A program made the translations under genes and the position numbers. Under the pieces are notes generated by a model. The model had not been told where the DNA came from and searched no databases. It worked only from the letters and a program-made list of their open reading frames with translations. From Fimbriimonas ginsengisoli (GTDB lineage: Bacteria; Armatimonadota; Fimbriimonadia; Fimbriimonadales; Fimbriimonadaceae), in the NCBI GenBank assembly GCA_016179045.1, contig JACOSL010000003.1, positions 1 to 64,000 of the forward strand: a DNA stretch of 64,000 bases, read 5' to 3'. Position 1 is the stretch's first letter. Every line of letters starts with the position of its first letter. Below are positions 1-64,000 of this stretch, piece by piece.

Positions 1-679
1 GACCTTCTATCATCGTCCGGTCCGCATTGGTCTTCTCTCGATAACCCTCCTCCACTCTCGTGACGAGCCTTGGCTTAAACGGCAGGAGCAAGGTGCCATG
101 CAACGTCCGCTCCCGCCCGGCGATGCGGGCGCCCACCGCCACCGGCGCCTTTATGATGATGCCGTCCTCGATCGACTTGATGCGCAACTCGGGCAGCGGC
201 GTGCCGTCCAACCGCACGTTCAGGTCGGCTTCAAGCTTTGCCTGGAGTGTGGGGTCTCCTCCGAGCGCCTTGTTCAGGTCCGCCGCCGTCCAATACACCC
301 GCTCCGGCGGGAGAAGGTCTTCGCTGCGCTCGTTTACGATCATCAGCAAGCGGCCAAGGGTCTCCTCGTCCCCTTGAAGCGACTTTAACAGCTCGTGGAT
401 CGGCACTCGCCTCTTGACCAAGCTCGTTTCCGAGCCCACCGCATCGATGCCCTTCTCCGCGCCCGACTGCAGTTCGACCAGTTGGGCGGCGTGGTTTGCA
501 ACTATGATCTTGAAACGGGGCCCAAGGCTGACGCCGACGAGGTTCACCCGCCCAGGCTTGATTTCCGGAAAGTGAAGCTGGCCGACGCGGTAGTCGGAGT
601 ACACCCGCATGCCGACCACCGCGACCGCGACGACGAGGCCGAAGGCAATCGCGATCTTGGTCGAACTGCGAAGTCTCAT
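1..679 (-). CDS. membrane-anchored hypothetical protein, partial (runs off left edge)
   Basis: The reverse strand reads open from an ATG at 679 to the window edge for 226 codons, so this is the N-terminal part of a longer protein. Residues about 7-26 form one hydrophobic segment after a basic MRLRSSTK start: a signal anchor or signal peptide. The remainder is hydrophilic with mixed charge and no motif I recognise. The nearest upstream ATG is followed by a stop after two codons, so 679 is the first usable start; no convincing Shine-Dalgarno is seen. It lies downstream of der on the same strand with a 70-bp gap. A role cannot be assigned; an envelope location is inferred from the hydrophobic N-terminus. 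Confidence 0.7.
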   Translation of the reverse strand, partial: MRLRSSTKIAIAFGLVVAVAVVGMRVYSDYRVGQLHFPEIKPGRVNLVGVSLGPRFKIIVANHAAQLVELQSGAEKGIDAVGSETSLVKRRVPIHELLKSLQGDEETLGRLLMIVNERSEDLLPPERVYWTAADLNKALGGDPTLQAKLEADLNVRLDGTPLPELRIKSIEDGIIIKAPVAVGARIAGRERTLHGTLLLPFKPRLVTRVEEGYREKTNADRTMIEG

Positions 680-749
680 CCGTTAATGCATCAACACGGG
701 AGGCGAGCCGAAGGTTCTTTGGCGGGCCGGACTGATTGTACACGCGGGC

Positions 750-2093
750 CTACCGTGCGCCGTGGCTGGCCCGCAGCAGGATGCGGATCGGAGTGCCCGC
801 CATCGGGTATGAGGCGCGAATCTGGTTCAGCAGGTAATTCTGATAGCTGAAGTGCACGAGATCTGGGTCGTTGCAGAACATGGCGAACGTTGGCGGCCGT
901 GTGCTCACCTGGGTCGCATAGTAAATCTTCAGCATCCTGCCCTTGCGCGAATACGGGCGCCGGAACACGGCATCGCCGATCAGGCGATTCACCTGGCCGG
1001 TCGAAAGACGGAAGCTGTGGTTTTCAACGGCGGAGAGTACGAGGTTGAGGGCGGGCTCGAGGCCGAAGCCTTCGGTGGCGGAGGTGAAGCAGATCGGCGC
1101 GTAGCCGATTTCGGGCAGCTCATCCCGGATTATCCGCTCGAAGTCGCGCTTAAGGGGCGTGCGCTTACGCATCATGTCGTCGGGCTCTTTGCGGTCCCAC
1201 TTGTTCACCGCCAGCACGCACGCCTTGCCCGCATCGTGCGCCAGCTTGGCCACCCGCTTATCGCCGTCGGTCAGGCCCTCGACCCCATCGACGACCACGA
1301 GCCCGCAGTCGGCGCGGTCGATCGCCTTCTGTGCGCGATCGACCATGTAGTATTCGATCGAGCCTTGAATCTTGCCCTTGCGGCGGATGCCCGCCGTATC
1401 CACGAGGCGGAACTTCTCGCCGCGGTATTCGAGTTGGGTGTCGATCGAATCGCGGGTGGTCCCCGGCAGGTCGGACACGATCACCCGCTTTTCGCCCGCG
1501 AACGCGTTGAGGAGGGACGACTTGCCCACGTTGGGCCGCCCTATGATCGCCAGTTTGACTTCTTCGCGCTCGTCGGCGGCTTCCGTGGCTTCGGGCAGCA
1601 GCTTCGCCACCTCGTCCATCAGGTCCTCGACGCCTCGCCCGCTCAGGCTGGAGACGGGCCAGATCTGGCCGAGGCCGAGGGCGTAGAAGTCGTTCGCCAG
1701 TTGCTCGCGCTGGGCGTTGTCCGCTTTGTTCGGCACGATCAGAACCGGCTTCTTGATGCCGCGCAGATGGTCGGCCAGGTCGCGGTCGTCTGGCGAAAGG
1801 CCGGTGATCGCCTCGGTCAGGAAGAGCACCACGTCCGCCTCTTCGAGCGCGATCTGGGCTTGGACGCGGATTTGTTCGTGGAGGGGATCGGTCTCTTGGA
1901 ACACTATGCCGCCCGTATCGACCACTTGGAACTTCTTGCCGTCCCATTGGGCCTCGGCATAGAGTCGGTCGCGGGTGACTCCCGGCGCGTCGTCGACAAC
2001 AGCCACGCGCTGCCGGATGAGCCGATTGAAAAGCGTGCTCTTGCCGACGTTCGGGCGACCGACGATCACGACGACGGGCAGCTTCGAGCGCAT
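750..2093 (-). CDS. der: ribosome-associated GTPase Der (EngA)
   Basis: Der is a cytoplasmic double GTPase required for late 50S subunit assembly. The 447-residue product has the family layout: a first G domain opening with VVIVGRPNVGKST near residue 10, an acidic linker, a second G domain with IIGRPNVGKSS near residue 180, NKxD motifs in both (NKAD, NKWD), and a C-terminal KH-like domain ending in PIRILLRAS. Length is typical. An ATG at 2144 would add 17 residues, but family members begin a few residues before the first P-loop, so the ATG at 2093 (MRSKLPVVVIVG) is preferred. A TAGGCT box lies 13 nt upstream of it. The PagL-like gene diverges from this start. Confidence 0.97.
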   Translation of the reverse strand: MRSKLPVVVIVGRPNVGKSTLFNRLIRQRVAVVDDAPGVTRDRLYAEAQWDGKKFQVVDTGGIVFQETDPLHEQIRVQAQIALEEADVVLFLTEAITGLSPDDRDLADHLRGIKKPVLIVPNKADNAQREQLANDFYALGLGQIWPVSSLSGRGVEDLMDEVAKLLPEATEAADEREEVKLAIIGRPNVGKSSLLNAFAGEKRVIVSDLPGTTRDSIDTQLEYRGEKFRLVDTAGIRRKGKIQGSIEYYMVDRAQKAIDRADCGLVVVDGVEGLTDGDKRVAKLAHDAGKACVLAVNKWDRKEPDDMMRKRTPLKRDFERIIRDELPEIGYAPICFTSATEGFGLEPALNLVLSAVENHSFRLSTGQVNRLIGDAVFRRPYSRKGRMLKIYYATQVSTRPPTFAMFCNDPDLVHFSYQNYLLNQIRASYPMAGTPIRILLRASHGAR

Positions 2094-2142
2094 GGGGGTT
2101 GCCGTCAGCCTACCCAATGCCTCAGAATCAGGCTTCGACCCC

Positions 2143-2724
2143 ATGGATGGGCTTCTCCCCTTCGTCCGCGCTTCCCGGCTTGGCCTTGGCTTCGTCGTGC
2201 TCGCTGCGTGCCAGTTTGCGGCTGCTCAGCAAGCCGATCTCGCCGCGAAGAGCCATTACGCGGGACTGTTCGCGGGCAGGTCGCAGCTCATCCTCGGCTC
2301 CGAGGACACCCGCGTGGGCGGGGGTTTGTATTATGGCTACGGGCGGCCGGAAAAGCGGCTGCGGTTCGGGCGCATGCGCACCCAGTTGGTATTCGAGGGG
2401 TACGTGCTGCGCACGCATAGTGGTGGCGCGAACGGCGATCCTCCCAACGACGTCGACGCGCTTGGCGGGCTGGCCTACGCCCACTATCGGTGGAAGAGCG
2501 CGTACCTCGACATCGGCATCGGCCTGCAGGCGAGCAACCACGTTAGCACCGACCTGCCCAGCTACGTCAACAGCACGCCGATGGCGGGCGCGGGTGCGGT
2601 GGTGCGTAGCGGGCGCACCGATTGGCTGCTCGGTCTGCGGTTCCTGCACATCTCGAACGCGGGGACGAGACGCAAGAATCCGGGGCAAAACGAGCTGTTC
2701 CTCACGTTCGGGATTCGGTACTGA
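2143..2724 (+). CDS. PagL-like lipid A 3-O-deacylase (acyloxyacyl hydrolase family)
   Basis: PagL enzymes are outer-membrane beta-barrels that remove an ester-linked acyl chain from lipid A. The 193-residue protein has a signal peptide (residues 1-29, ending AAAQQ), then alternating beta-strand patterns. The C-terminal signature is present: HISNAG at 169-174 (His169 and Ser171 matching the catalytic H-x-S-N motif), then NPGQNE at 179-184 and a terminal strand ending in an aromatic residue (FGIRY), as expected for barrel insertion. Glu184 is a candidate third catalytic residue. The start is the ATG inside a CCATGG that faces the upstream der ATG. Its presence implies LPS or a lipid A-like lipid in the outer membrane. 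Confidence 0.8.
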   Translation: MDGLLPFVRASRLGLGFVVLAACQFAAAQQADLAAKSHYAGLFAGRSQLILGSEDTRVGGGLYYGYGRPEKRLRFGRMRTQLVFEGYVLRTHSGGANGDPPNDVDALGGLAYAHYRWKSAYLDIGIGLQASNHVSTDLPSYVNSTPMAGAGAVVRSGRTDWLLGLRFLHISNAGTRRKNPGQNELFLTFGIRY

Positions 2725-2737
2725 GCGACAATCGACG

Positions 2738-2743
2738 TATCAT
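2738..2743 (+). promoter_or_regulatory. -10-like TATCAT box, 6 nt before the GTG at 2750
   Basis: TATCAT is followed by exactly six bases and then the start codon. The same CGTAT(C/G)AT block with the same spacing precedes the next two paralogous genes, so it is conserved within the tandem family. Transcription would begin at or beside the start codon, giving a leaderless mRNA (inference). Confidence 0.55.
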
Positions 2744-2749
2744 GCGGGT

Positions 2750-4006
2750 GTGAAGCGCCGCGGCATGCTTCGGTGGAAGTGGGTCCTGTTGGTGCTCGGC
2801 GCGCTTGTGGGCATCGCCCTCTGCGTGCCCTCGTACATTGGGTTCGTTTACAGGCGCGAAATTCGTCTCGCCCGCGAGGCGGGCATGATCGTCGACGAGA
2901 GCGAGTTCGAGCGTCGATTCGCCGTGCCGGACAGAGAGAATGCGGCCCTGGTCTACGAGCGCGCATCGGCGGAGTTCGAGCGAATCCGCCACGGCCGCGA
3001 TGTTCCAAGGCGGTTCAGCGGCGATTAGCCTAGTTGGCCCTGGGCTGTTGAGGCGGTGCGTACCGAGCGAATACCTTTTCAACCGGCCTATGCGCTCTTT
3101 CGCCAGGCGGCCCAGATGCCCCGTTGCTATTGGAAGGTGGACAGTCCTAACTCGTTCGGAAGGCCCAGGGCGGTGCACATGACGATGAGCTGGGCCACGG
3201 ACACGCTCGTAGAATCGGCATTCGCAGACGCGCTTGACGACGATTTCAAATCTTGCGAGCGAGATCTCCTCACCCTCGTGCGCATGGCCAACCATGAGGA
3301 CGCTCAGCCAGCCATGGAGGCAGGGATTCTAGCTTCCAACCGGAGGCAAATGGTCGCCCTCGCCGCGTGGAAGGTGGTTCGAATCCGCCCGGAGCCCGTG
3401 ACATACAAGATGGCCGAACGTGTGGTTGACGAAATCGGCGCCCCTCGGTCTCCGCAGTACTTGCTGCAAGCGCAGTTTGTTGAAAGCTTGCGTATCCGAG
3501 GGAGCTCAAACGCTCTGGCGTTAAGGGGGGTGCTAGGGAGGACGTTTGTAGACGATGTCGCTTACGACTGGTGGCTCGCCGACCAGCTTCGCCGTGCGAG
3601 GATCGCCTACCAAGCCATGGCTGCAAAGCCGCAGTTCGGCTTGCAAGCAAAGATGCGGCTAGATCAATCGCTTACAGGCGTTGACCCGCAGGACCGAGAG
3701 TGGCTTCGCATCCCGATCTCAACAACCACGCGGCAATTGGCGGTCACCCGGCTCGTGCGCCTCGGCGTGGCGCTTATGCGGGCTCGCGACGCCAATAGCA
3801 AGTTTCCTCGGGCCCTGCCCGATCTTGGGGATCAGACGATCGACCCGTTCACCGACAAGCCCTTTCTTTATGAAAGCACCGGCAACGGGTTCACCGTTTC
3901 TCTTGGCCGGTGGGATGGCAAGCCGCGTTCGCCTTGGCTTGTCTATCCCGCGCGCTCGAGCCCTGTGCCGCCAAATCCCGACGCCCCGAAAAGTCCAGCG
4001 CGCTGA
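2750..4006 (+). pseudogene. first of three tandem membrane-anchored paralogues, interrupted by an in-frame TAG
   Basis: The frame starting at GTG 2750 aligns along its whole length with the two following genes: basic N-terminus, one membrane segment, an REIRLAREAG motif like REVRLAKEEG, NAALVYERA like NAAPLYKRA, and a C-terminal FPRALPDLG..IDPFTDKPFLY block like FPEALPKLG..IDPLTEKPWVY. A single TAG at 3026-3028 interrupts it; the frame continues unshifted and stays homologous on both sides. So this is a nonsense mutation, a sequencing error, or two separate products. A downstream restart at 3056 would lack the membrane anchor. Alignment with the paralogues' upstream block makes GTG 2750 the start rather than ATG 2765. 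The function of the family is unknown. Confidence 0.75.
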
Positions 4007-4066
4007 TTGGGGCAGGGCCCGAAGGGTGTTGGCAAGCCACGGGGCCCACCACCTTCTCACTCGCCG

Positions 4067-4072
4067 TATGAT
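4067..4072 (+). promoter_or_regulatory. -10-like TATGAT box, 6 nt before ATG 4079
   Basis: TATGAT, six bases, ATG. There is no Shine-Dalgarno between box and start, consistent with a leaderless transcript. The arrangement matches those at 2738 and 5408. Confidence 0.55.
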
Positions 4073-4078
4073 GAAGTC

Positions 4079-5386
4079 ATGGCGCGACGCAAATGGCTGT
4101 TCGCCCTCGCGTTGGTCCTCGCGGGAATCGCGGTGCTGGCGCTGGTCCTGTGGAGCGTCTATCGGCGTTCGGACGCGGACGCGCGGGCGCACTTCGAGCG
4201 GGAGGTGCGGCTGGCCAAGGAAGAAGGTCTGCCGACTACACCCGAAGACCTCGCGCGCCTGACCCACGTGCCTGATGGCGAGAACGCCGCGCCGCTCTAC
4301 AAGCGCGCCGTTCAGGAGTTCCTGAAGGTGAACCCGAAGATTCCGGGTTTCAGCCTCGATGTCATCGACCCAGATCGGCCCGCGACCCTGGAGGCCGCCC
4401 GCCTCGAGGTCGCGCCGTATCGAAGAGCTATCGATCAGTTCAGGGCCGCATCGAAGCGACCTGGTTACGATTTCCCCCACGACTGGAACAGAGACCGCTT
4501 CCAGTTCGAAGAGTTCCACCAGTTGGATGCGCCGTGTTTAGCCTTGGCTAAGGCCGCACTTATCGAAGCATTGGACGGCAACTTCGGCTCGGCGCACGAA
4601 GATTTTGCCGCCATAGCCCGCGTGTCGCGCCAGGTCGCGCGGCAGCCGTTCGGGTTTGCAGGGCTCGAAGCGGCGTTGCTGCGGGTCATCCTGTGCGATG
4701 CCGCATGGCGGATCATCCGGATAAGGCCGGAGGAGCCCGCGCTTGCGATGGTGGAGCGCGTGCTCGGGGAACTCGGACCGCCGCCAAGCCTGCGCAACGA
4801 GATTGGAGCGGAGGTAGTGGTGCTCTTGGTGTCGGTGCGCACAAACGAAGCGATCGGCCGACTTGAGGGCACGCCTACGCCCATCGTCGACCTGCCGGTG
4901 TTTCGTTTCGAGGCGTACGCGATGTCGGTCAAGGCGCTACGCGATGAATTCAAGGCCGCGATGCAGGATCCCGAATATGGGCCGCGCGCCCGGCAGCGGT
5001 TCCTGGACGTGGAGAAGGGCGTCGACAGGAGCCTGGACCCGCGATCGAAGCTTGCGACCTTGATGGTCTTTGGCTTCAGCAAGACGATCATGTCCTACAC
5101 CCGAAGCCTCGCGATGGCGCGCGCGGTGACGGTGGGCGTCAGCCTCATGCGCTCTCGGGCTCGGGCCGGTCGATTCCCCGAAGCCCTGCCAAAGCTTGGC
5201 GAGAACGGCATCGACCCGCTAACGGAGAAGCCTTGGGTCTACCGGCGCGAGGGCGACGGATTCCGGCTGGCATCTGCGGCGACATTTCCGGCCGTGGAAA
5301 ACCAGAAGGAACGCCCGCAAGTGGAGATCGTCTTCACCCGCCCGGTTCCGAGCGAGCGCACCTCCGCCCACCAGCTCGGCTTTTAG
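4079..5386 (+). CDS. membrane-anchored hypothetical protein, tandem paralogue 2
   Basis: A 435-residue protein starting MARRKWLF with a membrane segment at about residues 6-24, then a largely helical, extracytoplasmic-looking body. The C-terminal block (FPEALPKLGENGIDPLTEKPWVYRREGDGFRL) resembles the DP..GKP..Y..GDGF pattern common at the C-termini of pseudopilin-like and secreted proteins in Planctomycetota and Armatimonadota; that resemblance is from memory. It is strongly similar to the next gene (same start MARRKW, same RLAKEEGLPT, DGN and RPEEPA segments), so the three genes arose by tandem duplication. I do not recognise an enzymatic motif. ATG 4079 is chosen because it matches the paralogue start and sits 6 nt after the TATGAT box. 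Confidence 0.85.
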   Translation: MARRKWLFALALVLAGIAVLALVLWSVYRRSDADARAHFEREVRLAKEEGLPTTPEDLARLTHVPDGENAAPLYKRAVQEFLKVNPKIPGFSLDVIDPDRPATLEAARLEVAPYRRAIDQFRAASKRPGYDFPHDWNRDRFQFEEFHQLDAPCLALAKAALIEALDGNFGSAHEDFAAIARVSRQVARQPFGFAGLEAALLRVILCDAAWRIIRIRPEEPALAMVERVLGELGPPPSLRNEIGAEVVVLLVSVRTNEAIGRLEGTPTPIVDLPVFRFEAYAMSVKALRDEFKAAMQDPEYGPRARQRFLDVEKGVDRSLDPRSKLATLMVFGFSKTIMSYTRSLAMARAVTVGVSLMRSRARAGRFPEALPKLGENGIDPLTEKPWVYRREGDGFRLASAATFPAVENQKERPQVEIVFTRPVPSERTSAHQLGF

Positions 5387-5407
5387 GGCCGATCTAGCAA
5401 CTCGCCG

Positions 5408-5413
5408 TATCAT
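5408..5413 (+). promoter_or_regulatory. -10-like TATCAT box, 6 nt before ATG 5420
   Basis: TATCAT, six bases, ATG, repeating the arrangement of the two upstream paralogues; no ribosome binding site is visible. Confidence 0.55.
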
Positions 5414-5419
5414 TAAGCC

Positions 5420-6721
5420 ATGGCGCGACGCAAGTGGCTGTTCGCAATCGCGTTGGTGTTCGCAGGCATTGCCATACCGGCGGTTGCCCTCTGGAGCGCC
5501 TATCGTCAGGCGGGCGAGACCGGTCGCCGCCACTACGAAGAGCAGCTTCGCCTAGCAAAGGAGGAGGGTCTGCCTACTTTGCCCTCCGAGCTAGCCCTGC
5601 TGACCCGGACGCCCGAGAACCAGAACGCGGCGCGGCGCTATCGGCAGATTCTCGTGGACTACCAGAAGGTGCTCGACCTCCCTCGCAAGACGCCGTTGCC
5701 CAAAGACCGGTGGCAGCTCGGACGCATCTGGGCGGATCGTCCAGAAACGCTGGTCACGGCTCTGGCGGAGGTCGCTCCCTTCGCAGGCGTTCTCGATGAA
5801 CTCCGGACCGCTTCCAAGCTTTCGGGATGCGATTTCAAGTACGACTTGAGCAAGGGCCTGTCCCTGGATTTCCCCGAGTTTGCCAAGCTCAAGGACCTTT
5901 GCAAGATTCTCTGCCAGTCCGCCGTGCTCGAGGCTCTCGACGGCAACTGGAACGCGGCGACTGACGATCTCCTGGCGGTCGCGAGGATGTCGAAGCACCT
6001 GCGCGATCAGCCGTTCGTGATCGCGGGACTCGTCTCGGTTTCTTTCCGTTCGATGGCGGAATCTGCCGCTTGGCAAATCGCCCAGTCGCGACCCGAAGAG
6101 CCGGCGTTCGTCCTTGCGGACAGGCTGGTCCAAGAACTGGGTCCGCCTCCGAGCCTGCGCCGCGAGATTGGCTCGGATGTGGTCGCCTTGCGTGCCGATG
6201 CGGATGGCGGTCGGCCGCCGCCTCGATTGGAAGACGTACCCGACCCCACGATGGGCATCCCCGCGCTTCGTTACGAGGCTTTCGCTGCGTGCATCGAGTT
6301 GGTCGTGCGCCAACACAAGGCGGCCATGGCCGACCCCGAGTACGGGCCTCAGGCCAAAGCTCGGCTAGAACAGGTGGAAGCGTGGGCGGATGAGAGGAAA
6401 GACCTCGCCCACGTCATCGCCTCGGCGTTTGCAAGCACAACGCCCATGACCATCCATTATTTCAGCGTCAGCGAGGGCAAAGTCCGCGCTTTACGTGCGG
6501 GAGTGGCCCTGCTCCGAGCGAGAGCCCAGGACGGTCGGTTTCCCGACGCTCTGCCCGACATGGGCAAGGACGGCATCGATCCGCTCGCGGACCAGCCTTG
6601 GTTCTATCGCCGCGAAGGCGACGGCTTTCGACTGGAGTCGACCGTAAAGCGAAAGGTGGGCGGCAAGGACGTGCCGGAGGTCTATCTGCTCTTCCCCCGC
6701 CGGGCTCCGAAGGACAAGTGA
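5420..6721 (+). CDS. membrane-anchored hypothetical protein, tandem paralogue 3
   Basis: A 433-residue paralogue of the preceding gene with the same order of blocks: MARRKWLF, membrane segment (about residues 7-24), LRLAKEEGLPTLPSELALLT, a central ALDGNWNAATDDLLAVARMS stretch, RPEEPAFVLADRLVQELGPPPSLRREIG, and C-terminal FPDALPDMGKDGIDPLADQPWFYRREGDGF. Probably anchored in the inner membrane with the body outside. Only 33 bp separate it from paralogue 2, but it carries its own TATCAT box, so it may be transcribed independently. Function unknown. Confidence 0.85.
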   Translation: MARRKWLFAIALVFAGIAIPAVALWSAYRQAGETGRRHYEEQLRLAKEEGLPTLPSELALLTRTPENQNAARRYRQILVDYQKVLDLPRKTPLPKDRWQLGRIWADRPETLVTALAEVAPFAGVLDELRTASKLSGCDFKYDLSKGLSLDFPEFAKLKDLCKILCQSAVLEALDGNWNAATDDLLAVARMSKHLRDQPFVIAGLVSVSFRSMAESAAWQIAQSRPEEPAFVLADRLVQELGPPPSLRREIGSDVVALRADADGGRPPPRLEDVPDPTMGIPALRYEAFAACIELVVRQHKAAMADPEYGPQAKARLEQVEAWADERKDLAHVIASAFASTTPMTIHYFSVSEGKVRALRAGVALLRARAQDGRFPDALPDMGKDGIDPLADQPWFYRREGDGFRLESTVKRKVGGKDVPEVYLLFPRRAPKDK

Positions 6722-6833
6722 ACAAGGCCAGCCGAAGCAACGGCTCCGCGCAAAACATGGGAAAGCCACCCTGTCACCCACGCGCGCCCTGCCAATAATC
6801 CTGGGTACGGCTCCTTGGGGGGAGCAACCGGCC

Positions 6834-7043
6834 ATGCGCATTCTCGACTACGCCACCAACAGGACCCTGAACGACGTCGCCGTCACCCTCACCCAAGAAG
6901 AGGCGGCGGAGCTCATGGCGTATCTCAAGCGCCTAGTCGACAAGCCTCAGATCCACAAGGTGTATCTGAGCGAGGTGACGGGCTTCCGGCTCGAGCAGGA
7001 ACTGACGGTGGCGATCGATACCGCCGTCATCCGCGCGGCGTAG
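6834..7043 (+). CDS. small conserved-looking hypothetical protein
   Basis: A 69-residue acidic protein (MRILDYATNRTL...) with no signal or membrane segment. A purine-rich GGGGGGAG about 9 nt before the ATG is a good Shine-Dalgarno, which supports translation. The middle (LTQEEAAELMAYLKRLV) looks helical and is followed by a beta-like VYLSEVTGFRLEQELTVAI. I do not recognise the family with confidence. It is isolated: paralogue 3 ends 112 bp upstream and a non-coding region follows. Confidence 0.65.
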   Translation: MRILDYATNRTLNDVAVTLTQEEAAELMAYLKRLVDKPQIHKVYLSEVTGFRLEQELTVAIDTAVIRAA

Positions 7044-7439
7044 GCGACCCTGCGCCATTCTGACACCCCTGCGAGCGAACGAGGTTCGCGCCCCGTGCGA
7101 GTCGCTCCGGAAGCATCTCCCCCTTGACGGGGGAGAACGCGTGAGTCCAGTCCTCGGGACTCACGCCAGAGAGGGTGATTTACTGCGAGATTGCCTACAA
7201 CGCAGCAAGGGAATTAGGGATCACCCTCCCCCAACTCCCTCCCCTCAAGGGAGGGGGAAGATTCTCTTTGGCTCGCTCGCGCCCTCCGGGCGCTCGCTCA
7301 CCGTTCTCTTCTGGACGCCTCCATGGCGTCCGGGGACGGACGGCCTCGGTCCAACCGGAATATCCTCCGTAGCGATCAAAGTGTCCGGGACGCCATGCAA
7401 AGCCACGCATAGCCATCGCAGAGCCACGCAGAGCGACCC
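7044..7439. repeat. 396-bp non-coding stretch rich in palindromes
   Basis: No gene is supported here. It contains a 7-bp stem CTCCCCC (7117-7123)/GGGGGAG (7129-7135); a perfect 10-bp stem GCGTGAGTCC (7139-7148)/GGACTCACGC (7157-7166); a distant 9-bp inverted pair GAGGGTGAT (7171-7179)/ATCACCCTC (7220-7228); and a polypyrimidine/polypurine palindrome around 7229-7260. The last part (about 7393-7438) has short AGCCACGCA-type direct repeats. The composite structure looks like an intergenic repetitive element, and the hairpins could also terminate transcription of the flanking convergent genes. Confidence 0.55.
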
Positions 7440-8423
7440 TTACCAGCGGATAAGATTCGCGCCCCAGACGAGGCCGGCCCCAAAGCCCACCGTCATCACC
7501 ACCATCCCCTTCTTCAGCCTCCCCGACTGCACCGCCTCATAAAGCCCGAGCGGGATGGAGCCGCCGCTCGTGTTCCCATAGTTCTGCACGTTCAGGAACA
7601 CTTTCTCGTCGGGCAGGTTGAGGCGCTGCGCCGCCGACGTGATAATCCGCAAATTGGCCTGGTGGGGAACGAACAGGTCGACCTGCGAGGCGTCCATCCC
7701 CGCCAAGTCCAGAACCCGGCAGCAGGCGTCGCCCATCGCCTTCACCGCGAAACGATAAACCTCGGCCCCCGCCATGAAGATGGTCGACCGATAGCCCTGC
7801 GAGGCCGGATCGTGCATCGGATGGCGGGTGCCGCCCGCCTCGACGAAGATGTGCTTGGCGCCGCTGCCGTCCGATAGCAAAACGGTCTTGATCACGCCGC
7901 GGTCGGTGTTCTCCTCCGCCGCAAGCACCACCGCCCCGCCGCCGTCGCCGAAGAGCACGCAGGTCGAGCGGTCGGTGAAATCGACCACCTTGGTGAGGGT
8001 GTCCGCGCCAATCACGAGCACCTTGCGCATCGTGCCCGATTCGATCATCGCGGTGGCGGACGCGAGCGAATAGATGAAGCCCGCGCATGCCGCGCCCACG
8101 TCGTAAGCCCCCGCGTGGCTGGCGCCGATCGCGTCTTGCACCAGGCAAGACACGGACGGGAACGACATGTCGCCGGTGACGGTGCCGCAGATCACCAATT
8201 CAAGCTCGCTTGCCGCAACGCCCGAGTTCTGCAGCGCCTCCTTCGCGGCGGCGGTCGCCAGCATGCTCGTGGTCTCCCCCGGGCCGCTGATGCGGCGCTC
8301 GACGATGCCGGTGCGCTGGCGAATCCACTCGTCGTTGGTGTCGACCATCCGCTCGAGATCGGCGTTCGTGAGCCGCCCTTCGGGCACGGCGTGCCCGATC
8401 CCCTGGATCACTGCCCTAGGCAT
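7440..8423 (-). CDS. fabH: 3-oxoacyl-ACP synthase III (KAS III)
   Basis: FabH starts fatty acid synthesis by condensing an acyl-CoA with malonyl-ACP in the cytoplasm. The 327-residue protein is of normal length and carries the full thiolase-fold triad: Cys113 in GAACAGF, His254 in PHQAN and Asn284 in NYGNTS. The C-terminal GFGAGLVWGANLIRW is typical. The ATG at 8423 overlaps the plsX stop by 8 bp, giving the common order plsX-fabH and implying co-transcription and coupled translation. The acyl primer preference (straight or branched) cannot be read from the sequence. Confidence 0.97.
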   Translation of the reverse strand: MPRAVIQGIGHAVPEGRLTNADLERMVDTNDEWIRQRTGIVERRISGPGETTSMLATAAAKEALQNSGVAASELELVICGTVTGDMSFPSVSCLVQDAIGASHAGAYDVGAACAGFIYSLASATAMIESGTMRKVLVIGADTLTKVVDFTDRSTCVLFGDGGGAVVLAAEENTDRGVIKTVLLSDGSGAKHIFVEAGGTRHPMHDPASQGYRSTIFMAGAEVYRFAVKAMGDACCRVLDLAGMDASQVDLFVPHQANLRIITSAAQRLNLPDEKVFLNVQNYGNTSGGSIPLGLYEAVQSGRLKKGMVVMTVGFGAGLVWGANLIRW

Positions 8424-9414
8424 GATGCTGGGCCATTTCCTCTTGCACGCTGTCTCGGATCGCTTCCACTAGATTCGCTTCGATAGCCCGCTGCGCGAGC
8501 AGCACCGCGTTCTTTATCGCGCGAGCATGGCTGCGCCCGTGCGCGATGATGCACAACCCATTCAACCCCAAGAGCGGCGATCCGCCCACGGCGCCCCAGT
8601 CCAGGCGCTCTTGGAACGGCTTGATCAGGCTTTTCAAAGGGAAATAGGGCAGCCGGGCGAGCCGGCTCTTGGGCAGGCGCTCGCTCAACAGGCTGATCAT
8701 CAGCTCAGCGACCCCCTCCGCGGTTTTCAGTACCGCGTTGCCAACGAACGCCTCGCAGACCACGACATCGCACGGCTTGGCGAACATATCTTTGCTTTCG
8801 ATGTTGCCGCGAAACCAAGAGTGGCCGCTCAGGTGCTGATACGCCTCCTTGGCGAACTGATTTCCCTTGCCCTCTTCCTCGCCGATGTTGAGCAGATGCA
8901 CGCCCGGGTTGGGCTTGCCCAGCACGCGCTGAGCGTAGGCCCGGCCCATCAGGGCGAAATCGAGCATGTCCTCCGGATCGACGTCGGGGCTCGCGCCCGC
9001 ATCGAGCAAGAGGAATTGCCCGTCCCGGTTCGGGATTGCGCTCGCGATTGCGGGGCGGTGGATGCCGGGCATCGTGCGCCAGGTGAGCTGGCAGGTGGCC
9101 GCAGCCGCGCCCGTGTTGCCCGCGCTGACGAAGGCTTGGGCGAGGCCGTCTTTCACCAGGTTGGCGCCGATGCGCAGTGAGGAGTCCTTCTTGGTTCGGT
9201 ACGCCTCCAACGGCTTCTCGTGCATTCCTACCGCCTCGGAGGCGGCCACTATCTCCAAGTTGGCAGGACGACGAGCGGGAAGGTGCATTACGATCAGGTC
9301 GGGGTCGCCGACCAACAGAAGCCGTCCGTGCAAGAGTTGCGCCGCATCCAGGGCACCGCGCACGATCTCTCCGGGAGCGTGATCGCCACCCATGGCGTCG
9401 AGCGCGACGTTCAA
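8416..9414 (-). CDS. plsX: phosphate acyltransferase PlsX
   Basis: PlsX converts acyl-ACP to acyl-phosphate for phosphatidic acid synthesis. The 332-residue protein opens with the family hallmark NVALDAMGGDHAP and contains SAGNTGAAAATCQ and NIGEEEGKGN. The start is a TTG at 9412-9414 that overlaps the upstream yceD stop as TTGA, so translation is probably coupled. It lies in yceD-plsX-fabH. In many bacteria rpmF sits between yceD and plsX; here it is absent. Confidence 0.96.
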   Translation of the reverse strand: MNVALDAMGGDHAPGEIVRGALDAAQLLHGRLLLVGDPDLIVMHLPARRPANLEIVAASEAVGMHEKPLEAYRTKKDSSLRIGANLVKDGLAQAFVSAGNTGAAAATCQLTWRTMPGIHRPAIASAIPNRDGQFLLLDAGASPDVDPEDMLDFALMGRAYAQRVLGKPNPGVHLLNIGEEEGKGNQFAKEAYQHLSGHSWFRGNIESKDMFAKPCDVVVCEAFVGNAVLKTAEGVAELMISLLSERLPKSRLARLPYFPLKSLIKPFQERLDWGAVGGSPLLGLNGLCIIAHGRSHARAIKNAVLLAQRAIEANLVEAIRDSVQEEMAQHHA

Positions 9415-9938
9415 ACTTGCCCGCCCTCAACATGGAGGAGGTCGGCGAGAATCGGCGGTGCAGGCGGCTTGGGCCGATCGATGCCCCGATCTGCGGCAAC
9501 GGGGCACGGCCCATCCCAGCCGAAATCGCAGAGCGCCTGAACGGGCATTTCGATGAGGAACTCCTGCCGCAACAGCGCCTCGACCATCAGCTGGTTTCCT
9601 TCGAAGAGCGGATAAGGCTCGTCGGCGACGACGCGGGCGAAATCCTTTGGGTTGAGGCTGCTCGGCGTGCCTTCGACCTGGAATTCCTCATGGACCTCAA
9701 AGGCGATCTCTTGCTCGAGGGGGCCCGAGCAACGCGAGCACTCGAGGACGGCGGTCGCCGCGAATTTGCCGGAAATCAGGAGGACGTTGCCGGTGCTGAC
9801 CGCTTCGAGGTAGCCCTCGAGCGGTTTGACTAGGTCGAGCTCTTCCTCTTGGGGAAGTTCGGTCGAAATGTCGACCGCCACCTTTCGGCCCGGGTGCTGC
9901 AGGACGTCGTTCAGGTCGAGCAGATCGTCCCGTTTCAT
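9411..9938 (-). CDS. yceD: YceD/DUF177 family protein
   Basis: A 175-residue cytoplasmic protein of the DUF177 (YceD) family, usually found upstream of rpmF/plsX and linked to 23S rRNA accumulation or L32 expression. Supporting segments are VLECSRCSGPLEQEIAFEVHEEF in the centre (the family's CxRCL-like region) and LVEALLRQEFLIEMPVQALC (family pattern: E.....LP..PLC) near the C-terminus. Start ATG 9938 (MKRDDLLDLND); a TAGAAT box is 13 nt upstream. The stop overlaps the plsX TTG. The normal downstream partner rpmF is missing at this position. Confidence 0.85.
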   Translation of the reverse strand: MKRDDLLDLNDVLQHPGRKVAVDISTELPQEEELDLVKPLEGYLEAVSTGNVLLISGKFAATAVLECSRCSGPLEQEIAFEVHEEFQVEGTPSSLNPKDFARVVADEPYPLFEGNQLMVEALLRQEFLIEMPVQALCDFGWDGPCPVAADRGIDRPKPPAPPILADLLHVEGGQV

Positions 9939-10070
9939 GGCGCAACGGCAAATTCTACCCGCGAGCGACCCTCGTCGAGCTTGGAGAGTGAGAGGGTTCA
10001 AATGAATTCGGCGAAGCAGCCAACGTTTCGGCTCCCTGCAAGCGTCCGCCCTTACAGGGCACTTGCGTTG

Positions 10071-10076
10071 TATACT
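10071..10076 (+). promoter_or_regulatory. -10 element TATACT of the dop/UBact operon
   Basis: A consensus-like TATACT in the gap between the divergent yceD and the lipoprotein gene at 10129. No obvious -35 partner. Predicted transcription start is about 10083, giving a leader of roughly 45 nt. Confidence 0.5.
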
Positions 10077-10128
10077 AGCGCAGGGATGGTCTAGGTTGCC
10101 GCGAGGCTTCCGTGAGGTGGGTGGATCG

Positions 10129-11403
10129 TTGAATAGGTGGGCGCTATTTGTTGCTGGTGCGATGGGGTTCGCCGCTGGGTGCGGCGGAGGCGGAGGCGCC
10201 GCCGGACCAGTCATACCGCCACCCGGGGCGCAATTGAGCAGCGCCATTCCCGATTCGGGCAATACCAGCAAGGGCAATGTCGACGTTTACTATCTCACCG
10301 GGCAGGGCCGCCTGCCGACCGGAAACACGGCCGTGATCACCCACCAGTTCTTCGTCGACCCGGTGACGGGCGAAATCGTTGACCAGGCTTCCGCGCACGC
10401 CGTAAATCTTCAGCTCGACGCATACACCGCCAACGACTTTCCCGTGCTGGTTCCGGTGACGAGCGATTCGAGGTCGTTTGACAAGTTGCCGCTGGAGATC
10501 AATTCGCTGCTCGACACCGCTGGCGGCGTGGTCGCCCCTCCGGTGTTCTTTTCGGATACCTTTCCGGCCAACGTTCGGGTCGAACCCGGCCGCCATACCA
10601 CGGTCAGCGCGTTTCTTGACGACTCGATGATCGACAATTCAGTGAGCCCCCCGACTTTCCTCACGGACCAGTTTGTGAATGTCAACCTCACCTTTCCGGG
10701 CAAGACACGGTTCGATGGCTGGTTCAGCGACTTCGTGCGTTTCGATATTTCAGCGCTGGGGACTAGGCCGGCGCTGGCGGGCAGCGGCAACGCGACGGCC
10801 GCGTTCTTCTCAGGCGACCGTATAGCCATTGGCGGAGCGGGTGCACCTGGTGAATTCGATATGCTCGACCCGCTCACCTCCGCGCTTCTGACCGGTACGG
10901 TGACCGCGCCCGTGAGGATCGGTAGTCGCTTTGCGCCGGGCACGTACACGACGCGTGTACCCGATCCAAGAGACGTCCTCGGGTCGTCCCTCATCGACGC
11001 CGAATCTGGCTTCTGGCGCGACTTCACCGATGTTGTAGCGAATTCGACCACCTTCGAAGTAATCACCTTCCCCAACGCGACCGAGGACCCTATCCAGGAC
11101 ATGGTTCTCGTGCAACGCAACGGCGGTGGAACGATCATCGCGCTGTATTCCGGCAAAGCCGACCTCTTTAACCTGGCCTGGACGGCCTACCCGATCAGCC
11201 AAGTGTTCTCCGTTTCGCCGACGAACCCAATTTCGGGGACTCTGAGCGGTCTGCTCGACAAGACGAGCGCGGCGGTGGCCGTTACCAGTTCTTCGGATAG
11301 CGCCGACGTCGGGCTGGTTCGATCCGGCCACTGGACAAAGACTTCGGGCACGGCGCCGGCGGGCTTTCCGACGAACGGCCGGTTCATCGTGTTCAGGCAG
11401 TGA
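10129..11403 (+). CDS. lipoprotein of unknown function, first gene of the UBact-proteasome operon
   Basis: A 424-residue product starting at TTG 10129 (MNRWALF...) with a lipoprotein signal: hydrophobic stretch then FAAGC lipobox with the cysteine near residue 18, followed by a glycine-rich linker. GAGGTG upstream of the TTG serves as Shine-Dalgarno; longer starts give a poor signal peptide. The mature part is beta-rich, Ser/Thr-rich and lacks recognised motifs. The stop overlaps the next gene as GTGA, so it is translationally linked to dop, although an exported lipoprotein has no obvious role in proteasomal degradation. It may be a fortuitous operon partner. Confidence 0.8.
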   Translation: MNRWALFVAGAMGFAAGCGGGGGAAGPVIPPPGAQLSSAIPDSGNTSKGNVDVYYLTGQGRLPTGNTAVITHQFFVDPVTGEIVDQASAHAVNLQLDAYTANDFPVLVPVTSDSRSFDKLPLEINSLLDTAGGVVAPPVFFSDTFPANVRVEPGRHTTVSAFLDDSMIDNSVSPPTFLTDQFVNVNLTFPGKTRFDGWFSDFVRFDISALGTRPALAGSGNATAAFFSGDRIAIGGAGAPGEFDMLDPLTSALLTGTVTAPVRIGSRFAPGTYTTRVPDPRDVLGSSLIDAESGFWRDFTDVVANSTTFEVITFPNATEDPIQDMVLVQRNGGGTIIALYSGKADLFNLAWTAYPISQVFSVSPTNPISGTLSGLLDKTSAAVAVTSSSDSADVGLVRSGHWTKTSGTAPAGFPTNGRFIVFRQ

Positions 11404-12881
11404 CCGAGCCGATCCTTGCCGGGATCGAAACGGAATACGGGCTTCAGATCGAAGGGCGTTCGCCCGACGACCAGGTGGACGACGCTTACGAGTTCGTGCG
11501 CGCGTATCCGGGACCGTGCTGGGAGGGATGGGACTACCGCCACGAGAGCCCGCGAGCGGACCTGCGTGGCTTTCGGGTCGATCGCCTAAAGGTCGATCCC
11601 GAGGACGCGAAATTCGATGCCGGCCGGCGCCATGGCGCCGACCGTGAAGTTCGTGCTGATCGGATCCTCGCCAACGGCGCGAGGTTCTACAACGATCACG
11701 GACATCCCGAGTACGCCACACCGGAGTGCTTCACTCTGGATGAACTGGTGCGCCAGGACGCAGCGGGCGAGCAAGCCGTTCTGAGCGCGGCCCGGCGCTA
11801 CCGAAAGGAGACGGGTCGTCGAGCCCGCGTTTACAAGAACAACACGGATTTCCACGGTGCATCCTACGGAACGCACGAAAGCTACCTTGTCCCAAGAGAT
11901 CTGGGTTTTGAACGAATATTCGAGGCGGTCTTGCCGATGCTGGTGGCCCGGCAGGTTCTGTGCGGCGCGGGGAAGGTGGGCAGCGAATTGGGCAGGGCGT
12001 GCGTGTATCAAATGAGCCAGCGGGCTGATTTTTTCGTCGAGCCCGCGAGCGTGGAAACGCTCTATCGACGCCCTGTGTTCAATACGCGCGACGAGCCACA
12101 CGCCGACCCGGCGCGGTGGATTCGTCTGCACGTCATCTGCGGCGATGCCAACCGCCTCGCGTCGGCTACCAAACGCAAGGTCGGCCTCGTGAAGCTGGCC
12201 CTCACCCTGGCCCAGCACGGTATTGCACCACCTTGGAAAATCGCCGATCCGGTTTTCTCGTTCCAAGCCGTGAGCCGAGACGAGTCGTACCGATTTCCGG
12301 TGGACCTGCGCGGGGGCGATTCGTCAAGCGCCGAGGCGATTCTGGAGTCCTATTTTGAGGCAGCCGATGGACTTGAGGAGCCCGATTCGGACCTACTCTG
12401 GACGAGCCGAACGTCGAGAGAACTCCTGCGGGAGTTGAAGTCCGACTGGAACCGGTTCCGGCGACATGCGGATTGGGCGGCCAAGCGCTCCATGATCGAG
12501 ACGTTCCTCGTCGCCGAGGGCGTCGATTGGACCGACTCCAGGCTCCAAAGCTTCGACCTCGAGTACGCGAACCTCGACCCGGAGGAAGGGCTGTTCTCGG
12601 CGCTCGTCGAGATGGGTGAGGTCGAACCCGGCGTGTCTGCTGCGATCGCCGCCGCCGCCCTCGATGAGCCGCCATGCGATTCGACGAGAGCTCAAGCTCG
12701 GGCCTTGGCGGTAACGCGGTTCGGCGACGCGTTGCGCGACGCCTCTTGGGGCTCGCTGACCTTTGAGATCGACAGTCGGCGTGAGGTCGTCGACCTCCCG
12801 CCCGACCTGCGGCCTTCGCCGGAACTGGCCGAAATTCAGGACGTAGTAAGCTTCATCAAGCGTCTTCGAGGTGACAAGTGA
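11400..12881 (+). CDS. dop: Dop-type deamidase/depupylase-like enzyme for UBact
   Basis: Dop and PafA are glutamine-synthetase-fold enzymes; Dop deamidates the C-terminal Gln of Pup-like modifiers and removes them from substrates. The 493-residue protein has GIETEYG near residue 8, NGARFYNDHGHPEYATPEC near 90, YKNNTDFHGASYGTHESYL, CGAGKVG and FNTRDEPHADPARWIRLHVICGDAN, all core family motifs. A WDYRHESPRADLRGF segment at about residues 43-57 matches the Dop-specific loop rather than PafA, which lacks it. GTG start overlaps the upstream stop; its own stop overlaps the UBact GTG. No separate pafA ligase is in the window, so a second paralogue is expected elsewhere. Confidence 0.9.
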   Translation: MTEPILAGIETEYGLQIEGRSPDDQVDDAYEFVRAYPGPCWEGWDYRHESPRADLRGFRVDRLKVDPEDAKFDAGRRHGADREVRADRILANGARFYNDHGHPEYATPECFTLDELVRQDAAGEQAVLSAARRYRKETGRRARVYKNNTDFHGASYGTHESYLVPRDLGFERIFEAVLPMLVARQVLCGAGKVGSELGRACVYQMSQRADFFVEPASVETLYRRPVFNTRDEPHADPARWIRLHVICGDANRLASATKRKVGLVKLALTLAQHGIAPPWKIADPVFSFQAVSRDESYRFPVDLRGGDSSSAEAILESYFEAADGLEEPDSDLLWTSRTSRELLRELKSDWNRFRRHADWAAKRSMIETFLVAEGVDWTDSRLQSFDLEYANLDPEEGLFSALVEMGEVEPGVSAAIAAAALDEPPCDSTRAQARALAVTRFGDALRDASWGSLTFEIDSRREVVDLPPDLRPSPELAEIQDVVSFIKRLRGDK

Positions 12882-13057
12882 GCGACGGAGATCGACTGAC
12901 CAGACCGCTGACCGAGCCCGCCCGCAAGGGTGGAGACGAGACCGGCCCCAGCCGGCCCGACGTGCGCAAACCTGAGGGCGGCAACGAGCTTCTCAAGCGG
13001 ATGAAGCGCGTCGATCCCGATCAGGCGAAGCGTTACCGCCAACGATCGGGACAATGA
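12878..13057 (+). CDS. ubact: UBact ubiquitin-like protein modifier
   Basis: A 59-residue, highly charged, Gly/Pro-rich protein, too short for many gene finders. It starts at GTG 12878, overlapping the dop stop (GTGA), and ends at 13057, overlapping the proteasome ATG (ATGA). The C-terminal half contains ELLKRMKRVDPDQAKRYRQR and ends SGQ. Disordered N-terminus, RMKxVDPDQAxRYRQRSG(Q/E) C-terminus and position between dop and a proteasome subunit are the features of UBact, the Pup-like modifier described for several Gram-negative phyla including Armatimonadota. The terminal Gln implies that Dop must deamidate it to Glu before ligation. Confidence 0.92.
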   Translation: MSDGDRLTRPLTEPARKGGDETGPSRPDVRKPEGGNELLKRMKRVDPDQAKRYRQRSGQ

Positions 13058-13797
13058 TCTTGGCTGAATCGAAGGGCTTTTCCGACCTCGTCGGTTGGCC
13101 ACAAGGGTCGGTCGGCCCCGTGGAGACCCACGGCACGACCGTTCTCGCCTTGCGCTACAAGGAGGGCGTGCTTGCCGTCGCCGATCGACGCGCCACCGCC
13201 GGCAACCTCGTGATGGACGACCATGCGGACAAGGTGTTCGCCTTGGACGATGCCACGCTCGTCGCGATCAGCGGCGCCTTCGCCCGATCGGTCGAGATCT
13301 GCCGCTTCCTCCGGCATTCGTTCAAATACTACAAGCGCACCGTTTTAAGCGAAATGTCCCTCGAAGGCAAGCTTATGGAGATTTCGCGCGCCCTCTCCAA
13401 CAATCAGCAACTAGCCTTGCAGGGCATCGGGGTGTTTCTACCGATCGTCGGGGCTTACGACCGCAAACGGGACGAATTTGGCGTGTACTTCTTCGACGGT
13501 GCCGGGGCGCGTTTCCAAAACACCGAATACGCGTGCGCGGGCTCGGGTTCGGAGCGCATCCGCGGGGTCTTCGAATACCTGTCGAGAACCAAGGGTCCGT
13601 GGTCAGCTCGCCCGTTCAACGAGGTGCTGGGCGAGTCGTTGCAACTCCTCGACATTGCCTCCGAACTTGATTCGGCCACGGGCGGCTTTGCCAAGACGCT
13701 CCCAGTTGCGCGAATAGTCGACCGGGATGGGACTCGCGAGGTGCCGGAGGGCGACCTGCGCAAGGCCGCCGACCGGTTCTTTGCCGCTAAGCCCTAG
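13054..13797 (+). CDS. prcB: 20S proteasome beta-type subunit
   Basis: A 247-residue N-terminal nucleophile hydrolase. A 27-residue propeptide ends in ETHG, exposing Thr28 as predicted nucleophile (HG|TTVLAL). Counting Thr28 as residue 1 places Asp44 at 17 and Lys60 at 33, the conserved Thr1-Asp17-Lys33 catalytic set. The body holds GVLAVADRRAT, VAISGAFARS and a late ATGGFAKTLPVARI. ATG 13054 overlaps the UBact stop. HslV is less likely: there is a true propeptide, no hslU, and a dop-UBact context. No alpha subunit gene is adjacent. The stop shares CTAG with the convergent gene. Confidence 0.93.
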   Translation: MILAESKGFSDLVGWPQGSVGPVETHGTTVLALRYKEGVLAVADRRATAGNLVMDDHADKVFALDDATLVAISGAFARSVEICRFLRHSFKYYKRTVLSEMSLEGKLMEISRALSNNQQLALQGIGVFLPIVGAYDRKRDEFGVYFFDGAGARFQNTEYACAGSGSERIRGVFEYLSRTKGPWSARPFNEVLGESLQLLDIASELDSATGGFAKTLPVARIVDRDGTREVPEGDLRKAADRFFAAKP

Positions 13798-14345
13798 GGG
13801 AATCGGTAGCCGACGTAAACCCCCAGGGTGCTAGGGGTGAGCCCGCCGTTGTTGTCGGCCCGCTGCCCGATCGTTCCCGCAACCTCGGCGATGACGCTGG
13901 GCCCAAGCTCGTAGCCGAGTCCGCCGCGTGCCCCAAGCTTGGTGTCCGATCCGCCCGCTTGGATGAAAATGACGCCGACTCCGGCGAACCAGTATGCGCG
14001 TCCCTCACCGTATCCGTAGCGGCTCTTGCCGCTGTAGAAGCGCTGGTTGATCATCACCGGGTAGAGATTGGCGCGCTCTCCGGTCGAAGAGCGACCGATC
14101 CAATCGAAGGAGAGAAACGTTTCGCCCGTGTGGAGGTACGAACTCGCAAACAGGTATTCCAACCCCACCCCAAAGAAGGTTGTGTCGATATCGCGCAGCG
14201 TGGAGTCGATTGGAAAGACGACGCCGCCGCGGAAAGTGACTCCGGACGGGGTCGAGTTGAGCTTGTTGCTCTGATACTGCGCCGGTGCGAGCGCGCTAAT
14301 GCCGATGGCGGACATCAGCGCCGCCCCCAAAACGTATCGGTTCAT
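13794..14345 (-). CDS. outer-membrane beta-barrel protein, hypothetical
   Basis: A 183-residue secreted protein. Start ATG 14345 is preferred because AGGAGGA lies 9 nt upstream and the next residues (MNRYVLGAALMSAIGISALAPAQ) form a clean signal peptide; the longer reading adds an unlikely basic extension. The mature part shows alternating aromatic strands (FFGVGLEYLFASSYLHTGE, AYWFAGVGVIFIQAG, GARGGLGYEL) and ends YVGYRFP, an outer-membrane barrel terminus. It resembles small OmpA-like or OprF-type 8-strand barrels in pattern only. It is convergent with prcB, sharing the CTAG stop overlap. Confidence 0.75.
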   Translation of the reverse strand: MNRYVLGAALMSAIGISALAPAQYQSNKLNSTPSGVTFRGGVVFPIDSTLRDIDTTFFGVGLEYLFASSYLHTGETFLSFDWIGRSSTGERANLYPVMINQRFYSGKSRYGYGEGRAYWFAGVGVIFIQAGGSDTKLGARGGLGYELGPSVIAEVAGTIGQRADNNGGLTPSTLGVYVGYRFP

Positions 14346-14450
14346 CTGAAAGATCCTCCTGATTCCCGGGATCGCGCCATCGCCCAACCCGGCAAGCTCG
14401 CCCAGTTTACACGCCGCGAGCGGATAGAGCCGCCCTGCGCATAATGAGCG

Positions 14451-15017
14451 ATGCCCGCGATGCGCCCCAAGCTCTCCGAGAGCGTGCTTATCGTGGTAGA
14501 CGTTCAGCCGACGTTTTTTCGTCCGATTCACGATGGCGAGGCGGTCTTCAGGCGAATTCAGTTCGTTGTCGAGGCCGCTCGCGCGCTCGCCGTGCCCATT
14601 CTAGCCACCGAGCAAGTGCCGGCCAAGATGGGTGGTACCGACCCCCGGTTGGCCGCGTTGATGCCCGAGTCGACCAAGCCCGTCGCAAAGGCTTGCTTCG
14701 GATGTTGCGAGTCCCCGGACTTCCAGCAGGCCCTAGCCAGACTGAATCGTGGACAGGCGGCGCTCGTCGGGATCGAGACCCACATCTGCGTTTCGCAGAC
14801 CGCGCTGGGCTTAATAGAGCAAGGCCTTCAGGTCGCGTTTTGCCCGGATGCGGTCGGCGCTCGCGCGCTCGACCGCCACGAAGCGGGAATCGAGCGCATG
14901 CGCGCAGCCGGCGTGGAGTCGATTCACACGGAAGCTCTAGTTTATGAGTGGATGGGCTCGGCCGAGCATCAAGCCTTTCGAGAAGTGCTCGAGATCGTAA
15001 AGCGCGCCGGGCCTTAG
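14451..15017 (+). CDS. isochorismatase-family cysteine hydrolase
   Basis: A 188-residue cytoplasmic hydrolase of the isochorismatase-like fold. The triad is visible: Asp17 in LIVVDVQPTFF, Lys80 in KPVAKACFGCC and Cys113 in VGIETHICVSQTA, preceded by the usual non-proline turn. Family members hydrolyse amides such as nicotinamide or N-carbamoyl compounds, or act as isochorismatases; the substrate cannot be told. A CATAAT box ends 5 nt before ATG 14451, a near-leaderless arrangement. An alternative ATG is three codons in. The stop overlaps the convergent htpX-like gene by 4 bp. Confidence 0.88.
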   Translation: MPAMRPKLSESVLIVVDVQPTFFRPIHDGEAVFRRIQFVVEAARALAVPILATEQVPAKMGGTDPRLAALMPESTKPVAKACFGCCESPDFQQALARLNRGQAALVGIETHICVSQTALGLIEQGLQVAFCPDAVGARALDRHEAGIERMRAAGVESIHTEALVYEWMGSAEHQAFREVLEIVKRAGP

Positions 15018-16147
15018 GGGCTGGTCGGGGGCTCGTCCGGGTTCGACTGGCCGCTTCGGGTGTAGGTCGTGAGCCCGGGCTCTTGTCCGGGCAGACCTCC
15101 CGAGGTGGGCTGGCCTGGCAGTTGGCCCGCTTGCCCAAGAACCTGCGCGCCCGGAATCGGGAGCTGAGTGCGTTGCCTCGGTGGGCTGGGTTGGGCCGGC
15201 ATGTTGAGGCTGGGGTTCCAGTCGCTGAGGGCATCCGCCCCCATCACGCCCATGAGGGCGCTAACCCGCTGTTCCACCGACGGATGGGTATCGAACAAGC
15301 TGGCGCCCCCATCGCGGAATGGGTTGACGAAGTACATGTGCTGGATCGCGCGGTTCGCCCCCGCGAGGCCGTAGGGGAACGCTTCGATCTTCTTGAGCGC
15401 GCGCGCCAGGCCCTCCGGATTGCGCGTGAGTTGGGCGGCGGTGGAGTCGGCCAAGTACTCGCGCTTGCGGCTGATCGCCATCTGCAGCAGGTAGGAGGCG
15501 ATCGGAGCGAGGATCGCGAGCACGATGCCCACGATCGCCCAGATGTTGGCCCCCTGCGAATCCTCGTCGTCGCTCCGCCTGCCGCCCCAAAGCGAAAAGC
15601 GAAACACGTCGGCAAGAAGCGGGATCACCCCAACGATGAGTGCCATCGTGGTCGTGAAGCGCACATCGTAGTTGCGGATGTGCGACATCTCGTGCGCGAC
15701 CACGCCCTGAAGCTCTTCGCGATCCATCATCTGGATCAGGCCGCTCGTGACCGCGATCGCCCCGTGCCTCGGGTCCATGCCGGTGGCGAACGCGTTGGGT
15801 GAATCGTCGTCGATGACGTATAGCGCCGGTTTCTGGATGCCGGCGGCGATCGCCATCTCCTCGGTGACGTTGTCGAGCACCTGGTCTTCCATGTGGCGAG
15901 CCGGATGCGCGCCCGCGATCGAGAGCACGATCTCCGGCCCCTGAGCGCGAGCGACGATAGCAAGAATCACCCCCAACAGAGCCGCGCCCCCCGCGCCGTA
16001 ATACCAAAGGCTCGGATGGAAGGCCCCGACGATCGCCCCGCCCAGACCGGTCAGCATCAAGATGATGAAAAACGAAAACACGACGCTGAGCCGCCGGTTG
16101 GAGGCGATCTGGTCGGGGATCGAGCGTCTTGCCGTGTTGACCTTCAT
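15014..16147 (-). CDS. htpX: M48-family membrane zinc metalloprotease (HtpX-like)
   Basis: HtpX-type proteases degrade damaged membrane proteins. The 377-residue product has two N-terminal membrane segments (about 21-42 and 46-67), the zinc motif HEMSH at 152-156 in VVAHEMSHIRNYD, further hydrophobic segments at about 163-185 and 203-222, and the third ligand region EYLAD. It is longer than classical HtpX (about 290) because of a Pro/Gly-rich, probably disordered C-terminal tail from about residue 310. ATG 16147 is preceded by GAGGG. It is adjacent to metG on the same strand. Confidence 0.9.
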   Translation of the reverse strand: MKVNTARRSIPDQIASNRRLSVVFSFFIILMLTGLGGAIVGAFHPSLWYYGAGGAALLGVILAIVARAQGPEIVLSIAGAHPARHMEDQVLDNVTEEMAIAAGIQKPALYVIDDDSPNAFATGMDPRHGAIAVTSGLIQMMDREELQGVVAHEMSHIRNYDVRFTTTMALIVGVIPLLADVFRFSLWGGRRSDDEDSQGANIWAIVGIVLAILAPIASYLLQMAISRKREYLADSTAAQLTRNPEGLARALKKIEAFPYGLAGANRAIQHMYFVNPFRDGGASLFDTHPSVEQRVSALMGVMGADALSDWNPSLNMPAQPSPPRQRTQLPIPGAQVLGQAGQLPGQPTSGGLPGQEPGLTTYTRSGQSNPDEPPTSP

Positions 16148-16194
16148 CTACCCTCTAACTTACGCTGACTAGCCCGCCTCGGGATGCGATTGGC

Positions 16195-18108
16195 TTATCG
16201 AACAACCGCGCTTTCGGGCGTTTCCCGGTCGGGCTGCAGCAGAATCGCGCCGCCATCTTCGTCGACCGCCGCAAGCAACATGCCTTGGCTCTCTGCGCCG
16301 CGCACCACCGCCGGCTTCAGGTTAGCGACGACGACGATCTGCCGCCCGATGAGATCGAGCGGGTCGTAGTTCTTGCGAATACCGGCCACGATCTGGCGCT
16401 TGGCCCCGTCCACGATCACCTGCAGCCGCATGAGCTTGTCGCTGCCTTCGAGCGGCTCCGCTTCCAGGATGCGCGCCACCCGAAGCTGCACCTTCTTGAA
16501 TTCGTCGATGCCGATCTGGGCGTCGTCGGTCTTTGGCTCTTCGGTGGGTGCGGGCGTCTTCATTTCCGGTCTCCTGGTTGCAAGTTCGAGCCTTGGGAAC
16601 ATAGGCTCGGGGATCATCAGCGCGGTCTTCGTCGGCAGTGAGGATTGGGTGCCGATTTCCTTCCAATTAGCGGTGGGGGCGACCCCAAGCTGCCTTGCGA
16701 TCGCATCGGCGGTGGACGGCAGAATCGGGCGAATCAGGCCTTCGACCGCCCGCAGACAAAGCAGCATGGAGCGGATAACTGAGCCCACGGCCGGGTCTTG
16801 TGCCTTGGCGAGAGCCCACGGCGCGCGGCGGTCGATGTACTTGTTGAGGAATCGCACGAGGGCAAGCGCGGATTCCGCGGCCTCGTGCACGCGGAAGTCC
16901 TCCATCGCGGTCTCGAAGCCCTCCTTAGCCTGCCGGATAGCCGCCTGGGCCTCTAGCTCGACCGGCGAATCGGGAACGACACCGCCCGTGAATTTGTGGG
17001 CCATAGAGAGGCTGCGATTGAGCGCGTTCCCGAGATCGTTGGCAAGGTCGGCGTTGTAGCGACGGTCGAATTCGTCGTGGGTAAAAGTGGTGTCCGACTC
17101 GCAAGGCATGGCGGCGGCCATGAAGTAGCGCACCGCGTCCACCGCCAGATCGTAGGCGCAGCCCGAGCGCTCGGCAAGCTCGGCCGCCAGTTCGAGCGGC
17201 GGCACCACGTTGCCCCTCGATTTGGAGATCTTCTCGCCCCCCATCAGCATCCAGGCGTGGCCCATCAGGGTGTGGGGAAGGGGCAAGTCCATCGCCATCA
17301 GCATCGCCGGCCAGAGGGTCGCGTGGAACCGGGTGAGGATGTCTTTGCCCATCCACTGCACGTCGGCGGGCCAGCGCTCCTCCCAACCGGGCTCGGGCCA
17401 GCCCGTCGCGCTCACGTAGTTGATGAGCGCGTCGAACCAAACATAGATCACCTTGTCCGGTTCGCCCGGCACGGGCACGCCCCAGCCGTGGTTCGTGCGG
17501 GTGATGCAGGTATCGCGCAGGCCGGATCGGATAAAGGCCGCCACCTCGTTGCGGCGCGGCTCGGGCAGGATGAAGCGGGGATGCCACTGCAGATGATCGA
17601 GGAGCGGCTTTTCGAACGCGCTGAGCTTGAAGAAGTAGTTATCCTCCTCCACCCAGCGCACCTCGTTGCCGTCCGGGCTCTTGCCGTCGACCAGCTCGGA
17701 CTCTTTGAAGAACGTCTCCGAGCCCACGTCGTACCAGCCCTCGTACTTGCCGAGGTAGATGTGGCCCGATTCCTTGAGCTTTTCGAAGAACGCGACCACG
17801 GTGCGGGTGTGTCGCTCTTCGGTGGTCCTAATGAAGTCGTCGTACGCGATGCCCATGCCGTCGAAAATCCGGCGGAACTCGGCGCTAAGCTCGTCGACGA
17901 ATTCGCGCGTGGTCTTGCCTGCCCGCTCGGCCGCCTCCATCACCTTGATGCCGTTCTCGTCGGTGCCGGTGAGAAAGAACGTCTTCGCCCCGCGCAGGCG
18001 GTGGTAGCGCGCGGTGACGTCGCTCGCCAGCGTGGTGAGCGCGGTCCCGATATGGGGCGCGGCGTTCACGTAGTAGATCGGCGTGGTGATGACGTATCGC
18101 TTGTCCAT
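16195..18108 (-). CDS. metG: methionyl-tRNA synthetase
   Basis: MetG charges tRNA-Met. The 637-residue protein has the class I signature PHIG at 18-21 and KISKS at 293-297, the anticodon-binding helices, and a C-terminal OB-fold tRNA-binding domain from about residue 530 (FKKVQLRVARILEAEPLEGSDKL...). The Zn-ligand cysteine pairs of the E. coli type are absent; YDVGSETFFKESEL stands in their place. ATG 18108 gives the standard start MDKRYVITTPIYY; the ATG at 18159 would add 17 atypical residues. A TAGACT box lies 11 nt upstream of 18108. Confidence 0.97.
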   Translation of the reverse strand: MDKRYVITTPIYYVNAAPHIGTALTTLASDVTARYHRLRGAKTFFLTGTDENGIKVMEAAERAGKTTREFVDELSAEFRRIFDGMGIAYDDFIRTTEERHTRTVVAFFEKLKESGHIYLGKYEGWYDVGSETFFKESELVDGKSPDGNEVRWVEEDNYFFKLSAFEKPLLDHLQWHPRFILPEPRRNEVAAFIRSGLRDTCITRTNHGWGVPVPGEPDKVIYVWFDALINYVSATGWPEPGWEERWPADVQWMGKDILTRFHATLWPAMLMAMDLPLPHTLMGHAWMLMGGEKISKSRGNVVPPLELAAELAERSGCAYDLAVDAVRYFMAAAMPCESDTTFTHDEFDRRYNADLANDLGNALNRSLSMAHKFTGGVVPDSPVELEAQAAIRQAKEGFETAMEDFRVHEAAESALALVRFLNKYIDRRAPWALAKAQDPAVGSVIRSMLLCLRAVEGLIRPILPSTADAIARQLGVAPTANWKEIGTQSSLPTKTALMIPEPMFPRLELATRRPEMKTPAPTEEPKTDDAQIGIDEFKKVQLRVARILEAEPLEGSDKLMRLQVIVDGAKRQIVAGIRKNYDPLDLIGRQIVVVANLKPAVVRGAESQGMLLAAVDEDGGAILLQPDRETPESAVVR

Positions 18109-18192
18109 GCGTCGGGGTGAGTCTACCGTTGGGGGCTCGGGTGTCCTGCTGCCCGCCAAGCTACCGCTTGCGCATGGTGTCGGTAATCAATC

Positions 18193-19674
18193 ATGATCGC
18201 CTTGAAGGTGGCACGCGTTCCCAAAGTCTTCATTAGTTATGCGTGGGAGAACCAGGCCCATCAAGATCGCGTTCTTGCCCTCGCCGACTGGCTTGAGCAG
18301 AGCGGAGTGGAGGTGATTTTTGACCAGTACGAACCGAATCCGTCGATGGGCTGGGCCAACTGGATGGCATGCGCTATCGAAAAGAGCGACTTCGTGCTAA
18401 GCGTCTGCACGCAGGCGTACCGCCAAAGGGTCATGGAGGATCAACCGGCGGGGATTGGTCTAGGCGTGCAGTGGGAAGGATCGCTGATCTCCAACGCTCT
18501 CAGTTCTGGAGGTGAGGGGCGGAAGAAGTTCCTCGTAGTCCAATTTGATGCGGAGGAGTTACATGCGATCCCCACGGCCCTGGCCGGGAGAGCCAGATTC
18601 GTAATCAGTGAGTTCGACCTTAATGGCGCTCAGTGCCAAAGACTGTATCGCCTCATCACCGACCAGCCTGAGGTGGTGCGCCCGACGAGGGGCGAACTCA
18701 TCTTGCTTCCGAGCCGAGCAAGGACCGTGGTGCCGCGATCCGGTTTGCATCGGGTGCAAGGGCTCGGAAAGATGAATTTGCGGGCGCCTGAGCCAAGAGA
18801 GCGCAAGAGTGGAGAGCGCAGCCTGCCCAAGACACCAGGCGGTCGAGGAACGGCTGCCCACAGAATGGCTATTGCCTTAATGAGAAAAGCTAGGGCCAGC
18901 TATTTCGACGATGATGACGAACCGGCCATAAGGTATGCGACAAGAGCGACAAGCCTGGACGGGCAGGTCGCTGGCGGTCACCTCCTGTTGGGTCGTCTCC
19001 TACTAGAAGTTGGCAGATACGAACTGGCCGCCCACCACCTCACCATTCATGTGGCAACGTGGCCTCAGGATCTCCGAAGCGCAGTCCTCCTGGCTAGAGC
19101 TCACGCCTTTCTCGGCGACCAAGCGTCAGCCAAGCAGAGAGCATTGCACATCCTTTCCCAAAGCCCGACCGACGTAGGGGTCATTCGTGAATACGCGCAG
19201 CTTCTGGTTGAGGTGGGCGACACCACCGAGGCGGAGCTCCTTCTAAGGAAGTCGCTCAGCTTCGACGAAGACAACGTATTTCGTAACTATCTCGCCGTAG
19301 ACTGCTGGGAGCAGCGACGTAGCGAGGAAGCGCGTAAGCTGCTGGAGGATGGTGACAAGACTTCTTACGGATCCACGATGTGGATGAACCTGGCCATCGC
19401 GCGAGCAGAGGCGAAGCGGTTCGGATTGGCCATCGAGGCGCTAACGCAGGCGATTAAGGGCCGTTCGACCAACCTCTTCATCCAGTATGCCCTGGCCGAA
19501 CTTTATGCGATGATGGGCGACGTTGACGCGTGCGTCGCCAAGCTTCGATGGTTGTCGACGCGCAGGTTTCATCGGTTGCCTCGGATCAACGACGAACTCG
19601 CTTTCGACTCAATCCGCACGTCCGAACCGTTCGTCGCATTTATGAAAGAGCTACACGCCAATGGGCTAGCTTGA
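18193..19674 (+). CDS. SEFIR-domain protein with TPR repeats
   Basis: A 493-residue cytoplasmic protein. Residues about 9-150 match the SEFIR branch of the TIR superfamily: VPKVFISYAWENQAHQDRVLALADWL, GVEVIFDQYEPNPSMGWANWM and SDFVLSVCTQAYRQR. After a basic, Pro-rich linker (about 185-220), residues 225-485 form TPR-like helical hairpins (ARATSLDGQVAGGHLLLGRLLLEVGRYELAAHHL and later). SEFIR domains mediate protein interactions in eukaryotic IL-17 signalling and occur in bacterial signalling or defence proteins. Base composition looks less GC-rich than its neighbours, suggesting transfer. It stands alone between divergent metG and a phosphomutase. Confidence 0.82.
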   Translation: MIALKVARVPKVFISYAWENQAHQDRVLALADWLEQSGVEVIFDQYEPNPSMGWANWMACAIEKSDFVLSVCTQAYRQRVMEDQPAGIGLGVQWEGSLISNALSSGGEGRKKFLVVQFDAEELHAIPTALAGRARFVISEFDLNGAQCQRLYRLITDQPEVVRPTRGELILLPSRARTVVPRSGLHRVQGLGKMNLRAPEPRERKSGERSLPKTPGGRGTAAHRMAIALMRKARASYFDDDDEPAIRYATRATSLDGQVAGGHLLLGRLLLEVGRYELAAHHLTIHVATWPQDLRSAVLLARAHAFLGDQASAKQRALHILSQSPTDVGVIREYAQLLVEVGDTTEAELLLRKSLSFDEDNVFRNYLAVDCWEQRRSEEARKLLEDGDKTSYGSTMWMNLAIARAEAKRFGLAIEALTQAIKGRSTNLFIQYALAELYAMMGDVDACVAKLRWLSTRRFHRLPRINDELAFDSIRTSEPFVAFMKELHANGLA

Positions 19675-19880
19675 TCGCGGCGGCGCCTGCTTCTATGCCA
19701 CGAGCCCGCGTAGCAGCACCAAGTTCACTACGTGCACCGCGTGCGCCTTTGACGTCTCAATGAAGGATCGGAAATTGCTCCAACCGAGGCGCAAGCACGG
19801 TCATCCGAAACGCCGCGCCGATCAAGGTGGCTCTATGCGGGCGCAGGTGCCCTGCGACTTGAGGTATCACGGAGCCCTAA

Positions 19881-21233
19881 ATGGGTTCGCTCCTCCCTTG
19901 CTTCAAGGCCTACGACGTCCGGGGCAAGGTGCCGGGCGAACTCAACGCCGACATCGCGGAGGCAATCGGGCGCGCCTACGCCGACCAGACCGGCGCCCAT
20001 AAAGTGTGCATCGGCTACGACATCCGGCTAAGCGGCCCCGAACTGTGCGACGCGCTCACCCGGGGCCTCAACGCGGCGGGGGTCGAGGTCATCCGCCTGG
20101 GCATGGTGGGCACCGAAATGGTGTACTTCGCGACCGCCCACTACGGATTCGACGGCGGCATGATGATCACCGCCAGCCACAATCCGCCCGAATACAACGG
20201 AATCAAGATGGTGCGCCAGGAAAGCCGCCCGATTTCCAGCGACACCGGCCTTGGCGACATCGAGCGGCGCGCTTTCGAGCGCAAGTGGGAGCGAACCGGC
20301 CAAGGCGGGACGCGCGATCTCGATTGCTACGAAGACTTCATCCGGCACTTGCTGGACGTCGTGAAGCCGGGCGAACTCAAGCCCTTGAAAGTGCTGTGCG
20401 ATGCGGGAAACGGCGCTGCCGGCCGGAGCCTCGAAAAGCTCCTCCCCCATCTGCCCCTCAGGGTCACCCCCCGCCTCTTCGAGCCGGACGGACGCTTTCC
20501 CAACGGCGTGCCCAACCCCATCCTCGAAGCCTCTCGGGCGGGGACGCAGAAGGCGATGGCGGGCGGCGATTTCGACTTTGGGGTGGCCTGGGATGGCGAC
20601 TACGACCGCTGCTTCTTCTTCGACGGGCACGGCGCCTTCATCGAGGGCTACTACATCGTCGGGCTACTCGCCCATGCCATCCTCGCCGCCCACCCGGGCG
20701 CGACGATCGTCTACGACCCCAGGCTCACTTGGAATACACTCGAAATCGTTGCCCGCCTTGGTGGCCGCGCCGTGATTTGCAAGAGCGGTCACGCCTTCAT
20801 CAAGGAGAAGATGAGGGCCGAGGACGCGATTTACGGCGGCGAAATGAGCGCCCACCACTACTTCAAGGCGCACTGGTATTGCGACAGCGGCATGATCCCG
20901 TTTCTGCTCGTCGCGCGCCTAGTCTCACAGAGCGGCCGCGCCCTCGGCGATCTGGTGCGCGAGATGGAGCGTAACTATCCGTGCAGCGGGGAAGTGAATT
21001 CGAACGTCACCGACGTGCCCGCCGTGCTCGCCCGGATTGAGGCAGCGCACGCCGACGGGAAGCACGACAAGCTCGACGGGCTATCGGTCGAGTATCCGGA
21101 GTGGCGGTTCAACCTGCGCGGCTCTAACACCGAGCCGGTAATCCGCCTGAACGTGGAATCGCGCGGCGACCGCCCCCTGATGGAGCGCAAGACCGCCGAA
21201 TTGCTGGCCTCATTCGCGCCTAGTCTGGAATGA
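19881..21233 (+). CDS. manB: phosphomannomutase/phosphoglucomutase family
   Basis: Alpha-D-phosphohexomutase, 450 residues, interconverting hexose 1- and 6-phosphates for nucleotide-sugar supply. All four family motifs are present: the phosphoserine loop TASHNPPEYNG (Ser99), the metal loop WDGDYDR near residue 237, the sugar-specificity loop GGEMSAHHYF near 320, and the phosphate-binding RGSNTEP near 415. GEMSAHHYF (GEMSAHHYF/W type) favours mannose-6-P/glucose-6-P mutases of the ManB/AlgC type over phosphoglucosamine mutase. GGAG lies 8 nt before ATG 19881. Confidence 0.93.
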   Translation: MGSLLPCFKAYDVRGKVPGELNADIAEAIGRAYADQTGAHKVCIGYDIRLSGPELCDALTRGLNAAGVEVIRLGMVGTEMVYFATAHYGFDGGMMITASHNPPEYNGIKMVRQESRPISSDTGLGDIERRAFERKWERTGQGGTRDLDCYEDFIRHLLDVVKPGELKPLKVLCDAGNGAAGRSLEKLLPHLPLRVTPRLFEPDGRFPNGVPNPILEASRAGTQKAMAGGDFDFGVAWDGDYDRCFFFDGHGAFIEGYYIVGLLAHAILAAHPGATIVYDPRLTWNTLEIVARLGGRAVICKSGHAFIKEKMRAEDAIYGGEMSAHHYFKAHWYCDSGMIPFLLVARLVSQSGRALGDLVREMERNYPCSGEVNSNVTDVPAVLARIEAAHADGKHDKLDGLSVEYPEWRFNLRGSNTEPVIRLNVESRGDRPLMERKTAELLASFAPSLE

Positions 21234-21269
21234 ACCTTACGGCGGCCACGGCTGCCGGAGGTTTTTGGC

Positions 21270-22025
21270 GTGCCCAAAGGCAGGGGTTTCACGCTCGGGG
21301 AGCTGCTCTCGGCGACGGTTATTCTGGCGATCTTGGCAATGGTTTCGGCCCCGATGGTCAAGTCGGCCCGAAGCGCCATGTCCCGCCGCGCCGCGTCGGA
21401 AGCGTTGATGACCCTAAACACCGCCCTCTTGCTCTACACGCAGGAGTCTAACGAGCGGTTTCCGCTCGCAATGGCGTCCGACGAAGACGGCGGAGTCGTA
21501 ACTTGGTTCGGCCGCCAGGACAAGGGCGGCAAGATCGACCTAGACGGCGGCTTTCTCAGCTCTTATTTGGGCAAACGGCATCCCAAGGATCCCACCGCCG
21601 ACGGCGACGACTACTTTGGCGACCACTCGGGTTTTGGCTACAACTGGGAGGCGCTCGGCAGCGACGTTTGCATTACCCACGAGTTCGATTTTCCCGATTG
21701 CCAGAACAGCGCCTGGAACGCCGAACTCCATCATCCGAGCAGCACGATCGCGTTTGCGACCAGCATCTTGATCCTTCCCCCATGGGAGAAAGGCTCTGGC
21801 TTCTACGACTTTGGATTCGTGAGCCCGCCCCACGAGTGGCACGGCATCCCCAACGTCGACTTCAGGCATGGCGGATTGCGGAGGTGCGACCCGGCGACGC
21901 GGACCGTCACGGGACCAGGCAGAGCGCTTGTGGTGATGGTCGACGGGACGATGAAGTCGCTCGAGCGATCCGCCGTAACGGATAAACTGTTCGAGCGCGG
22001 CCAGCCCGATCCCACGCAAATGTAG
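21270..22025 (+). CDS. prepilin-type (pseudopilin-like) secreted protein
   Basis: A 251-residue protein starting at GTG 21270 with GGAGG about 10 nt upstream. The N-terminus KGRGFTLGELLSATVILAILAMVSAP is a type IV prepilin signal: cleavage after Gly, Phe at +1 and Glu at +5, then a hydrophobic helix. The body is a globular pilin-like domain ending in a region with PNVDFRHGGLRRCD and VVMVDGTMKSL, similar to DUF1559/H-X9-DG-type proteins, which end in ...RHxGGANVxFxDG.... Such proteins are numerous in Planctomycetota and Armatimonadota. Likely processed by a prepilin peptidase and exported to the periplasm or surface; role unknown. Confidence 0.85.
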   Translation: MPKGRGFTLGELLSATVILAILAMVSAPMVKSARSAMSRRAASEALMTLNTALLLYTQESNERFPLAMASDEDGGVVTWFGRQDKGGKIDLDGGFLSSYLGKRHPKDPTADGDDYFGDHSGFGYNWEALGSDVCITHEFDFPDCQNSAWNAELHHPSSTIAFATSILILPPWEKGSGFYDFGFVSPPHEWHGIPNVDFRHGGLRRCDPATRTVTGPGRALVVMVDGTMKSLERSAVTDKLFERGQPDPTQM

Positions 22026-22071
22026 AGGGCGCGAAACCCCACGGGGCGAGTCGGTCGCGAAGCCCAAGCCG

Positions 22072-23235
22072 ATGACGGTGCGCGAACCGAGCATGTACAA
22101 GGTTTTGGGGGTCGAGCCGAGGGCCACCCCCGAAACCCTCCGCCGCGCCTACCGCAAGCTCGCCCGCAGCCACCACCCGGACGTCAGCGATGCCCCCGAC
22201 GCCCACGAGAGCATGGCCCGCATCAACGAGGCGTTCGAAACGCTGATCGATCCCGCCCGCCGCGAGGAGTATGATGCCGGGCTTGCGGGCGGGCCGAGGG
22301 TGGAGACGCGCGCGCGCAGAGAGCCGCAGCAGCCGGTGGTCGTGCGGCTTCTAGGCCGTCTCAAGGCCCACATCACACCGGTGTACGCGGTGGCGTTCGA
22401 GCCCGATTCGGGTCGCCTCGTTTCCAGCGCGTTCGACAACGAGCTCGTTTGGTGGAGTCGAGACGGCGAGGAAGTGCGCAAAGGCAAGCTGGATTCGGGG
22501 GTCGTGTCGTCCCTTCGTTGTGTGGCGGGGGAGCGGCTGGTCGCGGCCGGCTCGAGCGAGAGCACGGTCGCGTCCTGGGTGCTCGATAAGGGCACGCTCA
22601 CCTCGACGAGGACCTCGGTGAACGAATGGGTGTCCTGCGTGGCGATTTCGCCGGACGGGGCTTCGGTTGCGGCAGGTTCGATCCACCGCATTCTCGCGGT
22701 CGCGCCTGCGGAGGGGGGCCGATTCAGGTTCCGCAAGCAGGCGCATGGCGATTCGGTGACGGCGCTGGCGTGGTCTTCCGACGGGCGCTTGCTCGCGAGC
22801 GGCTCGGCGGATGCCACGGTGAAGCTGTGGGACGCGGCCACCGGGAAGCACATCAGGACGATCGACCGGATTCGCTCAACTGTCACCGCGATCGCTTTCG
22901 CCAAGGACGGCCGCCTGCTTGCCGCGGCGGGGGCCGATCTTTCGATCCGAATCTTCGAGCTCGCAACCGGGCGGCTCGACAAGATGGTTTACGGCCATGA
23001 CAAGCCGATCGAGACGCTCGCGTTCCACCCCAATGGCTGGCTCATCGCGAGCGGATCGCGGGACGGAACGATTGGGCTTTGGAACGCGACCAAAGGCATC
23101 GCGCACGTCAGGATCAAGGCGAGCAACCGGCCTATTTCGTGCGTGGCGTTCAGCACCGACGGTTTGCGCTTCGCGGCCGGTGGTCAGGACCGCATCGTGC
23201 GGATGTGGGAAGTCACCGCTAAGGCGTCGACGTAG
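22072..23235 (+). CDS. J-domain/WD40-repeat fusion protein
   Basis: A 387-residue protein. Residues 8-66 are a J domain: MYKVLGVEPRATPETLRRAYRKLARSHHPDVSD with the HPD motif at 35-37, needed to stimulate a DnaK ATPase. After a short linker, residues about 95-385 form a WD40 propeller with repeats such as LAWSSDGRLLASGSADATVKLWDAATGK and LAFHPNGWLIASGSRDGTIGLWNATKG (about six to seven blades). No Gly/Phe or zinc-finger region of DnaJ is present. Probable role: recruiting Hsp70 to partners bound by the propeller (inference). The 3' end overlaps the convergent gene by 17 bp. Confidence 0.88.
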   Translation: MTVREPSMYKVLGVEPRATPETLRRAYRKLARSHHPDVSDAPDAHESMARINEAFETLIDPARREEYDAGLAGGPRVETRARREPQQPVVVRLLGRLKAHITPVYAVAFEPDSGRLVSSAFDNELVWWSRDGEEVRKGKLDSGVVSSLRCVAGERLVAAGSSESTVASWVLDKGTLTSTRTSVNEWVSCVAISPDGASVAAGSIHRILAVAPAEGGRFRFRKQAHGDSVTALAWSSDGRLLASGSADATVKLWDAATGKHIRTIDRIRSTVTAIAFAKDGRLLAAAGADLSIRIFELATGRLDKMVYGHDKPIETLAFHPNGWLIASGSRDGTIGLWNATKGIAHVRIKASNRPISCVAFSTDGLRFAAGGQDRIVRMWEVTAKAST

Positions 23236-24976
23236 ACGAAGCGTCGTCGGGAGGGGTCGGGACATCGGGCGGCGGCGCGGCGCTTGGAGACGAATCGGGC
23301 GCGAGTACCGGCTTGGTTCGCCGCTTGCGGCGGGGGCGCTCCGGCTCGGGTTGCGGGATGGCGATGGTGGCGGGGTCTTGCGCAAGCGTGCCCCGCAGCA
23401 CGATCGCGTGTGGTACCGGGCGCGAAGGCATCGTGGGGGTGGAGTGGCCGGAGGCGAGCACCTTGTCCCCATAGACCAGCGAAGTCGAGAACCCCGAATC
23501 CATCATAACCGCCTCGCGCACTCCGGCGGCGGCGGCGGCCTCGGCGAGCTTGGGCGTGCCCACCGACTCGAGCGAAGCCCCCGCGACCGCCGTTCCATCC
23601 GGCATGACCCCAAAGAACGAGCGGTGGCGCGGGTCCTTCATGTCTCGGGCCGAGAACGCCTCGAGCTCGTCCCTCGTTCTCGCGATTCCCTGATGCACGA
23701 TCCACGCGCCCGTCACGAACGCGTCGGTGAAGTCGGGCATGAAGTCGCGAATCGGTTCCTCGCCGTTCATTTGGCCACCCTGGAACGGGAAAATCGCGAA
23801 CCTGCGCGGGCCCCACACCACCATGGGGCGATTGACGATCTTCTTCAGCCGTTCCGGGACGGAGTCGGCCACCCAGCGTTGTTCGTTCGAGGCAAAGCAC
23901 GGCCCTACCATCTCGTTGCTCGTGCCCTGGATTGCCGCCATCGCGAAGAAGGTGCCATTAACGCCCGCCGAAGCGCCCGACTCCTTCACGAATTCGAGCA
24001 CGCCCTGTCGGCCGGTCGATCTTCGCGTCGAAGGTAATCCGCCCTTGATGAGGGCCAGGCGAACCTCGGCAAACACGCCGCTCTCGTAGGTAATCGGCGC
24101 GTCTTGAAGGGACATCTCGACCACCGCCGCCGGAGCGCCGGTTTTGGCGAAGGAACTGTCGTCGAGCGCGCGGTCGAGGCGGGTGTGGATGTAGCGGTTG
24201 ATCGCGACGATGTTGGGCGATTCCTCCGCCGGCCCGTTTGCCATCGTGAACGCCATCTTGTAGCCCGCCTGTCGCACGATCGACTGGGTCGCGGAGTCGT
24301 TCTTGCCATCGGGATACGCGAAGGTGTCGATCGTCTTGCCGAGGTGCTCCTCGAGAATGCGCTTCGAGTCGACGATCTCACGCTCTTGCTGACTTGGCGG
24401 AATCTGAGTGATGTCGTCGGGGTGGGAAAGGGTGTGGGAGCCGATCGTGATCAGCCCCCCCTCGACAAGCTCCTTCAGAGTCGGCCAGTCCATCTTCGGC
24501 CGGTTGTCGTGGCTGCCTACATAGTTCGTGTGGACGAACACGGCGGCGGGGAAGTTGGCGGCTTTCAGGATGGGAAGGGCGTGGTCGTACACCCCTTGGT
24601 AGTTGTCATCGAAGGTGAGCACGATCGCCTTTTCCGGCACGGGCGCACCGCGGGTTAGGTGGGCGTACAACTGCTCGAGTGAGATCGGCTGGATTCGGTC
24701 CTCGACGAATCGATCAACCATCGCCTTGAACTCGTCAACGGTGACGTCGAACCATACGGAGTCGTGCCCTCGCGTTGCGGTCACGTCGTGAAACATGAGC
24801 ACGGGAATCCGGCTGGCCTGAGCCCGGACGCAGATGTCGGTGTAAGGGGGTCGCGGCGGCTCGGGTGGCTCGGTGTATGCCTGCGCGGCCTCGACTTCGG
24901 CGGCGACGACGTTCGCTCGCCCGCAACCAACGGCGAGGCAGGCGAACACGAACAAGGGCAACTGAGTAAGTCGCAT
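23219..24976 (-). CDS. lipoprotein with polysaccharide deacetylase and phosphodiester glycosidase (NAGPA) domains
   Basis: A 585-residue envelope protein. ATG 24976 gives a lipoprotein signal (MRLTQLPLFVFACLAVGC); the longer start hides it. Residues about 50-270 are a NodB-type carbohydrate esterase 4 domain: IPVLMFHDV, LTFDDNYQGVYDHALPIL, GSHTLSHPD (HxxxH metal motif) and TFAYPDGKND. Residues about 295-525 match the phosphodiester glycosidase family (PF09992, NAGPA): ASAGVNGTFFAM, RSFFGVMPDG and a DSGFSTSLVYGDKVL core. A basic Pro-rich tail ends the protein. Likely substrates are cell-surface polysaccharides; the fusion suggests coupled deacetylation and phosphodiester or alpha-GlcNAc cleavage (inference). 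Confidence 0.85.
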   Translation of the reverse strand: MRLTQLPLFVFACLAVGCGRANVVAAEVEAAQAYTEPPEPPRPPYTDICVRAQASRIPVLMFHDVTATRGHDSVWFDVTVDEFKAMVDRFVEDRIQPISLEQLYAHLTRGAPVPEKAIVLTFDDNYQGVYDHALPILKAANFPAAVFVHTNYVGSHDNRPKMDWPTLKELVEGGLITIGSHTLSHPDDITQIPPSQQEREIVDSKRILEEHLGKTIDTFAYPDGKNDSATQSIVRQAGYKMAFTMANGPAEESPNIVAINRYIHTRLDRALDDSSFAKTGAPAAVVEMSLQDAPITYESGVFAEVRLALIKGGLPSTRRSTGRQGVLEFVKESGASAGVNGTFFAMAAIQGTSNEMVGPCFASNEQRWVADSVPERLKKIVNRPMVVWGPRRFAIFPFQGGQMNGEEPIRDFMPDFTDAFVTGAWIVHQGIARTRDELEAFSARDMKDPRHRSFFGVMPDGTAVAGASLESVGTPKLAEAAAAAGVREAVMMDSGFSTSLVYGDKVLASGHSTPTMPSRPVPHAIVLRGTLAQDPATIAIPQPEPERPRRKRRTKPVLAPDSSPSAAPPPDVPTPPDDASSTSTP

Positions 24977-25182
24977 GGCAGAGGGCTTGTCGAAAAGCCT
25001 ACCGCTCGGTTGGCTGCGGTGCCCAAGTCGTGCCGGCGACGCCGCGGATACGCTCAAGAGGTAGCGACAACTATACGCAATCTAGCGGTCGATATATAAG
25101 TTGTCTCGACGCAACCAAGAGCGCATTCAGTCCGATTACTGCCTTGCGCGAACTAAGGTGGCCCAAAGGCGCGCCACAATGT

Positions 25183-26241
25183 ATGTCGCCGGTCTTCCGG
25201 CGGGGGAAATGGGGAAGCACGAGGGTGAGGCTGACGAGGGTTCTGGCTAGTTTGGCGGCGGGCTTGATCGTCTGCGGCTTTGCATTTCCGCGTCCGGAGC
25301 GTAAGCCGACGCCGCTGATCGTGCGGGTCACGAGCGCCGAGGGTCAACCGGCGGAGGGCGTTCGCGTTATCGTCGCGCGGAATACCGAGGCGCTCGACGC
25401 CCTTCAACATGCTCGGCCGCTCCCATGGCGGACTACCGACGCCTCCGGGGTGTGCCGATTCGAGAAACTTCCGCCTGGAGCCTACTGGGTTGCGGTCACG
25501 ATTCCCGGCAGCGAGGCTCTCGAACCGCAATCCGATCGACGCCAGGGGCCGAGCTATCTTTTTTGGCGGGGAGGGGCGTGGCTGACCCCCAATGGCGATC
25601 CGGTCGAGGCCGTGATCCGTGTTCCTGGTCGAGGCGCCGCTCGCCTGTGGGGCACGGTGAAGGATCCGAGCGGCGCAGTCGCGGCCGGAGCAAGGGTGAC
25701 TGTGCTCGCGGGGCCGAGGCCCGACACCGTTCTTGGTGAAACCTGGGCGCCGTACGTTCCCCCCGGTCAGCCCCACGAGTTGCCTGGCAAGGCGCGGCCG
25801 TTCGGGCCCACGGTCGCGCTCAGGATCACCGACTCGGAGGGCCATTTCGAGTTCGCCTCGATGCCGGAGGGCGACTACACGCTGCTCGCAACACCCGGAC
25901 CCGGCGAGGCCGGCTCGCTTCAGACCCTTCACCTCGGCGCGGGCTCTAAGATCGAGTTGGCAATCAACCTGCCCGCCGCCGAGCAAACGCTCGAAGGGGT
26001 TTACACGGTGGGTGGGAAGGCGCCTGCATCGGTGCAAGGTCTCTTCGTAGCCTGCACGAACGCCGAGTCCGGCTTCGGCGCTTACGCGCCGCTCGGCCCC
26101 AGCGGCTCATTCAGGATGCAAGCTCCAAAGGGCTCGTACCGGTTCGAACTGTTTGAGTTGGGCGCCGCCACCGCCATCCCCGTAAGTTATGGGCGACGAC
26201 TGGACGGAACCTGGCTCCTCGTACCCGGAGGCGGATCGTGA
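25183..26241 (+). CDS. secreted protein with carboxypeptidase-regulatory-like (CnaB-type) repeats
   Basis: A 352-residue exported protein. The hydrophobic VRLTRVLASLAAGLIVCGFAF is a signal peptide; start is ATG 25183, or GTG 25225, which has GGGGAAG upstream and a shorter n-region. The mature part has beta-sandwich segments of the carboxypeptidase regulatory type: GQPAEGVRVIVARN...TDASGVCRFEKLPPGAYWVAV, WGTVKDPSGAVAAGARVTVL and ITDSEGHFEFASMPEGDYTLLATP. Such domains are structural or binding modules. Its stop overlaps the next gene as GTGA, so the two secreted proteins are probably co-expressed and may act together. Confidence 0.8.
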   Translation: MSPVFRRGKWGSTRVRLTRVLASLAAGLIVCGFAFPRPERKPTPLIVRVTSAEGQPAEGVRVIVARNTEALDALQHARPLPWRTTDASGVCRFEKLPPGAYWVAVTIPGSEALEPQSDRRQGPSYLFWRGGAWLTPNGDPVEAVIRVPGRGAARLWGTVKDPSGAVAAGARVTVLAGPRPDTVLGETWAPYVPPGQPHELPGKARPFGPTVALRITDSEGHFEFASMPEGDYTLLATPGPGEAGSLQTLHLGAGSKIELAINLPAAEQTLEGVYTVGGKAPASVQGLFVACTNAESGFGAYAPLGPSGSFRMQAPKGSYRFELFELGAATAIPVSYGRRLDGTWLLVPGGGS

Positions 26242-27926
26242 GCCGGCTCTTCGTCGTGATCCTAGCCAGCGTTGCCCTCCTGACGGGCTCCGCGCTGGCC
26301 GACAAGCCGCCTCGTCCGGACACGACCGAGAAAACCACGACCGCGCCCGGCGACGGCTTCAAACGCTCGAACAGCTACATGGGCAATACCGGCTGGTATT
26401 GCACCAGCATCGACTGGCACACCAAGACGTTTGTACTCACCGAGTTCAATGCGTTCTGCGACGCACTCTGCGCGAGCTGCTCCTGCACGAAGTATCAGGA
26501 GGCATGCCCGAGCCCCCGCGATGGAGGCAAGGACCATACGCAGACGGTCAAAGGCGCTGCTTTGCTCGCAGCCATCAACAAACAGCTCGACAGCATCGGC
26601 GGCGCCAACTCGGCGGGAACGAGTGGCTTTCCGGTAAGCGGCTCCACCGCCGGCACTCTCACCGCCGACACTGAGATCACGCTGGGAGTAGCGAACACGC
26701 ACGCGCATCCAGGAGAACGGCTCGACTTCTACGGATACGTGGCGGTAACGATCACGTGGGCGGTGTGCCATATGGAGTGGCGCTACGCCGACATCGCCAC
26801 CAGCACTGGCACGGACACCTATGTGACCGACGTGACCGTTCAGGTGGCCAATGGCTATTCGATCACACCTTGTAAGTGCGGCATGATGCAGCAGCATTCG
26901 ATGGCGCCTACGCCGGGCGGAACCTTGACTGGCGGCACCGCTCTGGCCAGCTTGGTGGTGACGCCCGACAGCACAGTGACTGTTTCTAACCCGTTTCCGG
27001 GGACAACGGCCCAGATCAGCGTGATCGGCGCGCCTGACGCACCGCGGCAGATCACCGATGGTGGCTCGATAGCTTTCAAAGGGTTGGGCGCGGGCGTGCT
27101 CCTTTCAACTTTGGGAGGGTTCATCGGGCTAACGCAACCCGGAAGCGACGCTCGCCCGACATTTGGCTCAAGTTCGGCCTCGGTGCGCGCGCCTGGCCAG
27201 GCGGTGACCGCCACCGACCCGCTGCCGGTTGCCCCTAACCTCAAGCCGAGCTTGGGCGATATCGGCATAGGCAAGTCGATCACCCAGAACATTCCAATCT
27301 ACGGCAACCAGGCCACGCCATGGTTGAGCGTTGGTGGGCTCATGCCGCCGGGAAGCGACCTGCGTATGAAGACCACGCTCAGCACGGGCGATACGCTCTC
27401 GTTCGTCCCTCAGACCATCGCCACCGTTACTCAACCCGGCGGGAACGGCTCGATCACTCGGCTGGATGTCGACGCCCTCGGCCGGGCCGGGACGGTCAAC
27501 TCGGCGGTCACCGTCGAGCAGACCGTCGCGAAGGTTGTGAAGTTCATCGGCCTACCTCAAGCCGACCAAGTGAAGAAGGCCAGCCTTTGTCTCGTCGATG
27601 CCTCGGGCAAGGTCCTCGCATCACGCGAGGTGGGAATCACGGACGCCTCGATTCGCGTGGCGCTCTCCCCCGCGCTTGGACCGCCGAACTCGCGTTGCAC
27701 GGTTTCGGTGGATATCCGAGGCTATCTGCAGGCCTTGCAGACGGAGTTCTATGCGTTCGATCCGGCCGCTTTCGATCTGGCGGTCGACTACTCCGCTGGA
27801 GGCGGGGCGAAGGGGCCCGGGGTCGTGCCAATCCCCGCGACCGGCATCGCGTCGTTCGAGGCCACGCGCGGCGTTGCGCCGGGCCACTTCCAACTCGGTT
27901 TCGCCCTCGTGCCAAAGAGCAAGTAG
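26238..27926 (+). CDS. secreted cysteine-rich protein of unknown function
   Basis: A 562-residue protein starting at GTG 26238 inside the previous stop. A signal peptide (MSRLFVVILASVALLTGSALA) is clear. The N-terminal third holds a cysteine cluster: WYCTSIDW, FNAFCDALCASCSCTKYQEACP, plus later CHMEWRY and CKCGMMQQH, suggesting disulfides or metal binding outside the cytoplasm. The rest is Ser/Thr/Gly-rich and beta-like without known motifs. No membrane segment apart from the signal is obvious. A strong hairpin follows. I do not recognise the family. Confidence 0.78.
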   Translation: MSRLFVVILASVALLTGSALADKPPRPDTTEKTTTAPGDGFKRSNSYMGNTGWYCTSIDWHTKTFVLTEFNAFCDALCASCSCTKYQEACPSPRDGGKDHTQTVKGAALLAAINKQLDSIGGANSAGTSGFPVSGSTAGTLTADTEITLGVANTHAHPGERLDFYGYVAVTITWAVCHMEWRYADIATSTGTDTYVTDVTVQVANGYSITPCKCGMMQQHSMAPTPGGTLTGGTALASLVVTPDSTVTVSNPFPGTTAQISVIGAPDAPRQITDGGSIAFKGLGAGVLLSTLGGFIGLTQPGSDARPTFGSSSASVRAPGQAVTATDPLPVAPNLKPSLGDIGIGKSITQNIPIYGNQATPWLSVGGLMPPGSDLRMKTTLSTGDTLSFVPQTIATVTQPGGNGSITRLDVDALGRAGTVNSAVTVEQTVAKVVKFIGLPQADQVKKASLCLVDASGKVLASREVGITDASIRVALSPALGPPNSRCTVSVDIRGYLQALQTEFYAFDPAAFDLAVDYSAGGGAKGPGVVPIPATGIASFEATRGVAPGHFQLGFALVPKSK

Positions 27927-27953
27927 CGGCCAAACGACCCAACAAGAAAGAGC

Positions 27954-27979
27954 GGGGCGGGCCGGGGGAGGCCCGCCCC
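27954..27979 (+). terminator. strong GC hairpin after the secreted-protein pair
   Basis: Perfect 10-bp stem GGGGCGGGCC (27954-27963)/GGCCCGCCCC (27970-27979) with a 6-nt loop, 28 bp after the stop. It lies between convergent genes. There is no U-tract, so it may slow polymerase or protect mRNA ends rather than act as a classic intrinsic terminator. Confidence 0.5.
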
Positions 27980-28056
27980 TACTGCAAGGAAGGGGGATCG
28001 AATGTCGATCTCCTTCGATGCAGCTTTCGTGCCCACTCGGAACGCGTCGCGCGATC

Positions 28057-30066
28057 CTAGTCTAAATGCTTGCCCCACCAGGCGAGAATTTCCCCCAGCC
28101 GGTGCATCCGCAGGTCGGGCGGTCCGGTGCGCGAAAGGCCGTGGAACGTGCTCGCCGGATAGCGTACGAAGCGCGCCTCAACGTTCTGCTGGCAGAGCGC
28201 GGTGAACACCTCTTCACCCTGCTCGACGTTGCACCGCAGATCGCCCTCGCTGTGGATTATCAGCATCGGCGTGGAGACGCCCTCGAAGTGGCAAATCGGC
28301 GACTGCTCCCATAGGTTCTTGATGCGGTCCAGGTTGCCCCACGAGCAGCCCTTCCAATAGTCGTCGGGCCGCATCGGGAAGTCGGAGTTTCCCCCTTGGG
28401 TGACGAGATTGCTGACGCTGCGGTCGGTGATCGCGGCCTTGAACGCCCTTGTGTGGCCGACCGCCCAGTTAGTCATGTAGCCGCCGTAGCTGCCGCCCAT
28501 CACACCGAGGCGACCCGCATCGACGAACGGCTGATGCTGCATCCAGTGAGTAACGGCTTGCACGTCCTCCCAATCCTTCTTGCCCCAAGCGCCCTTGATC
28601 GCGGTGCAGAACTCTTCGCCATAACCCTTCGAGCCGCGCGGGTTGGAATACACGACTACGTAGCCTGCCGCCGCCAGCGCCTGGAACTCATGGAAGAACG
28701 CCCAGCCGTACTGGGCGTGCGGCCCGCCGTGTACCTCGAGAATGGACGGATATCGGTTTGGCGTCTTGTAGCCGACCGGCTTCATCACCCAGGTTTGCAC
28801 CTTGACTCCGTCGGTCGAATCGAGCCACAGCTCCTCCGGCTCGGCGATCAGCAGCCCCGCCAAGGCCGCCTTGTTGATCAACGTGAGTTCGTGGAGCTTG
28901 GCCGCCTTGCCCTTGACGTCGAGCCAGCCGACCTCGGGCAGGTGGGTGGCGTCGCCGAAGGTGCAGGGGATCTTGCTGCCGTCAGCGCTGAGGTTGCCGA
29001 CTCCGATGTGCCGGCGACCGTCGGTTAGGAGTTCGATGCCGCCCTTGGCCGCATCGACGCGCCCCAAGTGCACCTCGCCGTGCCAGCCGATCTGCACTAG
29101 CAGCGACTTCGAGTCCAGAGCCCATTCGACGGTGGCGTCGAAGCTCGCCTCTTTTGTGTCGCTCAGGGTGCCCACCGAGAGGCAGTAGTCCTGCTTGTCG
29201 GTTAGGCATGTCGGCGTGCCGCCATCCGCGGAAACCGCGTAGAGCCGCTGGTTTAGGCAGCCCCAACCCTCGTCGTCCTCGTGGCCCACGTAAGCGATGC
29301 CCTTACCGTCGGGCGACCAGCGCACCGAGCTCTTGGAGCCCCTTGGAAGCCCCTTCAGCATCGTCGACGTGCCATCGAGCGTCACACGAAAGATTTGCTC
29401 GTTGGTCGGTTCGGCAAACGGGTTCTTGGCCGCCGAGCAAGCAACCGCCAACTCCCGCGAGTCGGGTGACCAATCGAACGACATCATGTCGAAGCGACCG
29501 GGGGTGAAGACCTGCTTGTGCTTGCCCGTCTTGGCGTCGATCACGTACAAGGCGTAGCGCTGCATGAGGAAGTAGCCGTCGCCGTCCAGCCTGTACCAAA
29601 CATCGGTGAGCACGCGCGGCGGGGTGCTTAGGCCCTTTTCCTCGCGCTCCTTGCTTGCCTTTTCGGTCCAGTTGTGGTCGGTCTCCCGAAAGACGAAGGC
29701 GAGCCAGCGGCCGTCCGGCGACCACTTCATGTCGCCGATCGAGCCCTCGGGCAGCTTGCTGAGCTTGACCGCCTCGCCGCCCCGGGTCGAGATCGCAAAG
29801 ATTTGGGCTATAGGCTTATCCCGGTTGCTGACGAAGGCGATGCGCGAGCCGTCGGGCGACCACCTGCCCTGGCCGTCCGATTCGCCCGAAGTCCACTGGC
29901 GCAGCGCTCCCGCCATGTCGACCGACCAGAGGTTGGTGAGCATCTTGTTCTTATCGCCGAAGTGCTTTCGGGCAAAGAGAATATGCGCGCCGTCCGGGCT
30001 GATGCGCGGATCGCCGACGAACACGAAGGACATCAGGTCCTCGGGCTTCATGGGTCGCTTGGGCAT
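28057..30066 (-). CDS. S9-family prolyl oligopeptidase-type serine peptidase
   Basis: A 669-residue peptidase. Residues about 20-390 form a WD40-like/PD40 propeller (repeated RISPDG, WSPDGRWLAFV and WSPDGKGIAYVG motifs). The C-terminal alpha/beta hydrolase domain has the nucleophile in GGSYGGYMTNW, with the Asp in IHSEGDLR and the His in STFHGLSRTG near the end. This is the acylaminoacyl-peptidase/DPP IV-like S9C pattern, cleaving oligopeptides. No signal peptide is seen, so it is probably cytoplasmic. ATG 30066 gives MPKRPMKPEDL; a TAACCT box is 7 nt upstream. It follows htrA on the same strand. Confidence 0.92.
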   Translation of the reverse strand: MPKRPMKPEDLMSFVFVGDPRISPDGAHILFARKHFGDKNKMLTNLWSVDMAGALRQWTSGESDGQGRWSPDGSRIAFVSNRDKPIAQIFAISTRGGEAVKLSKLPEGSIGDMKWSPDGRWLAFVFRETDHNWTEKASKEREEKGLSTPPRVLTDVWYRLDGDGYFLMQRYALYVIDAKTGKHKQVFTPGRFDMMSFDWSPDSRELAVACSAAKNPFAEPTNEQIFRVTLDGTSTMLKGLPRGSKSSVRWSPDGKGIAYVGHEDDEGWGCLNQRLYAVSADGGTPTCLTDKQDYCLSVGTLSDTKEASFDATVEWALDSKSLLVQIGWHGEVHLGRVDAAKGGIELLTDGRRHIGVGNLSADGSKIPCTFGDATHLPEVGWLDVKGKAAKLHELTLINKAALAGLLIAEPEELWLDSTDGVKVQTWVMKPVGYKTPNRYPSILEVHGGPHAQYGWAFFHEFQALAAAGYVVVYSNPRGSKGYGEEFCTAIKGAWGKKDWEDVQAVTHWMQHQPFVDAGRLGVMGGSYGGYMTNWAVGHTRAFKAAITDRSVSNLVTQGGNSDFPMRPDDYWKGCSWGNLDRIKNLWEQSPICHFEGVSTPMLIIHSEGDLRCNVEQGEEVFTALCQQNVEARFVRYPASTFHGLSRTGPPDLRMHRLGEILAWWGKHLD

Positions 30067-30155
30067 GGCGCGGAGGTTACCCGTGGGGTCTACGAAGGGT
30101 TGGGCCGATCCCGGCATGGCCGGGATCGGCCCTGGAAGCTCCGCAAAGAGCCTGG

Positions 30156-31724
30156 CTAACGCAGCGGAAAGCTCATCGAGTTCATCGAGGTGCCTTCCTT
30201 ACCGTAATGCCCGAAACGGATGCTGAGCGTGTCGCCCCAGCTCAATCCGCTCATAACGTCCTTCACGCGTTGCGGCCCGTCGATCGTCTTGCCGTTCATC
30301 TCCAGGATCACGTCGCCCTGGCGCATGTTCAGCACCCGATCCGCGAGCGAGCCTGGCATGACCGACTGGACGACCGCGCCCTTCACATCCTTGGGAATGC
30401 CGTACTGGCCGCGTAGACTTTCGCTAAGATCGCCAAGAGCGACTCCAAGGCGCGGCTTGCCGGTGTGGGGCGTCTTGTCGGGCGCCAGCCCCGGCACATC
30501 GTCGAACCCCTTGAAGTCGTGGAAGTCGAACGGGAAGTCCTGGTTTCCGCGCGGCATGTCTCCGGGTCCGCCCGGCTCATCCTTGTAGGTGAGCTTTTCC
30601 AGACTCTTGGGGTCGGTCAGCGCCACCGATGACGTCCGGTGCTTGCCATCGCGCACGTATTCGACGTCCACCTTCTCGCCCGGGCCGTAGCGAAGCAACG
30701 CGTTGCGCAGGTCCATCTGGCTGTTGACGGGCAGGCTCCCGATGCGCACGATGACGTCGTTCTCCTTGATGCCGGCAGCAGCGGCGGGGCCGTTGGACGG
30801 CACCTTCACCACGAGCGCGCCGCCGTCGAGCTTCATTTCCTTCTTCTGGTACTCCTTCAGGTTGCTCGGAACCAAACCGATCGCGCCCCGCACGATCTTG
30901 CCCTTCTCAATCAGCAGTTCCGCGATCGTCCTCGCCTGGTTGCTCGGGATCGCAAAGCCGATACCGTTGCTGCCGCCCGACTGGGAGTAGATGCTCGTGT
31001 TGATGCCAATGATCTCGCCGTCGCTATTGATCAGCGGGCCGCCCGAGTTGCCCATGTTGATCGGCGCATCGGTCTGAATGAGATCGGTATAGACGCGCCT
31101 CGAACCCATCCTCATGTCGGGGATGCTGTTGGTTCGCCCGGTCGCGCTCACATGGCCGATCGTGACGCTGTTTTCGAGGCTGAACGGGCTGCCGATGGCG
31201 ATTGCAAACTGCCCCGGCTTTACCTTGCCACTATCGGCAAAGGCAAGGGTGGGCAGGTCCTTGGCGTCGATCTTCACCACCGTGATGTCGCTGTCCTCGC
31301 CGCGAATCACCTTGCCAGCGAACTCGCGCCCGTCGTTGAGAATGACCTTGACCTTCTCAAAGCCGCCCGCGACGTGGTCGTTGGTCACGATGTAGCCGTC
31401 TGCTCGAAAGATCACGCCGGAGCCTTCGCCCGCGATTGGCATCGACTTGCCAAAGATGTTGCGGCCATGCTCGGTCTCGGCGCGGATGTGGACGACCGCA
31501 GGGGTCGCATATTCGGCGAGGCGCACGAGCGAGTCGTCGAGCGCTTTGAGGGTCAACAACGACTCTGTTCTCGTCAATCCGATAGGCCTAGCCTGGATAG
31601 AAACCGGCGGGCCGCCAGGGGCCGCACGAGAGCTGCTGAGGATCGAGGCGACGGAAACCCCGCCAATGACGATCCCGAGCGCCAGGGTCCAGAACGTGGT
31701 CGATTGAAGCAAGTTGGTTTTCAT
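30156..31724 (-). CDS. degP: HtrA/DegP-type serine protease with two PDZ domains
   Basis: Periplasmic quality-control protease, 522 residues. An N-terminal membrane segment (about 11-29) acts as anchor or signal. The trypsin-like domain has His117 in VTNDHVAGG, Asp146 in GEDSDITVVKI and Ser227 in GNSGGPLIN. Two PDZ domains follow (about 305-390, with VKVPSNGPAAAAGIKENDVIV, and 420-510, with VVQSVMPGSLADRVLNMRQGDVILEMNGK). CGGAAG precedes ATG 31724 and a TAAAAT box lies 21 nt upstream, so it may have its own promoter. It sits just downstream of the sigma/anti-sigma/RseB-like genes, as an RpoE-type regulon member would. Confidence 0.94.
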   Translation of the reverse strand: MKTNLLQSTTFWTLALGIVIGGVSVASILSSSRAAPGGPPVSIQARPIGLTRTESLLTLKALDDSLVRLAEYATPAVVHIRAETEHGRNIFGKSMPIAGEGSGVIFRADGYIVTNDHVAGGFEKVKVILNDGREFAGKVIRGEDSDITVVKIDAKDLPTLAFADSGKVKPGQFAIAIGSPFSLENSVTIGHVSATGRTNSIPDMRMGSRRVYTDLIQTDAPINMGNSGGPLINSDGEIIGINTSIYSQSGGSNGIGFAIPSNQARTIAELLIEKGKIVRGAIGLVPSNLKEYQKKEMKLDGGALVVKVPSNGPAAAAGIKENDVIVRIGSLPVNSQMDLRNALLRYGPGEKVDVEYVRDGKHRTSSVALTDPKSLEKLTYKDEPGGPGDMPRGNQDFPFDFHDFKGFDDVPGLAPDKTPHTGKPRLGVALGDLSESLRGQYGIPKDVKGAVVQSVMPGSLADRVLNMRQGDVILEMNGKTIDGPQRVKDVMSGLSWGDTLSIRFGHYGKEGTSMNSMSFPLR

Positions 31725-31748
31725 CGAAGGGCTTCCGTTAGTTGCATT

Positions 31749-32876
31749 TTAGTTCACCTGGCCCTGGAGTGGCCCTGGTGGCGGGCTAGGGAATCGATCT
31801 GTAAGTTGGAACGCGCGATACGCGCTCGCGGTTCCCCTTGAGCTGTGCCTCGGCGTAAGTTCGGGACGAAAGCCCATGGCGGACGGCGGTGGCGGTGGGA
31901 ACGGCAGGAATGCATCGAGGATGCGCCGCCGAGCGGGCTCGGGCAGGTCGGCGACTAGCGCAAATCGGACCCCGCCTGACTCGGCGGTGGTCGCATCCGG
32001 CCCGTCGAGACGCTCGCGACCTTCTCCGCCCGGCAGGAACTCGTACACGGTGCCGCGCACGAGCCCATCTCCGATCCGGAGCGCGGCCGAATGCCAGCGC
32101 TCGGAGCGATTGATTTGCACGCTAAAGACTACGAAGCCCAGCGGGAGCGAGCTCTTCGGAATGATTGGCTCGAACCCGATCGCCTCCGCCCCATGGCCGG
32201 GCACATACGGCGATCGGTTGGTGTAGCGAATTTTGGTTTCGCCCGAGGTGGCGATGTTGGTCGTCGGTTCATCGAGGGTTGTCGGATACTCGATCGAGGT
32301 CACCTCGAACTGAATATCCGGCTCGCGCCCGGGCGGAAGCACCTCTTGCTTGAGAACATATGCCGTTTCAGCGTCGAGCGTAAAGCGCCGGCTGGGGAGA
32401 AACTCTGCGCGTGGGATGGCGGTGATTCGGACCACTTCTCGCCCAAGCATAAAGGAGGCCGGCTCCGCGACCAGGTCGTAATTCCGAGCGGCGAGCTCGA
32501 TGCGGCGCTTCGCGTTCTTGCCGTCGCGCTGGGGCGATTCTTGTACGACCAGCGTCTGACGCCAAGGGATGTAGGTAACCGACTTGGTGCCGTCGTCCAC
32601 CGTTTGCATGCCGCGTCGGCTTTCGGGCCAGACCACGGTGATGCGAAGCTTCCCCGAGCGCGTTTGCTCGACCTGCACAGTCTCCGGGCCGTGGCCGTGG
32701 CGGGGGCCGTGAACGACGGTGGCGCGCACGTTGACCTTCAGAGCGTGCTGGAAGCTGCGCATAAGCAGTTCGCGGGCGCGGTTGTCGCCCGCACCGGCAG
32801 GTCCGACGAAAATCGCGAAGATCGCAACCGCAAATGCGCGGCTAGCGAGAGTTGTTGTCGGCCGCAAGCAAAACAT
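31749..32876 (-). CDS. RseB/MucB-like periplasmic sigma-factor regulator
   Basis: A 375-residue exported protein starting at ATG 32876 with a signal peptide (FAVAIFAIFVGPAGAG). The mature N-terminal part has the LolA/RseB-type curved beta-sheet pattern: RARELLMRSFQHALKVNVRATVVHG, QVEQTRSGKLRITVVWPESRRGMQTVDDG and a C-terminal region with LPLGFVVFSVQ like the MucB_RseB_C domain. RseB binds the anti-sigma factor and responds to mislocalised lipids or LPS. Its position directly after the anti-sigma gene, overlapping it by 35 bp, strongly supports that role here. The Pro-rich tail is unusual. Confidence 0.75.
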   Translation of the reverse strand: MFCLRPTTTLASRAFAVAIFAIFVGPAGAGDNRARELLMRSFQHALKVNVRATVVHGPRHGHGPETVQVEQTRSGKLRITVVWPESRRGMQTVDDGTKSVTYIPWRQTLVVQESPQRDGKNAKRRIELAARNYDLVAEPASFMLGREVVRITAIPRAEFLPSRRFTLDAETAYVLKQEVLPPGREPDIQFEVTSIEYPTTLDEPTTNIATSGETKIRYTNRSPYVPGHGAEAIGFEPIIPKSSLPLGFVVFSVQINRSERWHSAALRIGDGLVRGTVYEFLPGGEGRERLDGPDATTAESGGVRFALVADLPEPARRRILDAFLPFPPPPPSAMGFRPELTPRHSSRGTASAYRAFQLTDRFPSPPPGPLQGQVN

Positions 32877-33327
32877 GTCCACCCGAAAGCGGGTCCGATT
32901 CCGCCGCATAAATCTGATCGCCCTCGATCTCGAGCGCAAGGCCGTCGTTCTTGGCTACGGACGTCGCCGCTCGATGCAGCGGCGCGGCAGGCTGTCGGAA
33001 CGAGATCGCAACGAGCGTCATCGCGGCAGCGAGGGTGGCGACACCAAGGAAAAGCCTGGTGCTGCTCGGCTGTCGCGCCCTCAGCATTCGCGGCGAGTTC
33101 GCCCCGACCGCGAGAATGAGACGCTCCTCGAAGTCGTCCGGGGGCAGGGCGGGCTCCATCGAAGAAAGGCGATTCTTGAGCTCGCGTAGCGATTCGAACT
33201 CGTCTCGACAAGCTCGGCAGCTCTCCACATGGGCGCGGATTCGCAACGATTCGCCCCCCGCCAATTCGCGGTCGAGATAAGCGGAAAGGCTGTTCGAGAC
33301 GTGCTTGCAGGTCACGTTAAAGCTCAT
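32842..33327 (-). CDS. zinc-finger anti-sigma factor (RseA/ChrR-like, ZAS domain)
   Basis: A 161-residue single-pass membrane protein. The N-terminal ZAS domain has CKHVSNSLSAYLDREL and the HVESCRAC signature (His33-x3-Cys37-x2-Cys40). A membrane segment at about 92-110 separates it from a short periplasmic domain. It should bind the sigma factor at the inner membrane and release it upon stress proteolysis. ATG 33327 is preferred over 33342 because GGAGGG lies 7 nt upstream. It overlaps the sigma-factor stop by 11 bp, so synthesis is coupled. Confidence 0.88.
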   Translation of the reverse strand: MSFNVTCKHVSNSLSAYLDRELAGGESLRIRAHVESCRACRDEFESLRELKNRLSSMEPALPPDDFEERLILAVGANSPRMLRARQPSSTRLFLGVATLAAAMTLVAISFRQPAAPLHRAATSVAKNDGLALEIEGDQIYAAESDPLSGGHVLLAADNNSR

Positions 33328-33913
33328 CGGCGAGCCCTCCATACTCCGCAGGGTAGTTGCGCAAAAGATGGTTGCGAAGTTGCTTCCTGCCTCGGTGAAT
33401 TCTGCTTCGCACGGTGCCTACCGACGTGCCCATTGTCTCGGCGATCTCGTCGTAGGCAAGGCCCTCGAGGTCGGCAAGAACCACGGCGGTTCGGAACTCG
33501 GCCGTCATCCCGTTCATCGCCTTCTGCAGCGGTTCGTCGAGGAGACTCTCCAGCATCGGACGGTCGGGCGAGGCCAGCAGATCGGGCAGTTCCCATGCGG
33601 TTGACCCGTCCGCCCCTGCCTGTTCCAAGCTGGAAGTGCGAAGGCGGCTTCGTCGTCGAAGCGCGTCCACATGAGCGTTCGACATGATCCGGTAAATCCA
33701 GTTAGTGAAAGGCATGCCCGCGTCGTATCGGTAGAAGAAACGGAAGGCGCGCAGATAGGTTTCTTGGACGAGATCCTCGGCCTCGGCGCCGTTGCCGGTC
33801 AGCCGAAATGCAAAGCCGTAGGCCTGCCGGTGCGTCTTGCGCATGAGCCCTTCAAAGGCGGCGCGATCTTTCGCATCGACTTCGCTGCGTGCTCGGACAA
33901 GGGTGATGGGCAT
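33317..33913 (-). CDS. ECF RNA polymerase sigma factor (SigE/RpoE-like)
   Basis: A 198-residue group 4 sigma factor. Region 2 is visible as FEGLMRKTHRQAYGFAFRLTGNGAEAEDLVQETYLRAFRFFYRYDAGMPFTNWIYRIMSNAHVDALRRR; region 4 as LDEPLQKAMNGMTAEFRTAVVLADLEGLAYDEIAETMGTSVGTVRSRIHRGRKQLR, with a clear helix-turn-helix. Region 3 is absent, as expected. ATG 33913 is preferred over a TTG seven codons upstream. Genes for a zinc anti-sigma factor, an RseB-like protein and HtrA follow, indicating envelope-stress control. A TACAAT box at 33980-33985 (minus) may be its promoter. Confidence 0.93.
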   Translation of the reverse strand: MPITLVRARSEVDAKDRAAFEGLMRKTHRQAYGFAFRLTGNGAEAEDLVQETYLRAFRFFYRYDAGMPFTNWIYRIMSNAHVDALRRRSRLRTSSLEQAGADGSTAWELPDLLASPDRPMLESLLDEPLQKAMNGMTAEFRTAVVLADLEGLAYDEIAETMGTSVGTVRSRIHRGRKQLRNHLLRNYPAEYGGLADEL

Positions 33914-33987
33914 GGGTATTCCCGAAGCGTCCAACTCGGACTACGCCGATTTACTGCGACGCGGTTCCGTCCTGCCTCTCCATTGTA

Positions 33988-34971
33988 TCAAAGGCGGTCG
34001 ACCAGGAGGCGGACGAAGAGCGCATCGAACGCGATGCCCGAGGCTGCGTTGCGCTGGATGCGGCGATGCGTCTCCGCCACCATGACCGGCCATTCGGGAG
34101 GGGTTCCGATGGTCTTGAGGGCGTCGGCGAGGGCACCAAGAGCCGCCGTCTTTGCCGCGCGCGATCCTCCGGTGCCAGAGGCCTCCAACTCGTCGCAGAG
34201 AGCGTCGAACTCTTCGGAGGCGACAAGCGCCTGGGCGGCGGGCCGCCCCAACAGGTTCTTTGCGAACGTCAGCAGACTTCGATACCAATCGGCGAGCTCG
34301 CCAATTCGGGCGAGCACGCCGGGCGAGCCGCCCGCGAGTGCGATAAGCTCGGGTTCGAGCTCGCCAGCGAGGCCGTTGATCTCGTCTCCACTTGGCAGTT
34401 CGCAGCAGATCGCCAGGCATCGCGAGAGCACTGTCGGGGCAAGGGCCCCGGGCTGGTCGGTAATCAGAATCAGCCGCGCATAGGTGGGCGGCTCCTCCAA
34501 GATGCGGAGCAAGGCGTGGCTGGCGTCGGGGATAAGCCGGTCCGCGTGGTCGAAAATCACGACCTTGCTTCGAGCGATGAGCGGTGGGGTGCGTAGAAAA
34601 TCCGTCAGAGGGGGTCCTTGCGGCTCCTCCGACTCGCGGGGCGGCGTTGGATCGGGGACGATCGCTCCGAGTCGACGAATATTCCGGCTCGCCCCCCGCG
34701 GATCGATCATGAGTAGATCGACAAGCGTGCCCTTCGCCATCGCCTGGCAAGGGCGGCACGCTCCGCAAGGCCGCGGTGGCTCCCCCGTGCAAGTCCAGGC
34801 GGCGGCAAGCCGCCGGGCGAGCAATGACTTCCCAGCGCCCTCGGCGCCGTAGAACAGCACCGCATGAGAGCCGTTCTCTAACTCGGCCAGCCGCGCCACA
34901 AGCAGCTTGGCCGAGCGCAGGCCCTTCAACTGGTCGGCTTCAGTAGCGATGGAATTGCTCAACGTTGACAA
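33988..34971 (-). CDS. holB: DNA polymerase III delta-prime subunit
   Basis: HolB is a clamp-loader subunit. The 327-residue protein has an AAA+ P-loop (LFYGAEGAGKS), a four-cysteine zinc module WTCTGEPPRPCGACRPCQAM, and ILEEPPTYARLILIT..PGALAPTVLSRC with the SRC motif, all typical of delta-prime. The start is uncertain: no ATG is available; TTG 34971 or TTG 34962 give a proper N-terminus, and both lie inside the upstream DarA-like gene (overlap about 30 bp). It is followed by the sigma-factor gene 74 bp downstream. Confidence 0.9.
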   Translation of the reverse strand: MSTLSNSIATEADQLKGLRSAKLLVARLAELENGSHAVLFYGAEGAGKSLLARRLAAAWTCTGEPPRPCGACRPCQAMAKGTLVDLLMIDPRGASRNIRRLGAIVPDPTPPRESEEPQGPPLTDFLRTPPLIARSKVVIFDHADRLIPDASHALLRILEEPPTYARLILITDQPGALAPTVLSRCLAICCELPSGDEINGLAGELEPELIALAGGSPGVLARIGELADWYRSLLTFAKNLLGRPAAQALVASEEFDALCDELEASGTGGSRAAKTAALGALADALKTIGTPPEWPVMVAETHRRIQRNAASGIAFDALFVRLLVDRL

Positions 34972-35269
34972 CGAACACGACCGCCCCGCCGACGGGCACC
35001 TTCACAGGGCTTGGCAGGAAAGCGCCAGTCGGGGCGACTTCGAAGGGCATTACGTTTACGACCTGCTCCCGCGCCTGGCAATGCTGGTGGGCGATCTCGA
35101 GCACCTTGTCAACCTCTGCGTCCTCCACGCCGATCAAGAGTGTCGCGTTTCCCTCGCGAAGGAAGCCGCCGGTCGAACCCACAATGGTGAATTTGAAGCC
35201 CGACCGCACCAATTCGTCCGTGATCTTGCCCTTGTCCCGACAGTGTACGACGCAGACGACGAGTTTCAC
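34940..35269 (-). CDS. darA: cyclic-di-AMP receptor, PII-like (DarA/PstA, DUF970)
   Basis: A 109-residue PII-like protein that binds c-di-AMP. Conserved segments are KLVVCVVHCRDKGKITDELVRSGFKFT, the STGGFLREGNATLLIGVED loop that is the family hallmark, and a C-terminal VKVPVGGAVVFVVNVEQF strand. GTG 35269 yields MKLVVCVV; the longer frame adds unrelated residues. A perfect TATAAT box ends 7 nt before this GTG, with no Shine-Dalgarno. In Firmicutes the gene often lies beside tmk/holB, and here it overlaps holB. It implies c-di-AMP signalling in this organism. Confidence 0.9.
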   Translation of the reverse strand: MKLVVCVVHCRDKGKITDELVRSGFKFTIVGSTGGFLREGNATLLIGVEDAEVDKVLEIAHQHCQAREQVVNVMPFEVAPTGAFLPSPVKVPVGGAVVFVVNVEQFHRY

Positions 35270-35276
35270 CGACGCG

Positions 35277-35282
35277 ATTATA
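35277..35282 (-). promoter_or_regulatory. consensus -10 TATAAT, 7 nt before the darA GTG
   Basis: Reading the minus strand, TATAAT is followed by seven bases and then GTG 35269. This implies transcription starting at or beside the first codon. Confidence 0.6.
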
Positions 35283-35428
35283 TAGCAGCGCCGGGCCGCA
35301 CGAGGGGCTTTGCCGAACTCGCAGCCACTTGCGAGCCGTCCCACTGGCAGATGCCGCGCCACGCAGTCGGCGCGTTTAGGTATGGTCTGCCGTCGCGGGG
35401 CCCTGGCCCGAGACCCTTGGTCTTGCCC

Positions 35429-38182
35429 TTGAAGAGAATCCGTTCTTGTGTTGGCGTTCTGTTGTTCGCTACGCTCGCATGTGGGCAGAGCGGCCTCAGG
35501 GTCGAAATTGGCGACGAGCGCTCGCCCGGGAAGCTGGCCGCGATCGCCAACGACAGCGTCCGATCATTCGCCCACGCGGCGGCTCGGCTCACCGCGACCG
35601 CGCGCGAGAGGCGACTTCAGAGGACTCCGAGGCTGGCTCAGGTTCCGTTTTCGCTGCCCAAGGTGTTGCGCCTCGTCTCCGGGGGCCGCCCGCTTGCCAG
35701 CCCCGGGTTTATCACGCGTGGGTCCGGCAGCGCGATCACTCTCACCTTCGACGCCGCGTTCCCAAGCGGTTACGAGGCGCTGCTGCAAGACGTGTTCCTG
35801 ACTGCCGAGCCGACGTTGAATGCGGTATTCGGCCCGCCCTCGTCTTCCGCCAACGTGTTCGTGCGCGATTTCGACGCCGACATCGGCGACCGCAATGCAG
35901 TGGCGGGAGGCTATTTCATCCCCGACAACGGTTCGGGCCACCCGGAAATTCGGTTTCCCGTCTATCAAAGCGCGGAGGCGGCGGCGGTCAATTTCGTCCA
36001 CTGCTTGCTGCTGGCCTATCTGGGTGCGGATCAGTACGCCTGGGATGCGTTCCAGGAGGGCTTGGTGCGAGCGGGCGTCATGCAAGTGGCGCGAACGCCC
36101 GGCGCTCTGCCATCGACGCTCGATTCGTCCCAGGTCGACGCCGTCCTCGAAGCGACCTACGACGTCGGGCCGTCCTACGATTGGTTCAACCAGCGTGCGC
36201 TCGGCGGGCCGGTATTCATCGCCCCCAACTTGGTCAGCGAGCCGCTCCCGGCTGGGGGAAGCCTCGGCGGCCTGTATCTCTTGCGCCATCAGATGTCGGG
36301 CAGCGCATGGCAAAAGGTGCTGGTCCAGTATCCCGGCTTTCTTTCGGCCTACAACGCGGCGCTCTACTCGAATTCCTCGCTCGGATCTGATCTGGCTGGT
36401 CTCATCACGCTCGGCCAGACCGTGATCGACTCTCTGGGCGGACCCAGTTCAACCGTCGAGGGCCTCTCGTTCGCAGAATGGTTTCGTCGCCAGTTCATCC
36501 TCGAAACCCGCCAGACGTTCGGGGTCAAGTTGTTGCTCGAGCCTGTGGCGATCAGTTCCGGCCTTGTCTCCCCCGACTTTGGCGTGTTTCTGGTCCAAGC
36601 CAACCTGTTCTCGACCGCCCTCGACGGCAGCGAGGCGCTCATGAGCGGCGCCAGCTTCCCGATCTTCTGGGACAACTCCTTCAACCGGCTCTTCCCAAGC
36701 GTGCAGGAGAACCGCATGGACCTCGCCGGGGGCTATGGCTCTCTCACCCCCAACTTCCCCGACCTGTTCGGTGGCGTCCCGTATCGGGTGAGCGTCGATG
36801 TGCCAGTGACCGACCAAATCGCTCGCGTGTACCTCCCAGCCGGGGGGGTCGCCACACCGAGTTCTACAAGCCCCAACGATCTGTACGGAACGGTAGTGGG
36901 AGCGCCCACAATCACGCCCGACACGCTTCGACTTGTCGTCAGCTTCGGCTCGACCACGCTGCCGCCGATCCCGGTTGTAAACGGCGCCTTTGGCGCCCTG
37001 GTGGGAACGAGCGGTTTTCTCGGTGCACGCTCCCTCTCACTCTCGTTGATCCGCACTACCGGCGGAGTGGATTCGACCGTATTCACCCGGACCGTGAACA
37101 AGGGCCCCGGGCCGATCGCGCTCGACCTTCGCGCAGGCGGCGAGGACGCGTTTGGCTTTGGCCCCGGCCTGCCGGCGGGCCTTTCCGTGATCGGCATGCC
37201 GCTCGATCCGTTCGAGTCGGGCGGCCCCTCGGTGTTCGACATAGCCGGGGGCAGCCTCATGCTGGCCCGGTACAACCAGAGCCGAGCGGCATACGACTTC
37301 TATCCGGCGGTCGAGGCGCCTTCGGTAGGTCACGCCTATTTCATCCGCCCCGACGCGGCCAACCCCAGCTTCGCCGTTCAGGGGCGCGCGACTGCCGCGA
37401 TTCCCGCCGCCGTCGCCCTACGCCCCGGCTGGAATATGATCGCCGCGCCCCTCGAAGCGGACGTGCCGACGAGCAGGGTCAGCGTCGTGCGGGCCGCCAA
37501 CGTGCCGGAGAGCTACGACGCCGCTGTGGCGAACGGCGATATCGGCGTGGACTTCTTTGAGTTCGTGCCCGGCGCCGACGATGCCGCCTCCCGCGTGCCC
37601 GAGACGGGCACGATGGCGCCCGCCGTCCAGTTCGAGGCGGGCAAGGGCTACTTCGTGCGTGTGATCGCGCCCGACGGGGTCACGCTTGTGTTCGCGCCCG
37701 CCTCGCCGTCCGGCGGGCCCTTCGCTCCGTCGCGTTCCTTTGGCCAGTCATCCTCGGCTTATGCCTCGGCCGCATTATCGGGATGGCTTGCCCAGATCAC
37801 CTTGCGCGGCGACGGGCGCTCGGCTTCCGCGCTCTTTGGCAAATCGCCCACCGCCACTCGCGGCTTCGACCTAGCACAGGACAGTGAATTGCCGCCGGGT
37901 GTTGGCGGACTGCAAGCTGCGTTTACCGGCGGTGGGCGGCTGTTCCGCGATGTGCGCCGCCTGGGATCGGGCGAGGTCTACAGGCTCACGCTCGAGGGCC
38001 TGCGAAAGGGCCAAACCTACTGGCTCTCCCGCGCGATGGTTCGGGGCCGCCTGGGGCCGGTGTCGGTGGTCGATCTGACGACGCGCGAGGCCACCCCGTG
38101 GAAGCCCGGCATGAGTCTTCGCTTCGTGGCGAACGCCGCAAGCCGCGCGTTCGAAATTCGAAGCCAAGCGGGAGACTTGTGA
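35429..38182 (+). CDS. large secreted protein of unknown function
   Basis: A roughly 917-residue exported protein. Candidate starts are TTG 35417, 35423 or 35429; the last gives MKRIRSCVGVLLFATLACG, a compact signal peptide. A TATGGT box at 35379-35384 is the likely -10. The mature protein has segments like FPVYQSAEAAAVNFVHCLLLAYLGADQY and FEEGLVRA-type helices in the N-terminal third, then repeated beta domains. Two repeats near residues 570-800 (GLPAGLSVIGMPLDPFE and LRPGWNMIAAPLEAD) resemble surface-protein modules seen with FlgD-like or T9SS-type repeats. No catalytic motif is recognised. It overlaps the next lipoprotein gene by GTGA. Confidence 0.78.
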   Translation: MKRIRSCVGVLLFATLACGQSGLRVEIGDERSPGKLAAIANDSVRSFAHAAARLTATARERRLQRTPRLAQVPFSLPKVLRLVSGGRPLASPGFITRGSGSAITLTFDAAFPSGYEALLQDVFLTAEPTLNAVFGPPSSSANVFVRDFDADIGDRNAVAGGYFIPDNGSGHPEIRFPVYQSAEAAAVNFVHCLLLAYLGADQYAWDAFQEGLVRAGVMQVARTPGALPSTLDSSQVDAVLEATYDVGPSYDWFNQRALGGPVFIAPNLVSEPLPAGGSLGGLYLLRHQMSGSAWQKVLVQYPGFLSAYNAALYSNSSLGSDLAGLITLGQTVIDSLGGPSSTVEGLSFAEWFRRQFILETRQTFGVKLLLEPVAISSGLVSPDFGVFLVQANLFSTALDGSEALMSGASFPIFWDNSFNRLFPSVQENRMDLAGGYGSLTPNFPDLFGGVPYRVSVDVPVTDQIARVYLPAGGVATPSSTSPNDLYGTVVGAPTITPDTLRLVVSFGSTTLPPIPVVNGAFGALVGTSGFLGARSLSLSLIRTTGGVDSTVFTRTVNKGPGPIALDLRAGGEDAFGFGPGLPAGLSVIGMPLDPFESGGPSVFDIAGGSLMLARYNQSRAAYDFYPAVEAPSVGHAYFIRPDAANPSFAVQGRATAAIPAAVALRPGWNMIAAPLEADVPTSRVSVVRAANVPESYDAAVANGDIGVDFFEFVPGADDAASRVPETGTMAPAVQFEAGKGYFVRVIAPDGVTLVFAPASPSGGPFAPSRSFGQSSSAYASAALSGWLAQITLRGDGRSASALFGKSPTATRGFDLAQDSELPPGVGGLQAAFTGGGRLFRDVRRLGSGEVYRLTLEGLRKGQTYWLSRAMVRGRLGPVSVVDLTTREATPWKPGMSLRFVANAASRAFEIRSQAGDL

Positions 38183-39039
38183 GACGCCTTTGGGTCGGCC
38201 TCCTGCCGCTGGCGCTGGCGGGATGCGGCGGCGGGGGCGGAGGAGTTCCTCTCGGCCAGCTCGTGGGGCGAATCTTGAACGTCGAGACCGGGGGCCCCGC
38301 CAACCCCTCGGCGACCGTGCAGGCGGGCAACCGGAGCGTGCAGACCGCGCTCGCCGATGGGTCGTTCGTCGTGGCCGCCGCCGATGGCACGACGCAGGTG
38401 CTCGTCGATCCCCACAACGCGTTTGGCATAACGATGTTTTCGTTTCCACCGTCAAGCGGGGTGACCGACGTCGGTGATCTTTGGGTGGGTCCGACCCAAG
38501 TCACGCTCACCGGCAAAGTGCTCGATTCCACCAATCTCAACCCGGTCAGCGGCGCAGGCGTGAGCTTCGGCGGGCGCAACGGCGTGACCGCCGCCGACGG
38601 CAGCTTCAATCTTGCCGGGGTGGCGTATTCCGATACCGATCAGGCCGCCTTTTGGGGGATCGCGGGCGGCGTGCGCGCAACTGGCTACTTCTTCACCACG
38701 TTCAGCACGGCGCCCAATGTGGCTTCGGCGGGCGTGGTCGCCCTGCCCGACATCCTCATCACGCCCTCCAACGACCCCAACCCCCCGCCGCCACCCGGGA
38801 ACATCCAAGGGCGGGTGCTCGCCAGCCCATCGCCCTCCGGCGCGTTAGTGAGCCTATCAAGCGGGGCCACGATCATCCGGGTATTCAACGTCGGCTCGGA
38901 CGGCTCATACTTCTTCTGGGTACCGCCGGGAAGCTACACGATCTCCTTCGCGGAGGGCGCGCTCACCGCGCCCGACGTAGGTGTAACCGTGGCAAGCCAG
39001 ACCGACGTGGTGCACGTGCCGGATGTCACGCTTCACTAA
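38179..39039 (+). CDS. lipoprotein with carboxypeptidase-regulatory-like domains
   Basis: A 286-residue lipoprotein starting at GTG 38179 inside the previous stop. The signal RRLWVGLLPLALAGC ends in a canonical lipobox (LAGC), followed by a poly-Gly linker. The mature part shows two or three beta-sandwich modules: TGKVLDSTNLNPVSGAGVSFGGRNGVTAADGSFNLAGV and GRVLASPSPSGALVSLSSG...GSDGSYFFWVPPGSYTI. Co-translation with the large secreted protein suggests they work together at the outer membrane. Function unknown. Confidence 0.8.
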   Translation: MRRLWVGLLPLALAGCGGGGGGVPLGQLVGRILNVETGGPANPSATVQAGNRSVQTALADGSFVVAAADGTTQVLVDPHNAFGITMFSFPPSSGVTDVGDLWVGPTQVTLTGKVLDSTNLNPVSGAGVSFGGRNGVTAADGSFNLAGVAYSDTDQAAFWGIAGGVRATGYFFTTFSTAPNVASAGVVALPDILITPSNDPNPPPPPGNIQGRVLASPSPSGALVSLSSGATIIRVFNVGSDGSYFFWVPPGSYTISFAEGALTAPDVGVTVASQTDVVHVPDVTLH

Positions 39040-40453
39040 CACAGCACGCCGATTCTTGCTCGTCTTTGCGGGCATCGCGGGGGGCATCGCGCTTGCCCTC
39101 TGGACGCGCAAGCTCATCGCGCTCGATCCTTTCGCGGCGATGGCGCGCCCCGACCCCGGCCTCGGCCTCGGCATAGGAATCCGCCTCGACGACGTCGACT
39201 TCCGGCATTACCACGACAAAGAGCTGACCCTTAAGGCGAGGATCGCCCGCCTCGACGTACTACGAGACCGCCAGTCGTTCGACTTCTTCGACGTTCGCGA
39301 CGGCTGGTGCAACACGCGCTACGGCCCCTTCCAGTTCGAGACGCAGCGGGCGAGTTGGAACGCGGCCAGCCAGCAGGTTCGGGGCCTGTCCGCCGCGCGG
39401 GTGTTCGATAAGAACATGGACCTGGTCGTGCCGAGCTTCGCAGTCGATCAGCGCCTCGGCCTGCTGAGCGCGCCAGGGCGGATCACTGGACGCCTCTACG
39501 ACGGCCAGTTGGTGGCCTACAATCTGCGCTACACGCTGAAAGACGGGTCGTATGAGGTCGGCCCCGCCGAGTGGGAGGGCATGCTCGCCCTGACGCAGGA
39601 CGATGGAAAGGAGGCCAAGCGCACGCGCTGGAAGATCAAGTCCGACGGCGTGGTCACCCACAAAGACGACCTCGAGCGTTGGCCCAACGGCGAGGCGACC
39701 GATGGCGACGTGCTCGTGAAGGCGCAGCTGATCGAGCGCAAGGTGAGCACCGACGTGGTCACCGCCACCGGCAAGGTGGTCTACTTCTCTCAGAAAACCA
39801 ACTTAAGCTGCGACAAGGCGGTCATCTATCGCAAGGAGAAGCGCTCCGTGTTCACCGGCACCGTGAATATGCTGCTCAAGCCGGAATCCGAGCAGGATAA
39901 GCCGCTTAAGATCGAGGAGATTCCTCCCTTCCGGCCGCTCGTGCCGGACGAAGTCGCCAAGGGCCGCCCGCCCGCGCCGCCGGTGGCTGACAAGAAGATG
40001 GACGACGAATTGCGCTCGGGCAAGGTGCGCAAGTATCCGGTGGTCGCGCTCGCCGAGAAGATCGAGTATTGGTACGAGAAAGGCAAGCGCCACGCGATCA
40101 TCACGGGCAACCCCCAGGCCCGGCAGGAGCTGCCGGGTGGGCGCTGGCGTCACGCGTGGAGCCCGAAGGGCCTCTACGACGGCGAGAAGGAGACGCTTCG
40201 CCTCGTGAGCGCGGAGGGCAAGAAGGATACGCGCGTGCGCTCGTCGCTCGGCGACGACCTGGTGTGCGCCTGGTTCGAGCTTTCGACCAAGGACGGCGAC
40301 GACCGCTGGACCGCCTCCGGCCTCGAGGGTGACGTGTACCCCGACGAGGAGGAGGTGCCCTTGACGAAGGAGAAAAAAGGCGCCCCGCCTCCCAAAGAGC
40401 CCGCCAAGCCCCAACCGCCTCCGCTCAAGGGACGGCTGCATGGGAAGGGGTGA
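39023..40453 (+). CDS. LptC/OstA-like LPS export protein
   Basis: A 476-residue protein with an N-terminal membrane anchor (about 10-28) and a periplasmic body rich in OstA/LptC-type beta-jellyroll strands: LTLKARIARLDVLRDRQSFDFFDVRDG, VTATGKVVYFSQKTNLSCDKAVIYRKEKRSVFTGTVNMLLKP and KIEYWYEKGKRHAIITGNPQARQ. LptC links the inner-membrane LPS extractor to LptA. The protein is longer than LptC (about 190), so it may combine LptC- and LptA-like parts. It ends in a Pro/Lys tail. ATG 39023 overlaps the upstream lipoprotein by 17 bp. With the PagL-like gene it argues for an LPS-bearing outer membrane. Confidence 0.65.
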   Translation: MSRFTNTARRFLLVFAGIAGGIALALWTRKLIALDPFAAMARPDPGLGLGIGIRLDDVDFRHYHDKELTLKARIARLDVLRDRQSFDFFDVRDGWCNTRYGPFQFETQRASWNAASQQVRGLSAARVFDKNMDLVVPSFAVDQRLGLLSAPGRITGRLYDGQLVAYNLRYTLKDGSYEVGPAEWEGMLALTQDDGKEAKRTRWKIKSDGVVTHKDDLERWPNGEATDGDVLVKAQLIERKVSTDVVTATGKVVYFSQKTNLSCDKAVIYRKEKRSVFTGTVNMLLKPESEQDKPLKIEEIPPFRPLVPDEVAKGRPPAPPVADKKMDDELRSGKVRKYPVVALAEKIEYWYEKGKRHAIITGNPQARQELPGGRWRHAWSPKGLYDGEKETLRLVSAEGKKDTRVRSSLGDDLVCAWFELSTKDGDDRWTASGLEGDVYPDEEEVPLTKEKKGAPPPKEPAKPQPPPLKGRLHGKG

Positions 40454-40475
40454 CTAGTGGCTGGACCGAAACCGT

Positions 40476-40494
40476 GCGATCTCCCGCAGATCGC
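40476..40494. promoter_or_regulatory. inverted repeat GCGATCT-N5-AGATCGC before the RM promoter
   Basis: A perfect 7-bp dyad (40476-40482 and 40488-40494) ending two bases before the predicted -35 box of the methyltransferase gene. It could be an operator controlling the restriction-modification operon, or a weak terminator for the gene ending at 40453. Confidence 0.4.
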
Positions 40495-40495
40495 C

Positions 40496-40525
40496 TTGCC
40501 CTTTGTAACACAATTCCTGTAGACT
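40496..40525 (+). promoter_or_regulatory. promoter of the restriction-modification operon
   Basis: -35 TTGCCC (40496-40501), 18-bp spacer, -10 TAGACT (40520-40525), 47 bp before the methyltransferase ATG. Box quality is moderate. Confidence 0.5.
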
Positions 40526-40572
40526 TCGTTCTACGTGCAGCCGTAGTGGTGGCAAGATCGTCTTGAGGGTCG

Positions 40573-41496
40573 ATGAAGGTCGCTGAGCAATTTGATCCGG
40601 CATCGAGCGCCGTCATGTTCACTGGTGACTGCCTCGATCTCCTAAGGTCGATCCCAAACGAGTTCGTCAAGCTTGTCGTCACTTCGCCACCCTATAACCT
40701 AGGGAAGCCTTACGAGAGCAGGCTTGATCTCGGCGAGTACCTGGAGCAACAGCGACAAGTCATCGAGCAGTGTGTCCGCGTTACGAGCAAGCGGGGAAGC
40801 ATCTGCTGGCAGGTTGGCAACTTCGTGGACAATGGCGAGATCGTGCCGCTCGATCTGAAGCTGTATCCCATCTTCGAAGGCCTGGGCCTTCGTTTGAGGA
40901 ATCGCATCGTCTGGCACTTTGGCCACGGGCTGCACGCCTCGAAGCGCTTTTCAGGACGCTACGAAGTCGTTCTTTGGTTTACGCGATCCAGCGATTACAC
41001 GTTCAACTTGGACGCGGTTCGGATACCGCCGAAGTATCCCAACAAGAAGCACTTCAAGGGCCCTAAGGCTGGGCAATTGTCATGTAACCCGCTTGGGAAG
41101 AACCCAACGGATGTCTGGGAGATTCCCAATGTCAAGGCGAACCATGTCGAGAAGACGGCGCACCCCTGTCAGTTTCCGGTGGAGCTGGTCGAGCGACTTG
41201 TGCTGTCACTGACCGACGCAAGCGATTGGGTGCTCGACCCGTTCATGGGGGTCGGCTCCACTGCAATCGCGGCTTTGATTCACGGCCGCAGGACGATCGG
41301 AGCCGAGATATCGTCCGACTACGTTCGAACAGCCATGCGCCGAATTACTCAGGCTGAGCACGGATTGTTGCGAATCCGGCCGATGGAACGGGCCGTTTAT
41401 GATCCTGCTGAGCCGAGTAAGAGCGTCCCGCCGCGGTATGTCTCCTTCGGCAACCAGTTGGAGCAACTCAAGCTCCTTGAGCGGGGGCCAGGCTAG
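40573..41496 (+). CDS. type II DNA methyltransferase, beta class, probably N4-cytosine
   Basis: A 307-residue S-adenosylmethionine-dependent methyltransferase. The catalytic motif TSPPYN (SPPY at 38-41) comes before the SAM-binding motif DPFMGVGST (222-230), the order of beta-class enzymes. SPPY rather than DPPY/NPPY points to N4-cytosine methylation. HPCQFPVELVERLV (motif X) lies just before the SAM motif, as expected. The partner endonuclease follows after 19 bp. A modified GATC-containing target is predicted from the endonuclease. Base composition seems lower in GC than flanking genes, suggesting horizontal acquisition. Confidence 0.9.
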   Translation: MKVAEQFDPASSAVMFTGDCLDLLRSIPNEFVKLVVTSPPYNLGKPYESRLDLGEYLEQQRQVIEQCVRVTSKRGSICWQVGNFVDNGEIVPLDLKLYPIFEGLGLRLRNRIVWHFGHGLHASKRFSGRYEVVLWFTRSSDYTFNLDAVRIPPKYPNKKHFKGPKAGQLSCNPLGKNPTDVWEIPNVKANHVEKTAHPCQFPVELVERLVLSLTDASDWVLDPFMGVGSTAIAALIHGRRTIGAEISSDYVRTAMRRITQAEHGLLRIRPMERAVYDPAEPSKSVPPRYVSFGNQLEQLKLLERGPG

Positions 41497-41515
41497 GCGC
41501 CATGACGAGGCGCGA

Positions 41516-42070
41516 GTGAAGGTCGTCTACGCCTACTCGCACCTTGGAGGGGAAGAAATTCTCTCCATTCGCAAGCCTCTCGTGCTTTCACAAATTCGGG
41601 AGGTGATAGGTGAGGTGGAGGCTCGCCGGCTGAAGATCAGCAAGGAAAAGACGATGCCGGGGCGACCGCTCTTCAGCCCCAAGGACATGAACAGGCAGTT
41701 TCGGGCAGCTTTCAACAAACGGGGCTTTAATGAGCTTCGGGATCGGTACACGCTAGCGATTCCTAACTGGTCGGTTCGCATTCCCGGTGCGTTCAAGCAA
41801 GTTGACTTCGTCAAAGAGCGCGTACTCACCGAAGTGCAGTTCGGCAAGTACGCTTTCATGTTTTACGACGTGGCTAAGTTTCAATACTTCTACAACGAAG
41901 AGAAGGCCGACGTTGGAGTGGAAATCGTGCCTTGCCACGCACTTCAAAAGCAGATGTCGAGCGGAGTGTCGTACGGTGAGCACCTCGTATACGACATTGA
42001 GCGATTGAAGCGCCACTTCCCAGCAGTACCGATCATGGTGATCTTGATAGATGCCGACGATGCGGCATAG
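41516..42070 (+). CDS. type II restriction endonuclease, BstYI/BglII-like
   Basis: A 184-residue PD-(D/E)XK nuclease. The sequence recalls BstYI along its length: start VVYAYSHLGG, SKEKT near 42-46, QVDFVKERVLTEVQFGKYAF, ADVGVEIVPC, QMSSGVSYGE and FPAVPIMVILI. Asp97, Glu106 and Gln108 match the D-x8-E-x-Q active site of BglII/BstYI. BstYI cuts RGATCY and BglII cuts AGATCT, so a GATC-core site is predicted; the exact specificity is inference. GTG 41516 aligns with the family start. No ATG is available in frame nearby. Confidence 0.85.
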   Translation: MKVVYAYSHLGGEEILSIRKPLVLSQIREVIGEVEARRLKISKEKTMPGRPLFSPKDMNRQFRAAFNKRGFNELRDRYTLAIPNWSVRIPGAFKQVDFVKERVLTEVQFGKYAFMFYDVAKFQYFYNEEKADVGVEIVPCHALQKQMSSGVSYGEHLVYDIERLKRHFPAVPIMVILIDADDAA

Positions 42071-42073
42071 GCT

Positions 42074-42118
42074 GGCTTACGCCAGCCGGTACCGCGTCTC
42101 CGCGAGGGTGTAGAGCTT
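42074..42118. repeat. 45-bp direct duplication of the ABC permease 3' end (copy 1)
   Basis: Matches 42848-42892 at 44 of 45 positions. That copy is the true C-terminal coding end of the permease (KLYTLAETRYRLA and stop); this one is an isolated fragment located 4 bp after the endonuclease stop. It marks a past insertion or duplication event. Confidence 0.85.
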
Positions 42119-42123
42119 TTGAA

Positions 42124-42151
42124 TGCCTCGGCACACCTGAGTGCCGAGGCT
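42124..42151 (+). repeat. REP-like palindrome A1
   Basis: Stem GCCTCGGCAC (42125-42134)/GTGCCGAGGC (42141-42150), loop ACCTGA, flanked by T on each side. Identical over 28 bp to the reverse complement of the unit at 59690-59717. Confidence 0.8.
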
Positions 42152-42243
42152 TTAGAGACCGATCATACTGGCTTCGTCCCACGCCGCGCACGCCGCGAGC
42201 GCGCTCCCCTAGTGGGCATTTCGACTCAGAAATGCTCTGGTTT

Positions 42244-42273
42244 AGCCTCAGCACTCAAGGTGTAGCCGAGGCA
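42244..42273 (-). repeat. REP-like palindrome A2, inverted partner of A1
   Basis: An imperfect copy in opposite orientation (GCCTCAGCAC...GTAGCCGAGGC) 92 bp from A1; the two form an inverted pair with no gene between. Confidence 0.7.
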
Positions 42274-42294
42274 TAGGACGTCGTCCCGACCCGC

Positions 42295-42807
42295 TTACAT
42301 GCCAGGTTCAAATTGGCTGTGGAACACGTCGTGCTGCCAGACTTCGTCGGGGAATTCGCCCGAGCGCACCCAACGCTCTACAGCCAGATCTTTCTTTACG
42401 CGGATTTCGGCTTTGTAGCCGTACCCTGCATCGCTCCCCACAATGCGAATGGCGCAGCCGTTCGAGATGACCCGAACGCTCATCTTGTTCACTTCGCCCA
42501 AATCGGCGAAGAACGAGCGCGGCACGAATACTGGCTTGGCTCCAAGATCGATGCGCAGGCTGCTTACGACATATACCTCTTCGGCGTTGGACGAGGGGTG
42601 CTCGTCGATACCCCACCAAAGTTCGTTCGGATCGCGGTTCTTCAGCGTGACACGCCGTTGGCTCAGTTTCACCACGTAATGACCCGCGCGTTTCACGAAG
42701 GTTTCTGGCCGAACATTTTGGGGCGTCGCACGCGCCGCCGGCCAAATTGCAAGTAGCGTACAAAGCGTCAGCGAAGTGGCGATGATTTTGCATCCTCTCG
42801 TTTGCAT
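42295..42807 (-). CDS. secreted hypothetical protein
   Basis: A 170-residue exported protein: ATG 42807 with GGAGCAGGGAGC immediately upstream, signal peptide MQTRGCKIIATSLTLCTLLAIWPAARA, then a small domain with a central VYVVSSLRIDLGAKPVFVPRSFFADLGEVNKMSV segment. No motif is recognised. A TAGATT box is 18 nt before the start. Base composition is lower in GC than the neighbours. It lies between the two 45-bp direct repeats (42074 and 42848) together with REP pair A, so it probably arrived as one inserted segment. Confidence 0.7.
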   Translation of the reverse strand: MQTRGCKIIATSLTLCTLLAIWPAARATPQNVRPETFVKRAGHYVVKLSQRRVTLKNRDPNELWWGIDEHPSSNAEEVYVVSSLRIDLGAKPVFVPRSFFADLGEVNKMSVRVISNGCAIRIVGSDAGYGYKAEIRVKKDLAVERWVRSGEFPDEVWQHDVFHSQFEPGM

Positions 42808-42847
42808 GCTCCCTGCTCCCTCTCAAATCTACCGTACGCCTTGAAGC

Positions 42848-42892
42848 GGCTTACGCCAGCCGGTACCGCGTCTCGGCGAGGGTGTAGAGCTT
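42848..42892. repeat. 45-bp direct duplication (copy 2, inside the permease gene end)
   Basis: The authentic copy, encoding the last residues and stop of the ABC permease; one mismatch to 42074-42118. Confidence 0.85.
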
Positions 42893-44608
42893 GCGCCACA
42901 CGAACCGGTTGATCCCGACGACGAACACGCACATCACCGACACCGCGAGCACCACCCTCGGGATGTCGTTCGCGTCGTGCGCCTGGGTGAGGTAGGCCCC
43001 GAGGCCGGTCGCCACCAGCTTGTGGTTGCCCCACTCGACCACCTCGGCGAGGATGCTCGCGTTCCAAGCCCCGCCGGAGGCGGTGACCGCGCCCGTTATC
43101 CAGGCGGGGAAGATGGCGGGCAGAATCAGTTTCTTCCATAGCGCAGGCCCGCGCAGGCCCATGTTGGAGGCCATCTCGCGCAAGTCGGTGGGCACCGCCA
43201 TCGCCCCCGCGATGCAGTTGAAGGTGATGTACCACTGGGCGCCGAGCGCCATGAGCACGATCGCCCCCCAGTTCAAGCTGCCGTGCATCCTGAGAAGCAG
43301 AAGTGTGACGAGCGGGAATAGGAAGTTCGACGGGTAGCTCGCCATGATCTGGACCACAGGCTGAGCCACCCGCGCCAGACGTGGGTTGAACCCGATCGCC
43401 ACCCCCACCGGCGTCCAGACGACGGTCGCAACGACGAGCAAGGCGGCCACCCGCAAGAACGTGATAAACCCGAGCCAAAAGCAAGAGCCAACCTCGCGGA
43501 GCGCGACCTCTTGGGTGACGAAGCGCGTGCCAACCCAAAGCGCCCCCACCACTAGCGCCCCGAGCACCGCCCCGAAGATGAGATCGCCGTTGATAAAGGG
43601 CTTGCGCTTCGCGCCGGTTCGGGCCCGCAGCTTGGGCCAACGAAGATGGAGCCGCAGCTTCGGCCACTTCACGCGCCGCCACCTAAGCAGGAAGCGCCGA
43701 TACACCCGGTTGAGGGTGCGCGGCAGCTTGGCGTCGCGGATGAGATCGAGCACCCACGAGGTGGGCGGATCGCTCGATGCACTCCGCTCCAGCTTGAATT
43801 TCTCCGACCAAGCCACTAGGGGCCGCCAAAAGAGCTGGTCGACCATCACGATCACGATCACCATCGCAAGGCTGGCGTACCCGAGAGCGGGAAGATTGCG
43901 CTCGTCGATCGCCTTCACCACGTACGAGCCGATGCCGGGCAAGGTGACCTGGCGCTTGAACACAAGGATCGCCTCGCTCGCCGCGATGAAGAACCAGCCC
44001 CCGCCAAAGCTCATCATCGCGTTCCAAACCAGGCCGATCATCGAGGAGGGAAGCTCTACGCTCACGAAGCGCCGCCATTTCGACAGCCCGAACACCTGGG
44101 CCGCCTCGTCCAGGTCGCGCGGCAGCGTGATCATCGAGTGATAGAACGAGAACGTCATGTTCCAGGCTTGAGCGGTGAACACGGCGAAGATCGAAGCCAA
44201 TTCCAGGCCGAACAGGCTGCCCGGAAAGAGGCCGATGAACGCGCTGACAGTGATGGTCAGAAACGCGAGCACGGGCACCGACTGCAGCATGTCGAGGATC
44301 GGCACGAGCAGCTGCTCCGCCCTCTTGTTGCGCGCGGCGGCGTAGCCGTAGGCGATCGAGAACACCAGCGCTGCGCCGAGCGCGATGAACATGCGCAGGG
44401 TCGAGCGCGCCGCGTAGTACGGCAGATTCGCGGGATCGAGATCGACCTGGGGCAGAACCTTTGGCGGCCGGAACTCGACGAACAGCCCAGCCCCGACATG
44501 CGCCACGGCGTAGATCAGCAGGAAAAGCCCAAAAAACAGCGCCACGTCGGCAAAGCCGAACGGCAGCTTGGGCAATGTGGGCCTGACGGCAAAGATCCTG
44601 CGGGCCAT
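42851..44608 (-). CDS. ABC transporter permease with two fused permease domains
   Basis: A 585-residue inner-membrane protein with about 12 membrane segments in two similar halves joined by a basic linker (about 295-345). Each half has the BPD_transp_1 coupling motif for the ATPase: EAAQVFGLSKWRRFVSVELPSSMIGLVWNAM in the first and EMASNMGLRGPALWKKLILPAIFPAWITGA in the second. This looks like the NitT/TauT (SsuC-like) permease class duplicated and fused. No ATP-binding or substrate-binding protein gene is adjacent, so those must lie elsewhere. The substrate is unknown. Confidence 0.88.
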   Translation of the reverse strand: MARRIFAVRPTLPKLPFGFADVALFFGLFLLIYAVAHVGAGLFVEFRPPKVLPQVDLDPANLPYYAARSTLRMFIALGAALVFSIAYGYAAARNKRAEQLLVPILDMLQSVPVLAFLTITVSAFIGLFPGSLFGLELASIFAVFTAQAWNMTFSFYHSMITLPRDLDEAAQVFGLSKWRRFVSVELPSSMIGLVWNAMMSFGGGWFFIAASEAILVFKRQVTLPGIGSYVVKAIDERNLPALGYASLAMVIVIVMVDQLFWRPLVAWSEKFKLERSASSDPPTSWVLDLIRDAKLPRTLNRVYRRFLLRWRRVKWPKLRLHLRWPKLRARTGAKRKPFINGDLIFGAVLGALVVGALWVGTRFVTQEVALREVGSCFWLGFITFLRVAALLVVATVVWTPVGVAIGFNPRLARVAQPVVQIMASYPSNFLFPLVTLLLLRMHGSLNWGAIVLMALGAQWYITFNCIAGAMAVPTDLREMASNMGLRGPALWKKLILPAIFPAWITGAVTASGGAWNASILAEVVEWGNHKLVATGLGAYLTQAHDANDIPRVVLAVSVMCVFVVGINRFVWRKLYTLAETRYRLA

Positions 44609-44769
44609 GGGGCACGTCCGAGATAAGCGCGGCCCGCCCCATTCGGCCGGCCCGCCGAGAGTCGGGCCAGCTTACTCGCTTGCGGGCGTCGGATCGCCGC
44701 TTCCCAGAGTTAACGAATCCGGCGGGCGATCCGCAGTGAGGCCGCGAGACGGAGGGGCGCTCGAACTAC

Positions 44770-44833
44770 AGCCTCGGCGCCAGGGGTAGGACGAGGATTG
44801 GGACAAGCCTCCAGACTGCGAGTCTGGAGGCAT
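44770..44833. repeat. REP-like palindrome pair B
   Basis: Unit B1 (44770-44796, GCCTCGGCGCC...) resembles the reverse complement of the unit at 59584. Unit B2 (44806-44833) has a perfect 11-bp stem GCCTCCAGACT/AGTCTGGAGGC with loop GCG and is the reverse complement of the unit at 48362 except for one base. Both have the same orientation here, 9 bp apart, in the gap between the permease and the DUF1003 gene. Confidence 0.7.
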
Positions 44834-44856
44834 AGCCGTCGCACAACGGCCCCGCC

Positions 44857-45342
44857 CTACGGGTTGGCGGGCGCTTCGGTGGGCGGAATGCGCTTGAGGA
44901 TCTCCAGAATCAGCTCGTCTTGGTGGGCGAGGTGCTCCATGATCACCCTGATCTCTTCTTCCGCCTTGAGATTGCACTCGAAGTCGCCCTGTGAGGTCAG
45001 GCGGTCCTTCTCCGACTGCCGGTTTTGGCTCATCATCACGATCGGCCCAGTGTAAGCGGCTTGAAAGCTGAGCACCAAGTTCAGCAGGATGAATGGGTAG
45101 GCGTCCCACGCCTTCAACACCTCCGGGTGGAACGCCAGCCACGTGTTGAAGGCGATCCAGGCCGCCAAGATCAACGTTTGCGTGATGATAAAGGGCCAGC
45201 CCCCGACCACCGAGGCCACACGGTCGGCCACCCGCTGGCCGAGCGACATCGACTCGGCGAGAACTTGGTTGACGTTGCGCACGGGGGCATGGTCGTGCTT
45301 GTACTGAGCGGCGGGACCGCGGTGAAAGTCGAGGATGCTCAT
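44857..45342 (-). CDS. DUF1003 family membrane protein
   Basis: A 161-residue protein with two membrane segments in the DUF1003 pattern: DRVASVVGGWPFIITQTLILAAWIAFNTW and WDAYPFILLNLVLSFQAAYTGPIVMMSQNRQSEKDR, where the PFILLNLxLSxxAA..P.I.MSQNR core is the family signature. ATG 45342 is chosen because AGGAG lies 7 nt upstream. The C-terminal tail is a charged helix. The function of the family is not established; a cytoplasmic-membrane location is clear. Confidence 0.9.
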   Translation of the reverse strand: MSILDFHRGPAAQYKHDHAPVRNVNQVLAESMSLGQRVADRVASVVGGWPFIITQTLILAAWIAFNTWLAFHPEVLKAWDAYPFILLNLVLSFQAAYTGPIVMMSQNRQSEKDRLTSQGDFECNLKAEEEIRVIMEHLAHQDELILEILKRIPPTEAPANP

Positions 45343-45466
45343 GGTCACTCCTGTCAATGCAAGACGGCTGGATGAGGCGCTCCGAGGCGGCGCGGCTCGG
45401 TCGGGGTAACTTCGGTGCCGGTTTGCACGTCCGCTAAACGAACCACCCGGGGAGGAGCCTTCAGCC

Positions 45467-46063
45467 ATGTTCAAGCGCCCGATCGCCTTCGTCTTGTTGC
45501 TTGCCCTTGCGGCAGGCGCGGTTTTCGGCCAAACGCCGCAAGAAAAGGACAAGGCGAGCGATGCGGTCTTCAACAAGATTCGCAAGATCGACCTGCTGTT
45601 CAATATCTCGCCCCTCGTGCTAACCAAGGCGCAGATCAACGCTTTGCTGCCCGTGCTTGAGAAATGCCGTCAGCGGATCCGCGAAACCCGAGACCTTGAA
45701 TATGACCAGTATCGAGCCGTCGAACTGCGGATCGACAAGAGCATCGAAATCGCTCTGACCAAGGGCGATACGCCTAGCCGCCAGCTTCGTAGCGAGTTGA
45801 CCTTGCTTCTAAGCAAGCTCGACACGACTCGGGCGATCATTGTGCAACTCAACATTGGAGAAATCCTGCCCGTGTTCGATAAGGTGCTCAACGCGGGCCA
45901 GCGCAAGGCGGCGGCCAACTCGTTGCGGCCCGAGACCTTCGGCCTCGACGTCAAGCTCGACAAGATGACTCAAGAGGAGAAGGAGAAACTCTTCATCCGC
46001 GAGATCATTCTCGACCCGCTCACCTACGATATGCTGGTCGAGATGGCCAAGCATCTGCCCTGA
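45467..46063 (+). CDS. secreted hypothetical protein
   Basis: A 198-residue exported protein: GGAGG about 12 nt before ATG 45467, signal peptide MFKRPIAFVLLLALAAGAVFG, then an almost entirely helical, charged body (KIRKIDLLFNISPLVLTKAQINALLPVLEKCRQRIRETRDLEYDQYR...). It resembles the LTxxQxxxLxxxLxxxR pattern of periplasmic helical Spy/CpxP-like or Armatimonadota-specific proteins, but I do not recognise the family. The downstream gene starts 49 bp after its stop. Confidence 0.75.
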   Translation: MFKRPIAFVLLLALAAGAVFGQTPQEKDKASDAVFNKIRKIDLLFNISPLVLTKAQINALLPVLEKCRQRIRETRDLEYDQYRAVELRIDKSIEIALTKGDTPSRQLRSELTLLLSKLDTTRAIIVQLNIGEILPVFDKVLNAGQRKAAANSLRPETFGLDVKLDKMTQEEKEKLFIREIILDPLTYDMLVEMAKHLP

Positions 46064-46112
46064 GCGCGGCACCAGGTCCGGCGGGACGAGTTTGGCGCAC
46101 AATGGGGCGTCG

Positions 46113-46892
46113 ATGAGCAACGCATTCGACGATTATTTACGCCGAGTTCGGCTGATGGCTGCACCGGTGACGATCGCCATCATCGGCCTTATAGTCGCCG
46201 GGCTCATTGGCTCCTTGGTGGCGCCGACGATCTTGTCCAATCGGCTCTCCTTCCGGCTTGACGGGCTCGCCACTCATCCGTGGGCTGCCCTGAGCTATCC
46301 CTTCGACTCTGGCGGCAACGTTCTCACCCCCGTTTTCGCCGGCATGTGGCTGTGGTGGTTCGGGGCGTCGGTCGAGCGCGACCTTGGGAGCGCACGGTTT
46401 GCCGCTTTCTGGGTGCTTGTGACCGCGCTTTCCGCGGGCGCGGTCGGCCTGGGATGGATCGTGGGCAGCACCCGAGGCGTGCTGCTTGGGCCTTGGCTGC
46501 CGATCGCCTCGGTGACGGTGGCGTGGGGAACGCGCTATCCAGAAGTGCCGGTTGGGCTGATGTTCGTGGTCTCGCTGGCCGGCAAGTGGGTGGCCCTGCT
46601 CGCCGGGGTGCTGGTTCTGTTCGGCTACGGAGGAGGCGCGCCGATCGTGGGGGTCTTCGCGGTGCTTCCGCTCGTCGGCTGCTACTATTTCGCGGCGGAC
46701 AAGATCGGCTTCTTGCCATTCCGACGGGCGGCCGGACCACGCGCGAGCTGGAAGGCGCACGAGAGGCGCGACTCGGGCTACTTCGCCGATGTGCGCAAGC
46801 GCGAGAAGGAGCGCGACGAACGGGAACGCCTCCGCAAGCTCTTCGAGAGCAGCCTCGACGACGACCAGTCCGAGGGCGGCGCCCGAGGGTAA
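46113..46892 (+). CDS. rhomboid-like membrane protein, probably catalytically inactive
   Basis: A 259-residue protein with about six membrane segments and a charged cytoplasmic tail (HERRDSGYFADVRKREKERDERERLRKLF), the overall rhomboid/derlin shape. WAALSYPF and MWLWWFGASVERDLGSARF match the rhomboid L1-loop/TM2 region (family: W..lTy.F...g.lh...Nm...w.fG..lE...G..rf). The GxSG serine motif and the catalytic His are not visible, so it may be a pseudoprotease. ATG 46113 is preferred; a CACAAT box is 9 nt upstream. The NanE-ROK fusion follows after 12 bp. Confidence 0.65.
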   Translation: MSNAFDDYLRRVRLMAAPVTIAIIGLIVAGLIGSLVAPTILSNRLSFRLDGLATHPWAALSYPFDSGGNVLTPVFAGMWLWWFGASVERDLGSARFAAFWVLVTALSAGAVGLGWIVGSTRGVLLGPWLPIASVTVAWGTRYPEVPVGLMFVVSLAGKWVALLAGVLVLFGYGGGAPIVGVFAVLPLVGCYYFAADKIGFLPFRRAAGPRASWKAHERRDSGYFADVRKREKERDERERLRKLFESSLDDDQSEGGARG

Positions 46893-46904
46893 CGTCGGGA
46901 TCGC

Positions 46905-48308
46905 ATGACCCTCCATGACCTGCTCGTGGAACTGCGCCAAGCGCCGCTGGTCGCCTCGGTGCAGGCTGACCCGGGCACGCCGCTCGACCATCCCGACGCG
47001 CTCGTCCGCCTAGCGCAGAGCAGCATCGCCGAAGGCGTGCGGGTCTTGCGCCTGCAGGGCATCGAGAATATCAAGGCGATTCGCAAGGCGACGGGCGCGC
47101 CTGTGGTCGGGCTGTTGAAGCGCGAGTTCACGCCCCACCATGTGTATCTCACCTCGACCATGTTGGACGTGCTCGCGTTGATCTCGGCGGGCTGCGAGGG
47201 CGTGTCTCTTGACGGCACTCGCCGCCACCGCCCCGAGGGTGACAGCCTAGCCAAGATGATCGAGGCGATCCACGCCCACGGCAGGCTCGCGGTGGCCGAT
47301 GTCGATACGCTCGATTCGGCGCACTACGCCAAAGAGTGCGGCGCCGACATGCTTACGACTGCCCTCGCGGGCTATACCGATGAGTCGGTGATGACGGTCG
47401 GGCCCGACTTCGGGGTGCTGGCGGCGGCGGCGACGCTGGGCCTGCCTGTGTTTGCGGAGGGGCGGTATTCGCAGCGGTGGCACGTCGAGGCGGCGATGCG
47501 GATCGGCGCGGCAAGCGTGGTCGTTGGGGGCGCGCTGAACGACCCGCTCAAGCAGACGCGCGCGCTCAGCCCGACTCTGCCGCCGAAGCGCCCGGTTGGG
47601 GCGGTCGATCTTGGCGGCACTTGGCTTCGCTTCGCCCTGTTCGACCCCTCGTGGAAGCTGCTGAAGATGGATCGAGTGGAGACGCCCGCCACTCACGCCG
47701 TGCGGATAGAGTGGGTTCGCTCACGCGCCCACGGTTTGGGGCTGGCGGCTGTCGGCATCTCCTCCGGCGGCACGATCGATCCGCGAACGGGGGTCGTGGT
47801 CGAATCGAAAGGCACGATTCCCGACCACGCGGGGCATGGCTTCGGCGATCTGGGCCTCGACATCCCGATTCGTGCCTTGAACGACGGTTTGGCAACGGCT
47901 TGGGGGCACGCTTGCCATCCCGCGTTCGCTGCGCGCCGGGTGGCGACCCTGGCGCTCGGCACCGGCGTCGGTTGTGGGTTCGTGGCCGAGCAGCGGATTT
48001 GGATGGGGCCGCATGGCGAGTATCCCCGACTGAACGATTTGCCGCTGGCCGGGGGATGCACGGTGGAGGAGGCGCTTGGTGGCTCGTCTGCGGACGCGGA
48101 GGGCGCGCTGGACGCCGCGCGCGAGGCGGTGCGTGTGTTGGAAGGGCTGTATTTTCCGGAGCGGATCGTGCTCGCGGGCTCGGTCGGGCTTGGACGGCTT
48201 GGTGAGGCCTTGGCGCGCGAGAATCCGAAGGTGGTTGGGAGCCCGTTCGGCGAGAATGCGGGTCTCTATGGGGCCGCCGCGCTAGCGCTGTTTCCGCCGC
48301 CAACTTAG
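46905..48308 (+). CDS. nanEK: bifunctional NanE (ManNAc-6-P epimerase)-ROK kinase fusion
   Basis: A 467-residue cytoplasmic fusion for amino-sugar (sialic acid/ManNAc) catabolism. Residues about 5-222 are an N-acylmannosamine-6-phosphate 2-epimerase barrel: GIENIKAIRKATGAPVVGLLKREF, ADVDTLDSAHYAKECGADMLTTALAGYT and VFAEGRYSQRWHVEAAMRIGAASVVVGGAL. Residues 230-465 are a ROK-family kinase: AVDLGGTWLRFALFD phosphate loop, ALNDGLATAWGHA with catalytic Asp, LALGTGVGCGFV. The ROK zinc motif (CxCGxxGC) is absent; GEYPRLNDLPLAGGCTVEEALGG stands there. Fusion would channel ManNAc to GlcNAc-6-P. No other nan genes are nearby. Confidence 0.85.
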   Translation: MTLHDLLVELRQAPLVASVQADPGTPLDHPDALVRLAQSSIAEGVRVLRLQGIENIKAIRKATGAPVVGLLKREFTPHHVYLTSTMLDVLALISAGCEGVSLDGTRRHRPEGDSLAKMIEAIHAHGRLAVADVDTLDSAHYAKECGADMLTTALAGYTDESVMTVGPDFGVLAAAATLGLPVFAEGRYSQRWHVEAAMRIGAASVVVGGALNDPLKQTRALSPTLPPKRPVGAVDLGGTWLRFALFDPSWKLLKMDRVETPATHAVRIEWVRSRAHGLGLAAVGISSGGTIDPRTGVVVESKGTIPDHAGHGFGDLGLDIPIRALNDGLATAWGHACHPAFAARRVATLALGTGVGCGFVAEQRIWMGPHGEYPRLNDLPLAGGCTVEEALGGSSADAEGALDAAREAVRVLEGLYFPERIVLAGSVGLGRLGEALARENPKVVGSPFGENAGLYGAAALALFPPPT

Positions 48309-48361
48309 CTGCCAAACGTTTGCCTGACGAGCTGACTGGTCCGGTGGTTGACTTCTTTCCA

Positions 48362-48388
48362 TGCCTCCAGACTTGCAGTCTGGAGGCT
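48362..48388 (+). repeat. REP-like palindrome C1
   Basis: Perfect 11-bp stem GCCTCCAGACT (48363-48373)/AGTCTGGAGGC (48377-48387), loop TGC, flanked by T on both sides. Near-identical to the reverse complement of unit B2. Confidence 0.8.
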
Positions 48389-48437
48389 AAGTGCCGAAGG
48401 CGAAGTCGGTCGCTCGGCTCTCGTGCCCTAGCGGAAA

Positions 48438-48462
48438 CCCTCCAGACGGAGCGTCTGGAGGG
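48438..48462 (-). repeat. REP-like palindrome C2
   Basis: Perfect 11-bp stem CCCTCCAGACG/CGTCTGGAGGG, loop GAG; a variant unit in inverted orientation 49 bp from C1. Confidence 0.75.
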
Positions 48463-48472
48463 ATGTCAATCG

Positions 48473-48512
48473 TTCGACCATCGTCCGACCATAGTTAGAC
48501 CATGGTTCGACG
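48473..48512 (+). promoter_or_regulatory. 11-bp tandem repeats upstream of glyS, candidate operator
   Basis: Three and a half units of period 11 (48473, 48484, 48495, 48506), each with (C/A)GACCAT at its core. Eleven bp is one helical turn, so the units face one side of the DNA. They end 20 bp before the TATCCT -10 box and cover the -35 region. Confidence 0.5.
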
Positions 48513-48532
48513 CCCCCAAGCAGCCCCGAAGG

Positions 48533-48538
48533 TATCCT
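48533..48538 (+). promoter_or_regulatory. -10-like TATCCT box of glyS
   Basis: Nine bases separate TATCCT from ATG 48548, so the mRNA leader would be only a few nucleotides long. Confidence 0.5.
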
Positions 48539-48547
48539 GAGCAGCCT

Positions 48548-50809
48548 ATGCCGGAGCTGCTGCTGGAGGTCGGGTGCGAGGAATTGCCCGCCAGCTTCAT
48601 CGAGCAGGCGGCCAACGATTTACGCGACGCTGTCGCCGAACGGCTCGTCGAAACGGGTCTTGGGCAGGCCGAGGACGCCGAGGCTTTAGGAAAGGAAGCC
48701 ACCGTCCTCAGCACCCCGCGCAGGCTCATCGTGAGCTTTCCCGACGTCGCCTCGCGGCAGCCTGACCGTGTCGACGAGAAGCGCGGCCCATCGCTCAAAG
48801 CCTCGTACGATGCGTCGGGCGCGTCGACCCAGGCATTGATCGGATTTTGCCGCTCGGTGGGGCTTGAGCCTGCGCAATTGAGGCAAGAGGGCGACTACGT
48901 GTGGGCAAGCAAGCCGGTCGCGGGTCGCTCTGCGCCCGAGGTCCTGGCCGAACTCCTGCCGGAGGCGATCCGCTCGCTCAGCTTTGCCAAGTCGATGCGG
49001 TGGGGCTCGGGCCGGATGCGCTTCGCTCGCCCGATCCGGTGGATTCTCGCCGCGTTCGACGGGGAGGCGGTTGAGTTCGAGATCGAAGGGGTGCGGTCCG
49101 GTCTGACGAGCCGGGGGCATCGATTTCTTTCTCCGGATCCGTTCGAGGCGCGGAGTTTGGCGCCGTTGCTGGTGGGGCTCCGGCAACGCGAAGTCGAGCC
49201 CGATGCGGAACAGCGCAAGAAAAAGATCGAAGCGGAGCTTCGGGCGCTGGGGTTCGACGACCAGTTAGAGGAGTCCGACGAAGAGCCGCCTGGAAGCGAA
49301 CACGAGCCTTTGGAGGAGTACCTGCAGCGGCAGCATCGCAGGAGCGTCGTGAAGGAACTCATTCGTGAGAATGTAGGTCTTGCCGAATGGCCGCGCGCGG
49401 TTGCCGGGCACTTCCGGCCCGAGTATCTTCCGCTCCCCGCCGTCGTTCTCGAAGCCACGATGGCCAAGCATGAGAAGATGTTCCCGATTTGGGATGAAAG
49501 CGGCAAGGTCACCAACCGGTTCGTGTTCGTCGCCAATTCGGGCGACGACGACACGGTTCGCGCCGGTGCCGAGTGGGTGTTGAACGCCCGTTTTGGAGAC
49601 GCGAAGTTCTTCTACGACGAAGACCTGAAGCACGACATGAATTACTTCCTCGCACGCACCAAGACCATCGTGTTCCACGAGAAGCTCGGGAGCGTGCGGC
49701 AGCGCGCGGGCCGTCTCGAACTGCTAGTGCAGGCCGTGGCGCTTGACACGGCAGGCGATCACGCGGCTCCGAATCTAGGTTTGGCAGGGAAGTACAGCAA
49801 GGCCGACCTGGCCTCTGGCCTAGTGAGTGAGCTTCCCGACCTGCAAGGACGGATTGGAGCCGAGTACGTGATGCAAGCACACAGCTTTGGCGATAGCACA
49901 AAGGCGATTTCCGATGTGATTAAGTATCAGTACGATCCCCGAGCGATCCGAGTGTATGGATGTGACGACCTACCGCTCGGTGTTGCGGACCAGTTGGACA
50001 TTCTTGCCGGCTATCTGGCCCTCGGTGAAGCGCCTAGCGGATCGTCGGATCCACATGGGCTTCGTCGCGCTGCGGTGCTACTCATTCAGTCTGCTTCCTC
50101 GCCCTTGAGCAAGTTAGTTGACGGCTTCGAGAATCTCATCCGCTCAGCGATCGACGGTTACGAGCGACCAGATTTCAACGTTGAGGCAGAGCACGTTCTC
50201 GACTCGGCGTGTGAACTCTTTGAACGCAGATACGAGGGAATCTCCTGGAAGCATGTGACCGGCTCGGGCGTACGCAGGCTCGACCAAGGCGAGTTGCTTA
50301 GCATGAACGTAATTGCAGCGGCTTCTGAACGGCCCTATACGGGCGAGCGTTGGGCGCTCAATCCACTGGCGGCCAAGCGCCGCGTTCTAGCCCTCGAAGA
50401 AGCCTGCCGCAACGAGGGCTTCGTTCAAACGATGACCCGCCCATTGAACATCGTAGGCGCTGCCGTGCGAAAGGGCCACTTTCAAGTACCAGCGGGTCGC
50501 GCTGACTTGGGTCTCGCTGTTCTAGAAGCACTTTCCGACGTAGCGCTGGGCACTCAGGAAGCAATGAACCTAAAGACGTCGGCCCGGGACAGGTGTCGCC
50601 GCGTTGCGGCCCTCGCTCGGCCCCATGATGCCCTTGCCCTCATTGACGAATTGCGCGCACTCCAAGCCCCGATCAACGAGTTCTTCGACAAGACGATGGT
50701 GATGTCCGATGATCCCGCCGAGCGGCAGGCCAGGCTCACCCTGCTCCACTGCGTCAACCTCCAAATCCTGCAAGCGGGCGACTTCTCCAAGCTCGTGTTC
50801 GAGGGCTAG
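48548..50809 (+). CDS. glyS: glycyl-tRNA synthetase beta subunit
   Basis: The beta subunit of the bacterial alpha2beta2 GlyRS, which binds tRNA-Gly and holds the HD and anticodon-binding domains. The 753-residue protein opens with the family hallmark MPELLLEVGCEELPASFI and contains SMRWGSGRMRFARPIRWILA, LPAVVLEATMAKHEKMFP, VANSGDDDTVRAGAEWVLNARFGDAKFFYDEDLKHDMN, HAPNLGLAGKYSKADL-like and C-terminal NEFFDKTMVMSDDPAERQARLTLL. The alpha subunit glyQ is not in the window. ATG 48548 is fixed by family alignment. The second half has somewhat lower GC than the first. Confidence 0.96.
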   Translation: MPELLLEVGCEELPASFIEQAANDLRDAVAERLVETGLGQAEDAEALGKEATVLSTPRRLIVSFPDVASRQPDRVDEKRGPSLKASYDASGASTQALIGFCRSVGLEPAQLRQEGDYVWASKPVAGRSAPEVLAELLPEAIRSLSFAKSMRWGSGRMRFARPIRWILAAFDGEAVEFEIEGVRSGLTSRGHRFLSPDPFEARSLAPLLVGLRQREVEPDAEQRKKKIEAELRALGFDDQLEESDEEPPGSEHEPLEEYLQRQHRRSVVKELIRENVGLAEWPRAVAGHFRPEYLPLPAVVLEATMAKHEKMFPIWDESGKVTNRFVFVANSGDDDTVRAGAEWVLNARFGDAKFFYDEDLKHDMNYFLARTKTIVFHEKLGSVRQRAGRLELLVQAVALDTAGDHAAPNLGLAGKYSKADLASGLVSELPDLQGRIGAEYVMQAHSFGDSTKAISDVIKYQYDPRAIRVYGCDDLPLGVADQLDILAGYLALGEAPSGSSDPHGLRRAAVLLIQSASSPLSKLVDGFENLIRSAIDGYERPDFNVEAEHVLDSACELFERRYEGISWKHVTGSGVRRLDQGELLSMNVIAAASERPYTGERWALNPLAAKRRVLALEEACRNEGFVQTMTRPLNIVGAAVRKGHFQVPAGRADLGLAVLEALSDVALGTQEAMNLKTSARDRCRRVAALARPHDALALIDELRALQAPINEFFDKTMVMSDDPAERQARLTLLHCVNLQILQAGDFSKLVFEG

Positions 50810-50813
50810 CGGC

Positions 50814-51869
50814 ATGAACCCAATCCTCAAGACCGCCTTCGATTACCTCGAAACCGAGGTCGCGCCGAGCGCCCAGCGCATCGACCAAGACGCAGAGGCC
50901 CTCCGCACAGCCCTGGGCGGCCTAGCCAGCCGAAGCCTTCTCGCCCTCAGGCGTCCTGCGCGCTACGGCGGCCCCGACCTGCCCGAGGCCGAGTTCAGAG
51001 CATTCCAAGAGGAGGTCGCACGCCGTTCCGGCGCGCTCTCGTTCCTGCAGACTCAGCATCAAAGCGCCGTTTCGCTCATCGCCAAAGGCGACAACCAGGC
51101 GCTGCAGGAGGCATATCTGCCCCTCATGGCGGACGGCCGAAAGCTGGTCGGCATCGGCTTCAGCCAGCTCCGTCGGCCGGGGCCGCCGATCATGCGCGCC
51201 GAGCCGGTCACGGGCGGATACAGGCTGGAGGGCCACGTGCCATGGGTCACCGGCTGGACGTTCTTCCCCGAATTCCTCATCGCCGCCGCCCTTCCAGACG
51301 GCAGCGCGGTGTTCGCGGTAGTTCCGCTTGTCGAGAGCCCCGGCGTCAAGCTCAGTCCAGCTATGCGCCTGGCCGCGATGGAAACCGCGCTGACCGTCAC
51401 CGCCGACTTCGAACAATTCTTCGTGCCTGACACGCTCGTGTCGTCGATCCAGCCCGCAGGCTGGATAAGAACGAACGACCAGATCAACGTCGCGCTGCAA
51501 AGGCATTTCGCGCTCGGCTGCGCGCAGGCGGGGATCGACATCGTGGCCGCCGCCGCCCGGGCAAAGGGCACCGACTGGATGTTAGCCGCCTCCGCCGTCC
51601 TCGAAGAAGAACTCAAGGCTTGCCGAGAAGCCACGGCCGACGTGCCCGAGGGTGAAGCGGCGACCACGGACCGGCTTCGCGCCCGAGCCTGGGCGATCGA
51701 ACTTGCGGCGCGGTGCGCGCAAGCGGCGGTCGCCGTATCGAGTGGCAAGGCTAATAGCCTCGACCACCCTGCCCAACGGGTTTACCGCGAGGCGCTGGTG
51801 TACACCGTCTCCGCCCAGACGAGCGCGATCATGGAGGCCACCCTCGAGCGCCTCGCCCGACGCCCCTAG
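50814..51869 (+). CDS. acyl-CoA dehydrogenase-like flavoprotein
   Basis: A 351-residue cytoplasmic protein of the acyl-CoA dehydrogenase fold: N-terminal helices with LGGLASRSLLALRRPARYGGPDLPEAEFRAFQEEVARRSG, a middle beta region (GGYRLEGHVPWVTGWTFFPEFLIAAALPDGSAVFAVVPL), and C-terminal helices. It lacks a clear catalytic glutamate motif, and the C-terminal part is shorter and less conserved than in fatty-acid enzymes, so the substrate is uncertain; related proteins act on acyl-CoAs, nitroalkanes or as flavin monooxygenases. ATG 50814 follows the glyS stop by 4 bp. Confidence 0.75.
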   Translation: MNPILKTAFDYLETEVAPSAQRIDQDAEALRTALGGLASRSLLALRRPARYGGPDLPEAEFRAFQEEVARRSGALSFLQTQHQSAVSLIAKGDNQALQEAYLPLMADGRKLVGIGFSQLRRPGPPIMRAEPVTGGYRLEGHVPWVTGWTFFPEFLIAAALPDGSAVFAVVPLVESPGVKLSPAMRLAAMETALTVTADFEQFFVPDTLVSSIQPAGWIRTNDQINVALQRHFALGCAQAGIDIVAAAARAKGTDWMLAASAVLEEELKACREATADVPEGEAATTDRLRARAWAIELAARCAQAAVAVSSGKANSLDHPAQRVYREALVYTVSAQTSAIMEATLERLARRP

Positions 51870-51879
51870 GCCCCGGGAG

Positions 51880-51885
51880 TACACT
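51880..51885 (+). promoter_or_regulatory. -10-like TACACT box, 8 nt before ATG 51894
   Basis: TACACT, eight bases, ATG; no Shine-Dalgarno between. Another candidate near-leaderless start. Confidence 0.5.
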
Positions 51886-51893
51886 CGCGCCCG

Positions 51894-52799
51894 ATGGCCA
51901 CGGCACCGCGGATCACCGGCACGTTTCTCGACGAAATCACCCACGACATCCCGTCGCAGAACTGGGGCCCGGCCGACTGGCGCAAGGAGTTCGAGCTTTA
52001 TCGCCAGATCGGACTCGACACTGTGATCATCATCCGCGCTGGCTACCGCAACCGGTGCATCTTCCCCGCGAAGTCGATCCCCGGCCTTCTGCCCGTCTAC
52101 GACGATCTTGGGCGAATGTTCCTCGACCTTGCCGAAGAGTTCGGCCTCAAGGTGTTCTTCGGCCTCTACGATTCGGGCGTGTACTGGCTACGTCGCAGCT
52201 GGTGGAAGGAAGTCGAACTCAACAAGGGCTTGATCGACGAGGCGGCCAAGCGCTACGGAGGCAGCCCCGCGTTCGCCGGCTGGTATCTCTGCCACGAGAC
52301 GAGCCGCAACGACGCCCACATCATCGAGCTGTTCAACCACCTCGGCGCTCACTGCAAGCAAGCGCTGGATCGGCCCGTCCTGATCTCGCCCTACCCGCAA
52401 GGTTCGAAGCAGTTCTCCCAGAGCGAGGCGCTCACTCTGGAAGAATCCTTCGACCATTGGGAGCGCATCTTTGCCGAGACCAAGGGCGCGTTCGATATCT
52501 GCGCCTTCCAAGACGGGCAGATTCAATACCACGAGCTGCAGGCCTTCCACGAAGGCATCGCGGCGCTCTGCAAGCGGCACGGAATTCGGATTTGGGCGAA
52601 CGTCGAGAGCTTCGACCGGGACATGCCGATCAAGTTTCCGCCCGCCGATTGGCGGAACCTGCGTTTTAAGCTGGAGCAGGCGGCGACGGTGGCCGAAAAG
52701 TTGATCACGTTCGAGTTTCCCCACTTCCTCTCGCCCAATTCGTGCTATGCGGCCGCGCACAATCTGTTCGCTCGGTACCGCGAAGTCGCGCAACTTTGA
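51894..52799 (+). CDS. DUF4434 family TIM-barrel protein (glycoside-hydrolase-like)
   Basis: A 301-residue protein. ITGTFLDEITHDIPSQNWGPADWRKEFELYRQIGLDTVII, KVFFGLYDSGVYW, FAGWYLCHETSRND and ISPYPQG...WERIFAETKGAFDICAFQDG are characteristic of DUF4434, a predicted TIM-barrel family related to glycoside hydrolases (GxYlxdE motif; here GWYLCHE with a candidate catalytic Glu). No signal peptide is seen. Activity is not established for the family in general. Confidence 0.8.
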   Translation: MATAPRITGTFLDEITHDIPSQNWGPADWRKEFELYRQIGLDTVIIIRAGYRNRCIFPAKSIPGLLPVYDDLGRMFLDLAEEFGLKVFFGLYDSGVYWLRRSWWKEVELNKGLIDEAAKRYGGSPAFAGWYLCHETSRNDAHIIELFNHLGAHCKQALDRPVLISPYPQGSKQFSQSEALTLEESFDHWERIFAETKGAFDICAFQDGQIQYHELQAFHEGIAALCKRHGIRIWANVESFDRDMPIKFPPADWRNLRFKLEQAATVAEKLITFEFPHFLSPNSCYAAAHNLFARYREVAQL

Positions 52800-52884
52800 C
52801 GGGCACGATTTGCCGGGAGGCGTCGTATAGCCTGCCAACGACTCCTGGCGGACCATGTCCGCCTGCTCTGAAGGAAACAACGAA

Positions 52885-53355
52885 ATGAAAACCCTCATCA
52901 AACCTATCGTTCTTGGCGCGGCGGGCCTTGCGCTGGCCGCCGGCACTCTCACCCTCACCTTGAGTTCGGCCCGCGCGCAGCAAGGCGACCCTTACCAAGG
53001 TGCGCCGGGCCGCCCCGAGCCGCCGATGGGCGACATGCAGCGCGGCGAGGGCCAGGGCCAGGGGATGCGCCGAATGGGCCCCGGCCAGATGATGGGCGGA
53101 CCGCCCCCCGCCGCTATGATCGGCGACGAAGCCCACCTCTACGTGCTGCTTGGCGACCAGGTGTTCAAGCTCAGCAAGCACGACCTGAGGGTTGTGGCCC
53201 ATGCCGGTTTGCATGCCGGGATGCGTCCGGGTGCGATCCCCCGCGGCGTCAAGGAGATCCCGCCCCGGTTCGAGGGCGGCGGCCGCACAGCGCCGGGCGA
53301 CGAACCTGTTGGCGCGCCTGCCGAGCGGCCAGGCGGAAGCAACAGCCGCAGCTAG
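52885..53355 (+). CDS. secreted Gly/Met/Pro-rich hypothetical protein
   Basis: A 156-residue exported protein. ATG 52885 has GAAGGA upstream and gives signal peptide MKTLIKPIVLGAAGLALAAGTLTLTLSSARA. A low-complexity GEGQGQGMRRMGPGQMMGGPPP segment is followed by AAMIGDEAHLYVLLGDQVFKLSKHDLRV, a short conserved-looking motif, and a disordered tail. Methionine-rich periplasmic proteins sometimes bind copper, which is interesting given the CsoR-type operators 400 bp downstream, but this is speculative. Confidence 0.7.
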   Translation: MKTLIKPIVLGAAGLALAAGTLTLTLSSARAQQGDPYQGAPGRPEPPMGDMQRGEGQGQGMRRMGPGQMMGGPPPAAMIGDEAHLYVLLGDQVFKLSKHDLRVVAHAGLHAGMRPGAIPRGVKEIPPRFEGGGRTAPGDEPVGAPAERPGGSNSRS

Positions 53356-53364
53356 CCAACGGAA

Positions 53365-53399
53365 AAGAGGGGCGACGCCCGCGTGGGCGCCGCCCTCTT
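53365..53399. terminator. bidirectional terminator-like hairpin
   Basis: A long, nearly perfect stem AAGAGGGGCGACGCCC/GGGCGCCGCCCTCTT with loop GCGT, between convergent genes. A-rich before and T after the stem, so it can work in both directions. Confidence 0.65.
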
Positions 53400-53416
53400 G
53401 CCAGCCGCCGAGGCGT

Positions 53417-53623
53417 CTAGAAGGCTTCGCGCATCTCCTGGTGCAATGCCCATGCCTGGCGCAACGCTGGTGCCGGGCTGCCCTTCCGCGTGGTCTTTGT
53501 CTTAGGGCGCTCCTCATTCGCCCCGCGCTGAAGCTGGCGCACCAGCCAATTCTTGGTCGCTTCGAGTTTCGTGAGGATCAGGCGCGTCTTGCGCCGTCTC
53601 CAGGCTCTGTCCCTTTGCGTCAT
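53417..53623 (-). CDS. small basic hypothetical protein
   Basis: A 68-residue, strongly basic cytoplasmic protein (MTQRDRAWRRRKTRLILTKLEATKNWLVRQLQRG...). ATG 53623 has AAGGAACC about 7 nt upstream, and a terminator-like hairpin follows the stop, both supporting a real gene. Longer starts only add unlikely residues. Small RDRAWRRRK-type proteins occur near metal-handling genes in other bacteria as I recall, but I cannot name the family. It diverges from exbB across the CsoR-type operators, which could also control it. Confidence 0.5.
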   Translation of the reverse strand: MTQRDRAWRRRKTRLILTKLEATKNWLVRQLQRGANEERPKTKTTRKGSPAPALRQAWALHQEMREAF

Positions 53624-53754
53624 CACAAGGTTCCTTTTTGGAAGGCCGGCTTCGCCCTTCACCCGTAAGACGGCGGGAACGCGGCGATCATGCTCCAAAA
53701 ACCGGTAGATCTGCTGATTGAATGGGTGGGTCCCGGCCCTAGCAATGCCCGCCA

Positions 53755-53771
53755 ATACCCGCAGGGGGTAT
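53755..53771. promoter_or_regulatory. CsoR-type operator 1 (ATACCC-N5-GGGTAT)
   Basis: A perfect 6-bp dyad with a GC-rich 5-bp centre (ATACCCGCAGGGGGTAT). G/C-tract palindromes flanked by TA are the recognised operators of CsoR/RcnR/FrmR-family repressors, which sense copper, nickel/cobalt, sulfide or formaldehyde. Confidence 0.65.
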
Positions 53772-53782
53772 ATTGTTCGCCA

Positions 53783-53799
53783 ATACCCCCAGAGGGTAT
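53783..53799. promoter_or_regulatory. CsoR-type operator 2 (ATACCC-N5-GGGTAT)
   Basis: A second perfect dyad (ATACCCCCAGAGGGTAT), 28 bp centre-to-centre from operator 1. It would overlap a possible promoter (TTGTTC at 53773, GTATGT at 53796, 17-bp spacer) for exbB, fitting repression. Confidence 0.65.
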
Positions 53800-53847
53800 G
53801 TCCTTGCTCTGGGGCGCTGCCGGGTCGCGGCCCGCCCTCTAGAACGC

Positions 53848-54468
53848 ATGAAACAGGTCCTCACCTTCATCCAAAACGGCGGTCCGATGATGTACCCGCT
53901 GATCTTCTGCTCGGTGCTGCTCCTTGCCCTTGCGATCGAGCGCTTGATCGTGCTCCGGAAGGCGAACGTGGATGGCGACGAGCTGCTCGACGAGACCCGA
54001 ACTCTCTACAAGCCGGGCGGCGATCCGTTTCCCGCCGCCGATGCCTGCGCCAGGCTCGGCGGGCCGATCGGGCGCGTGTTCGCCCGCGGCCTGCGCAACG
54101 CGCACCGAGCTCCCGATGCGATCGAAATGGCGATGGAGTTCGAAGCCGCCAACGAGCTGCCGGCGCTGGAAGCGAACTTGCCGGTGATGAAGACCATCGT
54201 CAACATCAGCCCGTTGCTCGGCCTTCTCGGCACGATCGCGGGGATGATCACCTCGTTCCGCTCGGCGGCGCAGGTCGGCCTGTCGAACCCGACTCAGATT
54301 CTCTCCGGAATCTCGGAGGCGCTCATTTCGACCGCGACCGGGATCAGCGTGGCGGTGCTCGGCTTCGTGCTCTACAACTACTTCGCCAACCAGAGCAAGA
54401 AGATCGTCGAGGACATCGAGTATTACGGCGCTGAGCTCGTCAACTACATCAGCGGGAGGGTGGACTGA
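53848..54468 (+). CDS. exbB: ExbB/TolQ/MotA-type proton channel protein
   Basis: A 206-residue inner-membrane protein with three membrane segments (about 11-33, 114-134 and 147-169). MKTIVNISPLLGLLGTIAGMITSF and ISEALISTATGISVAVLGFVLYNYF are the ExbB family signatures, with the cytoplasmic domain between segments one and two. With ExbD it uses the proton gradient to energise TonB. ATG 53848 gives MKQVLTFIQNGGPMMYPL; an upstream ATG at 53773 adds a non-homologous extension. It overlaps exbD by 1 bp. Confidence 0.95.
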   Translation: MKQVLTFIQNGGPMMYPLIFCSVLLLALAIERLIVLRKANVDGDELLDETRTLYKPGGDPFPAADACARLGGPIGRVFARGLRNAHRAPDAIEMAMEFEAANELPALEANLPVMKTIVNISPLLGLLGTIAGMITSFRSAAQVGLSNPTQILSGISEALISTATGISVAVLGFVLYNYFANQSKKIVEDIEYYGAELVNYISGRVD

Positions 54469-54893
54469 TGCCCGCGGCGATGCGCAAACGGATGCGGATA
54501 GCCCCACGGGGCCGCGTGGACGACCCCGAGATCATCGTGATTCCGATGATCGACGTGATGATGTTCTTGCTGTTCTTCTTCATGGTCGCCTCGCTTGCGA
54601 TGGCGGTGCAGAACGGCATTCCCGTGAATCTTCCCAAGGCGGCAACGTCCCGGGAGCAGAACGCCCAGACGGTCACGATTACACTCCGGGCGGACGGCTC
54701 GACCTTCCTCAACACTGGCCGCGTCGAGATTGGGCAGTTGCAGGCAAAGCTCGCCGCGCTCGGGGTGACCCCGCGAACTTTCATCACGATCAACGCGGAC
54801 GAGCGCGTGATCCTCGGCCGGGTGATCGCCGCGATGGACGAGGCGCGCAAGGCAGGGGTGACCAGCTTTGGCTTCGCCACCAATCGGAGATAG
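54468..54893 (+). CDS. exbD: ExbD/TolR-type biopolymer transport protein
   Basis: A 141-residue protein with a single membrane segment (about 27-47, VIPMIDVMMFLLFFFMVASLAM) containing the essential Asp of the family (PMIDVMMFLL) and a periplasmic peptidoglycan-proximal domain (TITLRADGSTFLNTGRVEI...ITINADERVILGRVIAAMDEARKAGVTSFGFATN). It pairs with ExbB. Overlaps exbB by one base; tonB follows after 3 bp. Confidence 0.95.
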   Translation: MPAAMRKRMRIAPRGRVDDPEIIVIPMIDVMMFLLFFFMVASLAMAVQNGIPVNLPKAATSREQNAQTVTITLRADGSTFLNTGRVEIGQLQAKLAALGVTPRTFITINADERVILGRVIAAMDEARKAGVTSFGFATNRR

Positions 54894-54896
54894 CGC

Positions 54897-55640
54897 ATGA
54901 GCCGCCGCCGACGCCGCAAGAGCCCGCTACTTGGCCGAATTCTGCTGATTTCAGTTGCCGCCCACGTCGTTGCCTTGCCCATCCTGGCGCACTACGGCGC
55001 TCTCGAGAAGATCAGGTCGACGTTGGCCGAAGCTACGGTGAGCCTTGTTCAAGGGCCGGAAGAGGAGCACAGGGCGGAGAAGCAGGAAGAGAAGAAGCCG
55101 AAGAAGAGCGAGCGCAAGGGCGCAGGAGTCGGACATCGAACTCCTCTACCTCCAAACCCGAGCGCGCCCAAGATCGTGACAGCCGGGGCTGCGGGGGACG
55201 ATAGCGGCGATACTCCCGCGGTCGAGAGCGGCACGGGAAGGGCAGGCGTCCTTCCCGCCGCATCTCCGCCTCCGGCGACTCCGCACGAAACCCCGGTCGA
55301 GCGGACTGTTCTCAAGCCGGCGGCGCCACCCGAAACGGTGCCTGCCCCCGCGCCCAAGCACGAGCCGATAATCGTCGATGCCGAACCTCTCGATCAGCCG
55401 CAGCCGACGATTCCAGACGACTTACGCGCCGAAGCGATGGAGCGCACGTTCGTCGCTGAATTCGTCGTCGGGCCGGACGGGCTGCCCAAGCAAGTGAGCG
55501 TGGTGCGCTCGACCGGGGTCGCCGAACTCGACGAGGCGGCCCTGCGGGCGGCGCGGCGATGGCGCTTTCGGCCCGCGACCAGCGACGGAGCGCCCACCGA
55601 CGGGCGCATCCGGCTAAGGATCGAGTTCAAAGTCGAATGA
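54897..55640 (+). CDS. tonB: TonB energy transducer
   Basis: A 247-residue protein: basic N-terminus, one membrane anchor (about 11-30), a long charged then Pro-rich periplasm-spanning region (about 55-165), and the C-terminal TonB domain AEFVVGPDGLPKQVSVVRSTGVAELDEAALRAARRWRFRPATSDGAPTDGRIRLRIEFKV (family pattern: G.V....v..Ssg...lD.aal.a...wrf.Pa...G.pv...). It connects ExbBD to the outer-membrane receptor encoded next, with which it overlaps as ATGA. Confidence 0.94.
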   Translation: MSRRRRRKSPLLGRILLISVAAHVVALPILAHYGALEKIRSTLAEATVSLVQGPEEEHRAEKQEEKKPKKSERKGAGVGHRTPLPPNPSAPKIVTAGAAGDDSGDTPAVESGTGRAGVLPAASPPPATPHETPVERTVLKPAAPPETVPAPAPKHEPIIVDAEPLDQPQPTIPDDLRAEAMERTFVAEFVVGPDGLPKQVSVVRSTGVAELDEAALRAARRWRFRPATSDGAPTDGRIRLRIEFKVE

Positions 55641-58102
55641 TCGGGCTAAGGGCATCCGCCTTGATTCTATGCGGGCTTCTTGCGTCGTTGGCGGTGGCAT
55701 CCGGGCTTGACCGCGTGCGTTTCGTGCTCGTCGATCCCGTCACCCGCAGCCCGGTGCAAGGCTTCGTAACGGTGGAGTCACCCGGGCATCAACCCGCCGT
55801 GCTCGAGACGAGCCTGTTCTTCGCGGGCACGCCCGCGTTCGAGCCGGTCCCGTGGCGCGTGCTGCCCTTTGAAAGCGCGGCCCTGCCTTCGCTGGTCGTG
55901 ACCATGCCCGTCGGCACCCAAGTGACCCTGCGCCAAGGCGAGCGACCGGTGAAGGAGATCGTGATCCGAGTCACCGCAAGCCGCCTGCGCCCAAACCAAG
56001 CCCCCCCGACATCCGGCAGCGTCAAGCGCGAGCGGAGCGAACTGACCAAATTCGTCAACACGTCCGCCGGCGACGCGAAAGCCCTGACCAAGGGCCAAAA
56101 GGGGGTGGCCGAGGACTCGGCCGGTCAGCAGCACGTGCGCGGCGAGCACACCGACATCACCTACGTGGTCGATGGCGTGCCCTTGCCCGATACCCTTTCG
56201 GGCAGGCAAGGCTCGGTGGTCGTGCCTTCGACGATCGAGAGCCTTGAGATTCTCACCGGTGGCTTTCCGCCTGAATTCGGCGGGCAGACCGCCGCCGTGC
56301 TCAACATATCGACCTTGCCGGGGGCGCGACATCCGAAAGGCGATTTCAGCCTACAAGGCGGGGGCTTTCAGACCGTGAACGGCGAACTCACTCACGAAGG
56401 CCCGGTAGGCGAGCGCACGAGCTACGTGTTCGATCTGTTTTCGACGCGGACGGCGGTGGCCTCCGAGCCTCAAGCGCCCGACGTTCAGGCTGCCCACAAC
56501 GCAGGGAGCAGCGAGGGCGCGTTCTTCAAGCTGAGATCCCGGCCTTCGGATCGCGACACCTGGACGCTCACCTTGAGCAGGGGAGTCGACGGTGCCCAAG
56601 CTGGAAACCGCACCGGCTTGCCCGCCCAATTCGCCAGCTCGGGTCAGGGCTTCGGCTTTCTGGGCCTACGCAATGCCGATGGCACTCGACCCGACGTGAC
56701 CCCCGACACGCAAAGCCTGCTGGGCGCCGCTCCATTGCTCATGCCGACTCAAGATGCTGCCGGACAAGACATCTTCCAACACGAGGTCAGCGAGTTCGCC
56801 ACCCTGTCCTGGCAACGTAAGCTGGCCTCCGAGTCGAGCCTTCAGCTCGCCCTCACGCTGCTCCACTCCGGCCAGGATGTCGAAAACCACAACCCCGCGG
56901 TCGACGTCATGAACCTGCCCGTCGATGGACCGATCGACTTCAACCCGGACGCCCATCGCAACGTGCACCACGCTCAACTGGTCGGCACGTTGGCGCGGAA
57001 GGTTGGGCCTCACCAACTGAAGTTCGGCTTTCTGCTCGATGCGCAGAGCGGAAACGAGGCGTATCGCATCGCGCCCGCCAACCAACTCGCCCTCGACGCC
57101 CTTGCCGCGCTCGATTCGTCGCTCGTCCCCGCTGGCTCTGCGTCGGCCGGTCTGGACATCGACGGCAACCCGGTGTACACCCCGGCGTCCGGTGCGGTGC
57201 CCTCCCTTGCCGTGCGCCGCGTTGGGAGCTACAAGGCGCTTTACGCACAGGACACGTGGCAGCCGCCTGGGCGCTTGATCGCAAACTATGGACTTCGCGC
57301 CGATTGGTTTTCGCAGAGCCAGACGCTCGGTCAGGCCGACGTCCACGCGTACGAGCTTTCTCCCAGGGTCAATCTAGCCTATCGGCTGAACGGCCGCGCG
57401 GGGCTGCACGGTTCGTACGATCGCCTGTTCAATACACCGCCGCTCGCCCAAGGGGCGATCATCGGACAACCGCTCCAGCCGGAAACGCTGGATCAATACG
57501 ATCTCGGGCTCGATTACCGGCCCGGTGAGGGGCGCTCGCTCGGCATTGCCTACTACTACAAGCGGATTCGCAACCAGGTGGACGTGGGCCTTCTCGTTCC
57601 CGGCAGCCAGATCGGCCTGTACTCGGGGGTGAACTTCGCCGAAGGCGCTGTCCACGGCGTGGAAGTCTCCTACGAGCTGGCTGGCAAGAAGGGGCTCGGC
57701 TGGGATGGCTACCTCAACTATTCGCTTTCCGCCGCCAAGCCGAACGGTGTGGACAATACGGGCGCCGACGTACCCGATTACAACGACCACGACCAGCGCC
57801 ACACGTTGGGGACCGGGCTCGCCTACTCGTGGGCGGGCGGCGCAACGATGGCTGCCACCTTGCAATACGGCAGCGGCCTTGCGAGCAGCATCGTGCCGCC
57901 TTCTACCGGCCGCACGCCCCGCACCCAGGTCGATCTTCGCGCCACGACAGGGGATCGCCTGTTTCGCGGCCGCGGGGGCATCGGCCTCGATATTGACAAC
58001 CTATTCGACACCCGCTCTGTGATCAACTATCAGTCGGCGTTCAGCGGTACGCGCTTCCAGACCGGCCGGCGGCTACTGCTCTCAGCAAATCTGAAGCTGT
58101 AG
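55637..58102 (+). CDS. TonB-dependent outer-membrane receptor
   Basis: An 821-residue receptor with signal peptide (MIGLRASALILCGLLASLAVASG), a small N-terminal beta domain, a plug (DITYVVDGVPLPDTLSGRQGSVVVPSTIESLEILTGGFPPEFGGQTAAVLNIST) and a beta-barrel with repeated aromatic strands, a YDLGLDYRPGEGRSLGIAYYYKRIRNQVD hairpin typical of the family, and terminal SANLKL. It imports a ligand across the outer membrane with energy from TonB. The operon and its CsoR-type operators suggest a metal (copper, nickel or cobalt) or metallophore ligand. ATG 55637 overlaps tonB. Confidence 0.92.
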   Translation: MIGLRASALILCGLLASLAVASGLDRVRFVLVDPVTRSPVQGFVTVESPGHQPAVLETSLFFAGTPAFEPVPWRVLPFESAALPSLVVTMPVGTQVTLRQGERPVKEIVIRVTASRLRPNQAPPTSGSVKRERSELTKFVNTSAGDAKALTKGQKGVAEDSAGQQHVRGEHTDITYVVDGVPLPDTLSGRQGSVVVPSTIESLEILTGGFPPEFGGQTAAVLNISTLPGARHPKGDFSLQGGGFQTVNGELTHEGPVGERTSYVFDLFSTRTAVASEPQAPDVQAAHNAGSSEGAFFKLRSRPSDRDTWTLTLSRGVDGAQAGNRTGLPAQFASSGQGFGFLGLRNADGTRPDVTPDTQSLLGAAPLLMPTQDAAGQDIFQHEVSEFATLSWQRKLASESSLQLALTLLHSGQDVENHNPAVDVMNLPVDGPIDFNPDAHRNVHHAQLVGTLARKVGPHQLKFGFLLDAQSGNEAYRIAPANQLALDALAALDSSLVPAGSASAGLDIDGNPVYTPASGAVPSLAVRRVGSYKALYAQDTWQPPGRLIANYGLRADWFSQSQTLGQADVHAYELSPRVNLAYRLNGRAGLHGSYDRLFNTPPLAQGAIIGQPLQPETLDQYDLGLDYRPGEGRSLGIAYYYKRIRNQVDVGLLVPGSQIGLYSGVNFAEGAVHGVEVSYELAGKKGLGWDGYLNYSLSAAKPNGVDNTGADVPDYNDHDQRHTLGTGLAYSWAGGATMAATLQYGSGLASSIVPPSTGRTPRTQVDLRATTGDRLFRGRGGIGLDIDNLFDTRSVINYQSAFSGTRFQTGRRLLLSANLKL

Positions 58103-58193
58103 CGCCCTGCCAGTGGGGGTACCGCCGGAAGCCCCCGCGAAGGTAATCTCTCAACCTGGCGGCCGGGCATCTCTCGCTCCCGCTGGAACTCCT

Positions 58194-59378
58194 ATGAGCA
58201 AGACCTTCGCGATCCTGGGTAGCGGCATGCAAGGCACCGCCGCCGCCTTCGACCTAGCCAAATTCGCCAGCCCCGACAAGATCGTCATGGGCGATGTCAG
58301 CCTCGCGCAGGCTCAGCACGCCGCCCACCGCGTCAACGCGCTCGTCGGCGAGGCGTTTTGCGAGCCGCGCCAGGTCGACGCTCTCGATTCCACCGCCCTG
58401 CACGGTTTCCTCAAAGATGTCGACGTGCTCCTCAGCTGCGTCCCCTACTGGATGCATCCCAAGATCGCGGCGGTCGCGGTCCAAACCGGGACCCACATGC
58501 TCGACCTGGGCGGCAACACTGAGGTGACGCTCGAAACGCTCGCGCTCGATGCCAAGGCCAAAGAGGCGGGCGTAAGCCTCGTGCCCGACACCGGTCTCGC
58601 CCCCGGCCTCGTCAACAGCATCGGCCTCTACCTCCTGGAGCATCTGGACAAGGCGGAGACGATAAAGCTTTATTGCGGCGTGCTCCCCCAAAATCCCCAG
58701 CCGCCATTCAACTATAAGCTCACGTTCAACGTCGAGGGGCTGGTGACCGAGTACGACTTCGAGGCCGTGGCCCTGCGCAACGGCGAGATCGCGATGATCG
58801 AAACCCTCACCGAACTTGAGGAGCTTCACATCGAGGAGCTCGGCAAGATGGAGGCGTTCGTCACCTCCGGCGGCACGAGCACCGCGCCCTACTCGCTCCA
58901 GGGCAAGGTGGATAACTACGAATACAAGACTATCCGCTATCCCGGCCACTGCGAGCTGGTCAAGGTCTTCAAGGATTTCGGTTTCTGGAGCCCGGCGCCG
59001 ATCGAGATTGGCGGAAGCCAGGTCGTTCCGAGGCAGCTGTTCTACAAGGTGTTCGGCGATGCGCTCAGCCGGTTCGAGGACCAGGACCTCTGCGTGGTTC
59101 GCGGGGTCGGACTCGGCACGAAGGGGGAAGAGCGCGTTCAGCTTCAGGTCGATATCTTTGACAAGCAGTGCGACAAGACGGGCTTTACGAGCATGGAGCG
59201 CCTGACCGGCTTTTCGATGGCGATCCACGCGATCGAGGTCGCGGAAGGGCGGGTTGCCGCTGGGGGCGTGCGGTACGAGGACTCGATGACCGGCACCCGG
59301 TTCCTGGAAGAACTGCGCCGCCGAGGCATCCATGTGAAGTTCTCGGAAGAGCCGCTCGATTCTCCGGTCCGGGCCTGA
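58194..59378 (+). CDS. saccharopine dehydrogenase-family oxidoreductase
   Basis: A 394-residue cytoplasmic NAD(P)-dependent enzyme. FAILGSGMQGTAAAFDLAKF is the Rossmann dinucleotide motif, followed by VDVLLSCVPYWMHPKIAAVAVQTGTHMLDLGGNTEVTLETLALDAKAKEAGVSLVPDTGLAPGLVNSIG, the saccharopine dehydrogenase core. A C-terminal domain has TSGGTSTAPYSLQGKVDNYEYKTIRYPGHCELVKVFKDFGFW, as in lysine-6-dehydrogenase/saccharopine reductase-like enzymes. Probable role in lysine or a related amino acid pathway. ATG 58194 with GGAAC upstream; a TAATCT box is 44 nt before it. Confidence 0.9.
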   Translation: MSKTFAILGSGMQGTAAAFDLAKFASPDKIVMGDVSLAQAQHAAHRVNALVGEAFCEPRQVDALDSTALHGFLKDVDVLLSCVPYWMHPKIAAVAVQTGTHMLDLGGNTEVTLETLALDAKAKEAGVSLVPDTGLAPGLVNSIGLYLLEHLDKAETIKLYCGVLPQNPQPPFNYKLTFNVEGLVTEYDFEAVALRNGEIAMIETLTELEELHIEELGKMEAFVTSGGTSTAPYSLQGKVDNYEYKTIRYPGHCELVKVFKDFGFWSPAPIEIGGSQVVPRQLFYKVFGDALSRFEDQDLCVVRGVGLGTKGEERVQLQVDIFDKQCDKTGFTSMERLTGFSMAIHAIEVAEGRVAAGGVRYEDSMTGTRFLEELRRRGIHVKFSEEPLDSPVRA

Positions 59379-59583
59379 TTTGGTGTGGGGCGGTGGGCCG
59401 CTGGTCGGCCACCGTATTCCCGGCGCGGCGGCTGTATGATGAGAACGGTGGGTTGGGTCCCGCAGGGGCTCGTCATGCCCGACCCGGATCGGTCTGGTAG
59501 GAACGTGAGGTGGGAGTTCGTAGATTGAAAGGTAAGCCGAGGCGAATAAGTCATCGGCGTGGGGGCAATGCCTCGCTGGAACA

Positions 59584-59612
59584 TGCCTCGGCCTACCCCT
59601 GGTGCCGAGGCT
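59584..59612 (+). repeat. REP-like palindrome D1
   Basis: Stem GCCTCGGC (59585-59592)/GCCGAGGC (59604-59611) with an 11-nt loop, flanked by T on both sides. The reverse complement resembles unit B1. Confidence 0.75.
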
Positions 59613-59689
59613 ATCCTGCTCGTCCCCAGTGAGTGCGTTGACGGGTGTCGGGACAGAAAAGAGATGAGGGAAGATGGGAATAGCAATAG

Positions 59690-59717
59690 AGCCTCGGCAC
59701 TCAGGTGTGCCGAGGCA
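59690..59717 (-). repeat. REP-like palindrome D2
   Basis: Stem GCCTCGGCAC/GTGCCGAGGC, loop TCAGGT; exact 28-bp reverse complement of A1 and inverted relative to D1, 77 bp away. Confidence 0.8.
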
Positions 59718-59766
59718 TCGAAAACACCGATAGTTCCTCTCTGAGAGGTGTTTAGAGGCGACTACT

Positions 59767-60270
59767 GTGGCCCACCACCCAACGAGTATGGAGAGCGAGC
59801 TGCGAGACTGGGCGTTTGTGCATGGCAGCAGCATCGCCATTCGCGATCTGGGATACTTCCCGTCGTTCCACGATGCTCTCGTTCTCAGGGCGGAAATCGC
59901 CCTACCGCATTCGGTCGCAATTGAATTCAGGTGCGAGGATAACTCTCTCCTAGTACCTCCGGATCGCGATCCCCCGTTTCGCTTTTGTCGTCTCGTTTTC
60001 AAGGGCATTCATACCGCGAAGTTGAACCTCACGGAGAACTGGGTGTATAGATTCAACATAGAAGGCTTGCCGGAAAGCGGCGCCGTGCACGCTCTTGTGG
60101 TGCTGTCTGATGGTGAAGGTGAGATAGATCTCGAGGCGGATGCCGTATGCGTGGAGCTTTGGCGTGCTGCTCAAGCCGACGATCCCGCCTTCCGGAACTT
60201 TAAATTCACCCATGTGCAACTCACATTCAACGCGAGCGGCTTTGCGTCGCACTTGAGCGAGGGGGAATAG
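59767..60270 (+). CDS. Imm50-like hypothetical protein
   Basis: A 167-residue protein. GYFPSFHDALVLRAEIALPHSVAIEFRC recalls the wPSFHDAEVl start of the immunity protein 50 family, usually small proteins that neutralise polymorphic toxins; later VFKGIHTAKLNLTENWVYRFNIEGL fits the same beta fold. No toxin gene is adjacent. Starts GTG 59767 or ATG 59788 are both possible. Base composition is lower in GC than neighbours, suggesting transfer, and REP pair D sits just upstream. The family call is moderate confidence only. Confidence 0.6.
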   Translation: MAHHPTSMESELRDWAFVHGSSIAIRDLGYFPSFHDALVLRAEIALPHSVAIEFRCEDNSLLVPPDRDPPFRFCRLVFKGIHTAKLNLTENWVYRFNIEGLPESGAVHALVVLSDGEGEIDLEADAVCVELWRAAQADDPAFRNFKFTHVQLTFNASGFASHLSEGE

Positions 60271-60466
60271 TGTTAGCGCCGTCGCTGCCATCGTATCGCG
60301 CGGCACACCTCGTCGGGTGCAGCCTCTCCGGCCTCCTGATGTTCGCTCCAAGCGGTGCCCAGGCGACGGCCCGCGGGGCTCAAGCCTGATTCGCTGGCTG
60401 CCGCGACCCCAACAGGCCAGCGGGCGCAGCCCCCTCTAGTAATGGCTCCATCGGGGGGAGGGCGGG

Positions 60467-60472
60467 TATAGT
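60467..60472 (+). promoter_or_regulatory. -10 element TATAGT of the leader-peptide/MFS transcript
   Basis: TATAGT lies 10 nt before the leader ATG, so the transcript would begin a few bases before the leader peptide and give a 5' leader of about 90 nt before the transporter ATG. The region 60271-60466 upstream shows no gene. Confidence 0.6.
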
Positions 60473-60482
60473 AGCCCTCGCT

Positions 60483-60512
60483 ATGACCGCGATCCTTTCT
60501 GGCCTCCGCTGA
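60483..60512 (+). CDS. nine-residue leader peptide MTAILSGLR
   Basis: A short ORF starting just after a -10 box and ending 57 nt before the transporter ATG. Its sequence is reminiscent of the leader peptides MTASMRLR (mef) and MTASMRLK (msr) that control macrolide-resistance genes by drug-dependent ribosome stalling. The codons for Ala-Ile-Leu contain CGATCCTT, exactly complementary to the transporter's ribosome binding region, so translation or stalling here could control that gene. Too short for standard gene finding; real translation needs evidence. Confidence 0.55.
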   Translation: MTAILSGLR

Positions 60513-60569
60513 GGCCCCGTCTCGCCCCCCGGCTGCCGCTTATGGCCGCCTCGTGACCGGTAAGGATCG
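60490..60569 (+). promoter_or_regulatory. putative translational attenuator hairpin
   Basis: CGATCCTT (60490-60497, within the leader peptide) is a perfect 8-bp complement of AAGGATCG (60562-60569), which contains the Shine-Dalgarno and abuts ATG 60570. A second hairpin GGCCTC (60501-60506)/GAGGCC (60511-60516) straddles the leader stop codon. Pairing would hide the transporter start. Confidence 0.55.
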
Positions 60570-61847
60570 ATGTTTCCCAAGCAAGTTCTCTCTATAAGCG
60601 CGTTTCGGGCCCTGTGGCTCGGCCAGGCGATCTCCCAGCTCGGAGATTCGTTCTACTACGTGGTCAACGCCTTCATGATCAAGAAGCTGACCGGCTCGGC
60701 CGCCATGGTCGGCTTCAACGGCGTGCTCGAGTGCCTGCCGTTCCTGCTGATCGGCCCGTTCGCGGGCGTGCTCGCCGACCGGCTCGACCGGCGGCGCATC
60801 ATGATCGCCTCCGATCTCGCCTGCTTCCTGACTCTTCTCGGCCTTGGCCTCGTCGTGTTCCTGCGCCCCGTGCCCCCGGTCGAGGCGATCCTCGCGACCT
60901 CGGCCCTCATGTTCATCGCGCGCAGCTTCTTCCTGCCCTCGAAGAATGCGGCTATCCCATCCATCGTGCCCCAAGACCTGCTGCTCAAGGCGAACGCGGC
61001 GAGCGCGTTCACCCAGAACTTCGTGCCGATGATTGGGCTGGCGCTCTCGGCGGGCGTGCTCGGGATTCTCTATTCGATTTCGACGACCTGGTTCTTCCTC
61101 AGCGCGATCCTCGTCAACTCGCTTTCTTTCCTTGGTTCGGCCCTCTTCGTGCGGCAATTGCCCGCCCTAAGGGCTGAGCGCACCGATAGGCCCAAGTCCG
61201 CGATGAAGGAGCTGAGGGCCGGCCTCGGCTACGTGCGTCACAACCATTTGCTCAAGCTGCTCGTGATCCAGGGCGCGCTCATCAACCTCATGGTCGCGCC
61301 GTTCTTCGTTGCCTACGTCGCCGCGAACGAGGCTTGGTTTGGGGGCAAGCCGCAGACCCTAAGCTGGCTGGAGTTCACATTCTTCGCCGGCATGATCGGC
61401 GGTAGCGTCGCGGTCGGCGCGATGAAGAGCAAGCGAGTGGGCGCGCCCTACATGATCGGGCTGGCCGTAGTCGGCCTGACGGTGGCGGCGATGGGGTTGG
61501 TAAAGAGCTTGCCCCTTTGGGTCGTCTGGAACTTGCTTGCGGGATTGGGCCTGCCGTTTGCCCAGATTCCGGTTCAGAGCTACGTGCAGGCGACGGTGCC
61601 CGACGCGTTTCGCGGCCGCGTGCAGAGCGTTTTCTCGATGGCGGGGATCGGAATGCAGCCGCTCGGGCTGGCGCTTGGCGGCGTCATGGTGGATCGGATC
61701 GGCTTGGTGGCCAGCTTCCTCGTGATGGGGCTTGGCATGTCCGCGCCCCTCTTGATCGGCGCGCTCGATCACGACTTTCGCTCAGCGCGGCTGCCCGAAC
61801 ACGAGGCGCCTTACGACGTGGCGGGCGACCCGGTTGCCGCGAGCTAG
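60570..61847 (+). CDS. MFS transporter, DHA3/macrolide-efflux-like
   Basis: A 425-residue inner-membrane protein with about 12 membrane segments. FRALWLGQAISQLGDSFYYVVNAFMIKKLTGSAAMVGFNGVLECLPFLLIGPFAGVLADRLDRRRIMIASDLACFL is typical of the DHA3 (MefA-like) family: the D..GS A.vg loop and GvlaDR.dRR motif A. NAASAFTQNFVPMIG and PFAQIPVQSYVQATVPDAFRGRVQSVF are also family-typical. Likely a proton-driven exporter of drugs or related metabolites. AAGGA lies close to ATG 60570 and is predicted to pair with the upstream leader. Stop shares CTAG with the convergent trpG/pabA. Confidence 0.9.
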   Translation: MFPKQVLSISAFRALWLGQAISQLGDSFYYVVNAFMIKKLTGSAAMVGFNGVLECLPFLLIGPFAGVLADRLDRRRIMIASDLACFLTLLGLGLVVFLRPVPPVEAILATSALMFIARSFFLPSKNAAIPSIVPQDLLLKANAASAFTQNFVPMIGLALSAGVLGILYSISTTWFFLSAILVNSLSFLGSALFVRQLPALRAERTDRPKSAMKELRAGLGYVRHNHLLKLLVIQGALINLMVAPFFVAYVAANEAWFGGKPQTLSWLEFTFFAGMIGGSVAVGAMKSKRVGAPYMIGLAVVGLTVAAMGLVKSLPLWVVWNLLAGLGLPFAQIPVQSYVQATVPDAFRGRVQSVFSMAGIGMQPLGLALGGVMVDRIGLVASFLVMGLGMSAPLLIGALDHDFRSARLPEHEAPYDVAGDPVAAS

Positions 61848-62431
61848 GCGGTCGATTCGACGAAGTTGGCGATCAGCCGCATTCCGTCGCCGGTCAGGAC
61901 CGACTCGGGATGGAACTGCACGCCCTCGATCGGGAGAGCTTCGTGGCGGATCGCCATGATCTCGCCGTCTTCTTCCGCCTCGGCGGAAATCACGAACCCG
62001 ACCGGGGGCGATTCCCGGGCGACCACCAACGAGTGGTAGCGCCCTGCGACGAGAGGGTTGGCGACGCCGCGAAACACGCCGAGGCCGTCGTGGCGCACCC
62101 GCGAACTCTTGCCGTGGATGATCCGGCCCGCCCGACGCACCGTGCCGCCTGCCGCCTCGCCGATAGCTTGATGCCCCAGGCAGACGCCAAGGATCGGGAT
62201 GCTCCAGCGCGAGCCTGGCCTCAGCGCCCGCTGGGCTAGCTTCAGGCTCACGCTGGACTCTTTCGGCGTGCAGGGGCCGGGAGAAAGCACGATGCCCGCC
62301 GGCGCAAGCGCCTCGATCTGCTCAACCGAGATCGCGTCGTTGCGGCGCACCTCCACCTGCACGCCGCACATCCCCACGTACTGCACGAGGTTATAGGTGA
62401 ACGAGTCGTAGTTGTCGATGACGAGAATCAT
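61844..62431 (-). CDS. trpG: anthranilate/aminodeoxychorismate synthase glutamine amidotransferase
   Basis: A 195-residue class I glutamine amidotransferase supplying ammonia to anthranilate or 4-amino-4-deoxychorismate synthase (TrpG or PabA). MILVIDNYDSFTYNLVQY, VLSPGPCTPKESSVS, the nucleophile in ILGVCLGHQAIGEAAGG, and GVQFHPES with the catalytic His-x-Glu are all present. TrpG and PabA cannot be separated without the partner, which is not adjacent. GGAGG lies 5 nt before ATG 62431. It diverges from nadA. Confidence 0.94.
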   Translation of the reverse strand: MILVIDNYDSFTYNLVQYVGMCGVQVEVRRNDAISVEQIEALAPAGIVLSPGPCTPKESSVSLKLAQRALRPGSRWSIPILGVCLGHQAIGEAAGGTVRRAGRIIHGKSSRVRHDGLGVFRGVANPLVAGRYHSLVVARESPPVGFVISAEAEEDGEIMAIRHEALPIEGVQFHPESVLTGDGMRLIANFVESTA

Positions 62432-62483
62432 CCGCCTCCGATTACACCCTAGCGGCGGCGCGACGTTCGCCCTGCCCGAAGCG

Positions 62484-62489
62484 TATACT
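62484..62489 (+). promoter_or_regulatory. -10 element TATACT of nadA
   Basis: TATACT implies a transcription start near 62496 and a leader of about 110 nt before ATG 62608. No strong -35 box is seen. Confidence 0.5.
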
Positions 62490-62503
62490 CAGATCGGAGA
62501 CGA

Positions 62504-62594
62504 CAACATCCCCGTCCGGGCAGCGCCGGACTGTTGGACTCCCGGGCCTCGCATACGAGAGCAAGGCGAGCCCGCTTGGCCGGCCCGATCGGCC
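62504..62594 (+). promoter_or_regulatory. structured nadA 5' leader, candidate riboswitch
   Basis: Three consecutive stem-loops can be drawn. First: outer CAACA/UGUUG (62504-62508, 62532-62536) and inner GUCCGG/CCGGAC (62514-62519, 62526-62531) with a one-sided UCCCC bulge and loop GCAGCG. Second: GGGCCTCGC (62544-62552)/GCGAGCCC (62566-62573) with one bulged C. Third: GGCCG/CGGCC (62578-62582, 62590-62594), ending 13 nt before the ATG. The C-rich 5' bulge recalls the nadA (NAD+-I) motif in a general way, but I cannot confirm it. Confidence 0.45.
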
Positions 62595-62607
62595 GCATAA
62601 GAGAAAA

Positions 62608-63732
62608 ATGTATCAGGCGCCGCTCCCTAAAGAGCTTGCCGAGCTTGTCCCCGAGGAGGCCGACGGGCGGATTCGCGCCGCAAGGGCCAAATTGGGCCGC
62701 CGGCTGATGATCCTCGGCCACCACTATCAGCGCGACGAGATCATCCGCCACGCCGACCTCAGGGGAGACAGCTTCAAGCTGGCAAGCCACGCGGCTTCGC
62801 ACCCGGAGGCGGAGGTTATCGTGTTCTGCGGCGTGCACTTTATGGCGGAGAGCGCGGACATCCTCACCGCCGACAGCCAGGCCGTCGTTCTGCCCAACCT
62901 CGCGGCGGGGTGCTCGATGGCGGACATGGCCAACATCATTCAAGTCCGCAATTGCTGGCGTCAACTCGAGGAGGCGCTGGGGGGCGTCCGTACCCTTTCC
63001 TCCATCGAGGGCAGTGGCCCCATCGTCGTGCCCGTCACTTACATCAACTCGGCCGCGAACCTCAAGGCCTTCGTTGGGGAGCGTGGAGGAACCGTCTGCA
63101 CTTCCAGCAATGCGCCGGTGGCGGTGCGTTGGGCGCTCGACAAGGGTGACAAAGTGCTGTTCTTCCCCGACCAGCACCTCGGTCGGAACACGGGCGTTAA
63201 GCTGGGCTACGATCCGGAACGGGACATGTGCTTGTGGGATCCGTTCAAGCCGCTGGGCGGGAACACGGTGGAACGGCTTCAAGAGGCGCGGTTTCTGCTT
63301 TGGAAGGGGCACTGCTCGGTGCACAGCCGGTTTACGGTCGCCCAAATCGCGGACGCGCGCCGTCGCCACCCCGGAGTGAGGGTCATCGTCCACCCCGAAT
63401 GCGAACTCGAAGTGGTGCGGGCGAGCGATATGAACGGCTCGACCGAAACGATCATCCGCGAGGTCACCGCAGGCGAGCCCGGCAGCGTCTGGGCGGTGGG
63501 CACCGAGATCAACTTGGTTCACCGACTCTCGCAGGAAAACCCAGACAAGACCGTGTTCTGCCTCGACCCAGATGTTTGCCCGTGCTCGACGATGTACCGC
63601 ATCCACCCCAGTTTTCTCTGCTGGTCGCTGGAGCGGCTTGTCGAGGGGGAAGTGGTCAATCAGATCGTAGTCCGCGATCCCGTGCGCCACTTTGCTCGCG
63701 AGGCGCTCGACCGTATGCTGGTTCTCGCCTAG
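62608..63732 (+). CDS. nadA: quinolinate synthase A
   Basis: NadA condenses iminoaspartate with dihydroxyacetone phosphate to quinolinate for NAD synthesis; it carries a 4Fe-4S cluster. The 374-residue protein has [11 protein letters not shown] (37-41 GHHYQ), [27 protein letters not shown] (Cys102), [34 protein letters not shown] and [11 protein letters not shown], covering the cluster cysteines and substrate loops. nadB and nadC are not nearby. Its leader appears structured. Stop shares CTAG with the convergent ferredoxin gene. Confidence 0.97.
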
Positions 63733-63983
63733 ACCTTGTGTTCGGATAGCTCCCGGCCCTGAGTCTGGTTCTTCTCGACCCATTCGCGCCATTGAGGGGG
63801 CACGTCGCTATCCACGAAAATCGCGGTGACCGGGCACTCCGGCTCGCAAAGGCCGCAGTCGATGCACTCGTCGGGGTTGATGACGACCATGTCCGCCGTC
63901 TCGTAAATGCAGTCGACCGGGCACACGGTCATGCATGACTTGTCCTTGACGCCGATGCAGGGCTCGGTCACGACGTAGGGCAA
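63729..63983 (-). CDS. fdxA: FdxA-type ferredoxin (3Fe-4S/4Fe-4S)
   Basis: An 84-residue ferredoxin, probably an electron carrier. It has two cluster motifs: [20 protein letters not shown] (residues 9-28) and [12 protein letters not shown] (40-51), the seven-Fe arrangement with the first motif as CxxxxxxxCxxxC and the second as CxxCxxCxxxCP. A C-terminal [13 protein letters not shown] helix is typical. Start is TTG 63983 with GAGGTGA 6 nt upstream ([11 protein letters not shown]). It could supply electrons for the iron-sulfur enzyme NadA next door, but this is only adjacency. Confidence 0.93.
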
Positions 63984-64000
63984 TCAATCACCTCGGAAGG

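Follow-up and report, generated by a model that had tools for sequence, protein, structure and literature searches.

The window, a 64,000-nucleotide stretch on contig 4 of the 2.27-Mb draft genome of an uncultured member of the Fimbriimonadaceae (Armatimonadota) that is the sole genome of its genus, carries a compact leader immediately preceding a transporter gene on the plus strand. The leader opens with a candidate -10 box, TATAGT (60467-60472, plus strand), which has counterparts in the TATAAT-, CATAAT- or TACAAT-like boxes of orthologous leaders and is accompanied by no convincing -35 hexamer. Transcription is predicted to begin at about 60479, some 4 nt 5' of a tiny upstream ORF (uORF) encoding the nine-residue peptide MTAILSGLR (60483-60512, plus strand, stop codon included), whose ATG at 60483 stands ten bases after the box; this uORF is near-leaderless and has no Shine-Dalgarno sequence. 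Its bases +8 to +15 (60490-60497, plus strand), CGATCCTT, are the exact reverse complement of the ribosome-binding segment (RBS) AAGGATCG (60562-60569, plus strand), which abuts the transporter ATG at 60570 and is predicted to be sequestered by pairing with the uORF segment, hereafter the anti-RBS. A hairpin-forming inverted repeat, GGCCTCCGCTGAGGCC (60501-60516, plus strand), spans the uORF stop codon, adjoins the anti-RBS helix in the predicted fold and has a covarying counterpart (helix 2) at the matching place in Fimbriimonas leaders. An initial annotation of this DNA had marked the box, the nine-codon ORF, the 8-bp complement and the hairpin, and all of these coordinates are exact on re-inspection.

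The candidate controlled gene (60570-61847, plus strand) codes for a DHA3-like protein of 425 aa, which matches the Pfam models MFS_1 (1.2e-27) and MFS_3 (5.4e-24) as well as TIGR00900 (203.7 bits, 5.1e-60) and the MefA model (104.9 bits, 4.8e-30), the last two at scores far under the curated cut-offs. Judged by these profiles, it is an MFS transporter nearest to the DHA3-type models TIGR00900 and MefA, and we infer that it functions as a pump in drug export. The earlier designation "macrolide-efflux-like MFS" was therefore correct in outline as to a DHA3-like MFS protein but loose as a label, given how far the TIGR00900 and MefA scores fall below their cut-offs. A profile search of solved structures returned no match at 1e-5. 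The orthologues that bear the leader come from at least 11 genera and show about 41-51% identity, the nearest of them about 50%.

The minimum free energy fold of 60473-60600 contains both the anti-RBS:RBS helix and the stop-codon hairpin, though its energy of -39.2 kcal/mol is unremarkable for the composition (z = -1.06, with 29 of 200 shuffles equally good). As it is not significant, we set the single-sequence fold energy aside as evidence. The interval between 60513 and 60569 holds no T run, and transcription attenuation was ruled out on the ground that no U tract separates leader and gene. An Rfam search of the leaders matched no cis-regulatory RNA family in any of them. At other positions, a Guanidine-III-like match on the minus strand of the window (60273-60338) scores 18.2 bits where 36 is required and is probably due to chance, and a strong but ordinary c-di-AMP riboswitch (RF00379, 90 bits) lies at 677-813 on the minus strand of L005, near the transporter in G022.

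We hold that the decisive sequence evidence for the leader is comparative, its own single sequence proving nothing. Homologues in the family and order to which the window belongs supplied 78 leaders, several with start codons picked by rule, which were scored for an architecture comprising a -10-like box, an ATG 4-14 nt on and an ORF of 2-12 codons closing 5' of the gene. This architecture occurs in 31 of the 78, against 3.9 ± 1.6 in dinucleotide shuffles (maximum 8, n = 100). Removal of L138 and L167, both unlikely cases, and of four near-duplicates left the 25 leaders used below. In these the box and the ATG stand 7-12 nt apart, with twelve leaders at 9 nt, six at 8 and four at 10, implying a 5' UTR of about 1-5 nt if transcription is assumed to begin about 7 nt past the box, and their uORFs are 3-9 codons long. 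All 19 ATGs situated 7-10 nt behind a strong -10 box run into a stop within nine codons, with no stop condition imposed, as opposed to 46 of 135 (34%) of the other ATGs in the same leaders; TAG, TGA and TAA all serve as uORF stops across the set. This early closure argues for selection for a closed short ORF and hence for uORF translation: both the start and the stop appear to be kept by selection, which points to the uORF being translated. By eye about six further leaders fit, namely L043 with a GTG start, L027, L133 and L137 with peptides ending RTR, L135 and L007, and L012, L038, L042 and L047 are orthologues without the leader. L135 retains the uORF (MTATVPN), and the start of its transporter has apparently shifted downstream of the old RBS.

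To assess the pairing itself, every uORF, extended by 12 nt, was matched both to the RBS of its own gene and to those of the other leaders, the register being optimised alike in both cases (n = 25). The longest match is 6.72 bp with the own RBS versus 4.81 ± 0.23 bp with permuted ones, and the pairing energy -15.5 versus -10.6 ± 0.6 kcal/mol; on either measure, 0 of 20,000 permutations reach the observed value. The signal holds when a single leader is taken per genus (n = 11; 0 of 20,000 on length, 5e-5 on energy), and none is seen in the control segments, that is, the sequence 5' of the -10 box, the uORF-RBS interval and homologues without a uORF. Six of the 25 leaders are without a contiguous 6-bp match. 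The window pair CGATCCTT/AAGGATCG has as its equivalents CTTCCGGG/CCCGGAAG in L005 and L009, AACTTCTTT/AAAGAAGTT in L034, CGATCTTCG/CGAAGATCG in L046, AACTCCTA/TAGGAGTT in L016, GACCTTCC/GGAAGGTC in L030 and L149, and TCGTGTT/AACACGA in L143, where the RBS-side segment is no Shine-Dalgarno sequence. From seven leaders of Fimbriimonas, RNAalifold recovers on its own both the uORF:RBS helix and the adjoining hairpin; 12 of 17 pairs show changes on both sides (0 of 500 shuffles), and the signal collapses on sliding the register. In L034, L035, L036, L039 and L040 the loop of the post-uORF hairpin (GCCACC or GTCACC) can pair with a downstream GGTGGC or GGTGGT, so that these Fimbriimonas leaders might form a pseudoknot or adopt another fold. 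The original proposal, an attenuator working through pairing between the uORF and the transporter RBS, is thus upheld by covariation across genera and by the maintenance of the uORF ATG and stop.

The onset of the anti-RBS lies at +13.3 ± 2.8 from the uORF ATG, as against -8.5 ± 7.0 from the uORF end, so that a ribosome at the uORF start would have it inside or close to its footprint; in the window, +8 to +15 would, going by footprint size, be covered by a ribosome holding the AUG in the P site. When the first 28 nt are masked in a folding model, the RBS opens by a mean of 0.19 versus 0.005 for masks elsewhere, and the ribosome mask fails to open the RBS in 6 of the 24 modelled leaders. The uORF peptides differ throughout the orthologues (MRR, MIL, MKQPQLL and MHIRI among them), the sole common trait being a moderate excess of Arg or Lys at codon 2, seen in 14 of 25 peptides (p about 1e-4 when compared with codon-2 usage). 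A kinship of MTAILSGLR with the macrolide-sensing leaders MTASMRLR and MTASMRLK, suggested in the initial annotation, finds no support in this comparison: MTA...LR is found in no leader peptide of an orthologue, and R/K-X-R/K, which the window peptide does not possess, occurs in 1 of 25. Because the peptides are unconserved and the anti-RBS keeps a nearly constant distance to the uORF ATG, the sensor is probably blind to the peptide, and what it reads is probably any block of early translation rather than the peptide or one drug.

Leaderless genes do occur in the clade, to judge by the genome of another family member, G018, in which TATAAT-like boxes 6-7 nt 5' of starts number 23 counts over 590 genes (L233-L271, 780 kb), against 2 counts at gaps 6-7 among 1720 control starts. 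The leaderless peak in G018 falls at gap 6 and the uORF ATGs stand mostly at gap 8-10; for this reason we call the uORFs near-leaderless rather than leaderless, and ribosomes may initiate on them less strongly than they do on genuinely leaderless mRNAs. L013, whose genome is of a different family in the order, seemingly has its transporter starting at a GTG 7 nt past a TATAAT, leaderless and with no uORF leader.

In a 42-homologue tree, the leader is found in one group of 28 rows, 24 of which bear it, and its gain and loss require 5 changes versus 13.8 when shuffled; it is missing from the more distant transporters and a few members of the group. Being confined to one orthologous group, it is a property of that gene, retained even as its sequence was replaced. 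Within the sampled genomes it is also singular. A scan for a -10 box matching at 5 of 6 positions, a gap of 6-11, an ATG, an ORF of 3-10 codons, an ORF of at least 120 aa starting 25-130 nt past the stop and an RBS complement of at least 7 bp returned solely the window leader from 957 kb (42%) of its own genome and, in 800 kb of G018, the transporter only. Relaxing the box to 4 of 6 yields 28 sites with the uORF layout in the same 957 kb, among which, besides the window, one G+C-rich site has a match of at least 8 bp. This other site (L173, minus strand, about 9192) has a 10-bp complement, CGGGCGCGAA, to the downstream start and a weak -10 box, and is likely a chance occurrence. A covariance model of the seven Fimbriimonas leaders matched just those seven in 85 genomes, with one match per genome and each time at the transporter. 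By these searches, the leader has diverged too far for one model to cover, and nowhere else does a recognisable form of it recur.

Taken as a whole, the comparative evidence makes it likely that the leader is a ribosome-mediated translational attenuator of the DHA3-like MFS pump. In the mechanism we envisage, transcription would begin a few bases 5' of the tiny uORF and a ribosome would load onto the near-5'-terminal AUG. Were it to read the 3-9 codons and depart, the segment from about +8 to +25 would pair with the RBS made about 50-115 nt later, leaving the transporter untranslated. Were it instead to stall at the start codon or just past it, its footprint would hide the anti-RBS, the RBS would stay single-stranded and the pump would be made. 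The translation of the uORF, the role of stalling as the signal and that of translation inhibitors as inducers are what we infer for such a device. A bolder form of the proposal, to which we give somewhat less than even chances, is that of a family-wide initiation sensor, in which a near-leaderless uORF of any 3-9 codons has first bases that double as the pump's anti-RBS and any early block induces.

Several other explanations have to be set against ribosome-mediated attenuation. The insignificant single-sequence fold is what a random short ORF with an accidental 8-bp complement might give, but the uniqueness of the site in 957 kb of its own genome and the recurrence of both architecture and covariation in at least 11 genera leave chance with practically no probability for the window and refute it for the family. 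The initial annotation had favoured macrolide sensing, and in a macrolide-specific attenuator of the mef/erm kind MTAILSGLR would arrest a macrolide-bound ribosome at a defined codon, thereby freeing the RBS. A DHA3-like transporter weakly similar to MefA, the Arg/Lys excess at codon 2 and the LR ending of the window peptide are in keeping with this, yet the peptides vary in both sequence and length, the arrest motif and the MTA...LR pattern are not shared among them, and uORFs of 3 codons would put almost no peptide in the tunnel; moreover, mef control is transcriptional, whereas here the RBS itself is paired. Hence, we consider macrolide-specific arrest unlikely.

The Arg/Lys enrichment at codon 2 could also be read as the mark of an amino-acid-starvation attenuator, with an uncharged tRNA stalling the ribosome in the uORF; however, beyond Met no amino acid is common to the peptides, they contain no runs of regulatory codons and the controlled gene is an efflux-type MFS rather than a biosynthetic one, making starvation sensing highly improbable. 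An RNA switch that sequesters the RBS independently of uORF translation, the RBS being freed by a ligand, temperature or a small RNA, would accommodate the covariation of the uORF:RBS helix and adjoining hairpin. It sits poorly with the fact that all 19 strong cases have retained an ATG shortly behind the -10 box and, soon after it, a stop in frame, and neither an aptamer-like core common to the genera nor an Rfam match was seen in the leaders; we regard it as decidedly unlikely.

If attenuation by a ribosome on the uORF is indeed at work here, it has partial parallels in several known systems. In translational attenuators of the Erm/cat type, a ribosome stalled on the leader ORF releases a sequestered RBS, and the leaders come with a Shine-Dalgarno sequence of their own, arrest peptides that are specific and a series of alternative hairpins. 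The release of the RBS by a stalled ribosome would be shared with the leader proposed here, in which, by contrast, the uORF itself is the carrier of the anti-RBS. Leaderless uORFs of mycobacteria sense cysteine. Small regulatory uORFs of this kind in mycobacteria (Canestrari et al.) and AUG-initiated leaders in E. coli (Beck et al.) are cited in PMC9031893, whose sections on them resemble the present case in having a uORF at or near the mRNA 5' end regulate the downstream gene and, unlike for the window family, describe no covarying uORF:RBS helix. The mef(E)/mel and msr arrest leaders MTASMRLR and MTASMRLK likewise involve a short leader peptide 5' of a drug-efflux gene whose MFS product is, broadly, of the DHA3 kind too, but mef control is exerted through a U-tract terminator in a 327-nt leader (PMC4335068); the window leader has neither that length, nor the terminator, nor the conserved macrolide-arrest peptide. 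In E. coli, the eight-codon uORF toiL of the topAI-yjhQP operon base-pairs with the RBS belonging to the gene that follows, and experiments established that a ribosome stalled at its start codon or elsewhere frees this RBS; toiL answers at least five inhibitor classes, and it is at its start codon that tetracycline and retapamulin take effect (PMC12121999). The uORFs of the window family similarly pair a segment of their own with the downstream RBS. However, toiL lies 139 nt upstream of its gene, has its first seven residues conserved and controls a toxin-antitoxin operon with Rho-dependent termination, whereas here the uORF is near-leaderless, the peptides are unconserved, the gene is an MFS transporter and no homologous peptide or topAI-yjhQ is present. 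No paper that mentions Fimbriimonas together with leaderless turned up in our literature search, nor did it list one on an attenuator in Armatimonadota.

The arrangement offers a searchable signature for other phyla: a -10 box, 8-10 nt, an ATG, a stop within nine codons and a complement to the next RBS. If the proposal is correct, a whole bacterial family would govern a single pump through a minimal switch whose uORF and anti-RBS share the same bases, the peptide being irrelevant. Such peptide-independent attenuation, retained family-wide while nearly every base changed, would reveal the minimum that attenuation needs and would tie near-leaderless initiation to drug sensing.
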